From contig NZ_CP026115.2 of the NCBI RefSeq assembly GCF_009883635.2, positions 434,001 to 498,000 on the forward strand: 64,000 bases of DNA, read 5' to 3'. The translations under genes were made by a program, and so were the position numbers. The notes below the pieces were generated by a model. That model saw only the letters and a program-made list of their open reading frames with translations, ran no database searches and was not told the origin of the DNA. The stretch comes from Pseudomonas putida (GTDB taxonomy: Bacteria > Pseudomonadota > Gammaproteobacteria > Pseudomonadales > Pseudomonadaceae). The stretch's first letter is position 1. Every line of letters begins with the position of its first letter. Of this stretch, positions 1 to 64,000 are shown one piece after another.

Positions 1-4
1 GAAA

Positions 5-24
5 TACTGTACGCACATACAGCA
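5..24 (+). promoter_or_regulatory. LexA (SOS) box upstream of DUF1654 gene
   Basis: The 16-mer CTGTACGCACATACAG at 7-22 keeps both invariant half-sites, CTGT and ACAG, separated by 8 bases, which is the gamma-proteobacterial LexA operator pattern. It lies about 20 bp before the GTG start of the next gene, so a LexA dimer bound here should block its transcription. The -35 region lies outside the window. Confidence 0.8.
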
Positions 25-42
25 CAACAAGGAATCGCCTCC

Positions 43-285
43 GTGGCCAACACCGCCGAAGCAACCGCAAGCAGCTACCAGCAACTGGGCCTGCGCATCC
101 AGAAGATCATCAACAATCCTCTCGCCCAGCGCAGCCGCGCCGCGCTGATCTTCCGCCTGGAGCACGAGTCGCCCGATGATTGGGCAACCCTGCTCGAGGA
201 AATCGCCGAGAACGACAACGTCACCCTCGCCCACCGCGACGACGGCGGCGTGCAGATCTTCTGGACCGTGCCGAAAGAGGATTGA
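43..285 (+). CDS. DUF1654 family protein, probably SOS-regulated
   Basis: This is an 80-residue cytosolic protein starting at GTG (43), with an AAGGAAT-type ribosome site just upstream. The body (SYQQLGLRIQKIINNPLAQ, then a DDWATLLEEIAENDNV stretch and a DDGGVQIFWTVPKE end) matches the small Pseudomonas DUF1654 family, which has no established biochemical function. The length is normal for the family. A LexA box sits immediately upstream, so induction by DNA damage is inferred. It converges with the HD-domain gene, with only 3 bases between the two stop codons. No catalytic motif can be seen and the molecular role is unknown. Confidence 0.85.
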   Translation: MANTAEATASSYQQLGLRIQKIINNPLAQRSRAALIFRLEHESPDDWATLLEEIAENDNVTLAHRDDGGVQIFWTVPKED

Positions 286-288
286 GGC

Positions 289-714
289 TCAGGCCAGCGC
301 CTGCAGGTAGGCACTGGCCTCGCGGTAGCGGGCCAGCCGTGCAAGATCAGCAGGGCCAGGCACGGGAATGCGCGAAAGGTCGCTATTGTCGGCCAGGTCG
401 GCCAGTTTGACGGTGCGTGCCAGCGGGTCACTGCCCAGGCGCACGACGAAGTCCTGATAGCTTTCGCCCTTGTTCCGGCTCAGGGCCAGCAAGGCGGCGA
501 GAATTTTCAGGGGGAAACCCTCACGGGCGAGGTCGGAAAGGGTCAGCGACGTGTCTTCGATCACGTCATGCAGCACCGCGACAATGCGCTGCTCCGGTGT
601 GCTGACCCGCATCATCACCCGCAACGGGTGGAGGATATAAGCTGCTCCACCCTTGTCACATTGCCCTTCATGTGCCCTGGCGGCCACGGCAATGGCCCGC
701 TCCAGCGTAGACAT
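289..714 (-). CDS. HD-domain protein, RelA/SpoT hydrolase-like
   Basis: A 141-residue single-domain HD phosphohydrolase. The sequence shows an early His (ARAHEGQ), then ILHPLRV, and the diagnostic HDVIEDT motif near residue 50, as in the ppGpp-hydrolase half of RelA/SpoT and in stand-alone Mesh1-like enzymes. There is no synthetase, TGS or ACT domain. The ATG at 714 was chosen because GGGAGGG lies just upstream; an in-frame extension to 747 lacks such a site. The likely activity is hydrolysis of a nucleotide such as (p)ppGpp, inferred from the family only. It appears to be monocistronic. Confidence 0.75.
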   Translation of the reverse strand: MSTLERAIAVAARAHEGQCDKGGAAYILHPLRVMMRVSTPEQRIVAVLHDVIEDTSLTLSDLAREGFPLKILAALLALSRNKGESYQDFVVRLGSDPLARTVKLADLADNSDLSRIPVPGPADLARLARYREASAYLQALA

Positions 715-776
715 GAGGCCCTCCCCGTCTGGCTTGTAATAGGCCAAGCATAGCCGGGGAAGACTACAGATTACAG

Positions 777-1349
777 TTAACGCTGCGCACCATGCTGAAT
801 GACGATCGAATCGGTACCCAATTTGGCCATCACTTCAGCCTTGCGCGCATCGGCCTCGGCCTTGCTCGGGAACGGCCCCATCAGCACCACGGGTTTGCCG
901 TCGCGGTATTCGACCGAGGACGGGATGCCCTTCTCGATCAGGCGTGCGGTCATGTCGGTCAGCGCCCCCATGTTGGCGCCCTGGATCACTTCGACATCCC
1001 AACCCTCTGGGGCCGGCTGATCGGCCAGCGCCTCGGCACGGCGTTGCAGTTCAGCGCCGCCGCAGTATTCGCGAATGCGCAGGTTGTTGCCGCCGTCATC
1101 GACGATGATTTCGTATTGGCCGTCGGCACCCTTGATCGCCACGTAGCTGCGGTAAGCCTCATACTGGCCGGCATCGTCCTTGCCACGCACCTGGCCGCAG
1201 ATGGTGCCCTTGGTGTCGATCCGCACGTTGCCGAACTTGGCAGTCTTGGGGTTGTGCAGGTGCTCGGCAACCTGCTTGTGCACACCCTCGACCTCGTTCT
1301 CACAGCCCGCCAGGGCCAGCACTGCCAATACCACTGCCAGTTTGCGCAC
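777..1349 (-). CDS. Lipoprotein with C-terminal SPOR-like domain
   Basis: A 190-residue envelope protein. The GTG start at 1349 is preceded by GGAGG. A short hydrophobic signal ends in the lipobox LALAGC, so acylation at that Cys and membrane anchoring are expected. The middle is soluble. The last ~70 residues (GANMGALTDMTARLIEKG, then GPFPSKAEADARKAEVMAKL) have the pattern of SPOR domains, which bind denuded peptidoglycan glycans at the septum. Its target is therefore probably the cell wall, but no partner is encoded beside it. It lies just 5' of the tRNA-Val pair on the same strand. Confidence 0.75.
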   Translation of the reverse strand: MRKLAVVLAVLALAGCENEVEGVHKQVAEHLHNPKTAKFGNVRIDTKGTICGQVRGKDDAGQYEAYRSYVAIKGADGQYEIIVDDGGNNLRIREYCGGAELQRRAEALADQPAPEGWDVEVIQGANMGALTDMTARLIEKGIPSSVEYRDGKPVVLMGPFPSKAEADARKAEVMAKLGTDSIVIQHGAQR

Positions 1350-1463
1350 GCGTTTACCTCCAGATTCGAAGGGGCGGATTCTACCACGACCGCCCTGGGC
1401 ACCGCCCGCGACCAAAGGTTACACGCTGCTTCGAGGGGCTTTTTCGAGAGGGGCATGGAAAGC

Positions 1464-1494
1464 AAAAAGGGCGACCCTTTCGGATCGCCCTTTT
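1464..1494 (-). terminator. Rho-independent terminator after first tRNA-Val
   Basis: Inverted repeat AAAAGGGCGA / TCGCCCTTTT with an 11-base loop; read on the minus strand it ends in a U-run. It lies just downstream of the tRNA-Val at 1521. Confidence 0.75.
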
Positions 1495-1520
1495 CGATGC
1501 CCGGAGACCGGGACTTTGTT

Positions 1521-1597
1521 TGGTAGGCACAATTGGACTCGAACCAACGACCCCCACCATGTCAAGGTGGTGCTCTAACCAACTGAGCTATGTGCCT
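1521..1597 (-). tRNA. tRNA-Val (GAC)
   Basis: A 77-nt cloverleaf on the minus strand. The acceptor arms AGGCACA / TGTGCCT pair, the anticodon loop reads TTGACAT with anticodon GAC, the T-loop is GGTTCGAGTCC, and the 3' CCA is encoded. It is one of two identical tandem copies. Confidence 0.95.
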
Positions 1598-1719
1598 GTC
1601 GTGTGGTGCGCATATTAGTGATCGAATGCGTACCTGTAAAGCGTTTTTTTCAAAAAAATCAAAAACTTTCAGAAACCTGCGGGCGCCGGTACCCACGACC
1701 TCGAATGCGCCCATAATGC

Positions 1720-1750
1720 AAAAAGGGCGACCCATGCGGATCGCCCTTTT
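1720..1750 (-). terminator. Rho-independent terminator after second tRNA-Val
   Basis: Same stem as at 1464-1494 (AAAAGGGCGA / TCGCCCTTTT), differing only at two loop positions. It is positioned to end transcripts of the tRNA-Val at 1777. Confidence 0.75.
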
Positions 1751-1776
1751 CGATGCCCGGAGACCGGGACTTTGTT

Positions 1777-1853
1777 TGGTAGGCACAATTGGACTCGAAC
1801 CAACGACCCCCACCATGTCAAGGTGGTGCTCTAACCAACTGAGCTATGTGCCT
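1777..1853 (-). tRNA. tRNA-Val (GAC), second copy
   Basis: Identical over 77 nt to the tRNA at 1521-1597, with anticodon GAC and encoded CCA. The flanks are duplicated too, giving two repeat units 256 bp apart. Confidence 0.95.
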
Positions 1854-2055
1854 GTCGTGTGGTGCGCATTCTACGCAATCCAAAAACCCTGTCAACACTT
1901 TTTTTCGCGCTAACTCACTGAATCTTAAACTGTTTATAGAGAAGGGACCGCTGCAGGCCAGTAAAGGATTTTCAACAGACGACTAGCGGGTGTTTATTAT
2001 TATTGATAGCATCGGTACATTCGTTAAAAATATAAAACACAGAGGTTCCTGCAGC

Positions 2056-3339
2056 ATGGCTAACACCCCCTACCCCCAGTCCTACTACGCCGCCTCGGCC
2101 AACCCGGTGCCGCCACGTCCGGCGCTGCAGGGTGAGGTGGAAACCGATATCTGCATCATCGGTGCCGGCTACACCGGCCTTTCCAGCGCGCTGTTCCTGC
2201 TGGAAAACGGCTTCAAGGTGAGCATCGTCGAAGCGGCCAAGGTCGGCTTCGGCGCATCGGGCCGCAACGGTGGCCAGATCGTCAACAGCTACAGCCGCGA
2301 CATCGATGTCATCGAGCGCACCGTCGGCCCCAAGGAAGCACAACTGCTGGGCCAGATGGCCTTCGAAGGCGGCCGCATCATCCGTGAGCGCGTGGCCAAG
2401 TACAACATCCAGTGCGACCTGAAGGACGGCGGCGTATTCGCTGCGCTGACCGCCAAGCAGATGGGCCACCTGGAATCGCAGAAGCGCCTGTGGGAACGCT
2501 TTGGCCACAATCAGCTGGAGCTGATGGACCAGAAGCGCATCCGTGAAGTGGTCGCCTGCGACAACTACCTGGGCGGCATGCTGGACATGAGCGGCGGCCA
2601 CATCCACCCGCTGAACCTGGCCCTGGGCGAAGCCGCCGCGGTCGAGTCGCTGGGCGGCATCATTTATGAGCAGACCCCGGCCATCCGTATCGAGCGCGGT
2701 GCCAACCCAGTGGTGCACACCCCGCAAGGTAAGATCCGCGCCAAGTTCATCATCGTTGCCGGCAACGCCTACCTGGGCAACCTGGTACCGGAACTGGCCG
2801 CCAAGTCGATGCCATGCGGTACCCAGGTGATCACCACCGAGCCGCTGGGCGAAGAACTGGCTCGCACCCTGCTGCCACAAGACTACTGCGTGGAAGACTG
2901 CAACTACCTGCTCGACTACTACCGCCTGACCAGCGACAAGCGCCTGATCTTCGGCGGTGGCGTGGTGTACGGTGCGCGTGACCCGGCCAACATCGAAGCG
3001 ATCATTCGTCCGAAAATGCTCAAGGCCTTCCCGCAGCTGAAGAACGTCAAGATCGACTACGCCTGGACCGGCAACTTCCTGCTGACCCTGTCGCGTCTGC
3101 CACAGGTCGGCCGTATCGGCGACAACATCTACTACTCGCAGGGTTGCTCGGGCCACGGCGTGACCTACACCCACCTGGCGGGCAAGGTGCTGGCCGAGGC
3201 CCTGCGCGGCCAGGCCGAGCGTTTCGACGCCTTTGCCGGCCTGCCGCATTACCCGTTCCCGGGTGGCCAGATGCTGCGCGTGCCGTTCAGCGCCATCGGT
3301 GCCTGGTACTACAGCCTGCGCGATCGTCTGGGCTTCTGA
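2056..3339 (+). CDS. puuB: Gamma-glutamylputrescine oxidoreductase
   Basis: A 427-residue FAD enzyme of the DAO family, expected to oxidise gamma-glutamylputrescine to gamma-glutamyl-aminobutyraldehyde in putrescine breakdown. The dinucleotide fold is at the N-terminus (IIGAGYTGLSSALFLLENG, residues ~35-53), followed by the FGASGRNGGQIVNSYSRDID signature and a C-terminal TLSRLPQVGRI...GCSGHGV segment, which align closely with E. coli PuuB over the full length. The ATG at 2056 is chosen over upstream in-frame ATGs because AGAGG is at 2041 and homology begins there. The upstream ~80 bp is AT-rich and probably holds the promoter. Other puu genes are not adjacent, so the gene is solitary here. 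Confidence 0.9.
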   Translation: MANTPYPQSYYAASANPVPPRPALQGEVETDICIIGAGYTGLSSALFLLENGFKVSIVEAAKVGFGASGRNGGQIVNSYSRDIDVIERTVGPKEAQLLGQMAFEGGRIIRERVAKYNIQCDLKDGGVFAALTAKQMGHLESQKRLWERFGHNQLELMDQKRIREVVACDNYLGGMLDMSGGHIHPLNLALGEAAAVESLGGIIYEQTPAIRIERGANPVVHTPQGKIRAKFIIVAGNAYLGNLVPELAAKSMPCGTQVITTEPLGEELARTLLPQDYCVEDCNYLLDYYRLTSDKRLIFGGGVVYGARDPANIEAIIRPKMLKAFPQLKNVKIDYAWTGNFLLTLSRLPQVGRIGDNIYYSQGCSGHGVTYTHLAGKVLAEALRGQAERFDAFAGLPHYPFPGGQMLRVPFSAIGAWYYSLRDRLGF

Positions 3340-3351
3340 TGTAAGCAGGCC

Positions 3352-3436
3352 AGGCCTCTTCGCGGGACAAGCCCGCTCCCACAAGGTACTGTGCCATGGC
3401 ACAAATCCTGTGTGGCTTGTCCCGCGAATGAGCCGG
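3352..3436. repeat. REP pair in inverted orientation
   Basis: Two putida-type REP units face each other: TCTTCGCGGGACAAGCCCGC at about 3357-3376 and its partial inverse GGCTTGTCCCGCGAAT at 3414-3429. They sit between the convergent ends of puuB and the C39-like gene. Confidence 0.7.
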
Positions 3437-3447
3437 TGCAGGTAACG

Positions 3448-4134
3448 CTATTTATTCAGGCTGCGCACAGCCTGTTTCGCCGCCACTTCCTGGCCCGCCC
3501 GGGCCAGTTCGTCGGCAGCCTGCAGCCAACGCTGGCGGTCCACCTGGGCCGGCAGCTGGCGCGGAGGCTGCACCAGCACCGCCCAACTCCCCTCCTTCGC
3601 CCACGCCGAGGCAAAGTCGTCGAACGCCATCAGCTGGCGCCGATGCATCCCTGAGCGCAGCAGCACGCGCTTCTTGAAGCTGTCATAGCCGATCAGCACC
3701 GCATAGCGCGGTTCGCTCCACCACGCCGAACCTTCCTGGTAACGCAACAGCACTGGGTTGCCAGCGGCCACTTGAGTCAGCAAGGCGTCCAGTTGCTTGT
3801 CCAGCGGGTACACGACCATGCCGTAATCGCGGGCCACACGTGGGATGCTGGTTTCCAGCGCATCAGCTGCCTTCGGCAAGTTCAGCGGTTTGTCCAGCAG
3901 CCCGGGGGTGATCGGCGCACCCTGCTGCGAGAGCAGCGCGGCCAGGGCCATCGCCCCGCTGTGGTTGGCATTGCCGCGGTAGAACGGCACGCTGCTGATT
4001 TCGACCCGCTGGGGCATGCCCTTGAGGCTTGCAGAGGGTGCGCTGGCGCAGCCGCCCAGGGTCGCAGCCACCAGGCAGGCGGCCAACAGCTGACGTGGGA
4101 CGGTCGCCCAGCTCTTGCAGGAATGTTGCTCCAT
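3448..4134 (-). CDS. Peptidase C39-like lipoprotein, catalytic residues missing
   Basis: A 228-residue lipoprotein with a signal ending in TLGGC (Cys29). The rest has the layout of the papain-like C39_2 family common in pseudomonads: a PFYRGNANHSGAMALAALL block where active members carry QCGPA, and EPRYAVLIGYDSFKKRVLLR where active members carry HYAV. The nucleophile position is therefore Ser59 and the catalytic His position is Arg143, so it is probably a pseudo-peptidase that binds rather than cuts. A helical tail (RQRWLQAADELARAGQEVAA) resembles the TPR-like end of relatives. The start at 4134 places the signal peptide correctly. Family assignment is good, loss of activity is inferred. Confidence 0.75.
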   Translation of the reverse strand: MEQHSCKSWATVPRQLLAACLVAATLGGCASAPSASLKGMPQRVEISSVPFYRGNANHSGAMALAALLSQQGAPITPGLLDKPLNLPKAADALETSIPRVARDYGMVVYPLDKQLDALLTQVAAGNPVLLRYQEGSAWWSEPRYAVLIGYDSFKKRVLLRSGMHRRQLMAFDDFASAWAKEGSWAVLVQPPRQLPAQVDRQRWLQAADELARAGQEVAAKQAVRSLNK

Positions 4135-4347
4135 GGACACTCGCTTGTTCCGATGCCAGGCAGGCAGCGCCCGGCTCTGGCCACCGATCATAGGGCGCCG
4201 CGTCGCGCGGGTATAGTCCGACAAGCGATTGGAACCAATCGGCTTAAGCAATCGACCTTTGGTCAATGGAACGTCACGGACTGGCAGCTAGACTAATGCT
4301 GTGTCTGGAGGGCAAACCGCAGGTTGGCCCAAGAGAAGGAGGCACAC

Positions 4348-4527
4348 ATGAGCCTGACCATGGCAATCCTCATGCTGGTAGGTATGTGGCTAAGCGTCGC
4401 GGCCGCCATGCTGTGGGGTGTTTTGCGTATCGTGCGGCGTCATTCCCAGCATCACCACCTGCCCCCGCAGGCCCCTGCCAAGGCGCAGCCTGTGCGCAGG
4501 GCGCAGCGGCATGCCGGGGTGCACTGA
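4348..4527 (+). CDS. Small single-pass membrane protein, unknown function
   Basis: A 59-residue protein with an excellent AAGGAGG ribosome site 5 bases before its ATG. Residues 3-27 form one hydrophobic helix; the remainder is basic and His/Pro/Ala-rich (RRHSQHHHLPPQAPAK). It is followed directly by a strong bidirectional terminator. No family is recognised. The strong SD and clean boundaries support a real gene. Confidence 0.6.
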   Translation: MSLTMAILMLVGMWLSVAAAMLWGVLRIVRRHSQHHHLPPQAPAKAQPVRRAQRHAGVH

Positions 4528-4546
4528 GGTTTGTTCACCTGAATGC

Positions 4547-4579
4547 AAACGGGGCGCCTAGCGCCCCGTTTGTTTTTTT
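4547..4579. terminator. Bidirectional terminator between small ORF and terC
   Basis: AAACGGGGCGC / GCGCCCCGTTT with a 3-base loop and a T-run on the plus strand. It can serve both convergent genes. Confidence 0.85.
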
Positions 4580-4581
4580 CA

Positions 4582-5334
4582 TCAGCCTTCAGCGGCTTCA
4601 CGCTTGAGCCGCGCTCGGCGTGCCAGGATGTTGAGGATCTCGATCACCGTCGAGAAGGCCATCGCCGCGTACACATACCCTTTCGGTACATGGGCGCCAA
4701 AACCTTCGGCGATCAGTGTCATGCCGATCATGATCAGGAAGCCCAGGGCCAGCATCACCACCGTCGGGTTGTCGTTGATGAAGTTGGCCAGCGGGTCAGC
4801 GGCCACCATCATGACGATGACTGCGGTGATCACGGCAATGATCATGATCGGCAGGTGCTCGGTCATGCCCACGGCAGTGATGATGCTGTCGACCGAGAAG
4901 ACGATGTCCAGCAGCAGGATCTGGAAGATCGCAGCAGCAAAGCCCAGGGTAACCGTGTTGGAGACCTTGGCTTCTTCCTTGGCGCCGTGCGGGTCGACGT
5001 TCTCGTGAATCTCCTTGGTGGCCTTCCACAGCAGGAACAGGCCGCCGGCAATCAGGATCACGTCCTTCCACGAGAAGGCGTTGCCGAACACTTCGAACAC
5101 CGGGTCGGTCAACTGCACGATCCAGGCCACGGTGCTGAGCAGGGCCAGGCGCATGACCAGGGCCATGCTGATGCCGATACGGCGTGCCTTGGAGCGATAC
5201 TCCACAGGCAGCTTGTTGGTCAGGATCGAGATGAAGATCAGGTTGTCGATACCCAGTACCACTTCCATGGCCACCAGTGTTGCCAGGGCGACCCAGGCGG
5301 TAGGGCTAGCGGCGAGTTCCAGCAAGTATTCCAT
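4582..5334 (-). CDS. TerC family integral membrane protein
   Basis: A 250-residue protein with about seven hydrophobic helices. The hallmark TerC segments are present: [14 protein letters not shown] near residues 24-37 and [17 protein letters not shown] in the middle, each with the conserved Asp that lines the presumed ion path. TerC proteins have been linked to manganese export and metal loading of exported proteins; the substrate here is not evident. It is followed at 30 bp upstream (5' side) by a small lipoprotein gene on the same strand, so the two may be co-transcribed. Confidence 0.85.
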
Positions 5335-5364
5335 TGTTCAAATCCTGAAGCGGCGGTTGTAGGG

Positions 5365-5604
5365 TCAGATTTCCTGGGTGTGTTCTTTCTTCTCGGCGTC
5401 CTTGGGCTTCTGGCCCTCGTGACCGATGGCATCGCTCAAGGCCTGCTGGGCGGCCTTGTTGGTGTCGTCGATGGCCTGCTTGGCCGACTTTGCCGCCTGG
5501 TCGAGCATCTGCTGGGCAGACTTCTCGGCCTGGTCGCAACCGGCCAGGCTGAACAGCGACAGGGCCAGCACCAGCGGAGTGCCAATGGATTTGAGATGCA
5601 GCAT
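5365..5604 (-). CDS. Small Ala/Lys-rich lipoprotein
   Basis: A 79-residue predicted lipoprotein with signal peptide and lipobox SLAGC. The mature part is one amphipathic, charged helix (DQAEKSAQQMLDQAAKSAKQ) with an Ala-every-3-4 pattern like short coiled coils, then a charged tail. It lies 30 bp upstream of terC on the same strand and is probably in its transcript. No specific function can be assigned. Confidence 0.65.
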   Translation of the reverse strand: MLHLKSIGTPLVLALSLFSLAGCDQAEKSAQQMLDQAAKSAKQAIDDTNKAAQQALSDAIGHEGQKPKDAEKKEHTQEI

Positions 5605-5736
5605 GGTGTCCTCGCTTGAAAAATCCCGGCGGCGCGAAGCGCCTGATGGGGTCGCATTCTAAAGACGCCAATACTTCAGGAAAATTCGTATTTCCAGTGT
5701 GTATACTTCGGTTTTTTCGAATCGGGACCCGCGCGC

Positions 5737-6630
5737 GTGCTCAACTATCGCCAGCTCCACTACTTCTGGGCCGTGGCCAAGACCGGCAGCATCGCCCGCG
5801 CCAGCGAACAGCTGAACCTGACACCACAGACCATCAGCGGGCAGATCAGCCTGTTCGAGCAGACCTACGGGCTGGAACTGTTCCAGCGCGTCGGCCGGCA
5901 ACTGGAGCTAACCGAGACCGGCCGTCAGACGCTAGTCTACGCCGAGCAGATGTTCCAGATCGGCGGCGAGCTGGAGGCCATGCTCAGGGCTGGCCCGCAG
6001 GAGCAGATCCTGTTTCGCGTGGGGGTGGCCGACGTGGTGCCGAAGTCGATCGTCTATCGCCTGCTGGCGCCGACCATGGAGCTGGACGAGGTGCTGCGCA
6101 TCAATTGCCGCGAAGACAAACTCGAACGGCTGCTGGCAGACCTGGCGATCCAGCGCCTGGACCTGGTGATTTCCGACAGCCCGATGCCCAGCCACCTGGA
6201 CATCAAGGGCTACAGCCAGAAGCTCGGCGAATGCGGCCTGAGCTTCTTCGCCACCCCGGCCCTGGCCCGACAGCATGCCGGCCCCTTCCCCGCCTGCCTG
6301 CAGGATGCGCCGCTGCTGATTCCCGGCCCGGAAACGGTGGTGAGCAGCCGCCTGTTGCGTTGGCTGAGCGAGCAGCAGGTGCAGCCACGCATCGTTGGCG
6401 AATTCGACGACAGTGCGCTGATGCAGGCGTTCGGCCAGTCAGGCAGCGGGATTTTCGTCGCGCCGAGCGTGATTGCCGAGGAAGTCTGCCGCCAGTATGG
6501 CGTCGAGCTGATCGGCCAGACCGAAGCGGTGCATGAGTCGTTCTATGCCATTTCGGTGGAGCGCAAGGTCAAGCACCCGGGGATCGTGGCGATTACCGAG
6601 GGCGCGCGGCGGGAGCTGTTTCACTGGTAG
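5737..6630 (+). CDS. nhaR: LysR-type activator NhaR
   Basis: A 297-residue LysR regulator. The N-terminal helix-turn-helix reads [18 protein letters not shown] followed by [15 protein letters not shown], which is specifically NhaR-like (YFW and LTPQTI signatures) rather than generic LysR. NhaR responds to sodium and activates the NhaA antiporter in enterobacteria. No nhaA is adjacent here, so the target must lie elsewhere. The gene begins with GTG at 5737, and the C-terminal effector domain is complete. Confidence 0.8.
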
Positions 6631-6704
6631 TGGCTGCCGGCGATAGGGCCGTGCCCGATTGTGCTAAAGTCGCGCCCTTTGAAGATTCCGAGACTTCGCT
6701 GCAC

Positions 6705-7916
6705 ATGACGCCTGTTTTCCGCCTCCTCAACCGCACTAGCCTGGTGACCCAGATCGTCATCGGCCTGGTCGCCGGCATCGCCCTGGCCCTGCTGGCTCCC
6801 GCCATCGCCCGTGACCTGGGCTTCCTCGGCAAAGTGTTCGTCAGCGCCCTCAAGGCCGTCGCGCCAGTGCTGGTGTTCATTCTGGTCATGGCGTCGATCG
6901 CCAACCACCGCCACGGCCAGGAAACCCACATCCGCCCGATTCTCTGGCTGTACCTGCTGGGCACCTTCGCCGCCGCCGTGGTGGCCGTGGTCGCCAGCAT
7001 GCTGTTCCCTTCGCATCTGGCCCTGAGCACTGGCGAGGCAACCCTGAGCGCGCCAGGCGGTATCACCGAGGTAATGCAGAACCTGCTGTTGAGCGCGGTC
7101 GACAACCCGGTGAACGCCTTGCTCAACGCCAACTTCATCGGTGTGCTGACCTGGGCCATCGGCCTGGGCGTGGCCCTGCGCCATGCTGGTGATACCACCC
7201 GCACCGTGGTCGAGGACCTGTCCAATGGCGTGACCTTGATCGTGCGTGTGGTGATCCGCTTCGCCCCGCTGGGTATCTTCGGCCTGGTCAGCTCGACTTT
7301 GGCCCAGTCTGGCCTCGGCGCCCTGCTTGGCTACCTGCACCTGCTGGGGGTGCTGATCGGCTGCATGCTGTTCGTGGCGCTGGTGATGAACCCGCTGATC
7401 GTGTTCTGGAAGATCCGCCGCAACCCTTACCCGCTGACCTTGCTGTGCCTGCGCGAGAGCGGCATTACTGCGTTCTTCACCCGCAGTTCGGCTGCCAACA
7501 TTCCAGTCAACCTGGCGCTCTCGGAGCGCCTGGGGCTGCATGAGGATACATACTCGGTATCGATCCCGCTGGGGGCGACCATCAACATGGCCGGTGCGGC
7601 GATCACCATCACCGTGCTGACTCTGGCGGCGGTGCATACCTTGGGGATTCCGGTCGACTTGCCGACGGCGGTGCTGCTCAGCGTGGTGGCGGCGATCTGT
7701 GCCTGTGGTGCGTCGGGTGTGGCCGGAGGGTCGCTGCTGCTGATTCCGCTGGCGTGCAGCCTGTTCGGCATTCCCAGCGAGATTGCCATGCAGGTGGTGG
7801 CGGTAGGCTTCATCATTGGCGTGCTGCAGGATTCGGCGGAGACGGCGCTGAATTCTTCGACCGATGTGTTGTTTACGGCGGCGGCTTGCCAGGCTGAAGA
7901 ACGGCGTAGCGTTTGA
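6705..7916 (+). CDS. sstT: Sodium:serine/threonine symporter
   Basis: A 403-residue DAACS-family (SLC1-type) transporter with eight transmembrane segments and two re-entrant hairpins. Visible signatures are [14 protein letters not shown] (hairpin 1, Ser-rich), [17 protein letters not shown] (the sodium-binding NMAG region) and [20 protein letters not shown] at the C-terminus, as in SstT. It imports serine and threonine with sodium. The start at 6705 ([13 protein letters not shown]) fits the family; an upstream in-frame GTG at 6630 overlaps the nhaR stop. Confidence 0.9.
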
Positions 7917-7921
7917 GATTG

Positions 7922-7968
7922 CCGGGGCCGCTTTGCGGCCATTCGCGGGCAAGCCCGCTCCTACACAG
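7922..7968. repeat. Single REP element
   Basis: GCGGGCAAGCCCGCTCCTAC core preceded by a small GGCCGCTTTGCGGCC hairpin, just after sstT. Confidence 0.65.
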
Positions 7969-8044
7969 GCCGCAAGAGCGGTGATTGCTTAAGCCTGGCG
8001 CTTTACCTACGCTAGTGGCCTTTCCCCAGCAATGAGACAGGGCC

Positions 8045-8692
8045 ATGTCAGAACACGAAACCGCAGGCGAAGGCCGCTTCAGCAGCATCGAGATCCGCAT
8101 TCTCGGCGCGCTGATCGAGAAGCAGGCCACCAGCCCGGAAAGCTACCCGCTGACCCTCAACGCCCTGGTCCTGGCCTGTAACCAGAAGACCAGCCGGGAA
8201 CCGGTGATGAACCTCACCCAGGGCCAGGTCGGCCAGGCCCTGCGCGCCCTCGAGGGCCAGGACATGACCCGCCTGCAGATGGGCAGCCGCGCCGACCGCT
8301 GGGAACAGCGGGTGGACAAGGCGCTGGAGCTGGTTCCGGCACAGCTGGTGCTGATGGGCCTGATGTTCCTGCGTGGGCCGCAGACCCTCAACGAACTGCT
8401 GACCCGCAGCAACCGCCTGCACGACTTCGACGACACCGAACAGATCCAGCATCAGCTCGAACGCCTGATTTCGCGCGACCTGGCCCTGCACCTGCCACGC
8501 CAGGCCGGGCAGCGGGAAGACCGCTATACCCATGCCCTGGGTGACCCGGCGGAAATCGAGGCGATTCTGGCGGCGCGCCAGCAAGAAGGCGGCGCTCGCA
8601 GCAGTGGCGGCAGTGTTTCGGAAGAACGTATAGAAGCCTTGGAAGCGCGGATCGCAGCACTGGAAGCGCGACTGGCCGAGCTGGAAGGCTGA
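8045..8692 (+). CDS. YceH family (DUF480) protein
   Basis: A 215-residue protein with the DUF480/YceH pattern: [38 protein letters not shown] and RADRWEQRV, two winged-helix-like domains arranged in tandem. The C-terminal ~30 residues form a coiled coil ([20 protein letters not shown]). YceH proteins are of uncertain function, though the fold suggests nucleic acid binding. ATG at 8045 follows the sstT/REP region; transcription appears independent. Confidence 0.85.
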
Positions 8693-8697
8693 GCCGC

Positions 8698-8886
8698 TTA
8701 AGGTTCAGGGTCGGGGAAGTTGCGACAGCTCTTGCGCTCGGCCAGCTCCCGGTCACTGGGGCGCTGGTCGACGAACACGGTGCGCCCGTCGGCATAGATC
8801 TCGAGGTAGCCCCAGTGCAGGTCCTGCTCTTTCTGCCCGGGCTTGGGGGGGACTAGCCACCAGGGTTCGCGGCTGATCAGGGTCAT
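8698..8886 (-). CDS. Small conserved hypothetical protein
   Basis: A 62-residue protein converging with yceH. The ATG at 8886 is preceded by CAGGAGC, a good ribosome site; an in-frame start at 8925 lacks one. It begins MTLISREPWWLVPPKPGQKE and shows WGYLEIYADGRTVFVDQRP, a beta-hairpin-like core. There is no signal or membrane segment, and I recognise no family. Confidence 0.6.
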   Translation of the reverse strand: MTLISREPWWLVPPKPGQKEQDLHWGYLEIYADGRTVFVDQRPSDRELAERKSCRNFPDPEP

Positions 8887-8948
8887 GGTGAAGCTCCTGA
8901 GGGTGTCTGCGGTAAGCATAGACACCCTCAGGTTTTGCTTTGTCAGTG

Positions 8949-9046
8949 CCGGCCCTTCGCGGCTAAAGCCGCTCCTACAGGGATATCACCGCCCGTGGGG
9001 CCTGTGCTGTGCCTGTGGGAGCGGCTTTAGCCGCGAAGAGGCAGGT
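8949..9046. repeat. REP pair (GCGGCTAAAGCCGC type), inverted
   Basis: CTTCGCGGCTAAAGCCGCTC at 8956-8975 and its inverse GAGCGGCTTTAGCCGCGAAG at 9019-9038 form a large inverted repeat between the small hypothetical gene and ahpF. Confidence 0.75.
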
Positions 9047-9051
9047 ACGGC

Positions 9052-10614
9052 TTACGCCGGCGCCGAAGTGCGGATCAGGTGATCGAACGCCGCCAGCGAA
9101 GCCTTGGCGCCCTCGCCTACCGCGATGACGATCTGCTTGTATGGCACGGTGGTCACATCCCCTGCAGCAAACACACCCGGCACACTGGTCTGGCCCTTGG
9201 CGTCGACGATGATCTCGCCACGCGGCGAAAGCTCGACCGTGCCTTTGAGCCAATCGGTGTTCGGCAGCAGCCCGATTTGCACAAAGATGCCTTCCAGCGC
9301 CAGGTCATGCACCTCATCGGTGCTGCGGTCCTTGTAACGCAAGCCCGTCACTTTCTCGCCATTGCCAACCACCTCGGTGGTCAGCGCGCTGGTGATCACC
9401 TTGACGTTCGGCAGGCTGTGGAGCTTGCGCTGCAGCACCGCGTCGGCACGCAGCTGGCTGTCGAACTCGATCAGCGTTACCTGGGCAACGATACCGGCCA
9501 GGTCGATGGCCGCTTCCACGCCAGAGTTGCCGCCGCCAATCACCGCCACGCGCTTGCCCTTGAACAGCGGGCCGTCACAGTGCGGGCAGTAGGCCACGCC
9601 ACGGGCGCGGTACTCCTGCTCGCCCGGCACATTCATTTCACGCCAACGGGCACCGGTGGCGAGGATCACGGTCTTGGCCTTGAGCGAGGCGCCGCCCGCC
9701 AGGCGCACTTCGTGCAGGCCGCCGTCGGTGGCCGGGATCAACGCTTCACCGCGCTGCAGGTTCATGATGTCGACGTCGTACTGCTTGACGTGCTCTTCCA
9801 GCGCCGTGGCCAGCTTCGGCCCTTCGGTCTCTTGTACCGAGATGAAGTTCTCGATGGCCAGGGTGTCGAGCACCTGGCCGCCGAAACGCTCGGCAGCGAC
9901 ACCGGTGCGGATGCCTTTGCGTGCGGCATAGATGGCCGCTGCAGCGCCGGCAGGCCCACCGCCGACCACCAGCACGTCAAAGGCATCCTTGGCGTTGATC
10001 TTCTCGGCCTGGCGGCTACCTGCGTTGGTGTCGATCTTGCCGAGGATTTCTTCAAGGCCCATGCGGCCCTGGCCGAACACTTCGCCGTTCAGGTAGATGC
10101 TCGGCACCGCCATGATCTTGCGCGACTCGACTTCATCCTGGAACAGTGCACCGTCGATGGCCACGTGGCGCACATTGGGGTTGAGCACCGCCATCAGGTT
10201 CAGTGCCTGGACCACGTCCGGGCAGTTCTGGCACGACAGCGAGAAGTAGGTTTCGAAGGTGAACTCGCCTTCCAGTGCCTGGATCTGCTCGATCACTTCG
10301 GCGCTGGCCTTGGACGGATGGCCGCCGACTTGCAGCAGCGCCAGCACCAGGGAGGTGAATTCGTGGCCCATGGGGATGCCGGCAAAGCGCAAGCTTATGT
10401 CGGCACCCGGGCGGTTCAGCGAGAACGAAGGGCGACGGGCGTCACTGCCGTCCGCGCTGAAGGTAATGAGGTTCGACAGGCCGGCGATTTCCACCAGCAG
10501 GTCGTGCAATTCGCGGGACTTCGCGCCGTCGTCGAGGGAGGCAACGATCTCGATCGGCTGGGTGACCCGCTCCAGGTAGGTTTTCAGTTGCGATTTAAGC
10601 GTGGCGTCCAACAT
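9052..10614 (-). CDS. ahpF: Alkyl hydroperoxide reductase subunit F
   Basis: A 520-residue NADH-dependent flavoprotein disulfide reductase that reduces AhpC. The N-terminal double-thioredoxin module carries [11 protein letters not shown] (CxxC near residue 130). The FAD domain starts at [21 protein letters not shown], and the redox-active CPHC is in [10 protein letters not shown]; the NAD domain has [13 protein letters not shown]. Length equals E. coli AhpF. The ATG at 10614 has AAGGAAT upstream. It lies downstream of ahpC on the same strand with a hairpin terminator between, so a partial read-through or secondary promoter would set its level. Confidence 0.95.
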
Positions 10615-10645
10615 ACGGGCGATTCCTTTTTCAAAACTCGGATAC

Positions 10646-10677
10646 AAAAACGCCCAGGCGAGTTCGCCCGGGCGCTT
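10646..10677 (-). terminator. Hairpin terminator between ahpC and ahpF
   Basis: GC-rich stem CGCCC(A)GGCGA / CGCCCGGGCG followed on the minus strand by TTTTTG. It should attenuate transcription from ahpC into ahpF. Confidence 0.7.
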
Positions 10678-10739
10678 TTACGGGGCGGTAGATACTTCAG
10701 CTTTGGCGGCTGCTTACCGCCCGCGACTTCTTCACAGTC

Positions 10740-11303
10740 TTAGATCTTGCCGACCAGATCCAGGGAAGGGGCGAGAGTAGCTTCGCCTTCTTTCCACTTG
10801 GCCGGGCAGACTTCGCCTGGGTGAGCGGCAACGTACTGGGCAGCCTTCACTTTGCGCAGCAGCTCGGCTGCGTCGCGGCCAACGCCACCGTCGTTCAGTT
10901 CGACGATCTTGATCTGGCCTTCCGGGTTGATCACGAAGGTACCGCGATCGGCCAGGCCGGCTTCTTCGATCAGTACGTCGAAGTTGCGCGAGATGACGTG
11001 AGTCGGGTCACCGATCAGCGGGTACTGGATCTTGCCGATGGTGTCCGAAGTGTCGTGCCAGGCTTTGTGAGTGAAGTGGGTGTCGGTCGACACGCCGTAG
11101 ATTTCCACGCCCAGCTTCTGGAACTCGGCGTAGTTGTCGGCGAGGTCACCCAGTTCGGTCGGGCAGACGAAGGTGAAGTCGGCCGGGTAGAAGAACACGA
11201 CGGACCACTTGCCTTTCAGGTCGGCTTCGCTGACCTGAACGAACTCGCCCTTGTGGTAGGCGGTGGCGTTGAACGGTTTGACCTGGCTGTTGATGATTGG
11301 CAT
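10740..11303 (-). CDS. ahpC: Alkyl hydroperoxide reductase subunit C (typical 2-Cys peroxiredoxin)
   Basis: A 187-residue peroxiredoxin. The peroxidatic Cys47 lies in [14 protein letters not shown] and the resolving Cys166 in [10 protein letters not shown], as in E. coli AhpC. It reduces organic hydroperoxides, hydrogen peroxide and peroxynitrite and is recycled by AhpF. GGAGCG precedes the ATG. An OxyR-type operator lies 70-110 bp upstream, matching the known oxidative control of ahpC. Confidence 0.97.
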
Positions 11304-11375
11304 GAGAGACGCTCCTTCATGGGGTTGGAATCAGTTGATGGAAAGAATCCTAACCGCTGGTCCCGATAAAGGCTC

Positions 11376-11412
11376 ATTGGCAAAGCTCATGCTTGTGATT
11401 GGTTTTGGCTAT
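11376..11412 (-). promoter_or_regulatory. Putative OxyR operator upstream of ahpC
   Basis: Read on the minus strand, four tetrads ATAG, CAAT, ATGA and CAAT are each separated by exactly 7 bases, reproducing the ATAG-N7-CTAT-N7-ATAG-N7-CTAT arrangement contacted by an OxyR tetramer, with 4 mismatches among 16 tetrad positions. The position upstream of ahpC fits. Confidence 0.55.
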
Positions 11413-11472
11413 AACCAGGGATAATTAATAGAAGGGAATGGGCTGAGCAAAGGATTGCGGCGTTTTCAAGCC

Positions 11473-11500
11473 CCCCATCGCCGGCTTACCGGCGATGGGG
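11473..11500 (-). terminator. Stem-loop downstream of gor
   Basis: Perfect 12-bp stem CCCCATCGCCGG / CCGGCGATGGGG with a TTAC-type loop. It lacks a strong U-run, so it may be only an mRNA-end hairpin. Confidence 0.5.
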
Positions 11501-11509
11501 CCAGTGGCA

Positions 11510-12865
11510 TCAGCGCGTGACTGTGCGCATGGTGACGAACTCTTCAGCGGCAGTCGGGTGCACGCCGATGGTCTCGTCGAACTGTAGCTTGGTCGCACCG
11601 GCCTTGAGGGCGATACCCAAGCCCTGGATGATCTCGCCGGCATCCGGGCCGACCATGTGGCAGCCCAGCACCTTGTCGGTCTCGGCGTCCACCACCAGCT
11701 TCATCAGGGTCTTTTCCTGGATGTCAGTGAGGGTCAGCTTCATGGCGCGGAAGCGGCTCTCGAAGATTTGCACCTTGTGCCCGGCTTCCAGCGCCTGCTC
11801 CTCGGTAAGGCCGACGGTGCCGATCGGTGGCTGGCTGAACACCGCAGTCGGGATGTTCTGGTAATCCACCGGGCGGTACTGCTCAGGCTTGAACAGGCGC
11901 CGCGCCACGGCCATGCCTTCGGCCAGGGCCACCGGGGTGAGCTGAACGCGGCCGATCACGTCGCCAATGGCCAGGATCGACGGGGCGGTGGTCTGGTACT
12001 GCTCGTCGACGCGGATGAAGCCGCGGGCATCCAGCTCCACGCCGGTGTTTTCCAGGCCCAGGTTGTCGAGCATCGGGCGGCGGCCGGTGGCGTAGAACAC
12101 GCAATCGGCGACCAGCTCGCGGCCGTCCTTGAGGGTGGCTTTCAGGCTGCCGTCGTCGAGCTTGTCGATGCGCTGGATGTCGGCGTTGAACTGCAGGTTC
12201 AGGCCGCGTTTTTCCAGCTCTTCCTTGAGGTGGGTGCGCACTGAGCCGTCGAAGCCGCGCAGGAACAGGTCACCGCGATACAGCAAGGTGGTGTCGGCGC
12301 CCAGGCCCTGGAAGATGCCGGCGAACTCGACGGCGATGTAGCCACCGCCGACCACCAGCACGCGGCGCGGCAGCTCCTTGAGGTAGAACGCCTCGTTGGA
12401 GGTGATGGCCAGTTCCTTGCCCGGAATATCCGGCACCTGTGGCCAGCCGCCGGTGGCAATCAGGATATGCTCGGCGCTGTAGCGCTGGCCGTCCACTTCC
12501 ACTTCGTTGGCGCCGGTGATGCGGGCATGGCCTTGCAGCAAAGTCACGCCGCTGTTCACCAGCAGGTTGCGGTAGATGCCGTTGAGGCGCTCGATCTCGC
12601 GGTTCTTGTTGGCGATCAGCGTACCCCAGTCGAAGTGGCCCTCTTCGAGGGTCCAGCCGAAGCCGGCGGCCTGTTCCAGCTCATCGGCGACGTGGGCGCC
12701 GTACACCAGCAGTTTTTTCGGCACGCAGCCGACGTTGACGCAGGTGCCACCCAGGTAGCGGCTCTCGGCCACTGCCACTTTTGCACCGAAGCTCGCAGCG
12801 AAGCGCGCCGCGCGCACACCGCCGGAACCGGCGCCAATCACGAACAGATCAAAATCGTAGGCCAT
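11510..12865 (-). CDS. gor: Glutathione-disulfide reductase
   Basis: A 451-residue NADPH-dependent flavoprotein. FAD fold at [18 protein letters not shown], redox disulfide [13 protein letters not shown] (Cys42/Cys47), NADPH fold at [15 protein letters not shown], and the C-terminal GVHPTAAEE motif with the catalytic His. It keeps glutathione reduced in the cytosol. The ATG at 12865 fits the family N-terminus. It neighbours ahpCF, giving a redox-defence block, although transcription appears separate from ahpC. Confidence 0.95.
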
Positions 12866-12918
12866 GTATTCACTCTCCTAGGCAGGCGCCCAGCATAACG
12901 CCGTTGGCCGCCGCAAAC

Positions 12919-12943
12919 AAAAAAGCCACCCCGAAGGGTGGCT
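12919..12943 (-). terminator. Terminator of galU
   Basis: AGCCACCC / GGGTGGCT stem with a 4-base loop, followed by TTTTTTG on the minus strand. Confidence 0.85.
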
Positions 12944-12964
12944 CCTTGAACCTGCATTGGCGTA

Positions 12965-13804
12965 TCAGTACGCCTTGCCGGCCTTGTAGAAGTTCTCGAA
13001 GCAGAAGTTGGTCGCCTCGATGTAGCCTTCGGCGCCACCGCAGTCGAAACGCTTGCCCTTGAACTTGTAGGCGATCACGTTGCCTTCGGCAGCCTGTTTC
13101 ATCAGTGCGTCGGTGATCTGGATCTCGCCACCCTTGCCCGGCTCGGTCTGTTCGATTTTCTCGAAGATGTCCGGGGTCAGGATGTAGCGACCGATGATCG
13201 CCAGGTTGGACGGTGCGTCCTCCGGCTTCGGCTTCTCGACCATGGAGTCGACGCGGAAGATGCCGTCCTTGATCTCTTCGCCGGCGATCACGCCGTACTT
13301 GTTGGTTTCCTGTGGGTCGACTTCCTGGATGGCGACGATCGAGCAGCGGTACTTCTTGTACAGCGCGACCATTTGCGCGAGCACGCCGTCACCTTCGAGG
13401 TTGACGCACAGGTCATCCGCCAGTACCACGGCGAACGGTTCGTCACCGATCAGCGGGCGGCCGGTCAGGATGGCGTGGCCCAGACCTTTCATTTCGGTCT
13501 GGCGGGTGTAGGAGAACGAGCACTCGTCGAGCAGGCGACGGATACCGACCAGGTACTTTTCCTTGTCGGTGCCCTTGATCTGGTTTTCCAGCTCGTAGCT
13601 GATGTCGAAGTGGTCTTCCAGGGCGCGCTTGCCGCGGCCGGTGACGATGGAAATCTCGTTCAGACCAGCATCCAATGCTTCTTCAACGCCATACTGGATC
13701 AGTGGCTTGTTGACCACCGGCAGCATTTCCTTGGGCATGGCTTTGGTAGCAGGCAGGAAGCGAGTGCCGTAGCCGGCTGCCGGGAACAAGCATTTCTTGA
13801 TCAT
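12965..13804 (-). CDS. galU: UTP--glucose-1-phosphate uridylyltransferase
   Basis: A 279-residue enzyme making UDP-glucose from UTP and glucose-1-phosphate, for LPS core, exopolysaccharide and trehalose/glucan synthesis. The nucleotide-binding start KKCLFPAAGYGTRFLPATKAMPK is intact, as is FAVVLADDL with the metal-binding Asp, and VEKPKPEDAPSNLAIIGRY. The third codon of the open frame (ATG at 13804) is preferred because AAGGA lies 5 bases before it. It ends in a strong terminator. Confidence 0.95.
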   Translation of the reverse strand: MIKKCLFPAAGYGTRFLPATKAMPKEMLPVVNKPLIQYGVEEALDAGLNEISIVTGRGKRALEDHFDISYELENQIKGTDKEKYLVGIRRLLDECSFSYTRQTEMKGLGHAILTGRPLIGDEPFAVVLADDLCVNLEGDGVLAQMVALYKKYRCSIVAIQEVDPQETNKYGVIAGEEIKDGIFRVDSMVEKPKPEDAPSNLAIIGRYILTPDIFEKIEQTEPGKGGEIQITDALMKQAAEGNVIAYKFKGKRFDCGGAEGYIEATNFCFENFYKAGKAY

Positions 13805-13958
13805 AAACATCCTTAAACATAGGCGAGGCCTGTGGAATTCGGCGCAGTCTAATCAGGCGGCATGCAGCTTACAATGCCCTGCCTGTGACGACCGCTGCCA
13901 TCATAGAGATAACCTAGTGTAGATAGTTCCAAAAAGTTCGTGAAAATGACGTCATCAG

Positions 13959-13997
13959 GCCCTTGCGCGGCCCTTATGGAAAACACCGCGCAAGGGC
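13959..13997 (-). terminator. Stem-loop after cytochrome c gene
   Basis: Perfect 12-bp inverted repeat GCCCTTGCGCGG / CCGCGCAAGGGC with a 15-base loop, 27 bp past the stop of the downstream cytochrome. There is no U-run, so it may act as an mRNA-stabilising hairpin or a weak terminator. Confidence 0.5.
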
Positions 13998-14023
13998 TGG
14001 CATGGCGCTGGCGCAACGCCCGC

Positions 14024-14944
14024 TCAGCTACCTGTGCCCTGCCCGATCAGCACTCCGTCGACCTGCTGGCCATACAAGTTGACGCCGTCGTTGGCATGGA
14101 ACTTCAGCCGTGTCTTTTCGATGGACCCCTCGACCAGGCGCGGGTCCTGGGGGCGCTCGTGGCGGTTGACCCAGGCGGCCACGTCCCAGGCCTGCTGATC
14201 GCTCAGGCTGCCCGGTTTGCCCAGGGGCATGTTGTACTTGATGAACGATGCCGCAGTATTGATCCGGTGCATGCCAGCGCCCCAGTTGTAGGAGTCCTTG
14301 CCCCAGAGTGGCGGCATCACATATTCACCGGCCACCTTCTGCCCCTCGCCGTTGTCTCCATGGCAAATGGCGCATTGTTCGCGGTAGACCTGCTGGCCAC
14401 GCTTGAAGTCGTAGCCCCCCTTTGGCTGCGCCACCTCGGGGTAACCGCGACCGGCAATTTCCACGCCGGTGGGCGCCTTGATCGAAAGCCAGTAGGCATA
14501 TACGGCGAGCGCCGTCATCTGCGGGCTGTCGGCGGCCGGTGGCTTGCCGTTCATGCTGAACTGGAAGCAGCCCTGGATACGCTCGGCAAAGGTGTTCACC
14601 TTGTCGTTCTTCTTGCGGTAGGCCGGGTACATCGGATAAGCACCCCACAGCGGCGCGGAATGCGCCAGGCGGCCCTGGTCGAGGTGGCAGTTGCTGCAGT
14701 TCATGCCATTGCCGACCGCCTCGGGCATCAACCGGCGGGTATCGACAAACAATGCGTGGCCCTCGCGGACCATCTTGCCAAAGGCATTGTCCGGCAACTC
14801 GCTTTCGGCGGGTGGTGCGAATTGTGGCGCGGCCTGGGCACCGGGGACCTTCAGTTGCGACTGGTCTTCCATGGCGATGGGTGCCTGATTGGCAAAGGCA
14901 GTGCCCGTGGCCAGCAGCAGTAACGTTGGCAGCAAGGTTTTCAT
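14024..14944 (-). CDS. Di-haem c-type cytochrome
   Basis: A 306-residue periplasmic protein with a signal peptide (MKTLLPTLLLLATGTAFA). Two CXXCH haem sites are present, CSNCH near residue 85 and CAICH near residue 193, with distal Met candidates in GMHRINTAASFIKYNMPLG. It resembles thiosulfate dehydrogenase/TsdA-type and other di-haem electron-transfer subunits. Its start overlaps the stop of the upstream cytochrome by 4 bases (ATGA), so the two are translationally coupled and probably form one electron-transfer unit. The redox substrate is not shown; TsdA/TsdB is one possibility. Confidence 0.8.
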   Translation of the reverse strand: MKTLLPTLLLLATGTAFANQAPIAMEDQSQLKVPGAQAAPQFAPPAESELPDNAFGKMVREGHALFVDTRRLMPEAVGNGMNCSNCHLDQGRLAHSAPLWGAYPMYPAYRKKNDKVNTFAERIQGCFQFSMNGKPPAADSPQMTALAVYAYWLSIKAPTGVEIAGRGYPEVAQPKGGYDFKRGQQVYREQCAICHGDNGEGQKVAGEYVMPPLWGKDSYNWGAGMHRINTAASFIKYNMPLGKPGSLSDQQAWDVAAWVNRHERPQDPRLVEGSIEKTRLKFHANDGVNLYGQQVDGVLIGQGTGS

Positions 14945-15591
14945 GGCTTGACCTCCGGGCTGGCGGAGTGGGCGAAGTACTCGGCAATCGCCTTGACTTC
15001 GGCGTCGGTCATGGCCTTGGCCACGCCTGCCATCAGCTGGTTGGGGTCATTGCTGCGGCTACCGTCGCGCCAGCCGTTGAGCTGTGCCATCAGGTAGGCG
15101 GCGGGCTGCCCGGCCAGCGGCGGGAAGTGCTCGCCGACACCGCTGCCACCAGGGCCATGGCACTGCGCGCATCCGGGGATCTGCCGGCCCCAGTCGCCGT
15201 AGAGGGCCAGGCGCTCGGTGGGGTTGCTTGCGATCTGTTGGCGACGCAGGTCTGGAGCAGGATCAACCGGCAGACCAGCCAGGTAATGGCTGACGGCCTC
15301 TATCTCATCTTCGCTCAGCGCTTTGGCCAACGGCTCCATGACCGGCTGCTGGCGGCTGCCAGTGCGCCAGTCATGCAGCTGCTTGCTCAGGTAACCGGCC
15401 GGTAGGCCAGCCAGGCGGGGGAACCCTGCGGCGGCAATGCCCTTGCCGTCCGGGCCATGGCAGCCCAGGCAGGCCATGGCGGCGGGGTTGGTCCCGCCCT
15501 GGGTGAAGACTTTCTGGCCATCGGCGGCATGCGCCGCAGGCCAGGCCAGGATCAGCAAGCTGCCGATCACGACGCGACTCAACGGTGTCAT
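14941..15591 (-). CDS. Cytochrome c4-like di-haem protein
   Basis: A 216-residue secreted protein made of two homologous class I cytochrome c domains. The haem motifs are CLGCH (~residue 42) and CAQCH (~residue 141), each followed by a PPLAG or PRLAG segment typical of cytochrome c4. It probably passes electrons to the partner di-haem protein or to a terminal oxidase. The ATG at 15591 was chosen because GGAGA sits 7 bases upstream; a GTG one codon earlier is also possible. It is the first gene of a two-gene operon. Confidence 0.8.
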   Translation of the reverse strand: MTPLSRVVIGSLLILAWPAAHAADGQKVFTQGGTNPAAMACLGCHGPDGKGIAAAGFPRLAGLPAGYLSKQLHDWRTGSRQQPVMEPLAKALSEDEIEAVSHYLAGLPVDPAPDLRRQQIASNPTERLALYGDWGRQIPGCAQCHGPGGSGVGEHFPPLAGQPAAYLMAQLNGWRDGSRSNDPNQLMAGVAKAMTDAEVKAIAEYFAHSASPEVKP

Positions 15592-15736
15592 CACGAATCT
15601 CCATTTCTTTTGTTATAAGCTTAAGCCTAAAAAACATAAGCAAATGGATACTAGCCCTGTCAGGGAATTCGCAACAACGCTCGAACCGACTACTGGCTGG
15701 CAATTGGCCTTCTAAGCGCCGATCCGTTGAGCCAGG

Positions 15737-16096
15737 TCAACTGCCAGAGATGCACTCGGTCGTTGCCTCGCGCACATCACCCGGGCGCAGCGGGAAGTTG
15801 TTCATCCGCTCATGCAGCTTGATGCTGCTGCCGCTGCCGCGTTTGTGGATATCGAGCAACGCCGCCGGCCCGGCACCTGCCGTGAGTTTTTGCGGCACAA
15901 TCAGACGCAATCCTTCATCGCGTTGTTCTTCCACCAAAGGGTCACGGCTCTTGGCCAGCTGCGCCTTGACGCAATCGGCGTATTCACGCGGCGTCTTGCC
16001 AGACATGACATCCATGGTTTCATGGGATTGCTCAAGTTCCGAAACACTGACACAACCTCCCAGCGCCAGGAACAACGCCGCCACCATCCACTTCAT
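15737..16096 (-). CDS. Hypothetical lipoprotein
   Basis: A 119-residue protein. The ATG at 16096 gives a short signal MKWMVAALFLALGGC ending in a lipobox. The mature part has two Cys residues (YADCVKAQL and TTECISGS) that could form a disulfide, and no recognised domain. It stands alone between the cytochromes and the DUF1883 gene. Confidence 0.6.
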   Translation of the reverse strand: MKWMVAALFLALGGCVSVSELEQSHETMDVMSGKTPREYADCVKAQLAKSRDPLVEEQRDEGLRLIVPQKLTAGAGPAALLDIHKRGSGSSIKLHERMNNFPLRPGDVREATTECISGS

Positions 16097-16255
16097 TTCC
16101 CGCACCTCGACTGACAAGAGAGCGTAGGACAACAGTCAGGCGGTTTTGCTCCCCGCTTTGGCCGTTTTATCTGCCATGTGCCATCAGGCGCGGCAGTGCA
16201 AGCCGACATCGTGGTATCGTTCGCCTTTGCAGAACCAAACATTGCGGGGCACCCC

Positions 16256-16558
16256 ATGAAATTCGTACACCAGCGCGAGCACCTCAACGAGGACGACATC
16301 GTCGTCATCGAGTGCTCCCAGCGCTGCAACATCCGCCTGATGAACGACGCCAACTTCCGCAGCTTCAAGAATGGCGGCCGGCACACCTACCATGGTGGCC
16401 ACTTCGAGCGCTTCCCGGCCAAGATCACTGTGCCGAGCACCGGTTTCTGGAACATCACCATCGATACCGTGACCACCCGCCCGATCTCGGTAACGCGCAA
16501 ACCGACCCTGACCCACAAGATCAAGATCATCCGCCGCTCGTCGTCGAAACTCGGATAA
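16256..16558 (+). CDS. DUF1883 family protein
   Basis: A 100-residue protein, MKFVHQREHLNEDDIVVIEC at the start and FWNITIDTVTTRPISVTRKP near the end, matching the DUF1883 family. All-beta character is suggested by the alternating pattern. Function is unknown; some members are fused to TIR domains. It is followed 8 bases later by a small ORF and then a nitronate monooxygenase, all on the plus strand, so the three may form an operon. Confidence 0.75.
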   Translation: MKFVHQREHLNEDDIVVIECSQRCNIRLMNDANFRSFKNGGRHTYHGGHFERFPAKITVPSTGFWNITIDTVTTRPISVTRKPTLTHKIKIIRRSSSKLG

Positions 16559-16566
16559 GGCCTGCC

Positions 16567-16737
16567 ATGACCCAGAACATCAAGTACGTCATCAAGTACA
16601 AGCTCGACGGCCAGCGCCGCTGGGACTTCGCCGTGATGGCCGACGCCTCGCACGAACAGGCCATGGAAGCCCTGCGCAAGATCCACGGCGAAGACGCCGA
16701 GAAGATCAGCGACATCCAGGTGAGCAAAGCACTGTAA
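16567..16737 (+). CDS. Small conserved hypothetical protein
   Basis: A 56-residue protein, 8 bases after the DUF1883 stop. It is charged, with a beta-strand start (IKYVIKYKLDGQRRWDFAVM) and a helix (SHEQAMEALRKIHGEDAEKI), and has no membrane segment. Tight spacing with both neighbours supports translation. No family is recognised. Confidence 0.65.
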   Translation: MTQNIKYVIKYKLDGQRRWDFAVMADASHEQAMEALRKIHGEDAEKISDIQVSKAL

Positions 16738-16761
16738 GGCAACACCGACCAGGAGAAGCGC

Positions 16762-17838
16762 ATGAGCAACTGGCCCGACCGTCGTATCCTCGATCTGCTG
16801 GGCATCGAGTTGCCCATTCTCCAGGCGCCAATGGCCGGTGCCAGCGGTGCGGCCATGGCCATTGCCGTGGCCAGGGCGGGTGGCCTGGGTGCCCTGCCCT
16901 GCGCCATGCTCACCGGCGACCAGGTGCGTGGCGAGATCGAAGCCTTCCGCGCCGCCTGCCCTGGCCAGCCGCTGAACCTGAACTTCTTCTGCCACCAGCC
17001 GCCAGCGCCCGACCCCGAGCGTGGCGCCCGCTGGAAGCAGGCACTGAAAGGGTACTACGCCGAAGTCGGCGCCGACTTCGATGCGCCTACGCCTGTTTCC
17101 AACCGCGCCCCCTTCGATGAGCAGAGCTGCCTGCTGGTCGAGCAGTTGCGCCCGGAGGTGGTGAGTTTCCACTTCGGCTTGCCGCAAACTGCACTGCTGC
17201 AGCGGGTCAAGGCCACGGGCGCCAAGGTGCTGTCCAGTGCCACCACGGTGGAAGAAGCGCAGTGGCTCGAAGCCAATGGCTGCGATGCGATCATCGCCAT
17301 GGGCTATGAAGCCGGCGGCCATCGCGGCATGTTCCTCAGCGACGACATCACCAGCCAGATCGGCACCTTCGCCCTGGTGCCGCAAATTGCCGATGCCGTG
17401 CGCCTGCCAGTGATCGCCGCTGGCGGCATCGGCGACCACCGTGGCGTGGTGGCCGCCTTGGCCCTCGGTGCCAGCGCAGTGCAGATCGGCACGGCCTACC
17501 TGTTCTGCCCGGAGGCCAAGGTCTCCCCTGCCCACCGTCGCGCTCTGGACACCGCACCGGCCAGCGACACCGCGTTGACCAACCTGTTCACCGGGCGCCC
17601 GGCGCGTGGCATCAACAACCGCATCATGCGCGAGCTGGGGCCGATGAGCGATTTGGCGCCGCGCTTCCCGCTGGCGGGTGGCGCACTAATGCCGCTGCGA
17701 GCGATTACCGATGCGCAGGGCAACAGTGATTTCAGCAACCTGTGGTCGGGGCAGGCGCTGCGCCTGGGCCGGCATATGCCAGCTGAGCAGCTGACCCGGG
17801 AGATGGCCTCCAAGGCATTGGCGCAGATTGCTCGATAA
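16762..17838 (+). CDS. Nitronate monooxygenase
   Basis: A 358-residue FMN TIM-barrel enzyme of the 2-nitropropane dioxygenase family, which oxidises propionate 3-nitronate and similar nitronates. The family marks are LPILQAPMAGASG at the N-terminus, MGYEAGGHRGMF with the catalytic His in the middle, and LPVIAAGGIGDHRGVVAALALGA for phosphate binding. AGGAGAAG precedes the ATG. It is the last gene of a possible operon with DUF1883 and ends at a long palindrome. Confidence 0.9.
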   Translation: MSNWPDRRILDLLGIELPILQAPMAGASGAAMAIAVARAGGLGALPCAMLTGDQVRGEIEAFRAACPGQPLNLNFFCHQPPAPDPERGARWKQALKGYYAEVGADFDAPTPVSNRAPFDEQSCLLVEQLRPEVVSFHFGLPQTALLQRVKATGAKVLSSATTVEEAQWLEANGCDAIIAMGYEAGGHRGMFLSDDITSQIGTFALVPQIADAVRLPVIAAGGIGDHRGVVAALALGASAVQIGTAYLFCPEAKVSPAHRRALDTAPASDTALTNLFTGRPARGINNRIMRELGPMSDLAPRFPLAGGALMPLRAITDAQGNSDFSNLWSGQALRLGRHMPAEQLTREMASKALAQIAR

Positions 17839-17848
17839 GGCTTTAAAA

Positions 17849-17894
17849 CTGTGTCTGTCTCTTCGCGGGCTTGCCCGCGAAGAGACAGACACAG
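17849..17894. repeat. 46-bp perfect palindrome with REP core
   Basis: Two 22-base arms, CTGTGTCTGTCTCTTCGCGG plus GC and its exact reverse complement, are separated by just TT. The centre is the REP core GCGGGCTTGCCCGC, but the arms continue perfectly beyond the normal REP. It may act as a bidirectional terminator or cruciform. Confidence 0.85.
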
Positions 17895-17952
17895 GCAAAC
17901 CATAACCCCCAAGCTATAACCCGTCCTCCAGCCCCTTCCAGACAAATGGTCT

Positions 17953-17980
17953 ATCGCTATATAGTCAGCACCATAACGAT
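17953..17980 (+). promoter_or_regulatory. ModE-type operator upstream of modA
   Basis: ATCGCTATATA at 17953-17963 matches the left half of the known ModE operator and ATAACGAT at 17973-17980 the right half. In ModE systems molybdate-bound ModE represses modABC. The box is 24 bp before the modA start. Confidence 0.7.
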
Positions 17981-17982
17981 AA

Positions 17983-18761
<779 letters not shown>

Positions 18762-18762
<1 letters not shown>

Positions 18763-19442
18763 TGCCACTGGACGCCAGTGACTTCGGCGCGGTCTGGCTG
18801 ACCATCAAACTGGCCAGCCTGACCACGCTGATCCTGCTGATTATCGGCACGCCCATCGCCTGGTGGCTGGCGCGCACGCGCTCGTGGCTGCGCGGGCCGG
18901 TGGGCGCGGTGGTGGCGCTGCCACTGGTGCTGCCGCCGACGGTGATCGGCTTCTACCTGCTGATCGCCCTCGGCCCGCACGGCTGGCTCGGCCAGGCGAC
19001 CCAGGCCATGGGCCTGGGTACCGTGGTGTTCAGCTTCACGGGCCTGGTGATCGGCTCGACGGTGTACTCCATGCCCTTCGTGGTGCAGCCGCTGCAAAAC
19101 GCCTTCGACGCCATCGGCCAGCGCCCGCTGGAAGTGGCCGCGACCCTGCGCGCCAGCCCCTGGGACACGTTCGTGCATGTGGTGCTGCCGCTGGCCCGGC
19201 CCGGCTTCGTCACCGCCAGCATCCTCGGCTTTGCCCATACCGTGGGCGAGTTCGGTGTGGTGCTGATGATCGGTGGCAACATCCCCGACAAAACCCGCGT
19301 GGTCTCGGTGCAAATCTTCGATCACGTCGAGGCCATGGAATATTCGCAAGCCCACTGGCTGGCCGGTGCCATGCTGGTATTCTCGTTCCTGGTACTGCTC
19401 CTGCTCTACGCCGGGCGCCGTAGCAAAGCTGGCTGGAGCTGA
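18762..19442 (+). CDS. modB: Molybdate ABC transporter permease
   Basis: A 226-residue membrane protein with five to six transmembrane helices and the EAA loop [20 protein letters not shown], which docks with the ModC ATPase. It overlaps the end of modA by one base (TGATG), showing translational coupling, and lies 1 base before modC. Confidence 0.95.
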
Positions 19443-19443
19443 A

Positions 19444-20535
19444 ATGAGCGGATCGATTGTGGCGCGCCTGAAGCTGGCGCGCGACGACTTCACCCTGGAC
19501 GTCGACCTGAACCTGCCAGGCCGCGGCATCAGCGCGCTGTTTGGCCATTCCGGTTCGGGCAAGACCTCGTGCCTGCGCTGCCTGGCCGGGCTGGAACGGG
19601 CGGCCAGTGCCTATATCGAGGTCAACGGCGAGGTCTGGGAGGACAGCGCCCGCGCTCACTTCCTGGCACCGCACCTGCGGCCGGTGGGCTACGTGTTCCA
19701 GGAGGCCAGCCTGTTTGCGCACCTGTCGGTGCGCGGCAACCTGGAGTTCGGCTGGAGGCGCATCGCCCCGGCCGAGCGCAAGGTCAGCCTCGACCAGGCC
19801 TGCCAACTGCTGGGCATCGGCCACCTGCTCGAACGCAAGCCGGCCACCTTGTCGGGCGGCGAGGCCCAGCGGGTCGGCATTGCCCGCGCACTGCTCAGCA
19901 GCCCGCGCCTGCTGTTGATGGACGAACCGCTGGCCGCACTCGACGGCCCACGTAAGCGCGAGATCCTGCCATACCTCGAACGCCTTCACGACGAACTGGA
20001 CATCCCACTGATCTACGTCAGCCATGCCCAGGACGAAGTGGCACGGCTGGCCGACCACCTGGTGCTGCTGGAGCAAGGCCGGGCCATGGCCAGTGGGCCG
20101 ATCGGCGAGACCTTGGCCCGCCTCGACCTGTCCCTGGCCCAGGGCGAGGACGCCGGAGTGGTCTTCGAGGGCATGGTCGTCGGCCACGACCCGCACTACG
20201 ACCTGCTCGACCTGCGCCTGCCCGGCAGTGACGCGCCATTGCTGCGCATCGCCCACCCGGCGCACAGCATGGGCAGCACCTTGCGGGTCAAAGTCCAGGC
20301 CCGGGATGTGAGCCTGGCACTGCGCGCCGACAGCACCTCGAGCATTCTCAACCGCTTGCCGGTGCGGGTGCGCGAAGCGCGTCCGGCAGACAACCCGGCG
20401 CATGTGCTGGTCAGCCTGGATGCCGGCGGCAACGCCTTGCTGGCGCGCATTACCCGGTTCTCGGCGGACCAGCTTGGCCTGCACCCAGGCCAGGCGCTGT
20501 TCGCCCAGATCAAGTCGGTGGCACTGCTGGGCTGA
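19444..20535 (+). CDS. modC: Molybdate ABC transporter ATPase
   Basis: A 363-residue ATPase. Walker [10 protein letters not shown] at residues 34-42, the ABC signature [15 protein letters not shown], Walker [13 protein letters not shown], and a C-terminal MOP (molybdate-binding) domain around residues 290-360. It powers import through ModB. The ATG at 19444 directly follows the modB stop. Confidence 0.95.
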
Positions 20536-20592
20536 GCATCTTCGCGGTGGCCGTTGTCCATTGATCAGTGACTTGATCGAGGCCTGCCGCCG

Positions 20593-21615
20593 ATGCTCGA
20601 CTGCCCTCTGCCACCCAGCCTGCATTATGTTGATGACAGCCAACCGGGGCTGACCCGGCGTCGCTGGCGCGACCGTTTCATCTACCTCGATGACCAGGGG
20701 CAGCGCATACGCGACAAAGAAACCCTGGCGCGCATCGCCGCACTGGTCATCCCACCGGCCTACACCGATGTCTGGATCTGCAGCGACCCGCAGGGCCACC
20801 TGCAAGCCACCGGCCACGATGCCCGAGGCCGCAAGCAGTATCGCTACCATGCGCAATGGCGCGAACTGCGCGACCAGCACAAATACGGGCGCATGCTGGC
20901 CTTTGCCCAGGCCCTGCCCAAGCTGCGGGCACAACTGGAAGCACACCTGGCCCGCCCGGGCCTTGACCGTGAAAAGGTCATGGCGCTGGTGGTAAGCCTG
21001 CTCGACCACACACTCATCCGCATCGGCAACCAGCGCTATCTGCGCGACAACCAGTCCTATGGACTGACTACCCTGCGCAATCGCCACGTAGAGGTGAAAG
21101 GCAGCACTGTGCGCTTCCAGTTCCGCGGCAAGCGCGGCGTCGAGCACAACGTCACACTGCGTGACCGGCGTCTGGCCAACCTGCTCAAGCGCTGCATGGA
21201 ATTACCCGGGCAGGCGCTGTTCCAGTACCTGGACGAAGACGGCCAGCGGCACAGCATCGGCTCCAGCGAGGTCAACCAGTTCCTGCAACAACTGACTGGC
21301 GCCGATTTTACCGCCAAGGACTACCGCACCTGGGCCGGTAGCAGCCTGGCCCTGAGCCTGCTCAGGCCCCTGGCCTGGGAGCCGGAAAGCGAGGCAAAGC
21401 GCCAGGTCGCGACCATCGTCAAGCAGGTCGCCGCTCGCCTGGGCAACACCCCGGCGGTGTGCAGGCGCTGTTATATCCACCCGGCCGTGCTCGAACATTA
21501 TGCCCTCGGGCGCCTGGCCGACTTGCCCGGGCGCCGCGTGCGCAAGGGGCTGGATGCCGAAGAGGTGGCTTTGCTGCTGTTCCTTCAGGCCCTGGAAACA
21601 GCAGACGATGATTGA
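20593..21615 (+). CDS. DNA topoisomerase IB (poxvirus type)
   Basis: A 340-residue bacterial type IB topoisomerase, which relaxes supercoils by nicking one strand through a 3'-phosphotyrosine. The N-terminal domain has LVIPPAYTDVWICSDPQGHL and ATGHDARGRKQYRYH; the catalytic domain has RIGNQRY, TLRNRHVEV, KDYRTWAGS (residues 242-250) and the Tyr nucleophile Tyr294 in NTPAVCRRCYIHP. Length and motifs are complete. It follows modC by 57 bp and is probably expressed separately. Confidence 0.93.
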   Translation: MLDCPLPPSLHYVDDSQPGLTRRRWRDRFIYLDDQGQRIRDKETLARIAALVIPPAYTDVWICSDPQGHLQATGHDARGRKQYRYHAQWRELRDQHKYGRMLAFAQALPKLRAQLEAHLARPGLDREKVMALVVSLLDHTLIRIGNQRYLRDNQSYGLTTLRNRHVEVKGSTVRFQFRGKRGVEHNVTLRDRRLANLLKRCMELPGQALFQYLDEDGQRHSIGSSEVNQFLQQLTGADFTAKDYRTWAGSSLALSLLRPLAWEPESEAKRQVATIVKQVAARLGNTPAVCRRCYIHPAVLEHYALGRLADLPGRRVRKGLDAEEVALLLFLQALETADDD

Positions 21616-21869
21616 GCCGAACTATTCGGCCTATCATGCAGAGAAATTTCCCATAAAGGCCGAAGCCCCCTATTCTTGCCACCGAGCACCTTCGCCGACA
21701 CGCTTAGCAGCATTTACCTCGGCACCTGCAACTAAAGACACGCAACAGAATTTGTCTTTCGGGGAATTACTATCCGCCGAAAGCGTCTTTAATGAGAAGG
21801 AAGAGGGACAAGCTCCCACCGTTGCAGCCCAATGGCCCGACGGATTTCGACATCACCAAGGAGAACTAC

Positions 21870-22067
21870 ATGCTGATACTCACCCGTAAGGTTGGCGAAA
21901 GTATCGTCATCAACGATGACATCAAAGTCACCATTCTGGGCGTAAAAGGGATGCAGGTGAGGATTGGCATCGATGCACCAAAGGATGTTCAGGTGCACCG
22001 TGAAGAGATCTTCAAGCGCATCCAGGCCGGCAGCCCGGCTCCGGAAAAGCACGACGACCAACACTGA
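21870..22067 (+). CDS. rsmE: CsrA/RsmA family translational regulator RsmE
   Basis: A 65-residue RNA-binding protein: [20 protein letters not shown], then [20 protein letters not shown] with the conserved Arg that contacts GGA motifs. It binds ANGGA sites over ribosome sites and is titrated by small RNAs under GacA control. It is closer to the RsmE branch than to RsmA or RsmI. The leader contains AAGGAG over its own SD and a nearby GAAGGAAG, so autoregulation is plausible. The gacA gene is also in this window, about 39 kb away. Confidence 0.85.
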
Positions 22068-22135
22068 CCCGAGCCTCGCTTCAAGCCGCACGGACGCGCT
22101 TGATCGAATGGCCGGCGCAAGCCACAACCTGAACC

Positions 22136-22489
22136 TCAGGTGCCGAGCAGCTCGCGCACCTTGGCGATCATCTCGTCCATGTCGAACGGCTTTTCGAAGA
22201 CCGCAGCAAACTGCTCCGGGCGCCCTTGGCCGGCCTGGGCGCCGCTCATGAGGATCACCGGCAGGTCAGGCAGCTCCAGTTCGTCGCGAATCGCCCGCAC
22301 CAGCTCCTCACCATTGAGCACCGGCATCATGTAGTCGGTAATCACCAGCTCCACACGCTTTTCTTTCAGCGCTTCCAGGGCCTTGCGCCCGTTGCTCGCC
22401 TTTTCCACCAGAAAGCCTTCGTCCTCCAGGGCAAAGCCGAGGATATCGGCGATCAGGTATTCGTCATCGACGATCAGGATGGTGTTCAT
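22136..22489 (-). CDS. CheY-like single-domain response regulator
   Basis: A 117-residue receiver with no output domain. The acidic pocket is at ILIVDDE (Asp8/Asp9), the phospho-acceptor is Asp52 in ELVITDYMMP, and the switch residues Ser82 (ILMSGA) and Lys in FEKPFD are present. As last gene of the kinase/KaiC operon, 12 bp after the ATPase stop, it is the likely phospho-target of the PAS kinase. Confidence 0.85.
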   Translation of the reverse strand: MNTILIVDDEYLIADILGFALEDEGFLVEKASNGRKALEALKEKRVELVITDYMMPVLNGEELVRAIRDELELPDLPVILMSGAQAGQGRPEQFAAVFEKPFDMDEMIAKVRELLGT

Positions 22490-22501
22490 CGGCAGGCCCC
22501 G

Positions 22502-23947
22502 TCAGCCACCCCCTTGCGGTACCGGAGTACCCGACAGTACACCGCAGGCGCCCTCGAACGCCTTGCGCAGGCTGATACCCTGCTGCCCGATAAGCAATTC
22601 GTGCAGCGCGGGGTCGTGATGACTGTCGCGCACCTTCAGGATCGACAGCATGCGCCGCAGTTGTGAATCCAGCTCGACGAAGCGCATCAGCATGAGGTTG
22701 TCGACGATGCTCGACAGGTCTGGCGCCGGGGCGGTGATTTCCGAACCGAAAATATCACGCATCTCCCAGGTGAGCATGACGCTGACATCCCGCGCCCGCA
22801 GCTCGCCAGCCAGGGCTCGGAAGAACGCATTGAGCCGCGCCGGGTCGGTCGCCAGGCGGCTGAACGCGCCCAGGCTGTCGATCAGCACGCGCTTGCTGCC
22901 CTGCCGCTCGACCTGCTCGAGCAGGCGCGCGCCCACCTGGTCCAGCAGGCCTTCAGTGGTCGGTTGCCAGCACAGTTGCAAGGCACCCACGCGCTCCAGC
23001 GCAGCGAAGTCGTAACCCAGCGATGCAGCCTTCAGCCTCAGCCTCGCGGGGGTCTCGTAGAAGCCAAAATGCAAGGCCGGCTGCTCGGCGCTGGCCGCCG
23101 CCAGAAATGCCAGCCCCAAGGAGGTCTTGCCAATCCCCGAGGGCCCCATCAACAAGCTGACCGAGCCCAGTGTCAGGCCCCCGCCCAGCATGTCATCCAA
23201 TGCCTCGACACCCGTGGATACCCGGCTCAGTGAGGCACTGCCAAGCTGGCTGGGGTGGCTGTAAAGCGATTCCAGTCGCGGATAGACGTGCATCCCCGCC
23301 TCATCGATCAGGCACTCATGGCGCCCGGACAACGCCCCGCTGCCCCGAGTCTTGCGCAACTGCACATGGCGCACCGCGCGGCTACCGACCAGTTGCTCGC
23401 CCAACTCGATCACACCATCGACCATGGTGTGCTCCGGGCTGTTGTCCTCCAGGCGGGCGCTGGTCAGCAGCAGCACGGTACAACCCGCGAACGCCGCATG
23501 GCCCTGCAATTCCGAGACGAACTTCTTGGTATCCAGCGCCGTTTCGGCACGCACCCGGGCATTGAGTACCCCGTCGACGATCAGCAGGCTCGCCTGCTGC
23601 CTGCCGATTTCCTGACGCAGCAACTTGACCACCGCATCGAGCCCTTCCTGCTCCAGGGTGTCGAAGGCACTGACGAACTGGATCTGGTCACCGACCAGCG
23701 CCGGGTCAAAAAATTCGAGGGTCGCCAGGTACTGGAACAGGCGCTCGTGGGACTCGCTGAGCAAGGTCGCCACCAGCACCTTGCCCCCGTCACGCACATG
23801 GCTGCAGGCCAGTTGGTTGGCCAGGATGGTCTTGCCCGCACCGGGCGGCCCCTGAACGATGTAGGAAGCGCCCGCGACCAGGCCGCCCTTGAGCAGCGCG
23901 TCGAGACCTTCGATTCCCGTAACCAGCCGTTTGAGTGCCTGCACCAT
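22502..23947 (-). CDS. KaiC-like double RecA-domain ATPase
   Basis: A 481-residue protein with two tandem RecA/KaiC domains. Domain 1 has Walker A GPPGAGKT (33-40) and Walker B LLIVDG (121-126); domain 2 has GPSGIGKTS (268-276) and RVLIDSLG (353-360). This is the architecture of KaiC from cyanobacterial clocks, and of the circadian-like proteins in many non-cyanobacteria, but no kaiB or kaiA is present. It begins 5 bp after the histidine kinase stop. Its role is inferred as an ATP-dependent timer or scaffold for the kinase and receiver. Confidence 0.85.
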   Translation of the reverse strand: MVQALKRLVTGIEGLDALLKGGLVAGASYIVQGPPGAGKTILANQLACSHVRDGGKVLVATLLSESHERLFQYLATLEFFDPALVGDQIQFVSAFDTLEQEGLDAVVKLLRQEIGRQQASLLIVDGVLNARVRAETALDTKKFVSELQGHAAFAGCTVLLLTSARLEDNSPEHTMVDGVIELGEQLVGSRAVRHVQLRKTRGSGALSGRHECLIDEAGMHVYPRLESLYSHPSQLGSASLSRVSTGVEALDDMLGGGLTLGSVSLLMGPSGIGKTSLGLAFLAAASAEQPALHFGFYETPARLRLKAASLGYDFAALERVGALQLCWQPTTEGLLDQVGARLLEQVERQGSKRVLIDSLGAFSRLATDPARLNAFFRALAGELRARDVSVMLTWEMRDIFGSEITAPAPDLSSIVDNLMLMRFVELDSQLRRMLSILKVRDSHHDPALHELLIGQQGISLRKAFEGACGVLSGTPVPQGGG

Positions 23948-23952
23948 GGTGG

Positions 23953-25113
23953 CTACCTGTCGTGTTGTGCCCCTGCGTCGGGCTGATAGGCCGGCAGATA
24001 CAGGCGCATGCATGTGCCATGGCCGGGCGTGCTTTCGACGCTGATGGCGCCATTGCTCTGTTTGGCAAAGCCATAGACCTGGCTGAGGCCAAGGCCGGTG
24101 CCCTTGCCGAAAGGCTTGGTGGTGAAAAATGGCTCGAAGATGCGCGGCAGCACCTGCGGGTCGATACCGTCACCACTGTCATTCACTTTGAAGCACACGA
24201 ACGTGCCGTGCAGTCCCTCTACTTCGCCTGCCAAATCGACCGTCAGTACCGCCAGGTCGATCGTACCCCGCTCGCCGATCGCATCGCGCGCATTGAACAG
24301 CAGGTTGAGCAGCACCATCTGCAACTGCCCGGTATCCACCTCGATCAGCGGCAGATCGGGCTGCAGGTACTCCTGCAACACGATTTCACGCGGCAGTGCG
24401 TGCTCCAGCAGGCCACGCGTGGATTCCAGCAGCCTGGCCGGGGCGATCAGCGAAACATCGAGTTGCCGATGGCGGGCGAAGCTGAGCAGTTGCTGGGTCA
24501 GCTCGGTGCCACGCTGCCCGGCATCGAGAATGTGCTCGAGCATGCGCTGCACTCGCACCGGGTCCTGGCTGGCCTGCGCCAGGCGCGCTGAGTTGATGAT
24601 GATGGTCAGCAGGTTGTTGAAGTCGTGCGCCAGGCCGCCGGTGAGCTGGCCCAGCGCTTCGAGCTTCTGCGCCTGGAACAGCTGGGCACGTACGGCGTCG
24701 AGCTGCAGCGCCGATTCGCGCCGGTCGGTGATATCACGTGTGACCTTGGCCAGGCCGACGATCTGCCCCTGTTCATCACGGATTACATCCAGCGCGGCCA
24801 GGGCCCAGAACTGCGTGCCGTCCTTGCGTACGCGCCAGCCTTCGTCCTGCGCTACACCCTGCTCCAGGGCCTGCTTGAGCAGGCGCTCCGGGCGCCCTTC
24901 GGCGCAATCCTGAGGGGTGAAGAACAGCGAGAAATGCCGGCCTATGACTTCTTCGGCACGGTAGCCCTTGATCCGTTGGGCACCTGCGTTCCAGGACACC
25001 ACATGGCCAGTGGGGTCGAGCATGTAGATGGCGTAGTCCACCACCGATTGCACCAGCTGCTCATAGCGGCTGGCGGGCATTACCGGGTGATCGATACAGT
25101 CGGCTGAAACCAT
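23953..25113 (-). CDS. PAS-domain sensor histidine kinase
   Basis: A 386-residue soluble kinase. A PAS domain spans about residues 15-135 (WNAGAQRIKGYRAEEVIGRH). The phospho-acceptor is His163 in GGLAHDFNNLLT, a HisKA form common in hybrid-type kinases, and the ATPase boxes are NLLFNARDAI, DSGDGID, and GKGTGLGLSQVYGF. There is no transmembrane helix, so the input is cytosolic. It heads a three-gene operon with a KaiC-like ATPase and a receiver, which suggests a phosphorelay coupled to KaiC. Confidence 0.9.
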   Translation of the reverse strand: MVSADCIDHPVMPASRYEQLVQSVVDYAIYMLDPTGHVVSWNAGAQRIKGYRAEEVIGRHFSLFFTPQDCAEGRPERLLKQALEQGVAQDEGWRVRKDGTQFWALAALDVIRDEQGQIVGLAKVTRDITDRRESALQLDAVRAQLFQAQKLEALGQLTGGLAHDFNNLLTIIINSARLAQASQDPVRVQRMLEHILDAGQRGTELTQQLLSFARHRQLDVSLIAPARLLESTRGLLEHALPREIVLQEYLQPDLPLIEVDTGQLQMVLLNLLFNARDAIGERGTIDLAVLTVDLAGEVEGLHGTFVCFKVNDSGDGIDPQVLPRIFEPFFTTKPFGKGTGLGLSQVYGFAKQSNGAISVESTPGHGTCMRLYLPAYQPDAGAQHDR

Positions 25114-25197
25114 GCAAACTCCACAGGCACAGCAGGAGGGACCTGATTAGATTAGCCAAGCGTACACTTCTGCAACCGCGTGCGCTGCAACAGATTA

Positions 25198-25482
25198 TCA
25201 ATGCTCGGGTTCGACCATGACCGGGCTGACGCGCCGCGGCATCGCCACTTTGAGCAGCCACAGGCCCACCAGCAGAATCAGACCGCCCCCTGCCAGCGCC
25301 ATCAAGCGCTGCGGTTGCGGGTGTTCGGCATCGAAACCGAGCATCAGCAGGTAGCCACCGAGGGTAATCAGGCTGAGGTACAGAAAAGCGCCCATCAGCA
25401 TGACCTGCGCGAACAACAGGCGCCAGAACAACCGAGGACGGACAGTACGCCTGGGGGCAACCGGCGGAACGGCCTGGGACAT
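25198..25482 (-). CDS. Two-helix membrane protein, unknown function
   Basis: A 94-residue protein with a basic N-terminus, two hydrophobic helices (LLFAQVMLMGAFLYLSLITL and LMALAGGGLILLVGLWLLK) and a short acidic tail. It has no recognised domain. It lies 84 bp from the PAS kinase in the same orientation and may be a separate gene. Confidence 0.6.
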   Translation of the reverse strand: MSQAVPPVAPRRTVRPRLFWRLLFAQVMLMGAFLYLSLITLGGYLLMLGFDAEHPQPQRLMALAGGGLILLVGLWLLKVAMPRRVSPVMVEPEH

Positions 25483-25686
25483 GACATCACACTCATTGGA
25501 TCCAATGAAGTGGGCAACAGTGGCCTAATGACAGCAAGGTGTCAATTGCCCATTCGATCGACGCCCTCATTGCTTTGATCATAGGTGCTGCGATTGACTC
25601 AACTATAACAATGGGTTATAAAGCGCTCTTGATTGTCAGGCCCTTCTGCCTAGAAGCGCGCCGGTCGATACGACCCTGTCAAGCGT

Positions 25687-25771
25687 GCGAGTGTGGTGGA
25701 ATTGGTATACACAGCAGACTTAAAATCTGTCGGCGTGAGCCTTGCGGGTTCGAGTCCCGCCACTCGCACCA
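25687..25771 (+). tRNA. tRNA-Leu (UAA)
   Basis: An 85-nt class II tRNA. Acceptor stem GCGAGTG / CACTCGC, anticodon loop CTTAAAA with UAA, a long variable arm (CGGCGTGAGCCTTG), T-arm GCGGGTTCGAGTCCCGC, and encoded ACCA. A terminator follows 11 bp later. Confidence 0.95.
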
Positions 25772-25781
25772 AACTCTTTTG

Positions 25782-25807
25782 AAAAGGCGCCCTTGCGGCG
25801 CCTTTTT
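25782..25807 (+). terminator. Terminator of tRNA-Leu
   Basis: AAAAGGCGCC / GGCGCCTTTTT stem with a 5-base loop and T-run. Confidence 0.85.
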
Positions 25808-25875
25808 GCTGCCCGGCAGCAATCCCCCGCGCAACTGCTAGAGTGGAGCTTGTCTCCATCCCTTGGTATGCCGCC

Positions 25876-26289
25876 ATGCGCTACTCCCTGCTCGATGGTC
25901 AACGCGACATCATCCTCCTGATCGCCCGCGTGCTGCTCATGATCCTCTTCGTCCTTTCCGGCTGGGCCAAGCTCACCGGCTTCGAAGGCACGGTCGGCTA
26001 CATGACCTCACTGGGCGCCCCTGCCCCGATGCTGGCGGCGGCGGTTGCGGTGATCATGGAGTTCGTTGTCGGCATCCTGCTGATCCTGGGCTTCTACACC
26101 CGCCCGCTGGCCTTCCTGTTTGCCCTGTTCGTGCTGGGGACCGGGCTGCTTGGCCATCCGTTCTGGAACATGGTCGACCCAGCGCGCGCCGCCAACATGA
26201 CCCAGTTCCTGAAAAACCTCAGCATCTGCGGCGGCCTGCTGGTGTTGGCAGTCAGCGGCCCAGGGCGCTTCTCGGTCGACGGGCGCTGA
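25876..26289 (+). CDS. DoxX family membrane protein
   Basis: A 137-residue inner-membrane protein with four helices and the DoxX pattern (ILLIARVLLMILFVLSGWAKL, FEGTVGYMTSLG, AVIMEFVVGILLILGFYTRP). DoxX proteins associate with sulfur or thiol metabolism and oxidant resistance in some bacteria; the substrate is unknown here. The ATG at 25876 fits the first helix. It converges with an acidic protein 1 base later. Confidence 0.8.
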   Translation: MRYSLLDGQRDIILLIARVLLMILFVLSGWAKLTGFEGTVGYMTSLGAPAPMLAAAVAVIMEFVVGILLILGFYTRPLAFLFALFVLGTGLLGHPFWNMVDPARAANMTQFLKNLSICGGLLVLAVSGPGRFSVDGR

Positions 26290-26290
26290 T

Positions 26291-26485
26291 TCAGTCGTCC
26301 AGGTCGTCGTGCCAGGCTGGGTGATCGCGCTCTTCGTCATCGAGGTCATCCAGCAGCTCTTCGTCTTCCTCGACCTCGTCCTCGGCGCCTTGGGCATCCG
26401 CTTCAGGGTCGTAGTCTTCATAGTGGAATTCGTGATCGAGCAGGTGATCGTGCTCGGGTTCGTGCAAGTCGTCTTCGTCGCGCAT
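26291..26485 (-). CDS. Very acidic small protein
   Basis: A 64-residue protein, about half Asp/Glu, with several His (RDEDDLHEPEHDHLLDHEF and DEELLDDLDDEERDHP). CAGGAG lies just before the ATG at 26485, a strong ribosome site. It has no signal peptide or membrane segment. Such composition fits a metal-binding or nucleic-acid-mimicking protein, but this is only a suggestion. It converges with the DoxX gene. Confidence 0.6.
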   Translation of the reverse strand: MRDEDDLHEPEHDHLLDHEFHYEDYDPEADAQGAEDEVEEDEELLDDLDDEERDHPAWHDDLDD

Positions 26486-26609
26486 GGTGGCTCCTGGAAA
26501 TCTGGCTCGCCTGTATAGGCGCATCGTTGGCGGTGGTCAATGGATTGCGGTTAATGCTGACTTAACCAGCGGGCCTCAGGCTGAAATCTCTCCCTTCAAA
26601 ACGTCTGTT

Positions 26610-26634
26610 GCCCGCCTTCATGGCGGGCTTTTTT
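26610..26634 (+). terminator. Terminator 1 of 3
   Basis: GCCCGCC / GGCGGGC stem with a TTCAT loop and T6. Confidence 0.85.
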
Positions 26635-26728
26635 GCTCATGAAGAATGTCGACACGCTATCAACGTGCACTTCACGAGTTCATGACAAGTGCTTTGGCAC
26701 TCTGTCCCTGCTCCGTACGTTCTTTAGG

Positions 26729-26758
26729 ACCCGCCACTGGTTGGCGGGTTTTTCTTTT
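26729..26758 (+). terminator. Terminator 2 of 3
   Basis: ACCCGCC / GGCGGGT stem with a 7-base loop and T-rich tail. Confidence 0.85.
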
Positions 26759-26848
26759 TCCGGGTACTGGAAATGTGTACGGAAGGTTGTCGCATCCTAT
26801 GCCTGAGCGCACGCAGGCGAGCACCTCATCGCCAGAAAAAATCCGAGC

Positions 26849-26872
26849 AAAGCCCTTGAGCCGGGCTTTTCT
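26849..26872 (+). terminator. Terminator 3 of 3
   Basis: AAAGCCC / GGGCTTT stem with a 7-base loop, followed by TCTTT. Confidence 0.75.
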
Positions 26873-26938
26873 TTGGCTTTCACCCGCATACCTGAGCCAC
26901 TTTCTTACCCTTCATCTCCCCTTGCTTGTTTGCAGGCC

Positions 26939-26980
26939 TTGCAAAAAAATCATTCGAATGTACTGTATATGCATACAGCA
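26939..26980 (+). promoter_or_regulatory. SOS promoter: -35 and LexA box for the PL7 gene
   Basis: TTGCAA at 26939 could be the -35. At 26963-26978 lies CTGTATATGCATACAG, a perfect CTGT-N8-ACAG operator with the TACTGTATAT core typical of LexA1 boxes, overlapping the expected -10. The only gene it can drive on this strand is at 27099. Confidence 0.8.
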
Positions 26981-27098
26981 AACACACATTCCAAAACATC
27001 CGCCTGCGCATTCACGAGTGCCCAGCCGGATGCGGAGGAACGCATCATGGTTGGAAGGCAATCGTGCCAGGCCAATGATTTTATCGTCAGGAGTTTTT

Positions 27099-27773
27099 AT
27101 GACCGTAAACATCAGCAATCTAACGATCGCTACCCCAGTGGCAGTCTCTTCAACGAACCCAGTCGCGCTTGAGCTCAATGGCGCCGAGGCCATCGCTGAG
27201 TTCCCCAGCGTGGTAAAAGTGCTTAGCGACGGGTCGGTTCAGTTCACGGCACCGACCAAAGGGGCTTCGAGCAAGAGCACCCACAGAACCCGTTGCGAGT
27301 GGTCGGAGACACAAAACTGGAAGCTGGGCAGCGCCCCGGACCACTGGAATCGCCAGACCATGACCCTGACCAAGGTCAACTCGGCGCAAAAGGTCGTCGT
27401 CAGCCAGATGCACGTCAGGGGGGACGACAGTCCGCCGGTGAAGGTGTTCTGGAACAAGGGCAACATCACCCTGGGTTTCCGGACGTCCTACAACCAGACC
27501 AACCCGGTGAACAGCACCCTCCTGCAGGGCGTGCCGCTTGGCACGAAATTCGACGTGATCATTCACGCCACCTCGGCGGGTGAGGTCAAGGTGACCGCCA
27601 GGTGCAACGGCGTCTCCAGAACATCGAGTGAACTGCAGCTCGATGATAGTTGGGACACTCGCCTGTTCGAATTCCATGGGGGGATCTACAACCAGGTCGA
27701 TTACACCGATGCGACGCCGGCCGATGATGGGTCGGTGTGCATCATCAGTGAGCTTTCGCTTAGCCATGGCTGA
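27099..27773 (+). CDS. Polysaccharide lyase family 7-like protein (alginate lyase 2 fold)
   Basis: A 224-residue protein. The three PL7 motifs can be traced: Arg65 and Glu67 in THRTRCEWSE (family RSELR), Gln103-Met-His105 in VVVSQMHV (family QIH) and Tyr197-Asn-Gln199 in HGGIYNQ (family YFKAGxYxQ). So the catalytic Arg, Gln, His and Tyr are all kept, and lyase activity on alginate or a related uronan is likely by family. There is no signal peptide or membrane segment, odd for a polysaccharide lyase. ATG at 27099 has CAGGAG 5 bases before it. A LexA box is 120 bp upstream and a terminator follows. Confidence 0.75.
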   Translation: MTVNISNLTIATPVAVSSTNPVALELNGAEAIAEFPSVVKVLSDGSVQFTAPTKGASSKSTHRTRCEWSETQNWKLGSAPDHWNRQTMTLTKVNSAQKVVVSQMHVRGDDSPPVKVFWNKGNITLGFRTSYNQTNPVNSTLLQGVPLGTKFDVIIHATSAGEVKVTARCNGVSRTSSELQLDDSWDTRLFEFHGGIYNQVDYTDATPADDGSVCIISELSLSHG

Positions 27774-27791
27774 ATGCCGGGTCCAATGAAT

Positions 27792-27819
27792 AACCCGCAG
27801 ATCCCTTCTGCGGGTTTTT
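27792..27819 (+). terminator. Terminator of PL7 gene
   Basis: AACCCGCAG / CTGCGGGTT stem with a 7-base loop and T5, 18 bp after the stop. Confidence 0.85.
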
Positions 27820-27902
27820 AGAATAGAGAAGGCCGAACGGAATCGAGCCGATATGGCGCGAATCCTTGCCACTCACAACAACCTCTTGCTGGAAGTCCCA
27901 AG

Positions 27903-28082
27903 ATGGGACTACGATACCAATCATTAAGATCATCGCCATCAGCCAGCTTAAGGCGGGAAACCTACCCGGACGCCGAGCAGCCGCTACTCGCATGGATCGA
28001 CGAAGCCAGGAAGGCCACGTGGACCAGTCCGGACGCAATCAAACGGCAGTACACTCATGAATATCCGCCCAATCCGCACTGA
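27903..28082 (+). pseudogene. higB: Remnant of a HigB toxin gene
   Basis: A 59-codon open frame encodes YPDAEQPLLAWIDEARKA and TWTSPDAIKRQY, which matches the middle of HigB-family mRNA-endonuclease toxins. The natural N-terminal part (KIIAISQLK) sits in another frame just upstream, implying a small frameshifting deletion, and the whole C-terminal half after DAIKRQY is missing because the higA start follows at once. Hence toxin activity is expected to be lost. The fragment shares its last 26 bases with higA. Alternative: a chance ORF, but the match is too specific. Confidence 0.7.
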
Positions 28083-28428
28083 CGAAGACTACCGGGCAGC
28101 GCTCAAGGAAATTTCACCACTGTTCGAAAATGAGCCCGAGCCAGGCACCGCTGAGGGTGACTTTTTTGAAGTCATGATCACGTTGATCGAGGCTTACGAG
28201 GCAAAGCATTTTCCGGTTGATTTGCCGGACCCCATCGAAGCCATCAAGTTTCGCATGGAGCAGTCCGGGCTTACTGCTGCGGATCTGGCGCCCGCTATCG
28301 GCAAGACCAATCGGGTGTACGAAGTGCTTAACAGAAAGCGCTCATTGACACTCCCCATGATTTGGAGGTTGCACAAGCTGTTTGGCATACCAGCGGAAAG
28401 CCTGATCAAGCCTGTCAAAGTAGCTTGA
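28057..28428 (+). CDS. higA: HigA-type antitoxin, XRE family
   Basis: A 123-residue protein, start MNIRPIRTDEDYRAALKEIS typical of HigA/HTH antitoxins, with an acidic linker, then an XRE helix-turn-helix (FRMEQSGLTAADLAPAIGKT, then VYEVLNRKRSLTLPMIWRLH). HigA binds and neutralises HigB and represses their operon. The gene is intact although its toxin is broken, so it may persist as a regulator or as an anti-addiction antitoxin. The tRNA-Cys lies 130 bp downstream. Confidence 0.85.
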   Translation: MNIRPIRTDEDYRAALKEISPLFENEPEPGTAEGDFFEVMITLIEAYEAKHFPVDLPDPIEAIKFRMEQSGLTAADLAPAIGKTNRVYEVLNRKRSLTLPMIWRLHKLFGIPAESLIKPVKVA

Positions 28429-28518
28429 AGCACTTTTTTATGCCCTTATCCATTTGGGCATCGCCGGTCACTGAAAAGCCAAGGTTTCGGAACTCATGGC
28501 TTTTTTGAGCCCATAAAT

Positions 28519-28552
28519 AAAAGCCCCGCAGACTCTCATCTGCGGGGCTTTC
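28519..28552. terminator. Bidirectional terminator between higA and tRNA-Cys
   Basis: AAAGCCCCGCA / TGCGGGGCTTT stem; it ends the tRNA-Cys transcript on the minus strand with TTTTATTTAT. Confidence 0.8.
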
Positions 28553-28558
28553 GAATGG

Positions 28559-28632
28559 TGGAGGCCGAGGTCGGAATCGAACCGGCGTAGACGGATTTGC
28601 AATCCGGAGCATAACCACTTTGCTACTCGGCC
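28559..28632 (-). tRNA. tRNA-Cys (GCA)
   Basis: A 74-nt tRNA on the minus strand. Acceptor GGCCGAG / CTCGGCC, anticodon loop TTGCAAA with GCA, T-arm GCCGGTTCGATTCCGAC, encoded CCA. Confidence 0.95.
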
Positions 28633-28786
28633 TCAAAGTTCGGATCTAGTAGCTTGCGCTTCACTATCTCCTTGAAACACCGCACCTTTTTCAAAGTTTG
28701 CTGCGTTTCGATGGGCGCCATTATGTCCGCATTCCTTTCACCTTGCAACCCCCTGAACGAAAAAAAATTTCAACGGGTTCAAGGTG

Positions 28787-29806
28787 TTAGCGCAGGCGCC
28801 CGAGTTTACTCCACAAACCTACCACGGTGTTCTCAACCGTGCCGCTGGCCGCCATGCCGATACGCTCCTGCAAACTCTTGCGCTCGGCATAGTGCAGGTG
28901 GAACAGGTTGGCCGTGCGGGCGCGGTCGCTGAGGTACTCGTCACTGGTCTGCAGGGCATCGACCAGCTTGCGGTTCAGTGCGGCTACGCCAAGCCAGACC
29001 TCACCGGTGGCCACTTCATCAATGTGCAGTTGCGGGCGGTAGCGGGCCACGAAGTCCTTGAACAGTTGGTGGGTGATGTCCAGGTCTTCCTGGAACTTTT
29101 CCCGGCCCTTCTCGGTGTTTTCGCCAAATACGGTCAGGGTACGCTTGTACTCGCCGGCGGTCAGCACTTCGAAATCGATGTCGTGCTTCTTCAACAGGCG
29201 GTTGACGTTGGGCAGTTGCGCGACCACACCGATCGAACCCAGCACAGCGAATGGCGCGCTGACGATCTTCTCGCCGATACAGGCCATCATGTAACCGCCG
29301 CTGGCCGCGACTTTGTCGATACACACGGTGAGCGGGATGCCGGCCTGGCGGATGCGCGCCAGTTGCGAGGCCGCCAGGCCATAGCTGTGCACCAGGCCGC
29401 CGCCGCTTTCCAGGCGCAACACCACTTCATCGCGTGGGGTGGCGAGGGTCAGCAGCGCGGTGATCTCGTTTCGCAGGCTTTCGGTGGCGGAAGCCTTCAT
29501 ATCACCGTCGAAGTCGAGCACGAACACCCGGCCTTTCTCTTCGGCCTTGCCCTTCTTCTGCTGTTTTTCCGCCTTGGCCTGCTGCTTGCGCAGGGCCTTG
29601 AGCTGGGACTTGTCGAGCAGGCCGCTTTCCAGGCGCTCGCGCAAGTCTTTATAGAATTCGTTGAGGCGGGTGACCTGCAACTGCCCACCGGCCTTGCGCC
29701 TCCCCTTGCCGCGCAAACCGGCGATAGCGGACAACACCACCAGGATGGCAATCACCAGGGTGGCGGTTTTGGCGAGAAAGCTTGCGTATTCGGCAAGAAA
29801 CTCCAC
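28787..29806 (-). CDS. sohB: Inner-membrane serine protease SohB (peptidase S49)
   Basis: A 339-residue protease. An N-terminal membrane helix (ATLVIAILVVLSAIAGLRG), a basic region and a coiled segment precede the S49 domain. The nucleophile is Ser169 in DKVAASGGYMM and the general base is probably Lys221 in TAGEYKRTLTVFG, the Ser-Lys dyad of SppA/SohB. Length and layout match SohB. It stands alone in an intergenic setting. Confidence 0.93.
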   Translation of the reverse strand: MEFLAEYASFLAKTATLVIAILVVLSAIAGLRGKGRRKAGGQLQVTRLNEFYKDLRERLESGLLDKSQLKALRKQQAKAEKQQKKGKAEEKGRVFVLDFDGDMKASATESLRNEITALLTLATPRDEVVLRLESGGGLVHSYGLAASQLARIRQAGIPLTVCIDKVAASGGYMMACIGEKIVSAPFAVLGSIGVVAQLPNVNRLLKKHDIDFEVLTAGEYKRTLTVFGENTEKGREKFQEDLDITHQLFKDFVARYRPQLHIDEVATGEVWLGVAALNRKLVDALQTSDEYLSDRARTANLFHLHYAERKSLQERIGMAASGTVENTVVGLWSKLGRLR

Positions 29807-30001
29807 GTTGACTCCTTATGAACCTGCGCCAGATCGGCGCGAAACTCTAGCAAGCATACCGTTGCGCCCGTGCCCTCGCCAGCCGAGGTAAACGCTGGCA
29901 ACACAGTTCAAACAACCTTTTCAAACGCTTGTATGTTTTTTCGTTGACAGCCTGTGTGGCGCATCCTAACCTCGCAGCAACCTCCAACGCCGGATACCGC
30001 A

Positions 30002-30712
30002 GTGGGCAATCTCTACCTGATCCGACATGGCCAAGCCTCCTTCGGTGCGGACGACTACGACGTCCTCTCGCCCATCGGTGTGCGCCAGAGCCAAGCCTTG
30101 GGTGAACACCTCGCCCAGCTCGGCCTGCGCCTGGACCGCTGCGTGGCCGGTGATCTGCGGCGACAGCAAGACACGGCCCGGCACGCACTGCAGGCGATGA
30201 ACGCCGGCGGTTGCGCGGTACCGGCCATTGAGACCGACCCGGCGTTCAATGAGTTCGACGCCGACGGCGTGATTCGTGCCCTGCTGCCTGGCCTGCAGAC
30301 TGAGGAGCCGCATGCCCTGGATGTTCTGCGCAACGGTGCGCAGAACCGCAGCGAGTTCCAGCGCCTGTTCGCCCTGATGGTGCAGCGCTGGCACGCAGGT
30401 GAGCATGCCGATGACGGCCTGGAGACCTGGCAGGCCTTTACCGCACGGGTCGAAGCCGGCCTGCAGCGGGTGCTGGGCACTGCTAAGAGTGGCGACAACA
30501 TTGCCGTGTTCACCTCCGGAGGCACCATCGCCGCCCTGCTCCACCTGATTACCCGAATCACCCCCAGCCAGGCCTTTGCGCTGAACTGGCAGATCATCAA
30601 CACGTCGCTCAGCCAGCTGAAGTTCCGCGGCCGCGACGTGACATTGGCTTCCTTCAACAGCCAAGCCCACGTGCAGCTGTTGAGGGCGCCGGAGCTCATC
30701 ACCTACCGTTGA
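30002..30712 (+). CDS. Histidine phosphatase family protein
   Basis: A 236-residue protein of the phosphoglycerate-mutase-like phosphatase family. The catalytic LIRHGQAS is at the N-terminus and the partner Glu and His appear in FNEFDAD and in VFTSGGTIAAL. The substrate is unknown. GTG at 30002 was chosen because the RHG motif then starts at residue ~7; a GTG at 29954 gives 16 extra residues. It begins a same-strand series with SCP2, a phosphotransferase and an SDR. Confidence 0.8.
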   Translation: MGNLYLIRHGQASFGADDYDVLSPIGVRQSQALGEHLAQLGLRLDRCVAGDLRRQQDTARHALQAMNAGGCAVPAIETDPAFNEFDADGVIRALLPGLQTEEPHALDVLRNGAQNRSEFQRLFALMVQRWHAGEHADDGLETWQAFTARVEAGLQRVLGTAKSGDNIAVFTSGGTIAALLHLITRITPSQAFALNWQIINTSLSQLKFRGRDVTLASFNSQAHVQLLRAPELITYR

Positions 30713-30766
30713 GCCCGGCCCGTTGTGTCCTTGCGGACGCGAATATCACTTAACAAGGAAAACACC

Positions 30767-31084
30767 ATGAGCGATGTAGCTAAAGCCGTCGAGGCAATGA
30801 AAGCAAAATTCAACCCAGCTGCTGCTGAAGGCCTGGACCTGGTGTTCGGCTTCAACATCACCGACGAAGACAAGCACTATGCGCTGCTGGTCAAGGACGG
30901 CACCTGCGAAATTCAGGAAGGTGAGAATGCTGACGCCAACTGCACCCTGGTGCTGGACAGCGAAACCCTGAAGGGCATCGTCAGCGGTGAAACCGACGGC
31001 ATGCAGGCCTTCATGGGCGGCAAGCTGCGCGTCGAAGGCGACATGATGCTGTCGATGAAACTCAGCGAGCTGTTCCCTTCCTGA
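30767..31084 (+). CDS. SCP2 sterol-binding domain protein
   Basis: A 105-residue single SCP2 domain protein (AVEAMKAKFNPAAAEGLDLV, then VLDSETLKGIVSGETDGMQA and MGGKLRVEGDMMLSMKLSEL), which binds lipids or acyl chains in a hydrophobic cavity. AAGGAAAAC precedes the ATG. It lies 54 bp after the phosphatase and ends in a strong terminator. A role in lipid or acyl-CoA handling with the next two genes is inferred. Confidence 0.85.
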   Translation: MSDVAKAVEAMKAKFNPAAAEGLDLVFGFNITDEDKHYALLVKDGTCEIQEGENADANCTLVLDSETLKGIVSGETDGMQAFMGGKLRVEGDMMLSMKLSELFPS

Positions 31085-31108
31085 GTGATGGGCACAACGC
31101 ACGATGAG

Positions 31109-31141
31109 AAAACCGAAGCCTGAACGGCTTCGGTTTTTTTT
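31109..31141 (+). terminator. Terminator after SCP2 gene
   Basis: AAAACCGAAGCC / GGCTTCGGTTTT stem with T-run. Confidence 0.9.
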
Positions 31142-31269
31142 TGCCCGGCATTCGGTGCAGTGATCGACCAGCAACACCCTCACCTATATGGCACCTGGCA
31201 CGCTTGTTCCACGACCGCCAGGCCATTAGATTAGCCAATAGTCCTTGCGCCAGATAATAAGGAAAACGC

Positions 31270-32337
31270 ATGACGCTCACCGACCAGTCCACCCAGGTAC
31301 GCCCCGGCGAAGAACTCGACGCGGCCGTCATCGATCCTTACCTGAAGGACCACATTGCCGGCCTCGAGGGCACACCGAGCATCAGCCAGTTCCCTGGCGG
31401 CGCGTCCAACCTCACCTACCTGGTCAGCTACCCGGGCCGTGAATTCGTGTTGCGCCGCCCACCGTTCGGCCAGAAGGCCAAGTCGGCCCATGACATGGGC
31501 CGCGAGTTCCGCATCCTCAACCAGCTCAACAGCGGCTTCCCGTACTGCCCCAAAGCCTACGCCCATTGCACCGACGAATCGCTGATCGGTGGCGAGTTCT
31601 ACGTGATGGAGCGGGTCAAGGGCGTGATTCTGCGCTCCGACATCCCCGCCGAGCTGGGCCTGGACGCCGCCCGTACCGAGGCCTTGTGCAAAAGCTTCAT
31701 CGACCGCCTGGTCGAGCTGCACCAGGTGGACTACCACGCCTGCGGCCTGGCCGACCTGGGCAAGCCGGAAGGTTACGTGCAGCGCCAGATCGAGGGCTGG
31801 ACCAGCCGCTACGAAAAAGCCCTGACTCCCGATGCCCCGCGCTGGGAAAACGTGATCGCCTGGCTGCGCGAGAAGATGCCCGCCGACCACCCGCGCCCGG
31901 GCATCGTGCACAACGACTACCGCTTCGACAACGTGATTCTCGATGCCGACAACCCCATGCGCATCATCGGTGTGCTCGACTGGGAAATGGCCACCATCGG
32001 TGACCCGCTGATGGACCTGGGCAACAGCCTGGCCTACTGGATCGAGGCCAGCGACCCGGCGCCGGTGCAACTGATGCGCCGCCAGCCGAGCAATGCCCCG
32101 GGCATGCTCACCCGCCGCCAGTTCGTCGATTACTACGCCGAGCGCGCCGACATCCGCCTGGACAACTTCGATTACTACTATTGCTACGGCCTGTTCCGCC
32201 TGGCCGGCATCGTCCAGCAGATCTACTACCGCTTCTACCACGGCCAGACCCAGGACAAACGCTTCGCCCAGTTCATTCACATGAACCGGCTGCTGGAGCA
32301 AATGAGCCTGCAGGTCATCGGCAAGTCCACGCTCTGA
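31270..32337 (+). CDS. Phosphotransferase family protein (APH/ACAD10 type)
   Basis: A 355-residue kinase-like protein. Visible are FPGGASNLTYLV at the start of the fold, VLRRPPFG with the ATP-binding region, catalytic HNDYRFDNVILD and metal-binding LDWEMATIGDPLMDLG. This subset, related to the ACAD10 N-terminus, is linked to acyl-CoA dehydrogenases and may phosphorylate hydroxy-acyl substrates. It is followed by an SDR gene 23 bp later, both with AAGGAAAAC ribosome sites. Confidence 0.85.
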   Translation: MTLTDQSTQVRPGEELDAAVIDPYLKDHIAGLEGTPSISQFPGGASNLTYLVSYPGREFVLRRPPFGQKAKSAHDMGREFRILNQLNSGFPYCPKAYAHCTDESLIGGEFYVMERVKGVILRSDIPAELGLDAARTEALCKSFIDRLVELHQVDYHACGLADLGKPEGYVQRQIEGWTSRYEKALTPDAPRWENVIAWLREKMPADHPRPGIVHNDYRFDNVILDADNPMRIIGVLDWEMATIGDPLMDLGNSLAYWIEASDPAPVQLMRRQPSNAPGMLTRRQFVDYYAERADIRLDNFDYYYCYGLFRLAGIVQQIYYRFYHGQTQDKRFAQFIHMNRLLEQMSLQVIGKSTL

Positions 32338-32360
32338 CGCCAGACAACAAGGAAAACAGC

Positions 32361-33128
32361 ATGTCCAAGACCCAACTGTTCGACCTCGACGGCAAGATCG
32401 CATTCGTCTCCGGTGCCAGCCGTGGCATCGGCGAAGCCATTGCCCATCTGCTGGCCCAGCAGGGCGCCCATGTGATCGTCTCCAGCCGCAAGCTGGAGGG
32501 CTGCCAGCAAGTGGCCGAGGCCATCATCGCAGCGGACGGCAAGGCCACGCCGGTTGCCTGCCATATTGGTGAACTGGAGCAGATCCAGCAGGTGTTCGCC
32601 GGCATCCGCGAACAGTTCGGGCGCCTGGATATCCTGGTCAACAACGCGGCCACCAACCCGCAGTTCTGCAACGTGCTCGACACCGACCCGAATGCCTTCC
32701 AGAAGACCGTCGATGTGAATATCCGCGGCTACTTCTTCATGTCGGTGGAGGCCGGCAAGCTGATGCGCGAGAACGGTGGCGGCAGCATCATCAACGTGGC
32801 CTCGATCAACGGCGTTTCGCCGGGCCTGTTCCAAGGCATCTATTCGGTGACCAAAGCTGCAGTGATCAACATGACCAAGGTGTTCGCCAAGGAATGCGCG
32901 CAGTTCGGCATTCGCTGCAACGCCCTGCTGCCAGGCCTGACCGACACCAAGTTCGCCTCCGCCCTGGTGAAGAACGACGCCATCCTCAATGCCGCGCTGC
33001 AGCAGATCCCGCTCAAGCGGGTGGCTGATCCCAAGGAAATGGCAGGGGCCGTGCTGTACCTGGCCAGTGATGCCTCCAGCTACACCACCGGCACTGCGCT
33101 GAATGTCGACGGTGGGTTCCTGTCCTGA
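32361..33128 (+). CDS. SDR family oxidoreductase
   Basis: A 255-residue NAD(P)-dependent short-chain dehydrogenase. Cofactor motif VSGASRGIGEAIA, NNAAT, and the catalytic Ser (NVASINGV) and Tyr-x3-Lys (YSVTK) are all present, and it ends with NVDGGFLS. It is in an operon with the phosphotransferase gene and probably acts on an acyl or hydroxy-acyl intermediate. A REP pair follows. Confidence 0.9.
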   Translation: MSKTQLFDLDGKIAFVSGASRGIGEAIAHLLAQQGAHVIVSSRKLEGCQQVAEAIIAADGKATPVACHIGELEQIQQVFAGIREQFGRLDILVNNAATNPQFCNVLDTDPNAFQKTVDVNIRGYFFMSVEAGKLMRENGGGSIINVASINGVSPGLFQGIYSVTKAAVINMTKVFAKECAQFGIRCNALLPGLTDTKFASALVKNDAILNAALQQIPLKRVADPKEMAGAVLYLASDASSYTTGTALNVDGGFLS

Positions 33129-33148
33129 CGTACATTCTTTCTTTGTGA

Positions 33149-33226
33149 GCTTGCCCCGCGAACACCGGCGAAGCCGGTGCCAGGCTCCGCGCCGCCTTCT
33201 TCGCGGGACAAGCCCGCTCCCACAGG
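33149..33226. repeat. REP elements
   Basis: CCGGCGAAGCCGG hairpin and a GCGGGACAAGCCCGCTCCCA unit between convergent genes, in putida-type style. Confidence 0.6.
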
Positions 33227-33275
33227 GATCGCGCCGACTGCTATGAACTGAGCAAGACAGTTCCCGCAAGAGGTA

Positions 33276-33626
33276 CTAAAGGCAGGTCGCCGCCGCCGCC
33301 CGGCGCTGCAGGGCCATGCCATCATTCTTCTGCGCGTAGTAATCCACGCGCGTCCCGCCCGCCTGCGGATACACATCCACGAACGACTCCGCCTCGCGCG
33401 TATAAACAGTCAACCCGCCCTGCTTGCGTGGCTCCAGGTAGCCACTGGCATCGTCGCCGAACACATCCTCTTTCTGCCAGCTGAACTGGATGCACTGAGC
33501 CACCAGTTCCGGCGCCTTGCGTGAATCGAGCTGGGCCGTCGGCTTGCCGCCCCGCGCCGTATCCATGGTCGCGCTCGCGCAACCGACCAACACCAGCGCC
33601 GCAGCCATCGGCATAATTGCTCGCAT
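33276..33626 (-). CDS. Hypothetical lipoprotein
   Basis: A 116-residue protein with a signal ending in LVLVGCAS (lipobox). The mature part has two further Cys residues (VAQCIQF and the C-terminal CL) and a beta-rich pattern (GGLTVYTREAESFVDVYPQA). No family is recognised. The ATG at 33626 gives the right signal length. Confidence 0.65.
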   Translation of the reverse strand: MRAIMPMAAALVLVGCASATMDTARGGKPTAQLDSRKAPELVAQCIQFSWQKEDVFGDDASGYLEPRKQGGLTVYTREAESFVDVYPQAGGTRVDYYAQKNDGMALQRRAAAATCL

Positions 33627-33729
33627 GTTCCATCCTCGGGGCAAAAAAGAAAGCGACTCTAGCACCCCGAATGAATTGTCCCAAGCAAGCCGTTGTCGCA
33701 AGGAAAGCCTATCAATCAAGGAGACCGTG

Positions 33730-34023
33730 ATGAAAGCCAAACGTCTGTTACCTGCGCTGTTGTTCACCGCCCTGCCACTGATGGCACTGGCTGCACCGTC
33801 TGCTGAAGAGAGCATCAAGGCGCCGGAAACGCACAACCGTGAACTCAAGGTCGGCGACAAGGCCCCGGACCAGTACAAACGCGACGATCAGACCATCGCC
33901 GACTGGAAAGCCAAGGGCTTGCCTGCGCCCGAAAAAGAAAGCCACTGGGTGCGCATGGGTGAGCACTATGTGCTGATTCAGATCACCAACGGTGTGGTGC
34001 TGGCCATTCATCCCGCATCCTGA
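33730..34023 (+). CDS. RcnB family periplasmic protein
   Basis: A 97-residue secreted protein with signal ending ALA. The C-terminal block IADWKAKGLPAPEKESHWVR followed by GEHYVLIQITNGVVLAI matches RcnB, a periplasmic protein affecting nickel/cobalt homeostasis in E. coli. AAGGAGACC precedes the ATG. It heads a group of three small envelope genes on the plus strand. Confidence 0.8.
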   Translation: MKAKRLLPALLFTALPLMALAAPSAEESIKAPETHNRELKVGDKAPDQYKRDDQTIADWKAKGLPAPEKESHWVRMGEHYVLIQITNGVVLAIHPAS

Positions 34024-34061
34024 GGCGAGCCACGCAGAACTCCTGCCTTTTAGTGACTACA

Positions 34062-34103
34062 GCCGTGCCAGCATGCCATTCATCGCTCGCACGGCATTTT
34101 TTT
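34062..34103 (+). terminator. Terminator after RcnB-like gene
   Basis: GCCGTGC / GCACGGC stem with a 20-base loop, followed by ATTTTTTTG. Confidence 0.65.
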
Positions 34104-34183
34104 GCGCCCCATGGAAACCAAATGGATCGATCCCAGTCTCAGTGAGTGCCCCGTAAACCTTTGCGGATCAAGGACCTATCGTT

Positions 34184-34366
34184 ATGACCCGCTTTGCAAG
34201 CTTTTCGCTGATCGCTGCCATTCTGCTGCTTTCCGGCTGCTATCACCATCACCACCGTGATGACGATGGCTGGCGCGACGATGATCGCGGCCACCGTCAT
34301 CACCACCGGCACGACCGCGATGACGACGATGACCGCCAATGGCGCGGTGACCGCTACTACCGCTGA
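34184..34366 (+). CDS. His/Asp-rich small lipoprotein
   Basis: A 60-residue lipoprotein with signal ending LLLSGC, then YHHHHRDDDGWRDDDRGHRH and more His/Asp/Arg runs. The composition suits divalent-metal binding at the outer membrane. No named family. It lies between an RcnB-like gene and a glycine-zipper gene, which fits an envelope metal-handling setting. Confidence 0.65.
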   Translation: MTRFASFSLIAAILLLSGCYHHHHRDDDGWRDDDRGHRHHHRHDRDDDDDRQWRGDRYYR

Positions 34367-34440
34367 AGCGTCTCCCCTACCCTGACCCGCCGCCCAACCG
34401 TGCGGCACCTTAACCTGATGATTCCTTCGAGGTTCCAATC

Positions 34441-34830
34441 ATGCGTCTGACTCTACCTTCCCTCGCTCTTGGCCTGCTGCTGTGCCAAGGCGCTTTCGCC
34501 GGTGACGGTACTGCCGCCATTGGCGGTGGCCTGGGTGGTGTGCTGGGCAACGTTGTCGGCCAGCAAATGGGCGGCCGCACCGGCGCAGCCATCGGCGCCG
34601 GTGTCGGCGGTGCAGCCGGTAGTGCGGTAGCGGCGAAGAAAGGCAACCGTACCGAAGCCGCCATCGGCGGTGGCCTGGGTTCGGCCGGCGGCTCGCTGCT
34701 GGGCGGCGCGGTAGGTGGCAAGAATGGCTCTACCATCGGTGCCGGCCTGGGCGGCGCAGCCGGTGGTGCCCTGGGCAACCACCTGGGCGACAACGGTGGC
34801 AGCAAGAAGCACCATCACCGCCGTCACTGA
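34441..34830 (+). CDS. Glycine-zipper envelope protein
   Basis: A 129-residue protein with signal peptide ending AFA. Gly-rich repeats of the glycine-zipper type (AAIGGGLGGVLGNVVGQQMG, GAAIGAGVGGAAG, AIGGGLGSAGGSLLGGAVGG) suggest membrane association or channel-like packing; the tail is KKHHHRRH, again His-rich. A terminator follows. No enzymatic role is expected. Confidence 0.75.
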   Translation: MRLTLPSLALGLLLCQGAFAGDGTAAIGGGLGGVLGNVVGQQMGGRTGAAIGAGVGGAAGSAVAAKKGNRTEAAIGGGLGSAGGSLLGGAVGGKNGSTIGAGLGGAAGGALGNHLGDNGGSKKHHHRRH

Positions 34831-34841
34831 GTGATGACAAC

Positions 34842-34870
34842 GAAAAGGGCCGCAACTTGCGGCCCTTTTC
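34842..34870 (+). terminator. Terminator after glycine-zipper gene
   Basis: GAAAAGGGCCGC / GCGGCCCTTTTC perfect 12-bp stem with a 5-base loop. Confidence 0.9.
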
Positions 34871-34984
34871 ATTTGTGGCAAGCGTGCAAACCTTGCAGCA
34901 CATCAACACCACTTTCACCGCAAGCTGCCACTCTGACTGCTACTGTCTTTCGTGCCCCCTTGAGTGAAGGAACACCCCCGCCCC

Positions 34985-36814
34985 ATGAACCAGGAACTGC
35001 TCTGGGTCCTCGGCCTGCTGGCTGTCGTCGTCATCCTCTTCGTCATCAACCGGCCGCGCATGGACGTGGTCGCCCTGCTGGTGATCCTCGCCCTGCCGCT
35101 GTCGGGCATCCTTACCGTGGAACAGGCCTTGGCCGGTTTCAGCGACCCCAACGTGGTGCTGATCGCCGCCCTGTTCGTGATCGGCGAAGGGCTGGTGCGC
35201 ACGGGCATCGCCTACCGCATCGGTGAGTGGATGAGCGAACGAGCCGGTAACAGCGAGGCCCGCCTGCTGGTCTTGCTGATGGTGTCGGTGGCCGGGCTGG
35301 GCTCGGTGATGAGTTCGACCGGTGTGGTGGCGATCTTCATCCCGGTGGTGCTGAGCATTGCCGCACGCCTGAAGCTGTCACCCAGCCGGCTGATGATGCC
35401 GCTGAGCTTCGCCGGCCTGATCAGTGGCATGCTCAGCCTGGTGGCCACGCCCCCCAACGTGGTGGTGCACAGCGAGCTGGTACGCCATGGCGAGCCCGGT
35501 TTCAGCTTCTTCAGTTTCACCCCGTTCGGCCTGGTGGTGCTGGTGCTGGGCATCGGGTACATGTTGCTGACCCGCCACTGGCTCAATGGTGAAGTGCGCA
35601 AGGACGGTCGCGTGGAGAGCCGGCGCACGCTGCTCGACCTGGTGCTCGACTACAAGCTCAGCGGCCGCGAACGGCGCCTGCGCATCCGCCCGCAGTCGCC
35701 ACTGATCGGCCATACCCTGGGCGAACTGGAGCTGCGTACAAAGCACGGCGCCAACGTGATCGGCATCGAACGCCAGCACAAGTTCACCACCCGGGTGATC
35801 GCCGCCGACTCAGGCACCGTCCTGCACCAGGGCGATGTGCTGCTGCTCGACCTGTTCGCCAATCGTGACGACTTGCGCAACCTGTGCCAGACCATGCAAC
35901 TGGAACCGCTGCACTTCAAGGCGGCCTACTTCATCGACCAGTCACAGGACCTGGGCATGGCAGAAGTGTCACTGCCGCCAGGCTCGCAACTGATCGGCAA
36001 GAGCATTCTGGAGCTGGCCTTCCGCAGCCGCTACGACCTCAACGTGGTCGGCCTGCGCCGCGAACAGGCAGCCATCGAAGAGCAACTGGTGGAAGAGAAA
36101 CTGCGCCTCGCAGACACCCTGCTGGTGGTCGGCCCGTGGAAGGCCGTGCGCCAGCTACAGAGCCAGCCAAAGGACTTCCTGGTCTTGAGCCTGCCGGCCG
36201 AAATCGATCAGGTCGCGCCCGCCCGCACCCGGGCACCGCACGCGCTGGTGAGCCTGGCAGTGATGGTCGGGCTGATGGTCAGCGGTGCCGTGCCCAATGT
36301 CATCGCCGCGCTGATCGGCTGCCTGCTGATGGGCGCCGGGCGCTGCATCGACATGAACAGCGCCTACCGGGCCATTCACTGGCAGAGCCTGGTGCTGATC
36401 GTCGGCATGCTGCCGTTCGCCCAGGCTCTGCAGAAAACCGGCGGCATCGACCTGGCCGTGGGCGGGCTGGTCAGCCTGCTGGGCGGGGCCGGGCCACTGG
36501 CCATGCTGGCCTGCCTGTTCACGGTAACGGCTGTCATTGGCCTGTTCATTTCCAACACTGCCACTGCCGTGCTGATGGCACCCGTGGCGATCAGCACGGC
36601 CACGCAACTGGGCATGTCGCCCTATCCGTTCGCCATGACGGTGGCCCTGGCAGCATCGGCGGCGTTCATGACGCCGGTGTCTTCACCCGTCAACACCCTG
36701 GTGCTCGGCCCGGGCCAGTACCGCTTTGGCGACTTCTTCAAAGTCGGCGTGCCCTTCACTGTGCTGGTGATGCTGGTGACGGTCCTGATGGTGCCCTGGT
36801 TCTTTGGTCTTTAG
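34985..36814 (+). CDS. SLC13/DASS-type permease with TrkA-C domains
   Basis: A 609-residue membrane protein. Two membrane halves, each with a conserved permease loop ([16 protein letters not shown] and [15 protein letters not shown]), flank two cytosolic TrkA-C (RCK_C) domains at about residues 215-390. This is the layout of YbhI/SLC13-type sodium-coupled dicarboxylate or sulfate carriers with regulatory domains; the substrate cannot be told. ATG at 34985 has AAGGA upstream; an in-frame GTG at 34964 is possible. Confidence 0.85.
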
Positions 36815-36967
36815 GCTATCTGGCAAGGAATAGAGGCTATTTGACATCAACTTGCACGATCACGGCAGATTGACATCAAGCACCCAGTGCCAACACACTG
36901 ACACGTGAACACCCCAGGTGCTTATAGCCGTTGTCCTGGATTTCGTTTCCGCTTGTCGGTCGAGCCT

Positions 36968-38371
36968 ATGGTTTTTCCAGCACAATCGCGCTTGTTGCCC
37001 TACCTTGGCCTGTTCGGCCTGACCTTTGCCCTGACCCTCGGCGGGATCCTGGCCCGGCCGATCGAATCGTTATCGCTGTTCTGGCCGGTCAATGCGGTGC
37101 TGGCCGGCGTGCTCTTGCGCTACCCGCGCCAGGCCAGCCTGTTGGGCATTACCCTGGTGTGGCTGGCGATGGTCGCGGCCGACCTGGCCTGTGGCAGTGC
37201 CTGGGCGCCAGCCCTGTGGTTCAACTTGTGCAACCTCGGCGTGGTGGTGACGGTGTGGTGGCTGCTGTCGCGACTGCCCCGCCCGCACCGGCGCATGCGC
37301 ACCCCGCATGGGGTGCTCAGTGTGTTCGGCGCCTGTGCGGCAGGTGCCGTGGTGGCGGCCAGCATGGCCTGCATGATGGCCGCACCGTGGTTCGAAAAGT
37401 CGTTGCAGGCCACTTGGCTGGCCTGGTTCAGCGAACAGTTCTCGACCAGTGTGCTGGTGCTGCCCGTACTGCTCACCGCCCCTTCGGCACGTGTACTGAT
37501 GCGCAGCGGCGCCCAGGCCATCCGCCTGGCGCCCTTGCTGGTGCTGCTGGCCTCACTGGCCTTCAGCATCGCCTTTGGCGGGCCAGGCGCCATCGCCTTT
37601 CCGATTGCCGCGCTGTTGTGGTGTGCCTGGACGTACTCACCCTTCCTGGTGTCGTTACTGGCACTCACCGCCGGCAGCACGCTGATCGTCGCGGTGGCGC
37701 AGAACCTCATGCATTTCAGCGTGCCGCAGAGCGAACCCGGGGTCACCACACTGATGTCGGCACGCTTGGGTATCGCCATGCTGGTCCTCGGCCCGCTGGT
37801 GGTCGCCTGTGTCAGCCAGGCCAATCGCAGCCTGCTGTCGCGCCTGGCACGCCAGGCCACCATCGACCACCTCACCGGCCTGCTCAGCCGCAGCGCCTTC
37901 ACCCGCCGCGCCAATGCCCTGCTTGACAGCCGCCAGCAGCATGCGCTGCCGCTGACCCTGATGATGCTCGACATCGATCATTTCAAGTCGATCAACGACC
38001 GCCATGGCCATGCGGTTGGCGATCAGGTCCTGCGCCAGTTCGCCCGCACCTTGCAGGACCAGTTGCACGATGAAGAACTGCTGGCTCGCCTGGGTGGCGA
38101 GGAATTCGTGGTGGTGCTCCCGGGGCTGGCACCGGAGCAGGCCAAGTTCACCGCCGAACGCCTGCGCCGCGCCGTGCAGGACCTGCATGCAGCCCAGGGC
38201 GATGCGCGCCTGCAGATCACTGTGAGCATTGGCCTGGCCGGCTGCGCCGCGGACGAAACCGCGCCCAGCCTGGACGAACTGCTGGCACGCGCCGATCAGG
38301 CGCTGTACCGGGCCAAGGCCCATGGCCGCAATCGCGTCGAGCAGGCCGAGGCGCAACGCCAAGTCATCTGA
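36968..38371 (+). CDS. MASE1-like membrane diguanylate cyclase (GGDEF)
   Basis: A 467-residue protein. About eight N-terminal helices (MASE1-like sensory membrane domain) precede a GGDEF domain. Key residues are MMLDIDHFKSINDRHGHAVG and the active-site GGEEF. The inhibitory RxxD site, five residues before GGEEF, reads HDEE and so is absent. It should make c-di-GMP without product feedback. Start uncertain: ATG at 36968 is favoured, GTG at 36905 is possible. Confidence 0.85.
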   Translation: MVFPAQSRLLPYLGLFGLTFALTLGGILARPIESLSLFWPVNAVLAGVLLRYPRQASLLGITLVWLAMVAADLACGSAWAPALWFNLCNLGVVVTVWWLLSRLPRPHRRMRTPHGVLSVFGACAAGAVVAASMACMMAAPWFEKSLQATWLAWFSEQFSTSVLVLPVLLTAPSARVLMRSGAQAIRLAPLLVLLASLAFSIAFGGPGAIAFPIAALLWCAWTYSPFLVSLLALTAGSTLIVAVAQNLMHFSVPQSEPGVTTLMSARLGIAMLVLGPLVVACVSQANRSLLSRLARQATIDHLTGLLSRSAFTRRANALLDSRQQHALPLTLMMLDIDHFKSINDRHGHAVGDQVLRQFARTLQDQLHDEELLARLGGEEFVVVLPGLAPEQAKFTAERLRRAVQDLHAAQGDARLQITVSIGLAGCAADETAPSLDELLARADQALYRAKAHGRNRVEQAEAQRQVI

Positions 38372-38372
38372 A

Positions 38373-39131
38373 TCAGATGAGCAGGTCCCAGGACAGCTTG
38401 GCGATCAACACGCACAGCAGTATCAGGAACAGCCCGCGCACAAAGCCTGCGCCCTTGCGCACCGCCAGCCAGGTCCCGGTCAGGGCACCGAGGATATTGC
38501 ATGCGGCCATCGGCAGGGCAATGGCGTAAAGCACATTGCCCGTCGGAACGAAGAACACCAGGGCTGCCAGGTTGGTGGCGATGTTGACCACCTTCGCCGA
38601 CGCCGAGGCATGCAGGAAGTCGAGGGCGAAGAAGCGGATGAACAGGAAAATCAGGAAGCTGCCGGTGCCTGGGCCGAACAAGCCGTCATAGAAGCCGATC
38701 GCACCCCCGATCAGCACCGCCAGGCACTGCTCCCGGCGGCCGATCTTCGCCGGCTTGTGCAAGGTGCCGAAGTCCTTCTTGCAGAAGGTATAGATCGCCA
38801 TCAACACGATCAGCACCAGCACCGCCGGGCGCATCACGCTGGGTGGCACCAGCGAAACCGTGGCTGCCCCGGCGAACGACATGACAAAGGCGCTGAGCGC
38901 CGCAGGCACGATCAAGCCCCAGTCCAGGGTCACCTTGCGAATGAACGAGCGAGCGGCAAAGGCCGTGCCGCACACCGAAGCCAGCTTGTTGCTGCCCAGC
39001 AATGCCGCCGGCTGCGCAGTGGGCAACACGTTGAACAGCGCCGGGATCTGAATCAAGCCGCCACCGCCGACAGCGGCATCGATCAGGCCGGCAGCGAAAG
39101 CAAACAGGGAAAGTACGGCGATATCCATCAT
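38373..39131 (-). CDS. TSUP family (TauE/SafE) sulfite exporter
   Basis: A 252-residue protein with eight hydrophobic helices. The duplicated TSUP motifs are visible: GLIDAAVGGGGLIQIPALFN in the first half and GGAIGFYDGLFGPGTGSFLI in the second. Such proteins export sulfite, sulfoacetate or other organosulfur anions. It is divergent from a LysR pseudogene, which could have been its regulator. Two adjacent ATGs at 39131 and 39128 are possible. Confidence 0.85.
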   Translation of the reverse strand: MMDIAVLSLFAFAAGLIDAAVGGGGLIQIPALFNVLPTAQPAALLGSNKLASVCGTAFAARSFIRKVTLDWGLIVPAALSAFVMSFAGAATVSLVPPSVMRPAVLVLIVLMAIYTFCKKDFGTLHKPAKIGRREQCLAVLIGGAIGFYDGLFGPGTGSFLIFLFIRFFALDFLHASASAKVVNIATNLAALVFFVPTGNVLYAIALPMAACNILGALTGTWLAVRKGAGFVRGLFLILLCVLIAKLSWDLLI

Positions 39132-39230
39132 GGCGCGGTTCCAGGCAGTGAAAACAGACTGCAAGGCTAATCAAAGCGGCGCGCTTGTGTTGAAATGCCA
39201 TATTGCGAAAACTGCAACAAGGAGCCTTCC

Positions 39231-40151
39231 ATGGCATTGGACATGCTGCGCGAAATCCAAGCGTTCGTCAGTGTTGCGCACAAGCGCAGCTTCGTCGCCG
39301 CCGCACGCGCCCTGGGTCGCTCGCCCAGCGCGGTGACCCGGGCGGTGCAAACCCTGGAAGACAACAGCGGGTGCAAGCTGCTCAACCGTAACGCCAACGC
39401 CGTGTCCCTCACCGAAGCCGGTGAGCGCCTGCTACCCCACGCCGAACGCTTGCTGGATGTGCAACGCGACGCGGCCGATGAACTGGCCGCGCTCACCGGC
39501 AGCGCACAAGGCTGGGTGCGCTTTGCTGCGCCGCAACTGCTCGGCGAGCATGTTTTACCGGGCGTGCTGGCCAGCTTCAGCCAGCGCCACCCGCAAGTGA
39601 CCCTCGACGTGCAATACAGCGACGCCGCCCTCGACCCGTTGCATGGCAAGTTCGATTTCGTGGTTCGTGGCGCCTTTCCGCAGTCGAGCGAACTGATTGG
39701 TTACCCACTGTGGCGTTACCACCGGCACTTGTATGCCAGCCCGGCCTATGTCGCTCGCGCCGGCATGCCCGAGCGGCCCGAGTAGTTGGACCAGCACGCC
39801 CTCATCCTGCATACCGCCCCGCGCATCCTCAAGGCCTGGCACTTCTGCCGTGACGGCCAGATCACCAGCCTGCGTCCGCACCCACGCTTGCGCCTGGGCT
39901 CTGGCGATGCGGTGTACCACAGCACACTCGCAGGTGCCGGCATCTCACGTCTGGCCGACTGGGTGGCAGAAGCACAGGTGAACGCTGGGCGTCTGGTGCG
40001 GGTGTGCGCGGATTACCGGCTGACCTCAAGTACCGGCCAGGACCCGCAGATGCACGCGGTATACCCCTCCGGCGAGCTGCCCGCCCGCGTGCGCGAGTTG
40101 CTGCTGGCGTTGCGCCAGGCGGGTGAAGCCGCCTCTGAATGGGCCGGCTGA
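39231..40151 (+). pseudogene. LysR-type regulator interrupted by an in-frame amber codon
   Basis: The frame from 39231 encodes a normal LysR N-terminus (LREIQAFVSVAHKRSFVAAA and SPSAVTRAVQTLED). A TAG at 39783-39785 stops it after 184 codons. The same frame continues open from 39786 to 40151 and encodes the rest of the effector domain (LDQHALILHTAPRILKAWHF onward). Only one codon is wrong: CAG (Gln) to TAG would explain it. Read through, the protein would be 306 residues, the usual size. It is divergent from the TSUP gene. A sequencing error is the other explanation. Confidence 0.8.
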
Positions 40152-40267
40152 ATGCTGTTCAAATTCTGTTCAATCTAACAGAACCCGCAAATTTCCTGGC
40201 TTACAGAACTTTATCCACAGACCTACCCACGTTTTTTGTGGACAGATTTCCTCGGGCAATGAAGGAC

Positions 40268-40435
40268 TTATCGCACGCTCAGCAGCGCGACATTCGCCGC
40301 CTTGACCAGCTCGATCCATTCCTGCGCGCTGATCTCCCCGGCCTGTTCCAGGGACTCGGCACAGCGCAGCGCCTGATCGTATTGATCCTCTTCGAGGATA
40401 CCTTCGCTGAGAAAACGGCTACGCCACTCCAGCAT
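40268..40435 (-). CDS. Small hypothetical protein
   Basis: A 55-residue soluble protein, MLEWRSRFLSEGILEEDQYD at the start and EWIELVKAANVALLSVR at the end, all helical. An alternative ATG at 40462 gives nine more residues; neither start has a clear ribosome site. No family recognised. Confidence 0.5.
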   Translation of the reverse strand: MLEWRSRFLSEGILEEDQYDQALRCAESLEQAGEISAQEWIELVKAANVALLSVR

Positions 40436-41018
40436 GGCTGAAGTGCCCTTCTTGCATTCCATCTATGTACTGACTCCCAAGGCAAAAGACTGGGTGCGAA
40501 TTTACGACCCATTATGACGCAGCGGGAGACTACACGAGGCTTTTACACTTGAGAACGACTTGCACCTACCACTGGTCCAGCGGTACGGCGTAGGGGGACT
40601 GCCAGGGTCTGGCAGCAATCTGGCCCATCTCTCGAGGTAGACAGGCCGGAGGGCGTGTGGTGAATCAGCTTGGCGGAATGGTACCCAGCAGGCCAATCAG
40701 AATGGTCAACAGCAGAAAGCCACCCAGAAACAGCGCGAGCTTGCCCATCGGAACCTCTTCAATGTGATAGCAGGGATGAAAAGCATTGTCGGCTTCAGGC
40801 TGATACGGTTACAGATGCAGGTTCGAAGAAAAAAAGCGGATCAGATGACATGCTCGGCACACGGCACCGAGCGGTGCGCCTGTATCTCAATGTGTACAAA
40901 CTGAGACCGGATACACAAGAACGCTCACCGCAGCTGCAATCGACACATCCTCGATACAGCGATCGTCTTGAATGACTTGCATCCCACAGCGCCGATGGCC
41001 AAGCCAAGGAGACGCCCC
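40436..41018. other. 583-bp region with little coding content
   Basis: Apart from a 27-codon ORF at 40665-40748 (listed separately), I see no gene. A possible ATG with AGGAG lies at 41019 (next gene). The stretch from about 40760 to 40960 is less GC-rich and may hold promoters for the hydrolase gene. Confidence 0.5.
40665..40748 (-). CDS. 27-residue hydrophobic peptide
   Basis: MGKLALFLGGFLLLTILIGL followed by LGTIPPS forms a single membrane helix. AAGAGG lies 4 bases before its ATG. It is probably a genuine small membrane protein, although too short for family assignment. Confidence 0.4.
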   Translation of the reverse strand: MGKLALFLGGFLLLTILIGLLGTIPPS

Positions 41019-42065
41019 ATGCAAGCTCGCCACGTACCCGTTGCATCCACCGCACCCCGTCGTTTCAGCCGCTCCATCCTGTTTGCCTGCGCCCTCCTGC
41101 CACTGGCCGTCACGGCAGCCGCCGCCACACAGGCGGCGCATGCGCAGCCTGCCGTCGAGGCAAGCGACGCTTTCGGCCCGCTGAAACACATCAAGGCTGG
41201 CGTCCTCGATGTCGCCTACGTCGAACAAGGCCCGGCCGACGGGCCGGTGGTGATCCTGCTGCACGGCTGGCCCTACGACATCCACAGCTTCCAGGACGTC
41301 GCCCCCGCCCTCGCCGCCAAGGGCTATCGGGTACTGGTGCCCTACTTGCGCGGCTATGGCGAAACCCGCTTCCTTTCGCCTGACACGCCTCGCAACGGCC
41401 AACCCTCGGCGCTGGCCAGCGACGTCATCGCCTTCATGGATGCACTGCAGGTCAAGCACGCGGTGCTGGCCGGCTTCGACTGGGGTGCGCGCACTGCCGA
41501 TATCGTGGCGGCGCTGTGGCCCGAGCGGGTCAAGGCGCTGGTCTCGGTCAGCGGTTACCTGATCAGCAGCCAGGAAGCTGCCAAGGCGCCGTTGCCGCCG
41601 AGCGCGGAGTTGCAGTGGTGGTACCAGTACTACTTCGCTACCGAACGTGGCCGAGCCGGCTATGAGAAGAACCGCCATGATTTCGCCAAACTGATCTGGC
41701 AGACCGCATCGCCCAAGTGGGGCTTCGACAGCGCCACCTTCGAGCGCAGCGCCAAGGCGCTGGACAACCCGGACCAGGTCGCCATCACCGTGCACAACTA
41801 CCGCTGGCGCCTGGGCCTGGCCCAGGGCGAAACCCAGTACGACCCACTGGAAGCCAGGCTGGCCAAACTGCCCAGCATCGCTGTACCTACCATCACCCTC
41901 GAAGGTGATGCCAATGGCGCGCCGCACCCGCCAGCCGAGGCCTACGCACAGCGCTTCACCGGCAAGTACGAGTACCGGCTGATCACTGGCGGTGTTGGCC
42001 ACAACCTGCCACAAGAAGCCCCGCAGGCATTCACCAAGGCAGTGGTGGATGCCGATCACCTCTGA
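41019..42065 (+). CDS. Secreted alpha/beta hydrolase (epoxide hydrolase-like)
   Basis: A 348-residue protein. A signal peptide ends near AAHAQP. The fold shows VVILLHGWPYDIHSFQDV (oxyanion HGWP), YLRGYGETRF and the nucleophile elbow GFDWGAR with Asp, as in epoxide hydrolases and haloalkane dehalogenases, and the catalytic His in GGVGHNLPQEAP. The substrate is unknown. AAGGAG precedes the ATG. Confidence 0.8.
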   Translation: MQARHVPVASTAPRRFSRSILFACALLPLAVTAAAATQAAHAQPAVEASDAFGPLKHIKAGVLDVAYVEQGPADGPVVILLHGWPYDIHSFQDVAPALAAKGYRVLVPYLRGYGETRFLSPDTPRNGQPSALASDVIAFMDALQVKHAVLAGFDWGARTADIVAALWPERVKALVSVSGYLISSQEAAKAPLPPSAELQWWYQYYFATERGRAGYEKNRHDFAKLIWQTASPKWGFDSATFERSAKALDNPDQVAITVHNYRWRLGLAQGETQYDPLEARLAKLPSIAVPTITLEGDANGAPHPPAEAYAQRFTGKYEYRLITGGVGHNLPQEAPQAFTKAVVDADHL

Positions 42066-42201
42066 CCGGTCCACAGAGACGAAAAACGCACGCAGCAGAC
42101 AGAACGCGCAGCCATTTGCGCTGCGCGGCAACTTGTAACATTCAGTTTCATCTTGCTCACCGACAGTAGCCAGCCCAACGCACCTGATCGAGGCTACTTC
42201 C

Positions 42202-44115
42202 GTGTTGCAACGTCTGTTCTGCTCCGTGTCCCTGCTGGCCCTGGCCATTTCCGCCGCCCATGCCGCCGACGCGCTCGACACCCCGCGCCTGGCCGGCATG
42301 GATAACTTCCGCGACATCGCCGGCACCAGCAGTGCCTACACCACCAGCCATGATGGGGTGATGCGTGCCGGGGTGTTCTACCGCTCCAACGCCTTGACGC
42401 CGACAACGGCCGACCTCGCCATCCTCAACGGCCTGGGCATCAGCGATGTCTACGACCTGCGCACCCCCAGCGAAATCGCCAGCACACCCGACACCCTGCC
42501 GACCGGCGCCAGCTATACCAACATCGACATCATCGGCAGCACCACGTCGGGTTCGAACATCACCAGCATCTCGTTCACCAGCGCGGCCCAGGCGCGGGCG
42601 ATGATGCAGGAAACCAACCGCGCCTTCGTCAGCGATGCCGGCATGCGCGGGCAGTTCAGTGTGCTGTTCAACGAACTGGCCAGCGCCGACGGTGCCGCGC
42701 TTTTCCACTGCACCGCCGGCAAGGACCGCACCGGCTGGACCGCAGCCGTGCTACTGAGCATCGCCGGGGTCGACGACACGACCATCATGAGCAACTACCT
42801 GGCTACCAACGACTACACCACCGCCCGCGTCGCGGCAACGCTGGCCGCCATGCCGGCGAACATGGCCGCGATCTACGCGCCGCTGCTTGGCGTCGAAGCC
42901 AGCTATCTGCAGGCCGGCCTGGATGAGGTCACCGCCGAATACGGGACCATGGACAACTACCTGAAACAGGGCCTGGGGCTGTCGCAAGAAACCATCTATG
43001 TGCTGCGCGGCAAGATGGTGCGCTATGGCACGCTGCCAGGCGAAGCCGGCCTGCTGGGCAACGCCGCGGCGGGTGCGCAGCTGCTACGCCAACTGCAAGA
43101 CACCTCGCTCTCGGGCACCTACACCGCCTACAACTATTACCTGCAGTCGGCCATCGACGCCGGTACGCTGGGTGGCGTCGAGTCGACCGTGGGCGGCCAG
43201 GTGCACGCCGATGCAGCCAGCTTCCTGCTGCGCCAAGGCGCAATGATCGACCGAGCAGCCGCGCCCTTTGCCGATGGCAGCGACCTCAAGGTCGGCCAGT
43301 CGCGCCTGTGGAGCACCGCGCTGGCCGGCTACCTGGGTACCGATGGTTCTTCCCACGCCGCCAGCAGCAACGAGCACAGCCAGGGCCTGATGCTCGGCAT
43401 GACCCAGCGCTTCTCCGAGCAGCTCAGCGCCCATGCCGGTTTCGGCTACAGCAATGGCAATGTCGGTGGAGCCGGTGGCGAGGCGGACACCGATCTGACC
43501 TTCCTCAGCCTGGGGGCGCGCTTCGCGCCCAATGGCCTGGAACAAGGCCTGTTCATCGACGCCGATGCCAGCGCTGGCTGGCTCGACTATTCGAGCAAGC
43601 GCGAACTCGGTGGCGGCCTGGGCACGGCCAAGGGCGATAGCCACGGCACCCTGGCCGGCGGCAGCCTGGCGCTGGGCTATCGCCTGCCCACCGGCGCCCT
43701 GGTGCTGGAGCCGAGCCTCGGGCTGCGGGTCAGCCGCGTTGACGTGAATGGCTTCACCGAGAAAGGCAGCGAGCTGGCCCTGCAGGTGGATGACCTGAAA
43801 GAAACCCGTCGCGCTGCCGTGGCCAATCTCAAGGCCTCTTTTGCACCGGTCGCCCTGGGCAGCTGGCAGCTGGTGCCAGGGGTCGAGGTGGGTTACGAGC
43901 ATGTGCTGGGCGATCATGAGGTCGACAGCGAAGGCCATCTGCTGGGGCTGGATATCGAGCAGCGGGCGGCCTTTGATAATCGTGACCAGTTCGTGGGTGG
44001 CGTGAACCTGATGGCCAACCTCGGGGCGCTGAGTGTCGGTGCGGAGGTGGCAGCCATGGGTGGCGGGGACAGCCATGGGGTCAGTGGCAGCCTCAAGGCC
44101 AGCTATGCCTTCTGA
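42202..44115 (+). CDS. Secreted tyrosine phosphatase-like protein with autotransporter barrel
   Basis: A 637-residue protein with three parts. Residues 1-21 are a signal peptide (cut after AHA). Residues ~25-260 match the Y_phosphatase3 family: NFRDIAG, VFYRSNAL and the P-loop HCTAGKDRTG, giving the CX5R signature with Cys170 and Arg176. From about residue 365 to the C-terminal Phe is an outer-membrane beta-barrel of the autotransporter type, which ends in ASYAF. So a phosphatase is displayed or released at the cell surface. Starts with GTG, GAGG 8 bases upstream. No protease domain is seen. Confidence 0.85.
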   Translation: MLQRLFCSVSLLALAISAAHAADALDTPRLAGMDNFRDIAGTSSAYTTSHDGVMRAGVFYRSNALTPTTADLAILNGLGISDVYDLRTPSEIASTPDTLPTGASYTNIDIIGSTTSGSNITSISFTSAAQARAMMQETNRAFVSDAGMRGQFSVLFNELASADGAALFHCTAGKDRTGWTAAVLLSIAGVDDTTIMSNYLATNDYTTARVAATLAAMPANMAAIYAPLLGVEASYLQAGLDEVTAEYGTMDNYLKQGLGLSQETIYVLRGKMVRYGTLPGEAGLLGNAAAGAQLLRQLQDTSLSGTYTAYNYYLQSAIDAGTLGGVESTVGGQVHADAASFLLRQGAMIDRAAAPFADGSDLKVGQSRLWSTALAGYLGTDGSSHAASSNEHSQGLMLGMTQRFSEQLSAHAGFGYSNGNVGGAGGEADTDLTFLSLGARFAPNGLEQGLFIDADASAGWLDYSSKRELGGGLGTAKGDSHGTLAGGSLALGYRLPTGALVLEPSLGLRVSRVDVNGFTEKGSELALQVDDLKETRRAAVANLKASFAPVALGSWQLVPGVEVGYEHVLGDHEVDSEGHLLGLDIEQRAAFDNRDQFVGGVNLMANLGALSVGAEVAAMGGGDSHGVSGSLKASYAF

Positions 44116-44123
44116 TACTTGAA

Positions 44124-44144
44124 GGGGGCCACTTTGTGGCCCCC
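44124..44144. terminator. Hairpin between convergent genes
   Basis: GGGGGCCAC / GTGGCCCCC stem with TTT loop between the autotransporter and AraC stops; no T-run. Confidence 0.5.
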
Positions 44145-44146
44145 GA

Positions 44147-45085
44147 CTACCGGCGCCGAATCAAGGCCGGGCTGACACCAAAGGCTTGCCGGAAGTACAG
44201 GGCAAACCGCCCGGCATTGCTGAAACCATGGCGCAAGGCAACCTCCGCCACCGACCCTCCCTCCCCGCGCGCCAGCACCTCTCGCGCCTGCTCCAGCCGC
44301 AGCTGCCGCTGATAGCCGACAATCGATGTCCCGGCAAAACGCCGGAAGCCCTCCTGCAACGCCCGCAGGCTGACATTGGCCAACTCCGCCAGCTCGCTGC
44401 CACTGACCTGCCTGGCCGGATGCTCGCGCAAATAAGCCATGGCCAGCTTCACGTGTCGCGGTGCAATCGCCGGGGCCGGCTTGCGCAACGCCTCGCTGTA
44501 GTTGTGCGGCCAGGTTTCGAGGAGCGCGTCTACCAGCATCTCCTGCAAACGCACAGGCATCAGCAGCCCGGTGTTGATCAGCTGGTCGAACTCGGCCCCG
44601 GTTGCCAGCTCGAGCAAGGCCCGGATCCCCTGAAACGCCGGGTTGCCCAGGTCGACCTGCGGCGCGAAGCGAATCGGCGCAGGCAAGGGTTGTTCGAGCA
44701 GGGTTGAAAGACGCTCGGCGAACGCGCCACGGCGGATCGACATGCCGCACTGGGCGTGCCCTTCGGTGATCCTCACCGAACGGATGTCGAGCTTGTCCAC
44801 CGCCAGGCCAACCTGAGCACCACCGATCGACTCGCCGCGGTGGTCGAAGATGATCTTACCCGCAGTGGGCAGCACAAAAGTAATTTCGTCCTGCGGCGCC
44901 GGCAGGACAATGGTGAAGTCGCCCTGGTATTGCATGCGCCGCACGCTCATGCCGTCGAAACGGCCGTAGACGCCACCGATGGCGATACCTTCGCCCAGTG
45001 GCCGCATGTCGGCATACAGGTTGCCGTACAATTGCGTGAACAAAGCAGCGAACTCGTCGCTGCGCATGTCGCTGGAACGGAGCAT
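44147..45085 (-). CDS. AraC family transcriptional regulator
   Basis: A 312-residue regulator. The C-terminal AraC domain has two helix-turn-helix parts (VSGSELAELANVSLRALQEG and VAEVALRHGFSNAGRFALYF, then GVSPALIRRR). The N-terminal domain resembles the AraC_binding_2 type of XylS-like activators, so an aromatic or amphipathic effector is likely. It lies 116 bp before the Rieske oxygenase gene on the same strand (downstream of it) and could control it. ATG at 45085 is preferred; a GTG at 45127 is possible. Confidence 0.8.
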   Translation of the reverse strand: MLRSSDMRSDEFAALFTQLYGNLYADMRPLGEGIAIGGVYGRFDGMSVRRMQYQGDFTIVLPAPQDEITFVLPTAGKIIFDHRGESIGGAQVGLAVDKLDIRSVRITEGHAQCGMSIRRGAFAERLSTLLEQPLPAPIRFAPQVDLGNPAFQGIRALLELATGAEFDQLINTGLLMPVRLQEMLVDALLETWPHNYSEALRKPAPAIAPRHVKLAMAYLREHPARQVSGSELAELANVSLRALQEGFRRFAGTSIVGYQRQLRLEQAREVLARGEGGSVAEVALRHGFSNAGRFALYFRQAFGVSPALIRRR

Positions 45086-45200
45086 GAACTGCTTGCGGAT
45101 CGTGCCGGGATACACCGTGTCGCACACCTTGTGCCACGAAAGGGGACCGGCACACTATCAGCCGCGCATGACAGGCGCGTGACGCCCTGCCCTGGCCCAA

Positions 45201-46436
45201 TCAACCTACCGATTTCAGCTGCGGCCGCCCTTCCAGGCGCTCGAGCATGGTCTGGCAGTACCAGTCATCGAACTGGCAGACACCATTCTCGGCATTCTCG
45301 GAGAACGGGCCAGGCTCGTAACTCGGCGAGGAAACACCTGCATGGGTACCTTCGACCAGGCGACGATCCTGGTCGTTGGTGGCCAGCCAGACCTTGGTCA
45401 GGCGGTCGAGATCGTAATCGACCCCTTCCACCGCAGATTCCGGCACCAACCATTTGGTGGTCACCAGCGTCTCGCCTGGCCCGATCGGCAGCACGCGGAA
45501 ACTCAATGCGTGGTCGCCCAAGAAGTGGTTCCAGGTCGAGGGGTAGTTGAAGTACAGCAGCGCGCCGATATCCGCCTCGCCACTCTTGTCCAGCCGGCCC
45601 GCAACGGCTGGCTTGCCATCCATGGTGTAGCTGACCGCACCGGCAGACAGCGGAATACGCGTCATGCGGAAGCGCCCCAGCGGGTCCATGTTCAGCCGGC
45701 TGGGCATGCCAGCGGCTTCACAGCGGTCCCAGTGCGCCACCAGTTCCGGATCGTCATCGCCGCCCACGCCGGCAACCGACAGGTTTTCGACAAAGGAATT
45801 GAGCAACTCTGGGTGGGTGCCGTCGCAGTGATAGCACTCGCGGTTGTTCTCGAAGACCAGTTTCCAGTTGCCCTTCTCGATCAGGTTCGACTCGAAGGCG
45901 ACCTTGCAGTTTTCCAGGAAGTGCGGCGCGATGAAGGGGCTGACGGCGGCGCGGAAGCTGGAGAAGTCCGGGGCCTTTTCCGCGACGCAAACATAGATGT
46001 AGGTGTGCACCACTTCGATATGCACCGGCTTCAGGCCGTAGTTCGACTTGTCGAAGTCGGCGCCCATGTTGCCGGCATAGATCAGGTTGCCATCGAGCTC
46101 AAACGTCCACTTGTGGTACGGGCACACCAGCTTGGCGACCTTGCCACTGGCATGCTCGCACACCTTGGCGCCGCGATGGCGACAGGCGTTGTGGAACGCG
46201 CGCACCTCGCCATCCTTGCCGCGCACCACGGCCACCGGGTAATCACCGATCTGCAGGGTGAAATACTGGCCAGCCTTGGGAATCTCGAAGGTATGCCCGG
46301 CGAACACCCAATCCTTGTGCCAGATCTGCGCGAGATCCTGCCGGTAGACCTCAGGATCGAGATAGAGCTCACGCGGCAACACATGGCGAGGTTTGCGTTG
46401 CTTGATCAGGCCAATCACGGATTCATTGCTGTTCAT
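45201..46436 (-). CDS. Rieske non-haem iron oxygenase, alpha subunit (GbcA/stachydrine demethylase type)
   Basis: A 411-residue oxygenase subunit. The Rieske cluster ligands are Cys85-x-His87 in FHNACRHRG and Cys105-x2-His108 in LVCPYHKW. The mononuclear iron site has His203 and His208 in NRECYHCDGTHPE. The layout matches oxygenases that N-demethylate quaternary amines, such as glycine betaine or stachydrine. No ferredoxin reductase subunit is nearby. GGAGG precedes the ATG at 46436. A divergent GlxA-type regulator and an MFS gene flank it. Confidence 0.85.
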   Translation of the reverse strand: MNSNESVIGLIKQRKPRHVLPRELYLDPEVYRQDLAQIWHKDWVFAGHTFEIPKAGQYFTLQIGDYPVAVVRGKDGEVRAFHNACRHRGAKVCEHASGKVAKLVCPYHKWTFELDGNLIYAGNMGADFDKSNYGLKPVHIEVVHTYIYVCVAEKAPDFSSFRAAVSPFIAPHFLENCKVAFESNLIEKGNWKLVFENNRECYHCDGTHPELLNSFVENLSVAGVGGDDDPELVAHWDRCEAAGMPSRLNMDPLGRFRMTRIPLSAGAVSYTMDGKPAVAGRLDKSGEADIGALLYFNYPSTWNHFLGDHALSFRVLPIGPGETLVTTKWLVPESAVEGVDYDLDRLTKVWLATNDQDRRLVEGTHAGVSSPSYEPGPFSENAENGVCQFDDWYCQTMLERLEGRPQLKSVG

Positions 46437-46772
46437 TATTATCCTCCGGACACTGCAAATAACTGTAACTTCAGTCGCTCCTTCGCATATTACGCCGCAC
46501 TGAAAAACTTGCACCGGCACTAAAATTACCTTACACATAACTTAAATTCATGCGAGAAACCAAGCTGATTGACGCTGGACAATCGACTACCCACGACATT
46601 ATGTTACGCAGCCATAACAAGGGGTTATCAAGAAAAGCCTGGAAAAGTCGTTAGACCAGCGCCGCGAACCACCCCTATATTAATGCGCACACTGACGGCA
46701 ACTTCCGCCCTCAATAAGCAACGACATTCAACGAGTAGCGCAAGCATTGAGCCTGGGCTACTGGGTGCCGCC
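46437..46772. promoter_or_regulatory. Divergent promoter region between oxygenase and AraC regulator
   Basis: 336 bp with no convincing gene, AT-rich around 46440-46620. It must contain the promoters of the Rieske gene (minus) and the AraC gene (plus). I cannot pick specific sites; an in-frame ATG at 46683 could extend the regulator. Confidence 0.5.
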
Positions 46773-47786
46773 ATGAAAACAATTACAAGAGCGTTCAGCC
46801 GTACTTTCGTCGACCGTAACCTGGGCTTCATATCCCACGAGCGGATCGAGCGAAAGACCTCCAGGGTAGGTTTTCTCCTGCTCGAGAACTTCTCGTTACC
46901 CTGCTTCACCCAGGCACTGGATGTACTGGTCACCGCCAATCTGCTGGCGCCGGGTGCGGTACGCGTGCACACCTTCAGCCATGACCACCGCGAAGTCATG
47001 AGCGACCTGGGCATCCCGATCAGGCCCGACACGCCGCTGACCGACATTCGCCTGTCCGACCTCGATCTGATGATCATCTGTGGCGGCTTGCGGGCCGCCA
47101 GAACAGCACCGAACTGGCTGTCGACCTTGCTGAAGAAGATCGCCAGAATGCCAATCGCCCTCGGTGGCCTGTGGAACGGTGCCTGGTACCTGGGCAGCGC
47201 AGGCCTGCTGGATGGCTACCGTTGCGCGATCCACGCCGAACAGCGCACGGCCCTGGCCGAACGGGCCCCGCATGCCAACGTCACCCATGAACCCCTGGTG
47301 TTCGACCGCAATCGCATGACATCCGCCACGCCCAATGGCGCCTTCGAGATGATGATTCGCTGGCTCGCTGTCGGTTCTGCCCCCCAGCTTGCCGATGCGG
47401 TACTGGATACGCTGGACGCCGACCAGAGCAAGTACCGCAGTGTGCAGAAACCGCAACAACCCAAGGTGAGCCAGGTACTGCGGGAAGTCATCGCGTTGAT
47501 GGAGGCGAATATCGAAGAGCCGCTGAGCCCGGACCAGCTTGCCGATGTCGTCGGCCTGTCGATACGGCAGATCCAGCGCCTGTTCAAGGACCAGCTGAAC
47601 ACCACTCCGCAGAAATACTACTTCCAGCTCAGAATCACCGAAGCCCGCCGCCTGATACAAAACTCCAATGCCTCGATCTTCGATGTTTCGCTGGCGTGCG
47701 GTTTCGTCTCATGCACGCATTTCAGCCGATCCTACAGCGCTTTTTTCGGGCACCCGCCGTCGAAAGAAATCAGGTATGAAACCTGA
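46773..47786 (+). CDS. GlxA family regulator (DJ-1/PfpI plus AraC domain)
   Basis: A 337-residue protein. The N-terminal DJ-1/PfpI-like domain (VGFLLLENFSLPCFTQALDV, MIICGGLR) is followed by an AraC DNA-binding domain (LSPDQLADVVGLSIRQIQRL, IFDVSLACGFVSCTHFSRSY). This is the family of GbdR, CdhR and ArgR, which control quaternary amine or amino acid use. Its divergent position suggests it controls the Rieske oxygenase and the MFS gene. The start at 46773 lacks a clear ribosome site; 46683 is an alternative. Confidence 0.85.
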   Translation: MKTITRAFSRTFVDRNLGFISHERIERKTSRVGFLLLENFSLPCFTQALDVLVTANLLAPGAVRVHTFSHDHREVMSDLGIPIRPDTPLTDIRLSDLDLMIICGGLRAARTAPNWLSTLLKKIARMPIALGGLWNGAWYLGSAGLLDGYRCAIHAEQRTALAERAPHANVTHEPLVFDRNRMTSATPNGAFEMMIRWLAVGSAPQLADAVLDTLDADQSKYRSVQKPQQPKVSQVLREVIALMEANIEEPLSPDQLADVVGLSIRQIQRLFKDQLNTTPQKYYFQLRITEARRLIQNSNASIFDVSLACGFVSCTHFSRSYSAFFGHPPSKEIRYET

Positions 47787-47930
47787 TCAGGTCAAGGACA
47801 GGCCTGGTTGCACAACAACAATAACGACAACTATCGCCCTCTGAATTTATTGAGCGAGTTCGGTCGCGAAGTTCATTTTTCGCGACATTGCGCTGCCAAA
47901 TTTCAAAAAGCCTTGCATCAGGATATAAAA

Positions 47931-49259
47931 ATGACGCGCCCTAATCTTTCAGTAGAAGATGTACCGCTCAACAACTTCCACCGGCTACTCACGCTGCGCT
48001 CGGGCGGCGGTTCGTTCGTCGACGGTTATGTGCTCAGTATCATCGGCGTGGCCTTGGCACACCTCAGCACTTCGCTGTCCTTGAGCAACTTTTGGGAAGG
48101 CCTGATTGCCGCATCGGCCTTGATCGGGATTTTCTTCGGCGGTTTCCTCGGCGGCTGGCTGACCGATCGCCTGGGCCGCAAGCGCTTGTTCTTTGTCGGC
48201 CCTACCCTCTTTATTCTCGCCTCCCTCGCTCAGTTCTGGGCTGATAGCGCTGCAGCGATCTTTGTTCTGCGCCTGATCATCGGCATTGCCGTGGGTATCG
48301 AATACCCGGTCGCCACTTCGTTGCTGGTGGAGTTCATGCCCAAGAAATACCGCGGCCCGCGCCTGGCGATGCTGACAATCCTCTGGTTTGCCGGTGCAGC
48401 GGCGGCCTACATCGTCGGTGAACTGGTGCTGCGCAGCGGTGGCGACGACGCCTGGCGTTGGGTACTGGCCAGTTCGGCCACCATCGGCCTGGCTCTGTTG
48501 CTGGTGCGCATCGGCACCCCCGAATCGCCGCGCTGGCTGCTGAGCAAAGGCCGTGATGCCGAGGCAGAGCAGGTCATCAAACAGGTTTACGGCGGTGATT
48601 TCGGCCTGCACAACTTGCCGGAAGAGAGCCCGAACTACACCGTCAACGTGTGGAGCCTGATCTACTCGGGCTATGCCAAGCGCATGCTGTTCATCATCGT
48701 GTTCTGGACCTGCTGCATCATTCCGCTGTTCGCCGTGTATGCCTTCGCGCCCAAGGTGCTGGCCGCGATGAACGTGAAGGGCGACAGCGCCTCCATCGGC
48801 TCGGTGCTGATCACTTTGTTCTTCGTGCTCGGCTGCATCATCGCCACCCGCCTGATCAATACCCTCGGCCGTCGTAACCTGTTGCTGTACAGCTTCAGCG
48901 TGTCGGGCCTGGCGCTACTCTGCCTCGGCGCGTTCAACAACGGTGCGGGCATCTGGGTGCTGCTGTTCTTCGCCCTGTACGCGCTGTTCATTGGCGGCGC
49001 CCAGGTGCTGACGCTGGTCTATCCGAACGAAATCTTCCCGACCGAGATCCGCGCATTCGCGGTGGGCGTGGGCACTTCGATCTCGCGTATCGGCGCGGCG
49101 GTGGGCACCTACCTGGTGCCGATTTCGCTGGACACACTCGGCATCGCCCAGACCATGTATGTGGCCGCAGGCATCACCTTCTTCGGCTTGCTGCTGTCGT
49201 GGCTGCTGGCGCCGGAGACACGTTCACTGAACCTGCAGCAGGCTGCGGCGCTGAGCTGA
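47931..49259 (+). CDS. MFS transporter (sugar-porter-like)
   Basis: A 442-residue permease with twelve helices. The signature WLTDRLGRKRLFFVGP after helix 2 and ESPRWLL after helix 6 mark the sugar-porter/AHS-like branch. As it directly follows the GlxA regulator on the same strand and faces the oxygenase, it probably imports the substrate of that oxygenase. AGGAT lies before the ATG. Confidence 0.85.
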   Translation: MTRPNLSVEDVPLNNFHRLLTLRSGGGSFVDGYVLSIIGVALAHLSTSLSLSNFWEGLIAASALIGIFFGGFLGGWLTDRLGRKRLFFVGPTLFILASLAQFWADSAAAIFVLRLIIGIAVGIEYPVATSLLVEFMPKKYRGPRLAMLTILWFAGAAAAYIVGELVLRSGGDDAWRWVLASSATIGLALLLVRIGTPESPRWLLSKGRDAEAEQVIKQVYGGDFGLHNLPEESPNYTVNVWSLIYSGYAKRMLFIIVFWTCCIIPLFAVYAFAPKVLAAMNVKGDSASIGSVLITLFFVLGCIIATRLINTLGRRNLLLYSFSVSGLALLCLGAFNNGAGIWVLLFFALYALFIGGAQVLTLVYPNEIFPTEIRAFAVGVGTSISRIGAAVGTYLVPISLDTLGIAQTMYVAAGITFFGLLLSWLLAPETRSLNLQQAAALS

Positions 49260-49264
49260 AGCGG

Positions 49265-49981
49265 CTAGCGGGTCAGCCTGAGCTTTTCTGCCTTCAAGCG
49301 CCGATAGAGGGCCATAAGCGGCCGCAGCAGGACCATGCGGTCGAAGATCGACAGCGCATGCAGGTCGGTGCGCGAAGGCCTCTGGTAACCCAGGTTCCAG
49401 GTGAAGTAGTAGGCCTGGATGCTCTTGTCGGTGTGGATGAGCGTGTTGAGAGCTGCGTCGTAGTGCATCGGCCCGCCGTCCGGGTGCCCGGGCGGGCGTT
49501 GCAGAATCTGCGCCAGAAAGTCGCGCAGCTTGCCCACGCTCTTGCCATTGACCGCGTAGAAGTGCGACAGGTGTATGGGGCGATCGACCAGCACCCAGCC
49601 GGGGGTATCCGAATTGCCTTCGAAACAATGCCCCAGGTAGACAATATCCCAGTCCATGCCTTGCAGAGACTCGATGGCTTTATTGCCTATCGGGCCAATG
49701 CGCCGGGAAAACTGGATGTCGTCTTCCATGATGAGGATGTTGTCGACATTCAGGCGCACGGCTTCTTCCAGTATCTGCATGTGGCTCATGAAGCAGCCCC
49801 GGGCGCCGATGCTGGGGAAGCCCTCTTGGTCGGTAGGCGTTACTGCCGGGAAAAAGCCGATCTTTTGGTCATCGATGTGGAAGCCGTTGCGGGCAAACTC
49901 GGCTTCGGTTTCTTCGCGGCGGTCCGTTCTGGACGGGATATTGATGATTCGGGTCCGATCAAAAAAGTCGATCACATTCAT
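49265..49981 (-). CDS. Glycosyltransferase family 25 protein
   Basis: A 238-residue LPS-type glycosyltransferase. MNVIDFFDRTRIINIPSRTD is the donor-binding start, NILIMEDDIQF holds the metal-binding EDD and GCFMSHMQILEEAV is typical of GT25 (LgtF/LpsA-like). It adds a sugar to lipooligosaccharide or a related glycan. It follows the flippase gene by 24 bp on the same strand, so both belong to one operon. Confidence 0.85.
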   Translation of the reverse strand: MNVIDFFDRTRIINIPSRTDRREETEAEFARNGFHIDDQKIGFFPAVTPTDQEGFPSIGARGCFMSHMQILEEAVRLNVDNILIMEDDIQFSRRIGPIGNKAIESLQGMDWDIVYLGHCFEGNSDTPGWVLVDRPIHLSHFYAVNGKSVGKLRDFLAQILQRPPGHPDGGPMHYDAALNTLIHTDKSIQAYYFTWNLGYQRPSRTDLHALSIFDRMVLLRPLMALYRRLKAEKLRLTR

Positions 49982-50005
49982 CGTTCAGGTCCTTGGTACA
50001 GCCGA

Positions 50006-51379
50006 TCAGAAGGCGAAAAGGTGGCTGATGAACTGGCCACACAGGGCGCCAAACACCATGACGGGCAGTACCACCAGCTCACGCTTGATACTCAGCATGC
50101 CCAGCTGGTGGCTGACCTTGAAGATCAGGAACAGCGTGAAGAAGGTATGCAGGGCCACCCCCCACAGCGCGTAGGTCACCCCGCCGATGGCCAGCAGCAA
50201 CGGCATCAGGGTGAACAGCGCCACCACCCGGATGATATTGTCCATGGCCATGTACTTGGTCAGCCCCAAGGCCATCCAGATCTGTTGCGTCAGACCGTAG
50301 CGCAAGGTGAACAGCGACAGCGACAGGATAGCCATCATCTGCCCGGCGTCCTGGTACCGGGCGTCATACAGCCAATGGATGATCAGCGGGCTGGCGGTGA
50401 ACAGGAAGCCGCAGGTGAACAGGGTCAGCACATCGAAGATCAGCCTGAAGCGGAAATACAAATTGCGCAGGCGATCCATGTCACCGGTCCTGGCCGCCTC
50501 GCTGAAGGCCGGCAAGGCCACCGCCCCGGCCAGCCGCTGCAGGCTGAGCTGGAACGCCGCCAGAATGCCTATGGCAATCGAATACACACCCAGCTGCGCC
50601 ACGGTCATGCTACCGCCGAACCAGATCCGGTCGCCCTGCATGGCCAGCACGCCGATGGCGGACGACAGGAATACCCAACGGCCGTAGTTGATGATTTCGC
50701 GCAGGGCTGCCGGGTCCCACTGTGGGCGGTCTTTGTGCCCCGGGAAAATCATGTGGCTGAGTACCGTGGTGACCAGGGTGGAGACCAGGCCTGCAGCCAC
50801 CAGCGCCCAGATGGAACGGAAGAAGTAGCCGATCACCAGCATCACCACCAGGCCGGCGATTTGCGAAACCAGCTCGACCAGCACCACTTTCTTCTGCTGG
50901 AAGGTGCGGATGGCCACATCGATCTTGGTCGACTGGAAGGCGAAGATGATCGCGAAAAAGCCGGTGACAGCCAGTATCCCAGGCAGCTGAGGGTCAGCGT
51001 AGGTGGAATGCATCGGCCACATTTCGAAATGCTGGGAAATCCACGACGCCAGCGCCACCAGCTGCATCACCACGAACAGCCCCAGGCCGCGAATGATCTG
51101 CAGCGACCAGATGGTATTGAGGAACAGCGGCTCGTCGCCGCGCGGGCTTTGAATGATGTTCTGCCGCAGCCCCACATCGGACAGCAACAGCAGCAACACC
51201 GAAACCGTGGTGGCAATGGCCATGAGGCCGAACATTTCCGGCAGCAGCAAGCGGGTGATGATCAGGTTGCCACCCAGTCGTATGACCTGGGAAGCGACGA
51301 TGGAGCCGATATTCAGCGCCCCAGCCAACAACACGCGTTTGCGAAGACTTTGCGAGGACGACAGATCGATCGTAGACAT
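50006..51379 (-). CDS. Oligosaccharide flippase (Wzx-like)
   Basis: A 457-residue membrane protein with about twelve to fourteen helices, of the MATE/Wzx polysaccharide exporter family (ASQVIRLGGNLIITRLLLPE start typical of these). It would flip a lipid-linked glycan across the inner membrane. With the adjacent GT25 enzyme it forms a small surface-glycan operon. ATG at 51379; an upstream GTG at 51388 is possible. Confidence 0.8.
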   Translation of the reverse strand: MSTIDLSSSQSLRKRVLLAGALNIGSIVASQVIRLGGNLIITRLLLPEMFGLMAIATTVSVLLLLLSDVGLRQNIIQSPRGDEPLFLNTIWSLQIIRGLGLFVVMQLVALASWISQHFEMWPMHSTYADPQLPGILAVTGFFAIIFAFQSTKIDVAIRTFQQKKVVLVELVSQIAGLVVMLVIGYFFRSIWALVAAGLVSTLVTTVLSHMIFPGHKDRPQWDPAALREIINYGRWVFLSSAIGVLAMQGDRIWFGGSMTVAQLGVYSIAIGILAAFQLSLQRLAGAVALPAFSEAARTGDMDRLRNLYFRFRLIFDVLTLFTCGFLFTASPLIIHWLYDARYQDAGQMMAILSLSLFTLRYGLTQQIWMALGLTKYMAMDNIIRVVALFTLMPLLLAIGGVTYALWGVALHTFFTLFLIFKVSHQLGMLSIKRELVVLPVMVFGALCGQFISHLFAF

Positions 51380-51618
51380 GGCACCCACAGTCCCTGTTTT
51401 TAAGACGTTACTATAGTCTCAATCTGCCATGTTGCTATGGCGCCAGTGATCATGCCTACGGATGGCGCCACCCTGCTCGGCATGGCCCGGCGTTACGGTA
51501 GTTACTGCGCTTTCAGTTAGCGCCTTGTATGCTTGCCAACAGCCAGGAATGGCTATATGCCATGGCTTTCATCGATTGATCGCCAGCGTCGGAATTCGGA
51601 TTTCCATCAGGTACCACC

Positions 51619-53118
51619 GTGAAGCGTGACATTCAACTCGTCGTTCTGCTGCTATCGGTCATTGGTTGCTCCCTCGCTTCGCTGACGCTCTGGAAAGTCA
51701 TGGCTTCCCGCGAACGCGCCCTTGCAGAAGTCGACATCCATGGCCTGAACCTGACCCAAGCCCTGTCCACCTACTCCGAGGGGATTGTCCGGCAAAGCTC
51801 CATGATCCTGCTCGGGCTGGTCGAACGCCTTGAAACCGAAGGCAGCGGGCCACGGCAGATCGAACGCCTCAGCCAGCTTGTCAGCAGGCAGCAACCGCTG
51901 ATGCCGCAGTTGAGCGGGATCACCGTGTACGACAGGGACGGGCGCTGGCTGATGTCGTCCAACCGCCCCATCCCGGCCGGTGCCAATAGCAGCGACCGGG
52001 CGTACTTCATCCACCACCGTGACGACCCTTCCCGCGAGCCCTTCATAGGGCTGCCCATACGCAGCCGCGCCAATCAAGAATGGGTCATCACCATCAGCCG
52101 CCGCTTCGACGACGCCACCGGGCAATTCGCAGGCGTGGTGGCCGTGACCTTGGGCGTGGAGAACTTCCTGCGCCTGTTCGGCCAGATCGACCTCGGCCAC
52201 GACGGGGCCATCGGGCTGTCCTACACCGATGGCTCGCTGCTGGTGCGTTACCCGTTTCGCGAGCAGGACATGGGGCGCAATTTTTCCAGCTCGCCCATTT
52301 ATGCCAAGTACCTGATCGACAAGTCGGTGGGTACCGCTTCGTTCACGTCAAGCCTGGATGGCGTCGAACGCCTGTATGCGTTTCGCAAGAGCGACCAGCT
52401 TCCTCTGGTGACCACTGTCGCCCTGGGCAAGCGTGAGGCACTGGCGGCCTGGCAGCTGGAAGCGCAACTGTCGGCGCTGGTGGTGAGCGGCCTGCTGCTG
52501 CTGACCGGCAGTATCGGCTGGCTGTTGATCGGCGCCATGCGTCGTCGCAGCCTGGCAGAAGGTGAACTGCGGGTGACCCAGCAGCAACTGCTCGACAGCA
52601 ACCAGCAACTGGAGCGCCTGGCCATGCACGATGCGCTGACCGGGCTAGCCAACCGGCGCCGCTTCAACGAAACCCTTGCCCAGGAGGTCGGCAGGGCCAG
52701 GCGTAGTGGCAGGCCCCTGGCGCTGCTGATGATCGACATCGATCACTTCAAGCGTTACAACGACAGCCACGGCCACCTGGCCGGTGACGCCTGCCTGCAG
52801 CAAGTGGCCCAGCGCCTGGCGGCCTGCACGCGCCGGCCACCCGACTTGCTGGCGCGCTACGGCGGCGAGGAGCTGGCGGCGATCCTGCCGGATACCGACT
52901 GCGCAGGCGCGGCCAGGGTCGCCCAGGCGATGCTCGACTGCCTGGCCCTGGAACCTCTTGCCCACGCTGACAGTCCTTTTCAACAGGTGACCGTGAGCAT
53001 CGGCGTCGCCAGTGCCCGTGGCTGCGACCTGGACAACAGCGAGGCGCTGCTGGCACGCGCCGACCAAGCGTTGTACGTCGCCAAGGCAGCGGGGCGCAAC
53101 CGCCTGCATATCGGCTGA
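51619..53118 (+). CDS. Diguanylate cyclase with Cache-like sensor (GGDEF)
   Basis: A 499-residue protein. Two membrane helices (residues ~8-27 and ~290-312) flank a periplasmic dCache-like domain (ISRRFDDATGQFAGVVAVTL). The GGDEF domain has LLMIDIDHFKRYNDSHGHLA and GGEEL, where the final Phe is Leu. Five residues earlier is RPPD, a valid inhibitory RxxD site, so product feedback is expected. It starts at GTG. It may respond to a periplasmic ligand. Confidence 0.85.
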   Translation: MKRDIQLVVLLLSVIGCSLASLTLWKVMASRERALAEVDIHGLNLTQALSTYSEGIVRQSSMILLGLVERLETEGSGPRQIERLSQLVSRQQPLMPQLSGITVYDRDGRWLMSSNRPIPAGANSSDRAYFIHHRDDPSREPFIGLPIRSRANQEWVITISRRFDDATGQFAGVVAVTLGVENFLRLFGQIDLGHDGAIGLSYTDGSLLVRYPFREQDMGRNFSSSPIYAKYLIDKSVGTASFTSSLDGVERLYAFRKSDQLPLVTTVALGKREALAAWQLEAQLSALVVSGLLLLTGSIGWLLIGAMRRRSLAEGELRVTQQQLLDSNQQLERLAMHDALTGLANRRRFNETLAQEVGRARRSGRPLALLMIDIDHFKRYNDSHGHLAGDACLQQVAQRLAACTRRPPDLLARYGGEELAAILPDTDCAGAARVAQAMLDCLALEPLAHADSPFQQVTVSIGVASARGCDLDNSEALLARADQALYVAKAAGRNRLHIG

Positions 53119-53174
53119 AAACGACGCAGGGCAACCGCCCACCGCGCCCCCCATGGCTTTTCGAGACTGCACGC

Positions 53175-54419
53175 TTGGAACCTTCAAGGCCACTCGCTTC
53201 GCAACACCGCGCCCTGGACTGGCTGAACTTCTTTCTTGCCGACGTCCGCGATGGCCTTGGGCCCTACTTGGCCATCTACCTGCTCGCCGTACACCAATGG
53301 CAGCCGGCAAGCATCGGCCTTGTCATGAGCCTGGCAGGCATCGCGGCGCTGCTGGCGCAAACGCCGGCCGGGGCATTGATCGACCGGACCACGGCCAAGC
53401 GCGCGGTGGTAGTGATCGCCGCCGTGCTGGTCACTGGCAGCTGCCTGCTGCTGCCGTGGATTTCATCGTTCACCGGTGTGGCCTTGACCCAGACTGTCGG
53501 TGCCCTGGCTGGCTCGGTGTTTGCCCCTGCGATCGCCGCCATCTCGCTGGGCATCACCGGCCCCAAGGCCTTCACTGCCCGCGTGGGCCGCAACGAGACC
53601 TACAACCATGCCGGCAATGCCTGCTCGGCAATGCTGGCCGGCGGCCTGGCCTACCTGTTCGGCCCCGTGGTGGTGTTCTACCTGATGGCGGTGATGACTG
53701 GGGCAAGCATCGTGGCCGCAAGCCTGGTACCGGCAGCGGCGATCGACCACCAGCTGGCACGCGGGCTGGCACAGGGCCCCGCCACCGACGAGCACCCCGC
53801 CGGGTTCAAATTGCTGCTGCACAACCGTACCCTGCTGGTGTTCGCAGTGTGCTGCGCGCTGTTCCACCTGGCCAATGCGGCGATGTTGCCGCTGGTGAGC
53901 CAGAAGCTTTCGCAGGTGAACCTGCAGCTGGCCACCCCCCTCACCTCAGCCTGTATCGTTGCCGCGCAACTGGTGATGGTACCGATGGCACTGCTGGTGG
54001 GGGCCAAGGCCGAAGACTGGGGACGCAAACCCTTCCTGCTGGCGGGTTTTCTCATCCTGCCGCTGCGGGGGGCACTTTATGTGCTCAGCGACAACCCGTT
54101 CTGGCTGGTCGCGGTGCAGCTGCTCGACGGCATCGGCGCAGGCATTTTCGGCGCGCTGTTCCCGATTGTGGTCAAGGACCTGACCGAAGGCACCGGCCGC
54201 TTCAATGTCAGCCTCGGTGCATTGACGGCAGTCTTCGGCCTGGGCGCCGCACTCAGCCCTGGCATTGCCGGGCTGGTGGTGCAGGCAGCCGGTTACAACG
54301 CGGCATTCCTGACCTTGGCCGTGATTGCCGGTGCCGCTTTCACGCTGGTGCTGGTGGCGCTGCCCGAGACCCATCCAGGCGCCTCACCCTCGCCCTCCTC
54401 TGCACCTTCCGGAAACTGA
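53175..54419 (+). CDS. MFS transporter
   Basis: A 414-residue permease with twelve helices: DVRDGLGPYLAIYLL in helix 1 and GALIDRTTAKRAVVVIAAVL after helix 2. The substrate is unknown. It starts at TTG (53175), 56 bp after the GGDEF gene. The next gene, an ArsB-type permease, starts 6 bp after its stop, so the two are probably one operon. Confidence 0.8.
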   Translation: MEPSRPLASQHRALDWLNFFLADVRDGLGPYLAIYLLAVHQWQPASIGLVMSLAGIAALLAQTPAGALIDRTTAKRAVVVIAAVLVTGSCLLLPWISSFTGVALTQTVGALAGSVFAPAIAAISLGITGPKAFTARVGRNETYNHAGNACSAMLAGGLAYLFGPVVVFYLMAVMTGASIVAASLVPAAAIDHQLARGLAQGPATDEHPAGFKLLLHNRTLLVFAVCCALFHLANAAMLPLVSQKLSQVNLQLATPLTSACIVAAQLVMVPMALLVGAKAEDWGRKPFLLAGFLILPLRGALYVLSDNPFWLVAVQLLDGIGAGIFGALFPIVVKDLTEGTGRFNVSLGALTAVFGLGAALSPGIAGLVVQAAGYNAAFLTLAVIAGAAFTLVLVALPETHPGASPSPSSAPSGN

Positions 54420-54425
54420 CCCAGC

Positions 54426-55679
54426 ATGCCCTTGAGCGACAACGCATCGATCATCTGGACGGTGGCCGCCTTGACCACCTGCGGCGTCATCCTGCGCCCC
54501 TGGCGCATACCCGAATACGTCTGGGCCATGGGCGGCGCGTTGCTGTTGGCCGGTCTGGGGCTGATCACTCCTGGCAACGCGCTGGCCGCCGCTGCCAAAG
54601 GCAGTGACGTCTACCTGTTTCTGATCGGCATGATGGTGCTGGCCGAGCTGGCTCGCCAGGAAGGCCTGTTCGACTGGCTGGCCCGTTATGCGGTGCACCA
54701 TGCGCGGGGCTCCGGGCAACGGCTGTTCGACCTGGTGTTTTTGGTGGGCACGCTGGTTACCGTGTTCCTGTCCAACGACGCCACGGCAGTGGTGTTGACC
54801 CCGGCGGTGTATGCCGCGTGCAAGGCCGCCAGAGCGGAACCGTTGCCGTACCTGTTCATCTGTGCCTTCATCGCCAACGCCGCCAGTTTCGTGTTGCCGA
54901 TCTCCAACCCGGCCAACCTGGTGGTGTTCGGCAGCCAGATGCCACCGCTGCTGGACTGGCTGAGGCAGTTCAGCCTGCCGTCGCTGGCGGCGATTGCCCT
55001 CACCTACCTGACGCTGCGCCTGGCCCAGCGCCGGCAGATCCGCCAGCCGCTGGCCTTGACCGTGGATACCCAGCCACTGACCGCAGGCGCACGGCTGAGT
55101 GCAGTGGGCATCGGCTTTACCGCAGCCTTGTTGCTGGGCGCGTCGGCACTGGACCGGGCGCTGGGCCTGCCGACCTTCTGCGCCGGTGTGGCGACCACGG
55201 CATTGGTTCACCTGCGCCAGCGGCGCAGCCCGATGCCGGTGTTGCGCCATGTAGCCTGGGGCGTCCTGCCACTGGTGGCGGGTTTGTTCGTACTGGTCGA
55301 AGCGGTCGCTCAAACCGGCGTGATCGTGCGCCTTGCCCAAGCGCTGGCAACGCTGGCCGAGGATTCGCCCGGCGCCGCCAGCTGGGTTGCGGGAGTGGGT
55401 GTCGCCATTGCCAGTAACCTGATGAACAACTTGCCGACCGGGCTGATAGCCGGGTCCATGGGTTCGCTGGTGCAATTGCCGCAACAGGCGACCGCTGCGC
55501 TGCTGATCGGCGTAGACCTGGGGCCGAACCTGTCGATAACGGGATCACTGGCGACCCTGCTGTGGCTGGTGGCAATCCGTCGCGAAGGCGAGCATGTCAG
55601 TGCCTGGCAATTCTTGCGTCTGGGTCTGCTGGTGATGCCTCCAGCCCTGGTGGCTGCGCTGCTGGTGCTGTGGGTGTGA
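54426..55679 (+). CDS. ArsB-type arsenite/anion permease
   Basis: A 417-residue protein with about eleven helices. The ion-transporter loops FLSNDATAVVLTPAVYAAC and SNLMNNLPTGLIAGSMG are the ArsB/NhaD-type signatures. ArsB exports arsenite; chromosomal relatives transport other anions. No arsR or arsC is next to it, so arsenic resistance is not certain. ATG at 54426. Confidence 0.8.
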   Translation: MPLSDNASIIWTVAALTTCGVILRPWRIPEYVWAMGGALLLAGLGLITPGNALAAAAKGSDVYLFLIGMMVLAELARQEGLFDWLARYAVHHARGSGQRLFDLVFLVGTLVTVFLSNDATAVVLTPAVYAACKAARAEPLPYLFICAFIANAASFVLPISNPANLVVFGSQMPPLLDWLRQFSLPSLAAIALTYLTLRLAQRRQIRQPLALTVDTQPLTAGARLSAVGIGFTAALLLGASALDRALGLPTFCAGVATTALVHLRQRRSPMPVLRHVAWGVLPLVAGLFVLVEAVAQTGVIVRLAQALATLAEDSPGAASWVAGVGVAIASNLMNNLPTGLIAGSMGSLVQLPQQATAALLIGVDLGPNLSITGSLATLLWLVAIRREGEHVSAWQFLRLGLLVMPPALVAALLVLWV

Positions 55680-55809
55680 ATCAGCATGTCTGCCTTGATT
55701 CAGTGGTGAGGCATAAATCGAGCGCCGCCCGCGCTGCGCTCGGTCTCATGGGCGCTGAGGGTGTGGTGGCATGCACCTGCGGCCCTGACGCACCCTCAAC
55801 CCCGGCCCA

Positions 55810-56073
55810 TCAATGCCTCATGCCCAACTCGGCATCATCCATCAGCGCCTTGGCCATCGCGCTCAGGTAATGCGAGGCCCAGATCATCATCGGTTTTTCG
55901 TCCATCAGGCCGAGGATGGTCAGCTCCCGCACATAGCCCATGAGTTCCGAGGCCTGTTCGCGGGCATCCTGGCAGGGAATGCCGGGTTCGATGCGGAACA
56001 GCGGGTGGGTCTGGTTTTCACCTTGGAAGAAGGTGGTCTTGCCGACGGTGCATTGGGTGTTGTCTGTGGTCAT
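55810..56073 (-). CDS. DUF3077 family protein
   Basis: An 87-residue protein, FRIEPGIPCQDAREQASELM then MIWASHYLSAMAKALMDDAE, matching the Pseudomonas-specific DUF3077 family. All-helical and cytosolic, no known function. GGGAGA precedes the ATG. A neighbouring gene at 56229 shows a similar organisation. Confidence 0.8.
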   Translation of the reverse strand: MTTDNTQCTVGKTTFFQGENQTHPLFRIEPGIPCQDAREQASELMGYVRELTILGLMDEKPMMIWASHYLSAMAKALMDDAELGMRH

Positions 56074-56102
56074 TGTTCAATCTCCCTGAAATTACATTGC
56101 CT

Positions 56103-56206
56103 GGCCGGGCCCTTTCGCGGGACAAGCCCGCTCCCACAGGTCAGCGCACAGCCTAAGGTCGTCGCTGTACTCGTGGGAGCGGGCTTGCCCCGCGAAGAGG
56201 CCAGAC
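56103..56206. repeat. REP pair, inverted
   Basis: GCGGGACAAGCCCGCTCCCA near 56118-56137 and GTGGGAGCGGGCTTGCCCCG near 56175-56194 are oppositely oriented REP units between two hypothetical genes. Confidence 0.75.
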
Positions 56207-56228
56207 CAGCCAGCACATCACCTGAGCC

Positions 56229-56471
56229 TTAGTGCAAGGTCCGAGGCCCAGTGGGCATCTGCACCTGGATCAACGCGGATTCGAGCAAAGCCCGCAGCGC
56301 CTCCAACTCATGCATCGAGGTCATCATCAGGATCGACGCCGGTGATTTGGGCTGCAGCAGCAACGCCTGATGCACCACTGTCGTCGCGCACAGCGCATAG
56401 TCGGTGGCCTGGATCAGGGTGTCTTCGAGGGAATGAATATCGTGGGGTGGATCGGGGACAATCTTGAGCAT
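56229..56471 (-). CDS. Small hypothetical protein, possibly DUF6124
   Basis: An 80-residue protein starting MLKIVPDPPHDIHSLEDTLI, a start seen in the DUF6124 group that often neighbours DUF3077 genes. Helical with no signal peptide. The ATG at 56471 is used; a GTG or ATG farther up is less likely. Function unknown. Confidence 0.6.
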   Translation of the reverse strand: MLKIVPDPPHDIHSLEDTLIQATDYALCATTVVHQALLLQPKSPASILMMTSMHELEALRALLESALIQVQMPTGPRTLH

Positions 56472-56870
56472 GTGCGTACCTCTGTCGATGAGGCCGACAC
56501 CTATCGCTGTCAAACAATTGGGTGGCAGCTGTGCATGGGTTGACAGACCGGTCGACAGAGATACCTAACCCGGCGCACACGAAGGTGCCCCACGCACAGC
56601 CACCATAGAGGTAAGCCGTACTTCACTGTCGAAAGCGGCCTGTCAAAGCCGTGTCGTTGAATGCAACGACAGGCCGAGACTAGAGCGCTGCGAGCTCAGC
56701 CGCAATGGAAAACAGAGGGCAACAGTATCTTTGGGAAATGGACTACAAGGAAGGGAAAAAATCTGAATTTTTGTAGTAACCAGAAACGTAAAAGTCCCCG
56801 AGGGCCTTCATCTTTGCCTTACCGATATACTTCGAGAAGGCCAATCAGCAGCGGGAAACGACACTCGAAC
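56472..56870. other. 399-bp region without a gene, includes left islet boundary
   Basis: No protein gene is seen. The 5' side (56472-56780) contains the promoter region of the DUF6124-like gene and a low-GC patch near 56740-56785. From 56781 begins the left copy of the tRNA-Gly-derived repeat. Confidence 0.55.
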
Positions 56871-56872
56871 TC
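56781..56872 (-). repeat. Left imperfect direct repeat (tRNA-Gly 3' end copy)
   Basis: 92 bp that resembles 57988-58081 in the same order: CAGAAACG, the GGCCTT hairpin region, TTGCCTTACCGA, TACTTCG, AAGGCCAAT, AGCGGGAAACGA and CTCGAACTC. The last part copies the T-arm and acceptor stem of tRNA-Gly. It is the expected footprint of a site-specific integration event. Confidence 0.75.
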
Positions 56873-57644
56873 AAGGCTCAAATTCAGCTTTCGGCTCCTC
56901 GGTCGCAGAGGCCTGTGCAGCTGTACGATAGGTCTTGTAGATCTGCTGAACTTCTGGATCATCGAGGCTTTCGTATGTAATCCCCTCTTTATCCAATCCA
57001 TCCAGCCCTTTGATACCACTGATGACCCCAGGCCACTCTTCCCGGCTGCAAATGTCGATCACAAACGGCTGCAGATAGCGGTCAAGATGCCCGGTCGAGG
57101 GCTCGCGAATTTCGTCACTGAGGGCGCGCAGATACAGATCCTTCTGCGTCTTTGACCAATCGACGGCGAAACCTGCTCGGAACGAGAGCTCCATGAACAC
57201 CAGCAAGATGGTGCGCCCATTACCGTCCAGGAACGGGTGAGCAAATGCCAGTTGCCCCATGACCTCGCCAGGGCGGTCCCGAAAGCGTTCACGATTGCAG
57301 GCCAATTGGAGCGCATAATCCACAGCCAGCCTGATCTGTGCAGGATGCTCAAATATCGTAGTGCCGGGATCACCATGCACGCCCTTGAAGACGGCCAGAT
57401 GCGGCACTAGTTCATTCCGGTCCTTGCCCGCCCAGTGGTAAAAGTCTGAAAAGAGAATTTCATGGACCTTGAGAACAGCGCCATAGTCGATCAACGGCTC
57501 ATTCTCGAGAAACGCAAGCGCGTCTTCGATACTCGCTTCGAATGACAAATGCTCCGATTCTTTGACTTCGACAGGGTCTTTCAATTGCAGGGCATTCTGC
57601 AGATAACCTGCCACCTCGAAATCTCCGAACGGATCGAAGCTCAT
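56871..57644 (-). CDS. Fic/DOC family protein, probable AMP-transferase toxin
   Basis: A 257-residue Fic protein. The Fic motif is HPFLDGNGRTIL at residues 136-147: His136, Asp140 and the GNGR loop are intact, but the last Arg of the usual HxFx(D/E)GNGRxxR is replaced by Leu147. It would AMPylate or otherwise modify a host protein. I see no (S/T)xxxE(G/N) inhibitory motif inside it. Its start overlaps the stop of the upstream small gene by 4 bases (ATGA). It is less GC-rich than its neighbours and sits between tRNA-Gly-derived repeats. Confidence 0.85.
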   Translation of the reverse strand: MSFDPFGDFEVAGYLQNALQLKDPVEVKESEHLSFEASIEDALAFLENEPLIDYGAVLKVHEILFSDFYHWAGKDRNELVPHLAVFKGVHGDPGTTIFEHPAQIRLAVDYALQLACNRERFRDRPGEVMGQLAFAHPFLDGNGRTILLVFMELSFRAGFAVDWSKTQKDLYLRALSDEIREPSTGHLDRYLQPFVIDICSREEWPGVISGIKGLDGLDKEGITYESLDDPEVQQIYKTYRTAAQASATEEPKAEFEP

Positions 57645-57904
57645 GCGCGGACCGGTTTCCGGGTACGCCGTTTTTCGGCGAGATAGCGCCCCTGCAGTGC
57701 CATGATCTCAACCTTGCTGAGCACGCCTTTTCTTTTAAGGTTCACCAGCAACTGTTCGATAACGTCCAGGTTGATGATATCGCCAGCCAGACGACTGATA
57801 GTCACAGCCATACCACTCACCCCGTCACGCTCTGCGGTAACGTTATGCATTTTGGCAAGCTTTCGTACCTCAGTGGCGACGCTGATATCAGAAGATCGGG
57901 TCAT
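57641..57904 (-). CDS. Probable antitoxin of the Fic module
   Basis: An 87-residue protein just before fic, with a 4-base overlap. It starts MTRSSDISVATEVRKLAKMH, is helical and ends in a basic tail (GRYLAEKRRTRKPVRA). Position and size suggest the antitoxin. The classical SxxxEG inhibition motif is not evident, so neutralisation may occur differently. The ATG at 57904 is used; 57949 is an alternative. Confidence 0.65.
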   Translation of the reverse strand: MTRSSDISVATEVRKLAKMHNVTAERDGVSGMAVTISRLAGDIINLDVIEQLLVNLKRKGVLSKVEIMALQGRYLAEKRRTRKPVRA

Positions 57905-57987
57905 CTCAAGTCTCCATTCCTGACCAAATCTTAGCATGGTGTCGGTCAAGCAGACAGGCGTGCCCGCGGAGTGAAAGAGGCATATGA

Positions 57988-58131
<144 letters not shown>

Positions 58132-58194
58132 GTCGTGATGGGTGCCATTCTAGCGATATCTGAAACGGCGTCAACCCCTTGATTCAAAAAAGTT

Positions 58195-58755
58195 TTATTT
58201 TTGCTCTGAGCCTTCACGCAGGTGCGGCCAGGCGGCTACCAGGTAGTGCACCATCGACCACAGGGTCAGGGCCGCCGCCACCAGCAGCAGGCCATAGCCC
58301 AATACCACCCAGAAGCTCACCACCGGCGGGTTGGCCAGCAGGATCACCAGCGCCAGCATCTGCGCCGCAGTCTTCCACTTGCCGAGGTTGGACACCGCCA
58401 CATGCGCACGTGCCCCCAATTCGGCCATCCACTCGCGCAGCGCCGAAACGACGATTTCACGGCCGATGATCACCGCCGCCGGCAGGGTCAGCCAGAAGTT
58501 GGCGTGCACCTGCACCAGCAGTACCAGGGCCACGGCCACCATCAGCTTGTCGGCCACCGGGTCGAGGAAGGCGCCGAACGGGGTGCTCTGCTGCAGGCGA
58601 CGCGCCAGGTAGCCGTCCAGCCAGTCGGTGGCGGCGGCGATGGCGAACACCGTGCTGGCAGCCATGTAGCTCCAGTGATAGGGCACATAGAACAGCAGGA
58701 TGAAGATCGGGATGAGCAGGACGCGTAGAACGGTGAGCAGGTTTGGAATATTCAT
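58195..58755 (-). CDS. pgsA: CDP-diacylglycerol--glycerol-3-phosphate 3-phosphatidyltransferase
   Basis: A 186-residue membrane enzyme making phosphatidylglycerol phosphate. The CDP-alcohol phosphotransferase motif is present with all its Asp: [20 protein letters not shown] followed by LDPVADK. Four to five helices. It is in the conserved order gacA-uvrC-pgsA, 33 bp after uvrC. Confidence 0.95.
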
Positions 58756-58788
58756 CGGTACGACTGGCTGCGGGTTGAGCCCGGCATT

Positions 58789-60612
58789 CTACTCGCTATG
58801 CAGGCTGGCATAAATCGACTCGGCAAGCTTTTTACTGATGCCGGGGGCTTTGGCGATCTCATCGATACTGGCGCGGTTGAGCTCCTGCAGCCCGCCGAAG
58901 TGTTTCAGCAAGTCGCGACGGCGCTTGGGCCCTACCCCGGCGACGTCTTCTAGGCTCGAGGTACGGCGGGCCTTGCCGCGCCGGGCACGGTGGCCGGTGA
59001 TGGCAAAACGGTGGGCTTCGTCGCGGATCTGCTGGATCAGGTGCAGCGCCGGGTTGTCGCCCTTGAGGGTGAACTCGTGGGCCACGTCATTGAGGTACAA
59101 GGTCTCGAAACCGGCCTTGCGGGTCACGCCCTTGGCCACGCCGAGCAGGGTCAGGTCGGTGAAGGCCAGTTCCTGCATCACTTCGCGGGCCATGTTCAGC
59201 TGGCCCTTGCCGCCGTCCACCAGCAGCACGTCGGGCAATTTGCCCTCGCCATCCTTGATCCGCCCATAGCGGCGGGTCAGGGCCTGGTGCATGGCGGCAT
59301 AGTCGTCGCCACCGGTAACGCCTTCGATGTTGAAGCGGCGGTAATCCGACTTGATCGGGCCCTCCGGGCCGAACACCACGCAGCTGGCCACCGTGGCTTC
59401 GCCGCTGGAGTGGCTGATGTCATAGCATTCCAGGCGCTGCGGTACTTCATCCAGACCGAGCACTTCGGCCAGGGCCTCGAAGCGCGCGGCCATGTGCTGG
59501 CGGTTGGCCAGGCGGGCATTGAGCGCCTGCTCGGCGTTGGTCACCGCCAGTTGCTGCCAGCGCGCACGGGTGCCGCGCACGCGGTGGCTGATGGTCAGCT
59601 CGCGACCGCGCAGGCTCTGTACGGCTTCGGTGATGGCCTCGAAGTCTTCGTGCACCACGTTGACGATCAGCTCGCCAGGCAGCTCGCGCTCGGCATTGCC
59701 CAGGTAGTACTGCGACAGGAACGCGGCCATGACTTCGGCCACCTCCTCCTCGATGCCCACCTGCGGGAAGAAGTTCTTGCTGCCCAGCACCCGGCCGCCG
59801 CGCACGCTGATCAGGTGCACACAGGCACCGCCCGGGTTGACGAAGGCGGCCACCACATCGACATCGCCTGAGCCGCCTTCGATGTACTGCTGGTCCTGGA
59901 CCCGGCGCAACAAGGCAATCTGGTCGCGCAGTTCAGCGGCCTTCTCGAAGTTGAGGGCCATGGCCGCCTTTTCCATTTCCTCGTTGAGCTCGTTGCCCAA
60001 CTGCTGGCTGCGACCCTCAAGGAACATCACCGAGTGACGCACGTCCTCGGCATATTCCTCGGGGGTGACCAGGTTGGTGCACGGCCCTTTGCAGCGCTTG
60101 ATCTGGTATTGCAGGCACGGGCGGGTGCGGTTGGCGAAGTAGCTGTCTTCGCACTGGCGCACGGAAAAGGCTTTCTGCAGCAGGCTGAGGCTCTCGCGAA
60201 TGGCACCCGCACTGGGGTATGGGCCGAAATAGCGCCCCTTGGCTTTCTTCGCCCCACGGTGAATGCCCAGACGCGGGAATTCGCCGTCCGACAGGAACAC
60301 GTACGGATAGGACTTATCGTCGCGCAACAGAATGTTGTACGGCGGGCGCCACTGCTTGATCAGGTTCTGCTCGAGCAGCAGCGCCTCGGTCTCGTTGGCG
60401 GTGATGGTGGTTTCGACCTGGGCGATGCGCCCCACCAGCGCGGCGGTTTTCGGCGCCAGGCCGGTCTTGCGGAAATAGCTGGCCAGGCGCTTCTTGAGGT
60501 TCTTGGCCTTGCCCACATAGAGCAGCCGCGCCTCGGCGTCGAACATTCTGTAAACGCCCGGGCGACCACTGCAGGTCGCCAGGAATGCGCTGGCATCAAA
60601 GACTTGTGACAT
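58789..60612 (-). CDS. uvrC: Excinuclease ABC subunit C
   Basis: A 607-residue nuclease that makes the dual incision in nucleotide excision repair. The GIY-YIG domain is at the N-terminus ([20 protein letters not shown]), then the UVR helical segment for UvrB, the RNase H-like domain with [10 protein letters not shown], and two C-terminal helix-hairpin-helix motifs ([18 protein letters not shown]). It is 6 bp after gacA. Confidence 0.97.
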
Positions 60613-60618
60613 GAAGGT

Positions 60619-61257
60619 TTACAGGCTTGCGTCAACCATACCGTGGCGAACGGCCAGCAAGGTCAGTTCGACGTCGCTGGTGACCGAGAGTTTTTCGAAG
60701 ATCCGATAACGGTAAGTATTGACGGTCTTGGGCGACAGGCACAACTTGTCGGAGATGATCTGCACTTTCTGGCAGCCGACGATCATCAGGGCGATCTGGA
60801 TTTCCCGTTCCGACAGCGCATCGAACGGCGACGCTTGCGGCTGGAACGACTTGAGCGCCAGCTGCTGGGCGATTTGCGGGCTGATATAGCGCTGGCCGGC
60901 AAATGCCAGGCGAATCGCCTGGACCATTTCGTCCAGCCCTGCGCCCTTGGTCAGGTAACCGGCGGCGCCAGCCTGCATCAGGCGGGTGGGGAACGGGTCT
61001 TCTTCACACACGGTAACCGCCACCACCTTGATGTCAGGGTGACTGCGCAACAGCTTGCGGGTGGCTTCCAGGCCGCCGATCCCAGGCATCTTGACGTCCA
61101 TCAGCACGACGTCAGGCTTCAGTTCCCGGGCGAGCTTCAGCGCCGACTCGCCCGAATCCGCCTCACCTACCACCTGCAGGCCGTCGATATCAGCCAGCAT
61201 GCGGGTAATACCGGTTCGAACCAGATCGTGATCGTCGACCACTAGGACCCTAATCAA
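60619..61257 (-). CDS. gacA: Response regulator GacA
   Basis: A 212-residue regulator. The receiver has Asp54 in VVLMDVKMPG; the LuxR/FixJ helix-turn-helix at the C-terminus reads LSEREIQIALMIVG and LSPKTVNTYRYRIFEKL. GacS-phosphorylated GacA activates the rsmY/rsmZ small RNAs, which titrate RsmA/RsmE. The start is TTG at 61257, as known for gacA in other pseudomonads. It heads gacA-uvrC-pgsA-tRNA-Gly. rsmE also lies in this window. Confidence 0.95.
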   Translation of the reverse strand: MIRVLVVDDHDLVRTGITRMLADIDGLQVVGEADSGESALKLARELKPDVVLMDVKMPGIGGLEATRKLLRSHPDIKVVAVTVCEEDPFPTRLMQAGAAGYLTKGAGLDEMVQAIRLAFAGQRYISPQIAQQLALKSFQPQASPFDALSEREIQIALMIVGCQKVQIISDKLCLSPKTVNTYRYRIFEKLSVTSDVELTLLAVRHGMVDASL

Positions 61258-61335
61258 GCAGACACCTCGTCAACAGGGCGATTGGATCCCGCCACCTTAA
61301 CAAAATTTTTCATAGCGGACCTAGCGTAAAACTTC

Positions 61336-61710
61336 CTACAGAAACGTCTGACGCTCATGACGCGGTTGCCGTGCCAGTTCACTGCTGCTGCCCTCACCCA
61401 CCAGACGCCCCAACAAGTGCCACAAAGCCGCCTTGTCGGCCGCCGGCAAACGCCGAAACGCGCCCAGCAGACCGCATTCATCGGCCGTCAGGCTTTCCAG
61501 CGGTGCTGGCGTGCGCTCACCGCTGAGCACATACAGCGCATCCACGCCTCGGATCGCCAACGCCGCCAGGTAGTCCGCCCGCGGCGTACGCTCACCACTT
61601 TCGTACTTGCCCTGAGCGTTGGGCTCGACGCCACCGATATCACCGAATACCCGCTGGGTCATGCCCAGCCGCTCACGCTCTTCCCGCAGACGTGGACCGA
61701 GTCCTTTCAT
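61336..61710 (-). CDS. XRE family transcriptional regulator
   Basis: A 124-residue protein with an N-terminal helix-turn-helix (LREERERLGMTQRVFGDIGG and NAQGKYESGERTPRADYLAA) and a helical tail. Phage-like XRE repressors have this layout, but no phage genes are near. It is 78 bp before gacA on the same strand, so it might influence it. Target unknown. Confidence 0.8.
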   Translation of the reverse strand: MKGLGPRLREERERLGMTQRVFGDIGGVEPNAQGKYESGERTPRADYLAALAIRGVDALYVLSGERTPAPLESLTADECGLLGAFRRLPAADKAALWHLLGRLVGEGSSSELARQPRHERQTFL

Positions 61711-62235
61711 ATGACGTTTCTCCTGGTTCCTTTGCCGTCATGGGTGCCGCTCACAATCCTGTAAGCAGTTGCAGACTGTGCAGTCACTATGCCCATCGCC
61801 GGCCAGGGTCGCAAGCCAGTATTGCGCCACCACTCAGCCCTGCGAGGCCCTGATTTAGAGGGATTTGATACGTCCGGCGGTGCACGCCAGACCATGCATC
61901 GCGAGGAAGAAACCGCAAAGGCGCCACGCATTTGGCGTCACTTTACTGCCATCGGCAGCGTTATCATTTTTTTGACGCCCAACTAACAACAACTTTAACC
62001 TATTGATTTATAACGGTTTTTAAACTTTCACATGGAACTTGTAAGTTATTTTCAAACAAGCAGATATCAAGGCTTGCAATAAAAATATAAACGCCTTTAG
62101 GCTGTAAAAAGACAACTAAGAAACAGCCTGCAACGCCACTTCTGAGCGCGGCTTACTTCTGCGCGTCTGCCATTTCGACAACTTCATGAACGATGTATCT
62201 CGGCCGGCTTTGCCGTGCCCCAGGGAGAGGGATCT
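61711..62235. promoter_or_regulatory. 525-bp algD upstream region
   Basis: No gene is seen. The part from about 61960 to 62130 is AT-rich, unlike the rest of the window, which fits a regulated promoter with DNA-bending. A GAACTT element at 62035 resembles the AlgU -35, but I cannot find a good -10 at proper distance. An imperfect GGCTGT / ACAGCC repeat lies at 62100-62128. A 5' leader with GGGAGAGG precedes algD. Confidence 0.55.
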
Positions 62236-63543
62236 ATGAACATCAGCATCTTTGGACTTGGCTATGTTGGCGCTGTCTGCGCAGGGTGCCTGTCGGCCCG
62301 CGGCCACAATGTGCTGGGGGTGGATATTTCCCCGGCGAAAATCGAACTGATCAACCAGGGCAAGTCACCCATCGTCGAGCCAGGCCTGGAGCAGCTGCTA
62401 CAGGACGGCGTCAGCAAGGGCCGCCTGCGCGGCACCACCGATGTGCAGGCGGCGATCCTCGCCACTGACCTGTCGCTGCTGTGCGTCGGTACTCCGAGCA
62501 AGAAGAACGGCGACCTGGACCTGGTGTACATGGAAGCGGTCTGCCGGGAAATCGGCACCGCCCTGCGCGACAAGGGCAGCCGACACACAGTGGTGGTGCG
62601 CAGTACCGTGCTGCCAGGCACGGTGAAGAACGTGGTGGTGCCTATCCTCGAGCAGTACTCGGGCAAACAGGCCGGCGTCGACTTCGGCGTAGCGGTCAAC
62701 CCGGAATTCCTGCGCGAAAGCACCGCGATCCAGGACTACGACTTCCCGGCCATGACCGTGATCGGTGAACTGGACAGCCAGTCGGGCGACCTGCTCGCGT
62801 CGCTGTACAGCGAACTCGACGCGCCGATCATCCGCAAGCCGATCGAAGTTGCCGAGATGATCAAGTACACCTGCAACGTGTGGCACGCGGCCAAGGTCAC
62901 CTTCGCCAACGAGATCGGCAACATCGCCAAGGCTGCCGGCGTCGATGGCCGCGAGGTGATGGATGTGGTGTGCCAGGACCACAAGCTCAACCTGTCGCGC
63001 TACTACCTGCGCCCGGGCTTTGCCTTCGGCGGCTCGTGCCTGCCCAAGGACGTGCGCGCCCTTACCTACCGCGCCGCCAGCCTGGATGTGAAGGCGCCGC
63101 TGCTCGACTCGCTGATGGCCAGCAACGCCTCGCAGGTGCAGAACGCCTTCGACCTCATCGTGCGCCAGGACAAACGCAAGATCGCCCTGCTCGGCCTTGC
63201 CTTCAAGGCCGGCACCGACGACCTGCGCGAAAGCCCCCTGGTGGAACTGGCCGAACGCTTGATCGGCAAGGGGTACCAGCTGCACATCTTCGACGAGAAC
63301 GTCGAATACGCCCGCGTGCACGGGGCTAACAAGGAGTACATCGAAGCGAAGATCCCGCATGTGTCGTCGCTGCTGCACAGCGACCTGCAGCAGGTGATCG
63401 ATGACGCCGAAGTGATCGTCCTTGGCAACAACGACCCGCGCTTCACCGGCGCCCTGCAAGCCGGCCACGGCAAGCAGGTGATCGACCTGGTCGGCTTCAT
63501 GCCCGGCCTGAGCGACAGCCGCACCCAAGGCATCTGCTGGTAA
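62236..63543 (+). CDS. algD: GDP-mannose 6-dehydrogenase
   Basis: A 435-residue enzyme that oxidises GDP-mannose to GDP-mannuronate, the committed step of alginate synthesis. NAD-binding MNISIFGLGYVGAVCAGCLS is at the N-terminus and the catalytic Cys268 is in FAFGGSCLPKD, matching P. aeruginosa AlgD in length and position. GGGAGAGG lies before the ATG. It is first in the alginate operon, alg8 starts 91 bp later. Confidence 0.97.
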   Translation: MNISIFGLGYVGAVCAGCLSARGHNVLGVDISPAKIELINQGKSPIVEPGLEQLLQDGVSKGRLRGTTDVQAAILATDLSLLCVGTPSKKNGDLDLVYMEAVCREIGTALRDKGSRHTVVVRSTVLPGTVKNVVVPILEQYSGKQAGVDFGVAVNPEFLRESTAIQDYDFPAMTVIGELDSQSGDLLASLYSELDAPIIRKPIEVAEMIKYTCNVWHAAKVTFANEIGNIAKAAGVDGREVMDVVCQDHKLNLSRYYLRPGFAFGGSCLPKDVRALTYRAASLDVKAPLLDSLMASNASQVQNAFDLIVRQDKRKIALLGLAFKAGTDDLRESPLVELAERLIGKGYQLHIFDENVEYARVHGANKEYIEAKIPHVSSLLHSDLQQVIDDAEVIVLGNNDPRFTGALQAGHGKQVIDLVGFMPGLSDSRTQGICW

Positions 63544-63634
63544 CCGACCCGGCACCTACCGCGCTTCACCTGCCACAGGCTCACGCCTGGGCGGGATGGC
63601 GCGCGGGCACCGCAAAAACAGGAGTCAAGGCGAC

Positions 63635-64000
63635 ATGGATCGACAGCAACCACCCTTCGTGGCACCCGGCTACCTGCGCGCAGGCGCCAGCTTCTTCGGC
63701 TGGGCGTGCCTCGCCGGGCTGATCGCGCTGGCCTCGGAGATGGTCGCGCCGCAGTACCTGGACCCGAACCATCACCTGTTCATCTTCATCATCGGCACGC
63801 TGGGCATGTGGCGCTACGGCAACGCCATCGTCCACTACCTGCGCGGCATGTATTTCCTGCACTGGAAGTTCCCGCGCCTGCGCCGGCAAGTCGAGCGCCT
63901 GGGCGATGCCGCATTGCCCTCGCACATGTTCATGGTGGTGACCAGCTTCCGCATCCCCACCACGACCACCTTCAAGGTCTACCAGTCGGTATTCCAGGAA
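63635..64000 (+). CDS. alg8: Alginate polymerase Alg8, N-terminal part
   Basis: The first 122 codons of the membrane glycosyltransferase that polymerises mannuronate from GDP-mannuronate, cut by the window end. Two membrane helices are seen (FFGWACLAGLIALASEMVAP and HLFIFIIGTLGMW), followed by the start of the cytosolic GT2 domain (MFMVVTSFRIPTTTTFKV). GGAG and AAGG lie before the ATG. Position after algD confirms it. Confidence 0.93.
   Translation, partial: MDRQQPPFVAPGYLRAGASFFGWACLAGLIALASEMVAPQYLDPNHHLFIFIIGTLGMWRYGNAIVHYLRGMYFLHWKFPRLRRQVERLGDAALPSHMFMVVTSFRIPTTTTFKVYQSVFQE

Follow-up and report, generated by a model that had tools for sequence, protein, structure and literature searches.

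A gene for a polysaccharide lyase of family 7 (PL7) in the 64,000-nucleotide stretch of Pseudomonas putida DNA analysed here (hereafter, the window) appears to encode a phage-type soluble enzyme that has been taken in several times, has been kept under DNA-damage control and would be freed by cell lysis. We assign this reading a probability of about 0.65. It is built on features that can be read directly in the DNA, namely, a LexA box and its conservation, repressor genes at other sites, recurring palindromes, phage kin, covariation in the leader RNA and the active site of the enzyme (Table 1).

Table 1 Positions of the lyase gene and of the regulatory and RNA elements around it, in coordinates of the window
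Feature	Position	Strand	Remarks
Terminator-like hairpins (three)	26610-26628, 26726-26752, 26849-26869	+	Consensus scan
LexA (SOS) box CTGTATATGCATACAG	26963-26978		Perfect CTGT-N8-ACAG; tight-motif scan and alignment
Leader RNA hairpin 1	27004-27025	+	10 aligned pairs, one mismatched in the window; common to phage copies
Leader RNA hairpin 2 (GATGCGGAGGAACGCATC)	27029-27046	+	5 pairs; alignment of 39 leaders
PL7 lyase gene (Alginate_lyase2, PF08787; phrog_31475)	27099-27773	+	Intact, 224 aa
Probable terminator AACCCGCAGA-TCCCT-TCTGCGGGTTTTT	27792-27819	+	Read directly; missed by the consensus scan

Fold and active site of the lyase

The product matches the PL7 profile PF08787 along the whole domain (161 bits against a cut-off of 29.7; profile positions 1-225 of 225 in the Pfam scan) and is the only PF08787 match in the window genome, which also contains two matches to PL5 alginate lyases. 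Searched with Foldseek, its AlphaFold2 model (mean pLDDT 95) retrieves PA1167 (1vav, titled alginate lyase in the PDB) as the top match, with an E-value of 2.4e-17 and a TM-score of 0.84, followed by A1-II', and the same two proteins are the sequence matches among solved structures. For residue counts and the tree, 165 lyase proteins were collapsed to 151 distinct rows. R65, Q103, H105 and Y197 are each invariant in all 149 distinct proteins of the subfamily, from hosts and viruses, and are the same in both PA1167-like outgroup proteins; the PDB titles for A1-II' name H191 and Y284 as mutated residues. The second arginine of the PL7 R-x-E-x-R motif, presumably involved in substrate contact, is missing throughout the subfamily: position 69 is K in 118, S in 22, T in 8 and M in 1 of the 149 proteins, and is R in 2/2 outgroup proteins. 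The lyase is therefore like the PA1167/A1-II' type in fold, full-length profile match and the catalytic Arg, Gln, His and Tyr, and unlike it in the replaced arginine and in the low identity to 1vav (23%).

We take the loss of the second arginine as a change of the subfamily that does not bar the lyase from PL7. Because of this loss, the substrate may not be alginate. The initial annotation, which called the product an alginate-lyase-like PL7 protein with the four catalytic residues kept and no export signal, was right on the family, the fold and the residues, whereas alginate as the substrate is unproven. On the missing signal, a heuristic used in place of SignalP agrees with it: a hydrophobic run longer than 6 within the first 35 residues occurs in 0/149 subfamily proteins, and 134 of the 149 have no basic residue in the first 8 positions. 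Most of the PA1167-like paralogues checked by eye also start without an obvious signal, some of their true starts being unclear. The absence of a signal is real, yet not distinctive among Pseudomonas PL7 proteins.

The closest named relatives are encoded in Pseudomonas sp. CC120222-01a (99%) and P. putida KH-21-134 (98%), and 74 of the 398 sampled genomes of the genus carry a member of the subfamily at an E-value of 1e-40 or better. The lyase matches no defence model in PADLOC and, as a single full-length PL7 domain in Pfam, contains no killing domain of the SOS bacteriocin type. The two window neighbours scanned with Pfam are a DoxX protein and an HTH protein, and the gene clusters that flank the lyase recur in L032-L037 and L041. 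As a separate observation, the adjoining HTH protein (28057-28428, + strand) matches PD-Lambda-2_B in PADLOC with 146 bits, and directly before it, at ~27920-28050, an apparent broken toxin reading frame can be recognised by eye.

Probable DNA-damage switches upstream of the lyase genes

The lyase ATG lies 136 nt from the LexA box. Taken alone, the loose pattern CTGT-N8-ACAG is modest evidence: the window contains 4 copies where 0.83 are expected, and 1 of 100 shuffles reached 4. The tight form, CTGTA-N6-TACAG, is found at 11 sites in the 6,190,190-base genome, compared to 0 for the reversed-pattern control, and one of these is the perfect box that the initial annotation had placed before the lyase, which is confirmed. 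Six of the other ten sites precede genes for DinB, an umuC-like IMS polymerase, SRAP, a radical SAM protein, PsiE and a DUF1654 protein; one, at window positions 7-22, is located 20 nt before the ORF 43-285, which is DUF1654-like by eye; and L117, L121 and L122 are without a clear gene assignment. A box lies 10 nt before the start of lexA, and a one-mismatch box ~40 nt before the likely start of recA. The motif, therefore, marks SOS genes in this genome. SOS control of the window lyase is well supported by these comparisons.

Some of these sites deserve mention in their own right. The ORF 43-285 (+ strand, 80 aa) provides a second case of a strong LexA box right before a reading frame; DUF1654, possibly a general SOS gene, is also accompanied by a LexA box in phage loci and at one of the other lyase sites (site B). 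The strong box before the PsiE-family gene (L116; G000:C1:3526965) points to an unusual SOS candidate. A 43-aa reverse ORF over the lyase box (26880-27011) was considered as a DUF1654 relic and not accepted.

The box is separated from the upstream genes by three + strand hairpins that resemble terminators and would shield the lyase transcript from those genes; in the scan of both strands near the lyase, 4 such hairpins were found against 1.4 expected. With these hairpins upstream of the box and no other gene between it and the lyase, its target is most likely the lyase. The claim that the box overlaps a likely -10 element fared less well: a consensus scan for sigma-70-type promoters in 26480-27900 found 0, with 0.9 expected by chance.

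Between the operator and the ATG, 72 of 161 upstream regions, from phages and hosts, share a pattern of two leader hairpins, which is not universal. Leaving out L048, L070, L236, L258 and L261 as misaligned yielded 53 distinct leaders, of which 39 were aligned (L238 is among those omitted). Across the 39 sequences, hairpin 1 is paired in 93.8% of the cells, with 7 of its 10 pairs changing on both sides, and hairpin 2 in 97.9%, with 1 of 5 pairs doing so; for both combined, 95.2% of the pair cells are standard, 8/15 pairs change on both sides, and the covariation is 0.291 compared to 0.112 in shuffled alignments and 0.014-0.112 with slid partners. A folding energy of -44 kcal/mol (z -2.87) is predicted for the window leader. 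Rfam, searched over 26500-27200 with an E-value threshold, gives 6 weak matches, all below the gathering score and all outside the leader hairpins. Two further observations on the leader are that, at several sites, the stretch directly ahead of the ATG (26994-27098 in the window, and equivalents) contains variants of TGATTTTATCGTCAGGAG and that the loop of hairpin 2 in the window contains GGA, which might, purely as an idea, be an RsmA site.

The initial annotation proposed a search for boxes before orthologues, and its outcome is divided. In the named loci, that is, the best 80 of 105 relatives (including, as a miss, L101 with only 27 nt upstream), a perfect CTGT-N8-ACAG lies within 350 nt upstream of the lyase in 23 loci and is absent in 57; the control frequency is 77 in 15427 random 350-nt pieces of the same 80 loci. 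Close orthologues bear out the expectation: in 11 of the 80 loci (L032-L038, L041, L047, L067 and L084) the box has no DUF1654 gene beside it. The other twelve of the 23 boxes, at site B, are near the start of a divergent DUF1654 gene, to which, as far as the gene arrangement tells, the box there more probably belongs than to the lyase. The possibility that all 23 boxes represent LexA control of the lyase was, accordingly, rejected, the lyase at site B being associated with palindromes of the S24a type. All 10 of the upstream regions in the alignment (from the window, L032-L038, L041 and L047) keep TACTGTA-N6-TACAG without a change between diverging flanks, and in L038 and L047 the sequence upstream of the box can hardly be aligned with the others; the box is retained in 8 close relatives (7 of these at the window's site, site A) plus L047. 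The PA1167 type is unlike the window lyase in this respect: a LexA box precedes 0/21 of the PA1167-like genes, and an S24 or DUF1654 gene is present in 0/20 of the loci of these paralogues. Another lyase lineage was observed behind the site-A DoxX gene in L069, L074, L078, L088, L091, L097, L099, L106 and L110, with neither a LexA box nor an S24 gene.

At other sites, the lyase stands behind a gene for a LexA/CI-like S24 repressor, the candidate regulator. Among the best 80 of 105 loci, 37 have an S24 gene within 6 kb of the lyase, always upstream and on the same strand; the whole window genome contains 7 PF00717 matches. The self-cleavage Ser and Lys of the genome's own LexA are kept in 7/7 aligned lyase-linked S24 proteins, and the cleavage position reads A-A-G in S24b and A-M-G in S24a (S-M-G in L092). 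Palindromes were counted over the same best 80 of 105 loci, comprising 1,574,333 bases. At site B, where the S24 repressor gene (one representative matches Peptidase_S24) is located upstream of DUF1654, the S24 gene and the lyase are each preceded by TTTAGC-N5-GCTAAA; allowing up to 2 mismatches, there are 35 copies of this palindrome before the lyase (in 19 loci, 13 at site B and 6 at other sites), another 35 at the S24a promoter and 22 in the remaining sequence. A variant of the S24a operator with a spacer of 4 was discarded, with 1/30 hits before the lyase and alignments that showed a spacer of 5. The 6 loci of site C, flanked by an Smr gene (Pfam, representative) and, judged by eye, by genes resembling PrmB/C and FolE, carry two copies of ATATGGGA-N2-TCCCATAT before the lyase and one at the S24 start; with up to 4 mismatches, the motif is found 12 times before the lyase, 6 times at S24 and 14 times elsewhere in the best 80 of 105 loci. 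G046, a single-contig genome, has just 3 matches with up to 3 mismatches, 1 at the S24 start and 2 at the lyase, and in G135, 2 of 6 such matches fall at the S24-lyase locus. TAGCAG-N2-CTGCTA, the motif of site D (6 loci), is noisy, with 7 copies before the lyase, 6 at S24 and 65 elsewhere.

The operator motifs were derived by inspection of the very loci in which they were counted, related loci are not independent, and the real test is the contrast with the copies elsewhere and with controls rather than the raw counts. In four genomes, 11 of 18 forward matches to the S24a motif (up to 1 mismatch) are at the S24-lyase locus, and the genome-wide totals are not above those of the reversed controls, either for this motif (18 vs 19 in the four genomes) or for that of site C (9 vs 16). 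Thus, only the clustering of the S24 operators is unusual, not their genome-wide counts. In the best 80 of 105 loci, an operator could be assigned in 42; in 8 further loci with no assigned operator, S24 or DUF1654 lies within 6 kb, and 30 have neither an assigned operator nor S24/DUF1654 within 6 kb. Alignments upstream of the operator-less loci yield no trustworthy common motif. Overall, the relatives of the lyase seem to have come under DNA-damage control by several distinct routes.

Phage relatives and competing explanations

Full-length relatives of the lyase are present in 12 of 50,697 phage records, including the jumbo phage Psa21 (54%; two records) and nine P. putida phages (37-38%), and plasmids contribute 1 distant record among 72,556. 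A term search of the accessible text of the Psa21 genome paper returns no mention of the lyase. The window protein matches phrog_31475, a family of unknown function, with 420 bits over 224/224 positions. The phage genes encode a free-standing lyase, as is the case for soluble phage depolymerases. In a quick tree of the 151 proteins, host and virus labels are mixed, with 18 changes, at least 7 of these forced by starred branches, and the window lyase belongs to a 9-row host clade. The initial annotation had proposed release by lysis, an idea that gains weight because the full-length relatives are ordinary phage genes, for which lysis is the usual exit; it had missed the sharing with phages, the S24 operators elsewhere, the link of boxes to DUF1654 and the commonness of signal absence.

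In IMG/VR, 113 stretches contain a relative of the lyase, and 80 of the 113 were fetched. Of these viral loci, 55 have an S24 gene within 8 kb upstream, 58 have DUF1654, and in 60 the 2.5 kb upstream contain a LexA box with at most 1 mismatch, usually at the start of DUF1654. Contigs L213, L215, L216 and L227 resemble host site B, and some IMG/VR contigs may be host DNA. Shared 12-mers between the S24 and lyase upstream regions reach at least 10/12 in 9/55 viral loci, against 29/283 controls, and a 17-nt shared repeat with up to 3 mismatches is present in 16/54, against 89/421. Because these repeats are not clearly above those of control genes, CI repression of the lyase in intact prophages is without support.

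The phage kin would also be expected if the lyase were cargo of a decaying prophage, a leftover with SOS control as a relic and no present host role. The box could then be what remains of a lost DUF1654 promoter, given the usual placement of the viral boxes, and repeated arrivals would account for L036, where two tandem lyases of the subfamily are located at site A (~8900-9600 and 10001-10672), box-less and of the LexA-box type; this pair suggests a second arrival beside an older resident. We consider decay unlikely, given that dN/dS is 0.02-0.12 in 33/33 lyase pairs within the groups of sites A, C and D, that the box is invariant while its flanks are not, and that the active site is kept in 149/149 proteins.

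The position of the gene in phages bears on another explanation. In representatives, one per cluster, the genes after the viral lyase include the Erf, RecE-type exonuclease and SSB families, and the phage lyase often sits between CI/DUF1654 and the recombination genes, a position comparable to that of the lambda pL operon, so that the neighbourhood looks like an early/immunity region. The lyase is not beside lysis genes in the window or in the temperate-phage representatives examined. It might, then, act inside the producing or infected cell or on a polymer other than alginate, for example, in an early phage function, with release being incidental; many temperate-type contigs among the representatives indeed have the lyase at the head of the Erf/RecE-type/SSB region rather than with lysis or tail genes, and the R-x-E-x-R motif is altered. 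This appears rather improbable in view of the full PL7 fold, nearest to PA1167 and A1-II', the invariant Gln, His, Tyr and first Arg, and the placement of the lyase next to a minor tail gene in phage Lauda and ~2 kb before a holin gene in AH02; moreover, we know of no cytosolic uronan polymer in Pseudomonas. A nutritional or biofilm-dispersal lyase with an unrecognised export route and SOS control as a secondary trait, suggested by the PDB title of PA1167 and by the PA1167-like proteins that also seem, by eye, to be signal-less, is very improbable, considering DNA-damage control via several operator types, the phage distribution and the DoxX and HTH proteins as the two window neighbours scanned.

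Proposed mechanism and relation to known systems

If the lyase is, as we favour, a phage-type enzyme under DNA-damage control, LexA bound to the box would keep the window gene off, and DNA damage, through RecA filaments and self-cleavage of LexA, would release a lyase transcript with its own structured leader. At the other sites, the CI/LexA-like S24 repressor encoded upstream would do the job of LexA via its own operators. The cytosolic lyase would be freed when the cell is lysed, be it by tailocin, prophage or explosive lysis, and the proposed explanation for the lack of an export signal is that the protein is made for such release. Once outside, the enzyme would cut acidic, alginate-like exopolysaccharide around siblings or competitors, and matrix cutting would help phage, tailocins or cells to spread. 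Induction, repressor binding, release, substrate and benefit are all parts of this chain that we infer.

The window genome harbors a tailocin-like cluster with an S24 repressor, tail sheath, tail fibre and endolysin-family genes, located between an apparent mutS (by eye) and recA. Work on P. aeruginosa (PMC4834629) and on P. protegens (PMC7815802) describes SOS-linked explosive lysis, by which cytosolic content and tailocins, respectively, are released. A bolder version of the favoured reading, which we hold to be possible at somewhat less than even odds, is that a phage matrix lyase has been repeatedly domesticated as a suicide-delivered public good, each lineage acquiring a new DNA-damage switch (a LexA box or one of three S24 repressor/operator types, in modules that pair a self-cleaving repressor with the lyase), so that dying cells would open the exopolysaccharide for phage, tailocins and kin, with the covarying leader as a second layer of control.

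Several known systems share part of these features. Soluble phage depolymerases, freed at lysis, include alginate lyases of Pseudomonas and Azotobacter phages according to the accessible text of a review (PMC5380687); as far as that text goes, the lyase is like them as a free-standing phage enzyme with no signal and with lysis as the expected exit, and differs in being also fixed at several host chromosomal sites under LexA or S24 repressors. The table of the review, in the form accessible, lists the alginate lyases of PT6 and of Azotobacter phage without a sequence by which their kinship with the lyase could be judged. SOS bacteriocins and tailocins, as portrayed in the accessible parts of PMC4834629 and PMC7815802, likewise combine DNA-damage control, S24 (PrtR-type) repressors and release by lysis, the last being a prediction for the lyase, whereas its product would be a matrix cutter rather than a killer, and no immunity or lysis gene was seen among the partly examined neighbours. 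The resemblance to CI/PrtR-type S24 modules extends to the C-terminal half of S24b (sites C and D), which by eye is similar to that of the tailocin-linked S24 protein of the genome; the difference is that the recognisable target is the lyase gene, with no other operator site in G046 within 3 mismatches. Among open-licence papers, as far as their accessible text goes, we found no report of an SOS-controlled alginate lyase or of a link between SOS and matrix degradation.

What appears to be new, therefore, is the fixed chromosomal form of the lyase together with its apparent repeated rewiring to DNA-damage switches. A PL7 lyase function is suggested for phrog_31475, and release by lysis would give a sequence-level reason for a lyase without an export signal. 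The lyase would link the SOS response to matrix degradation and would be a directly testable case of the domestication of a phage enzyme with independent regulatory rewiring.
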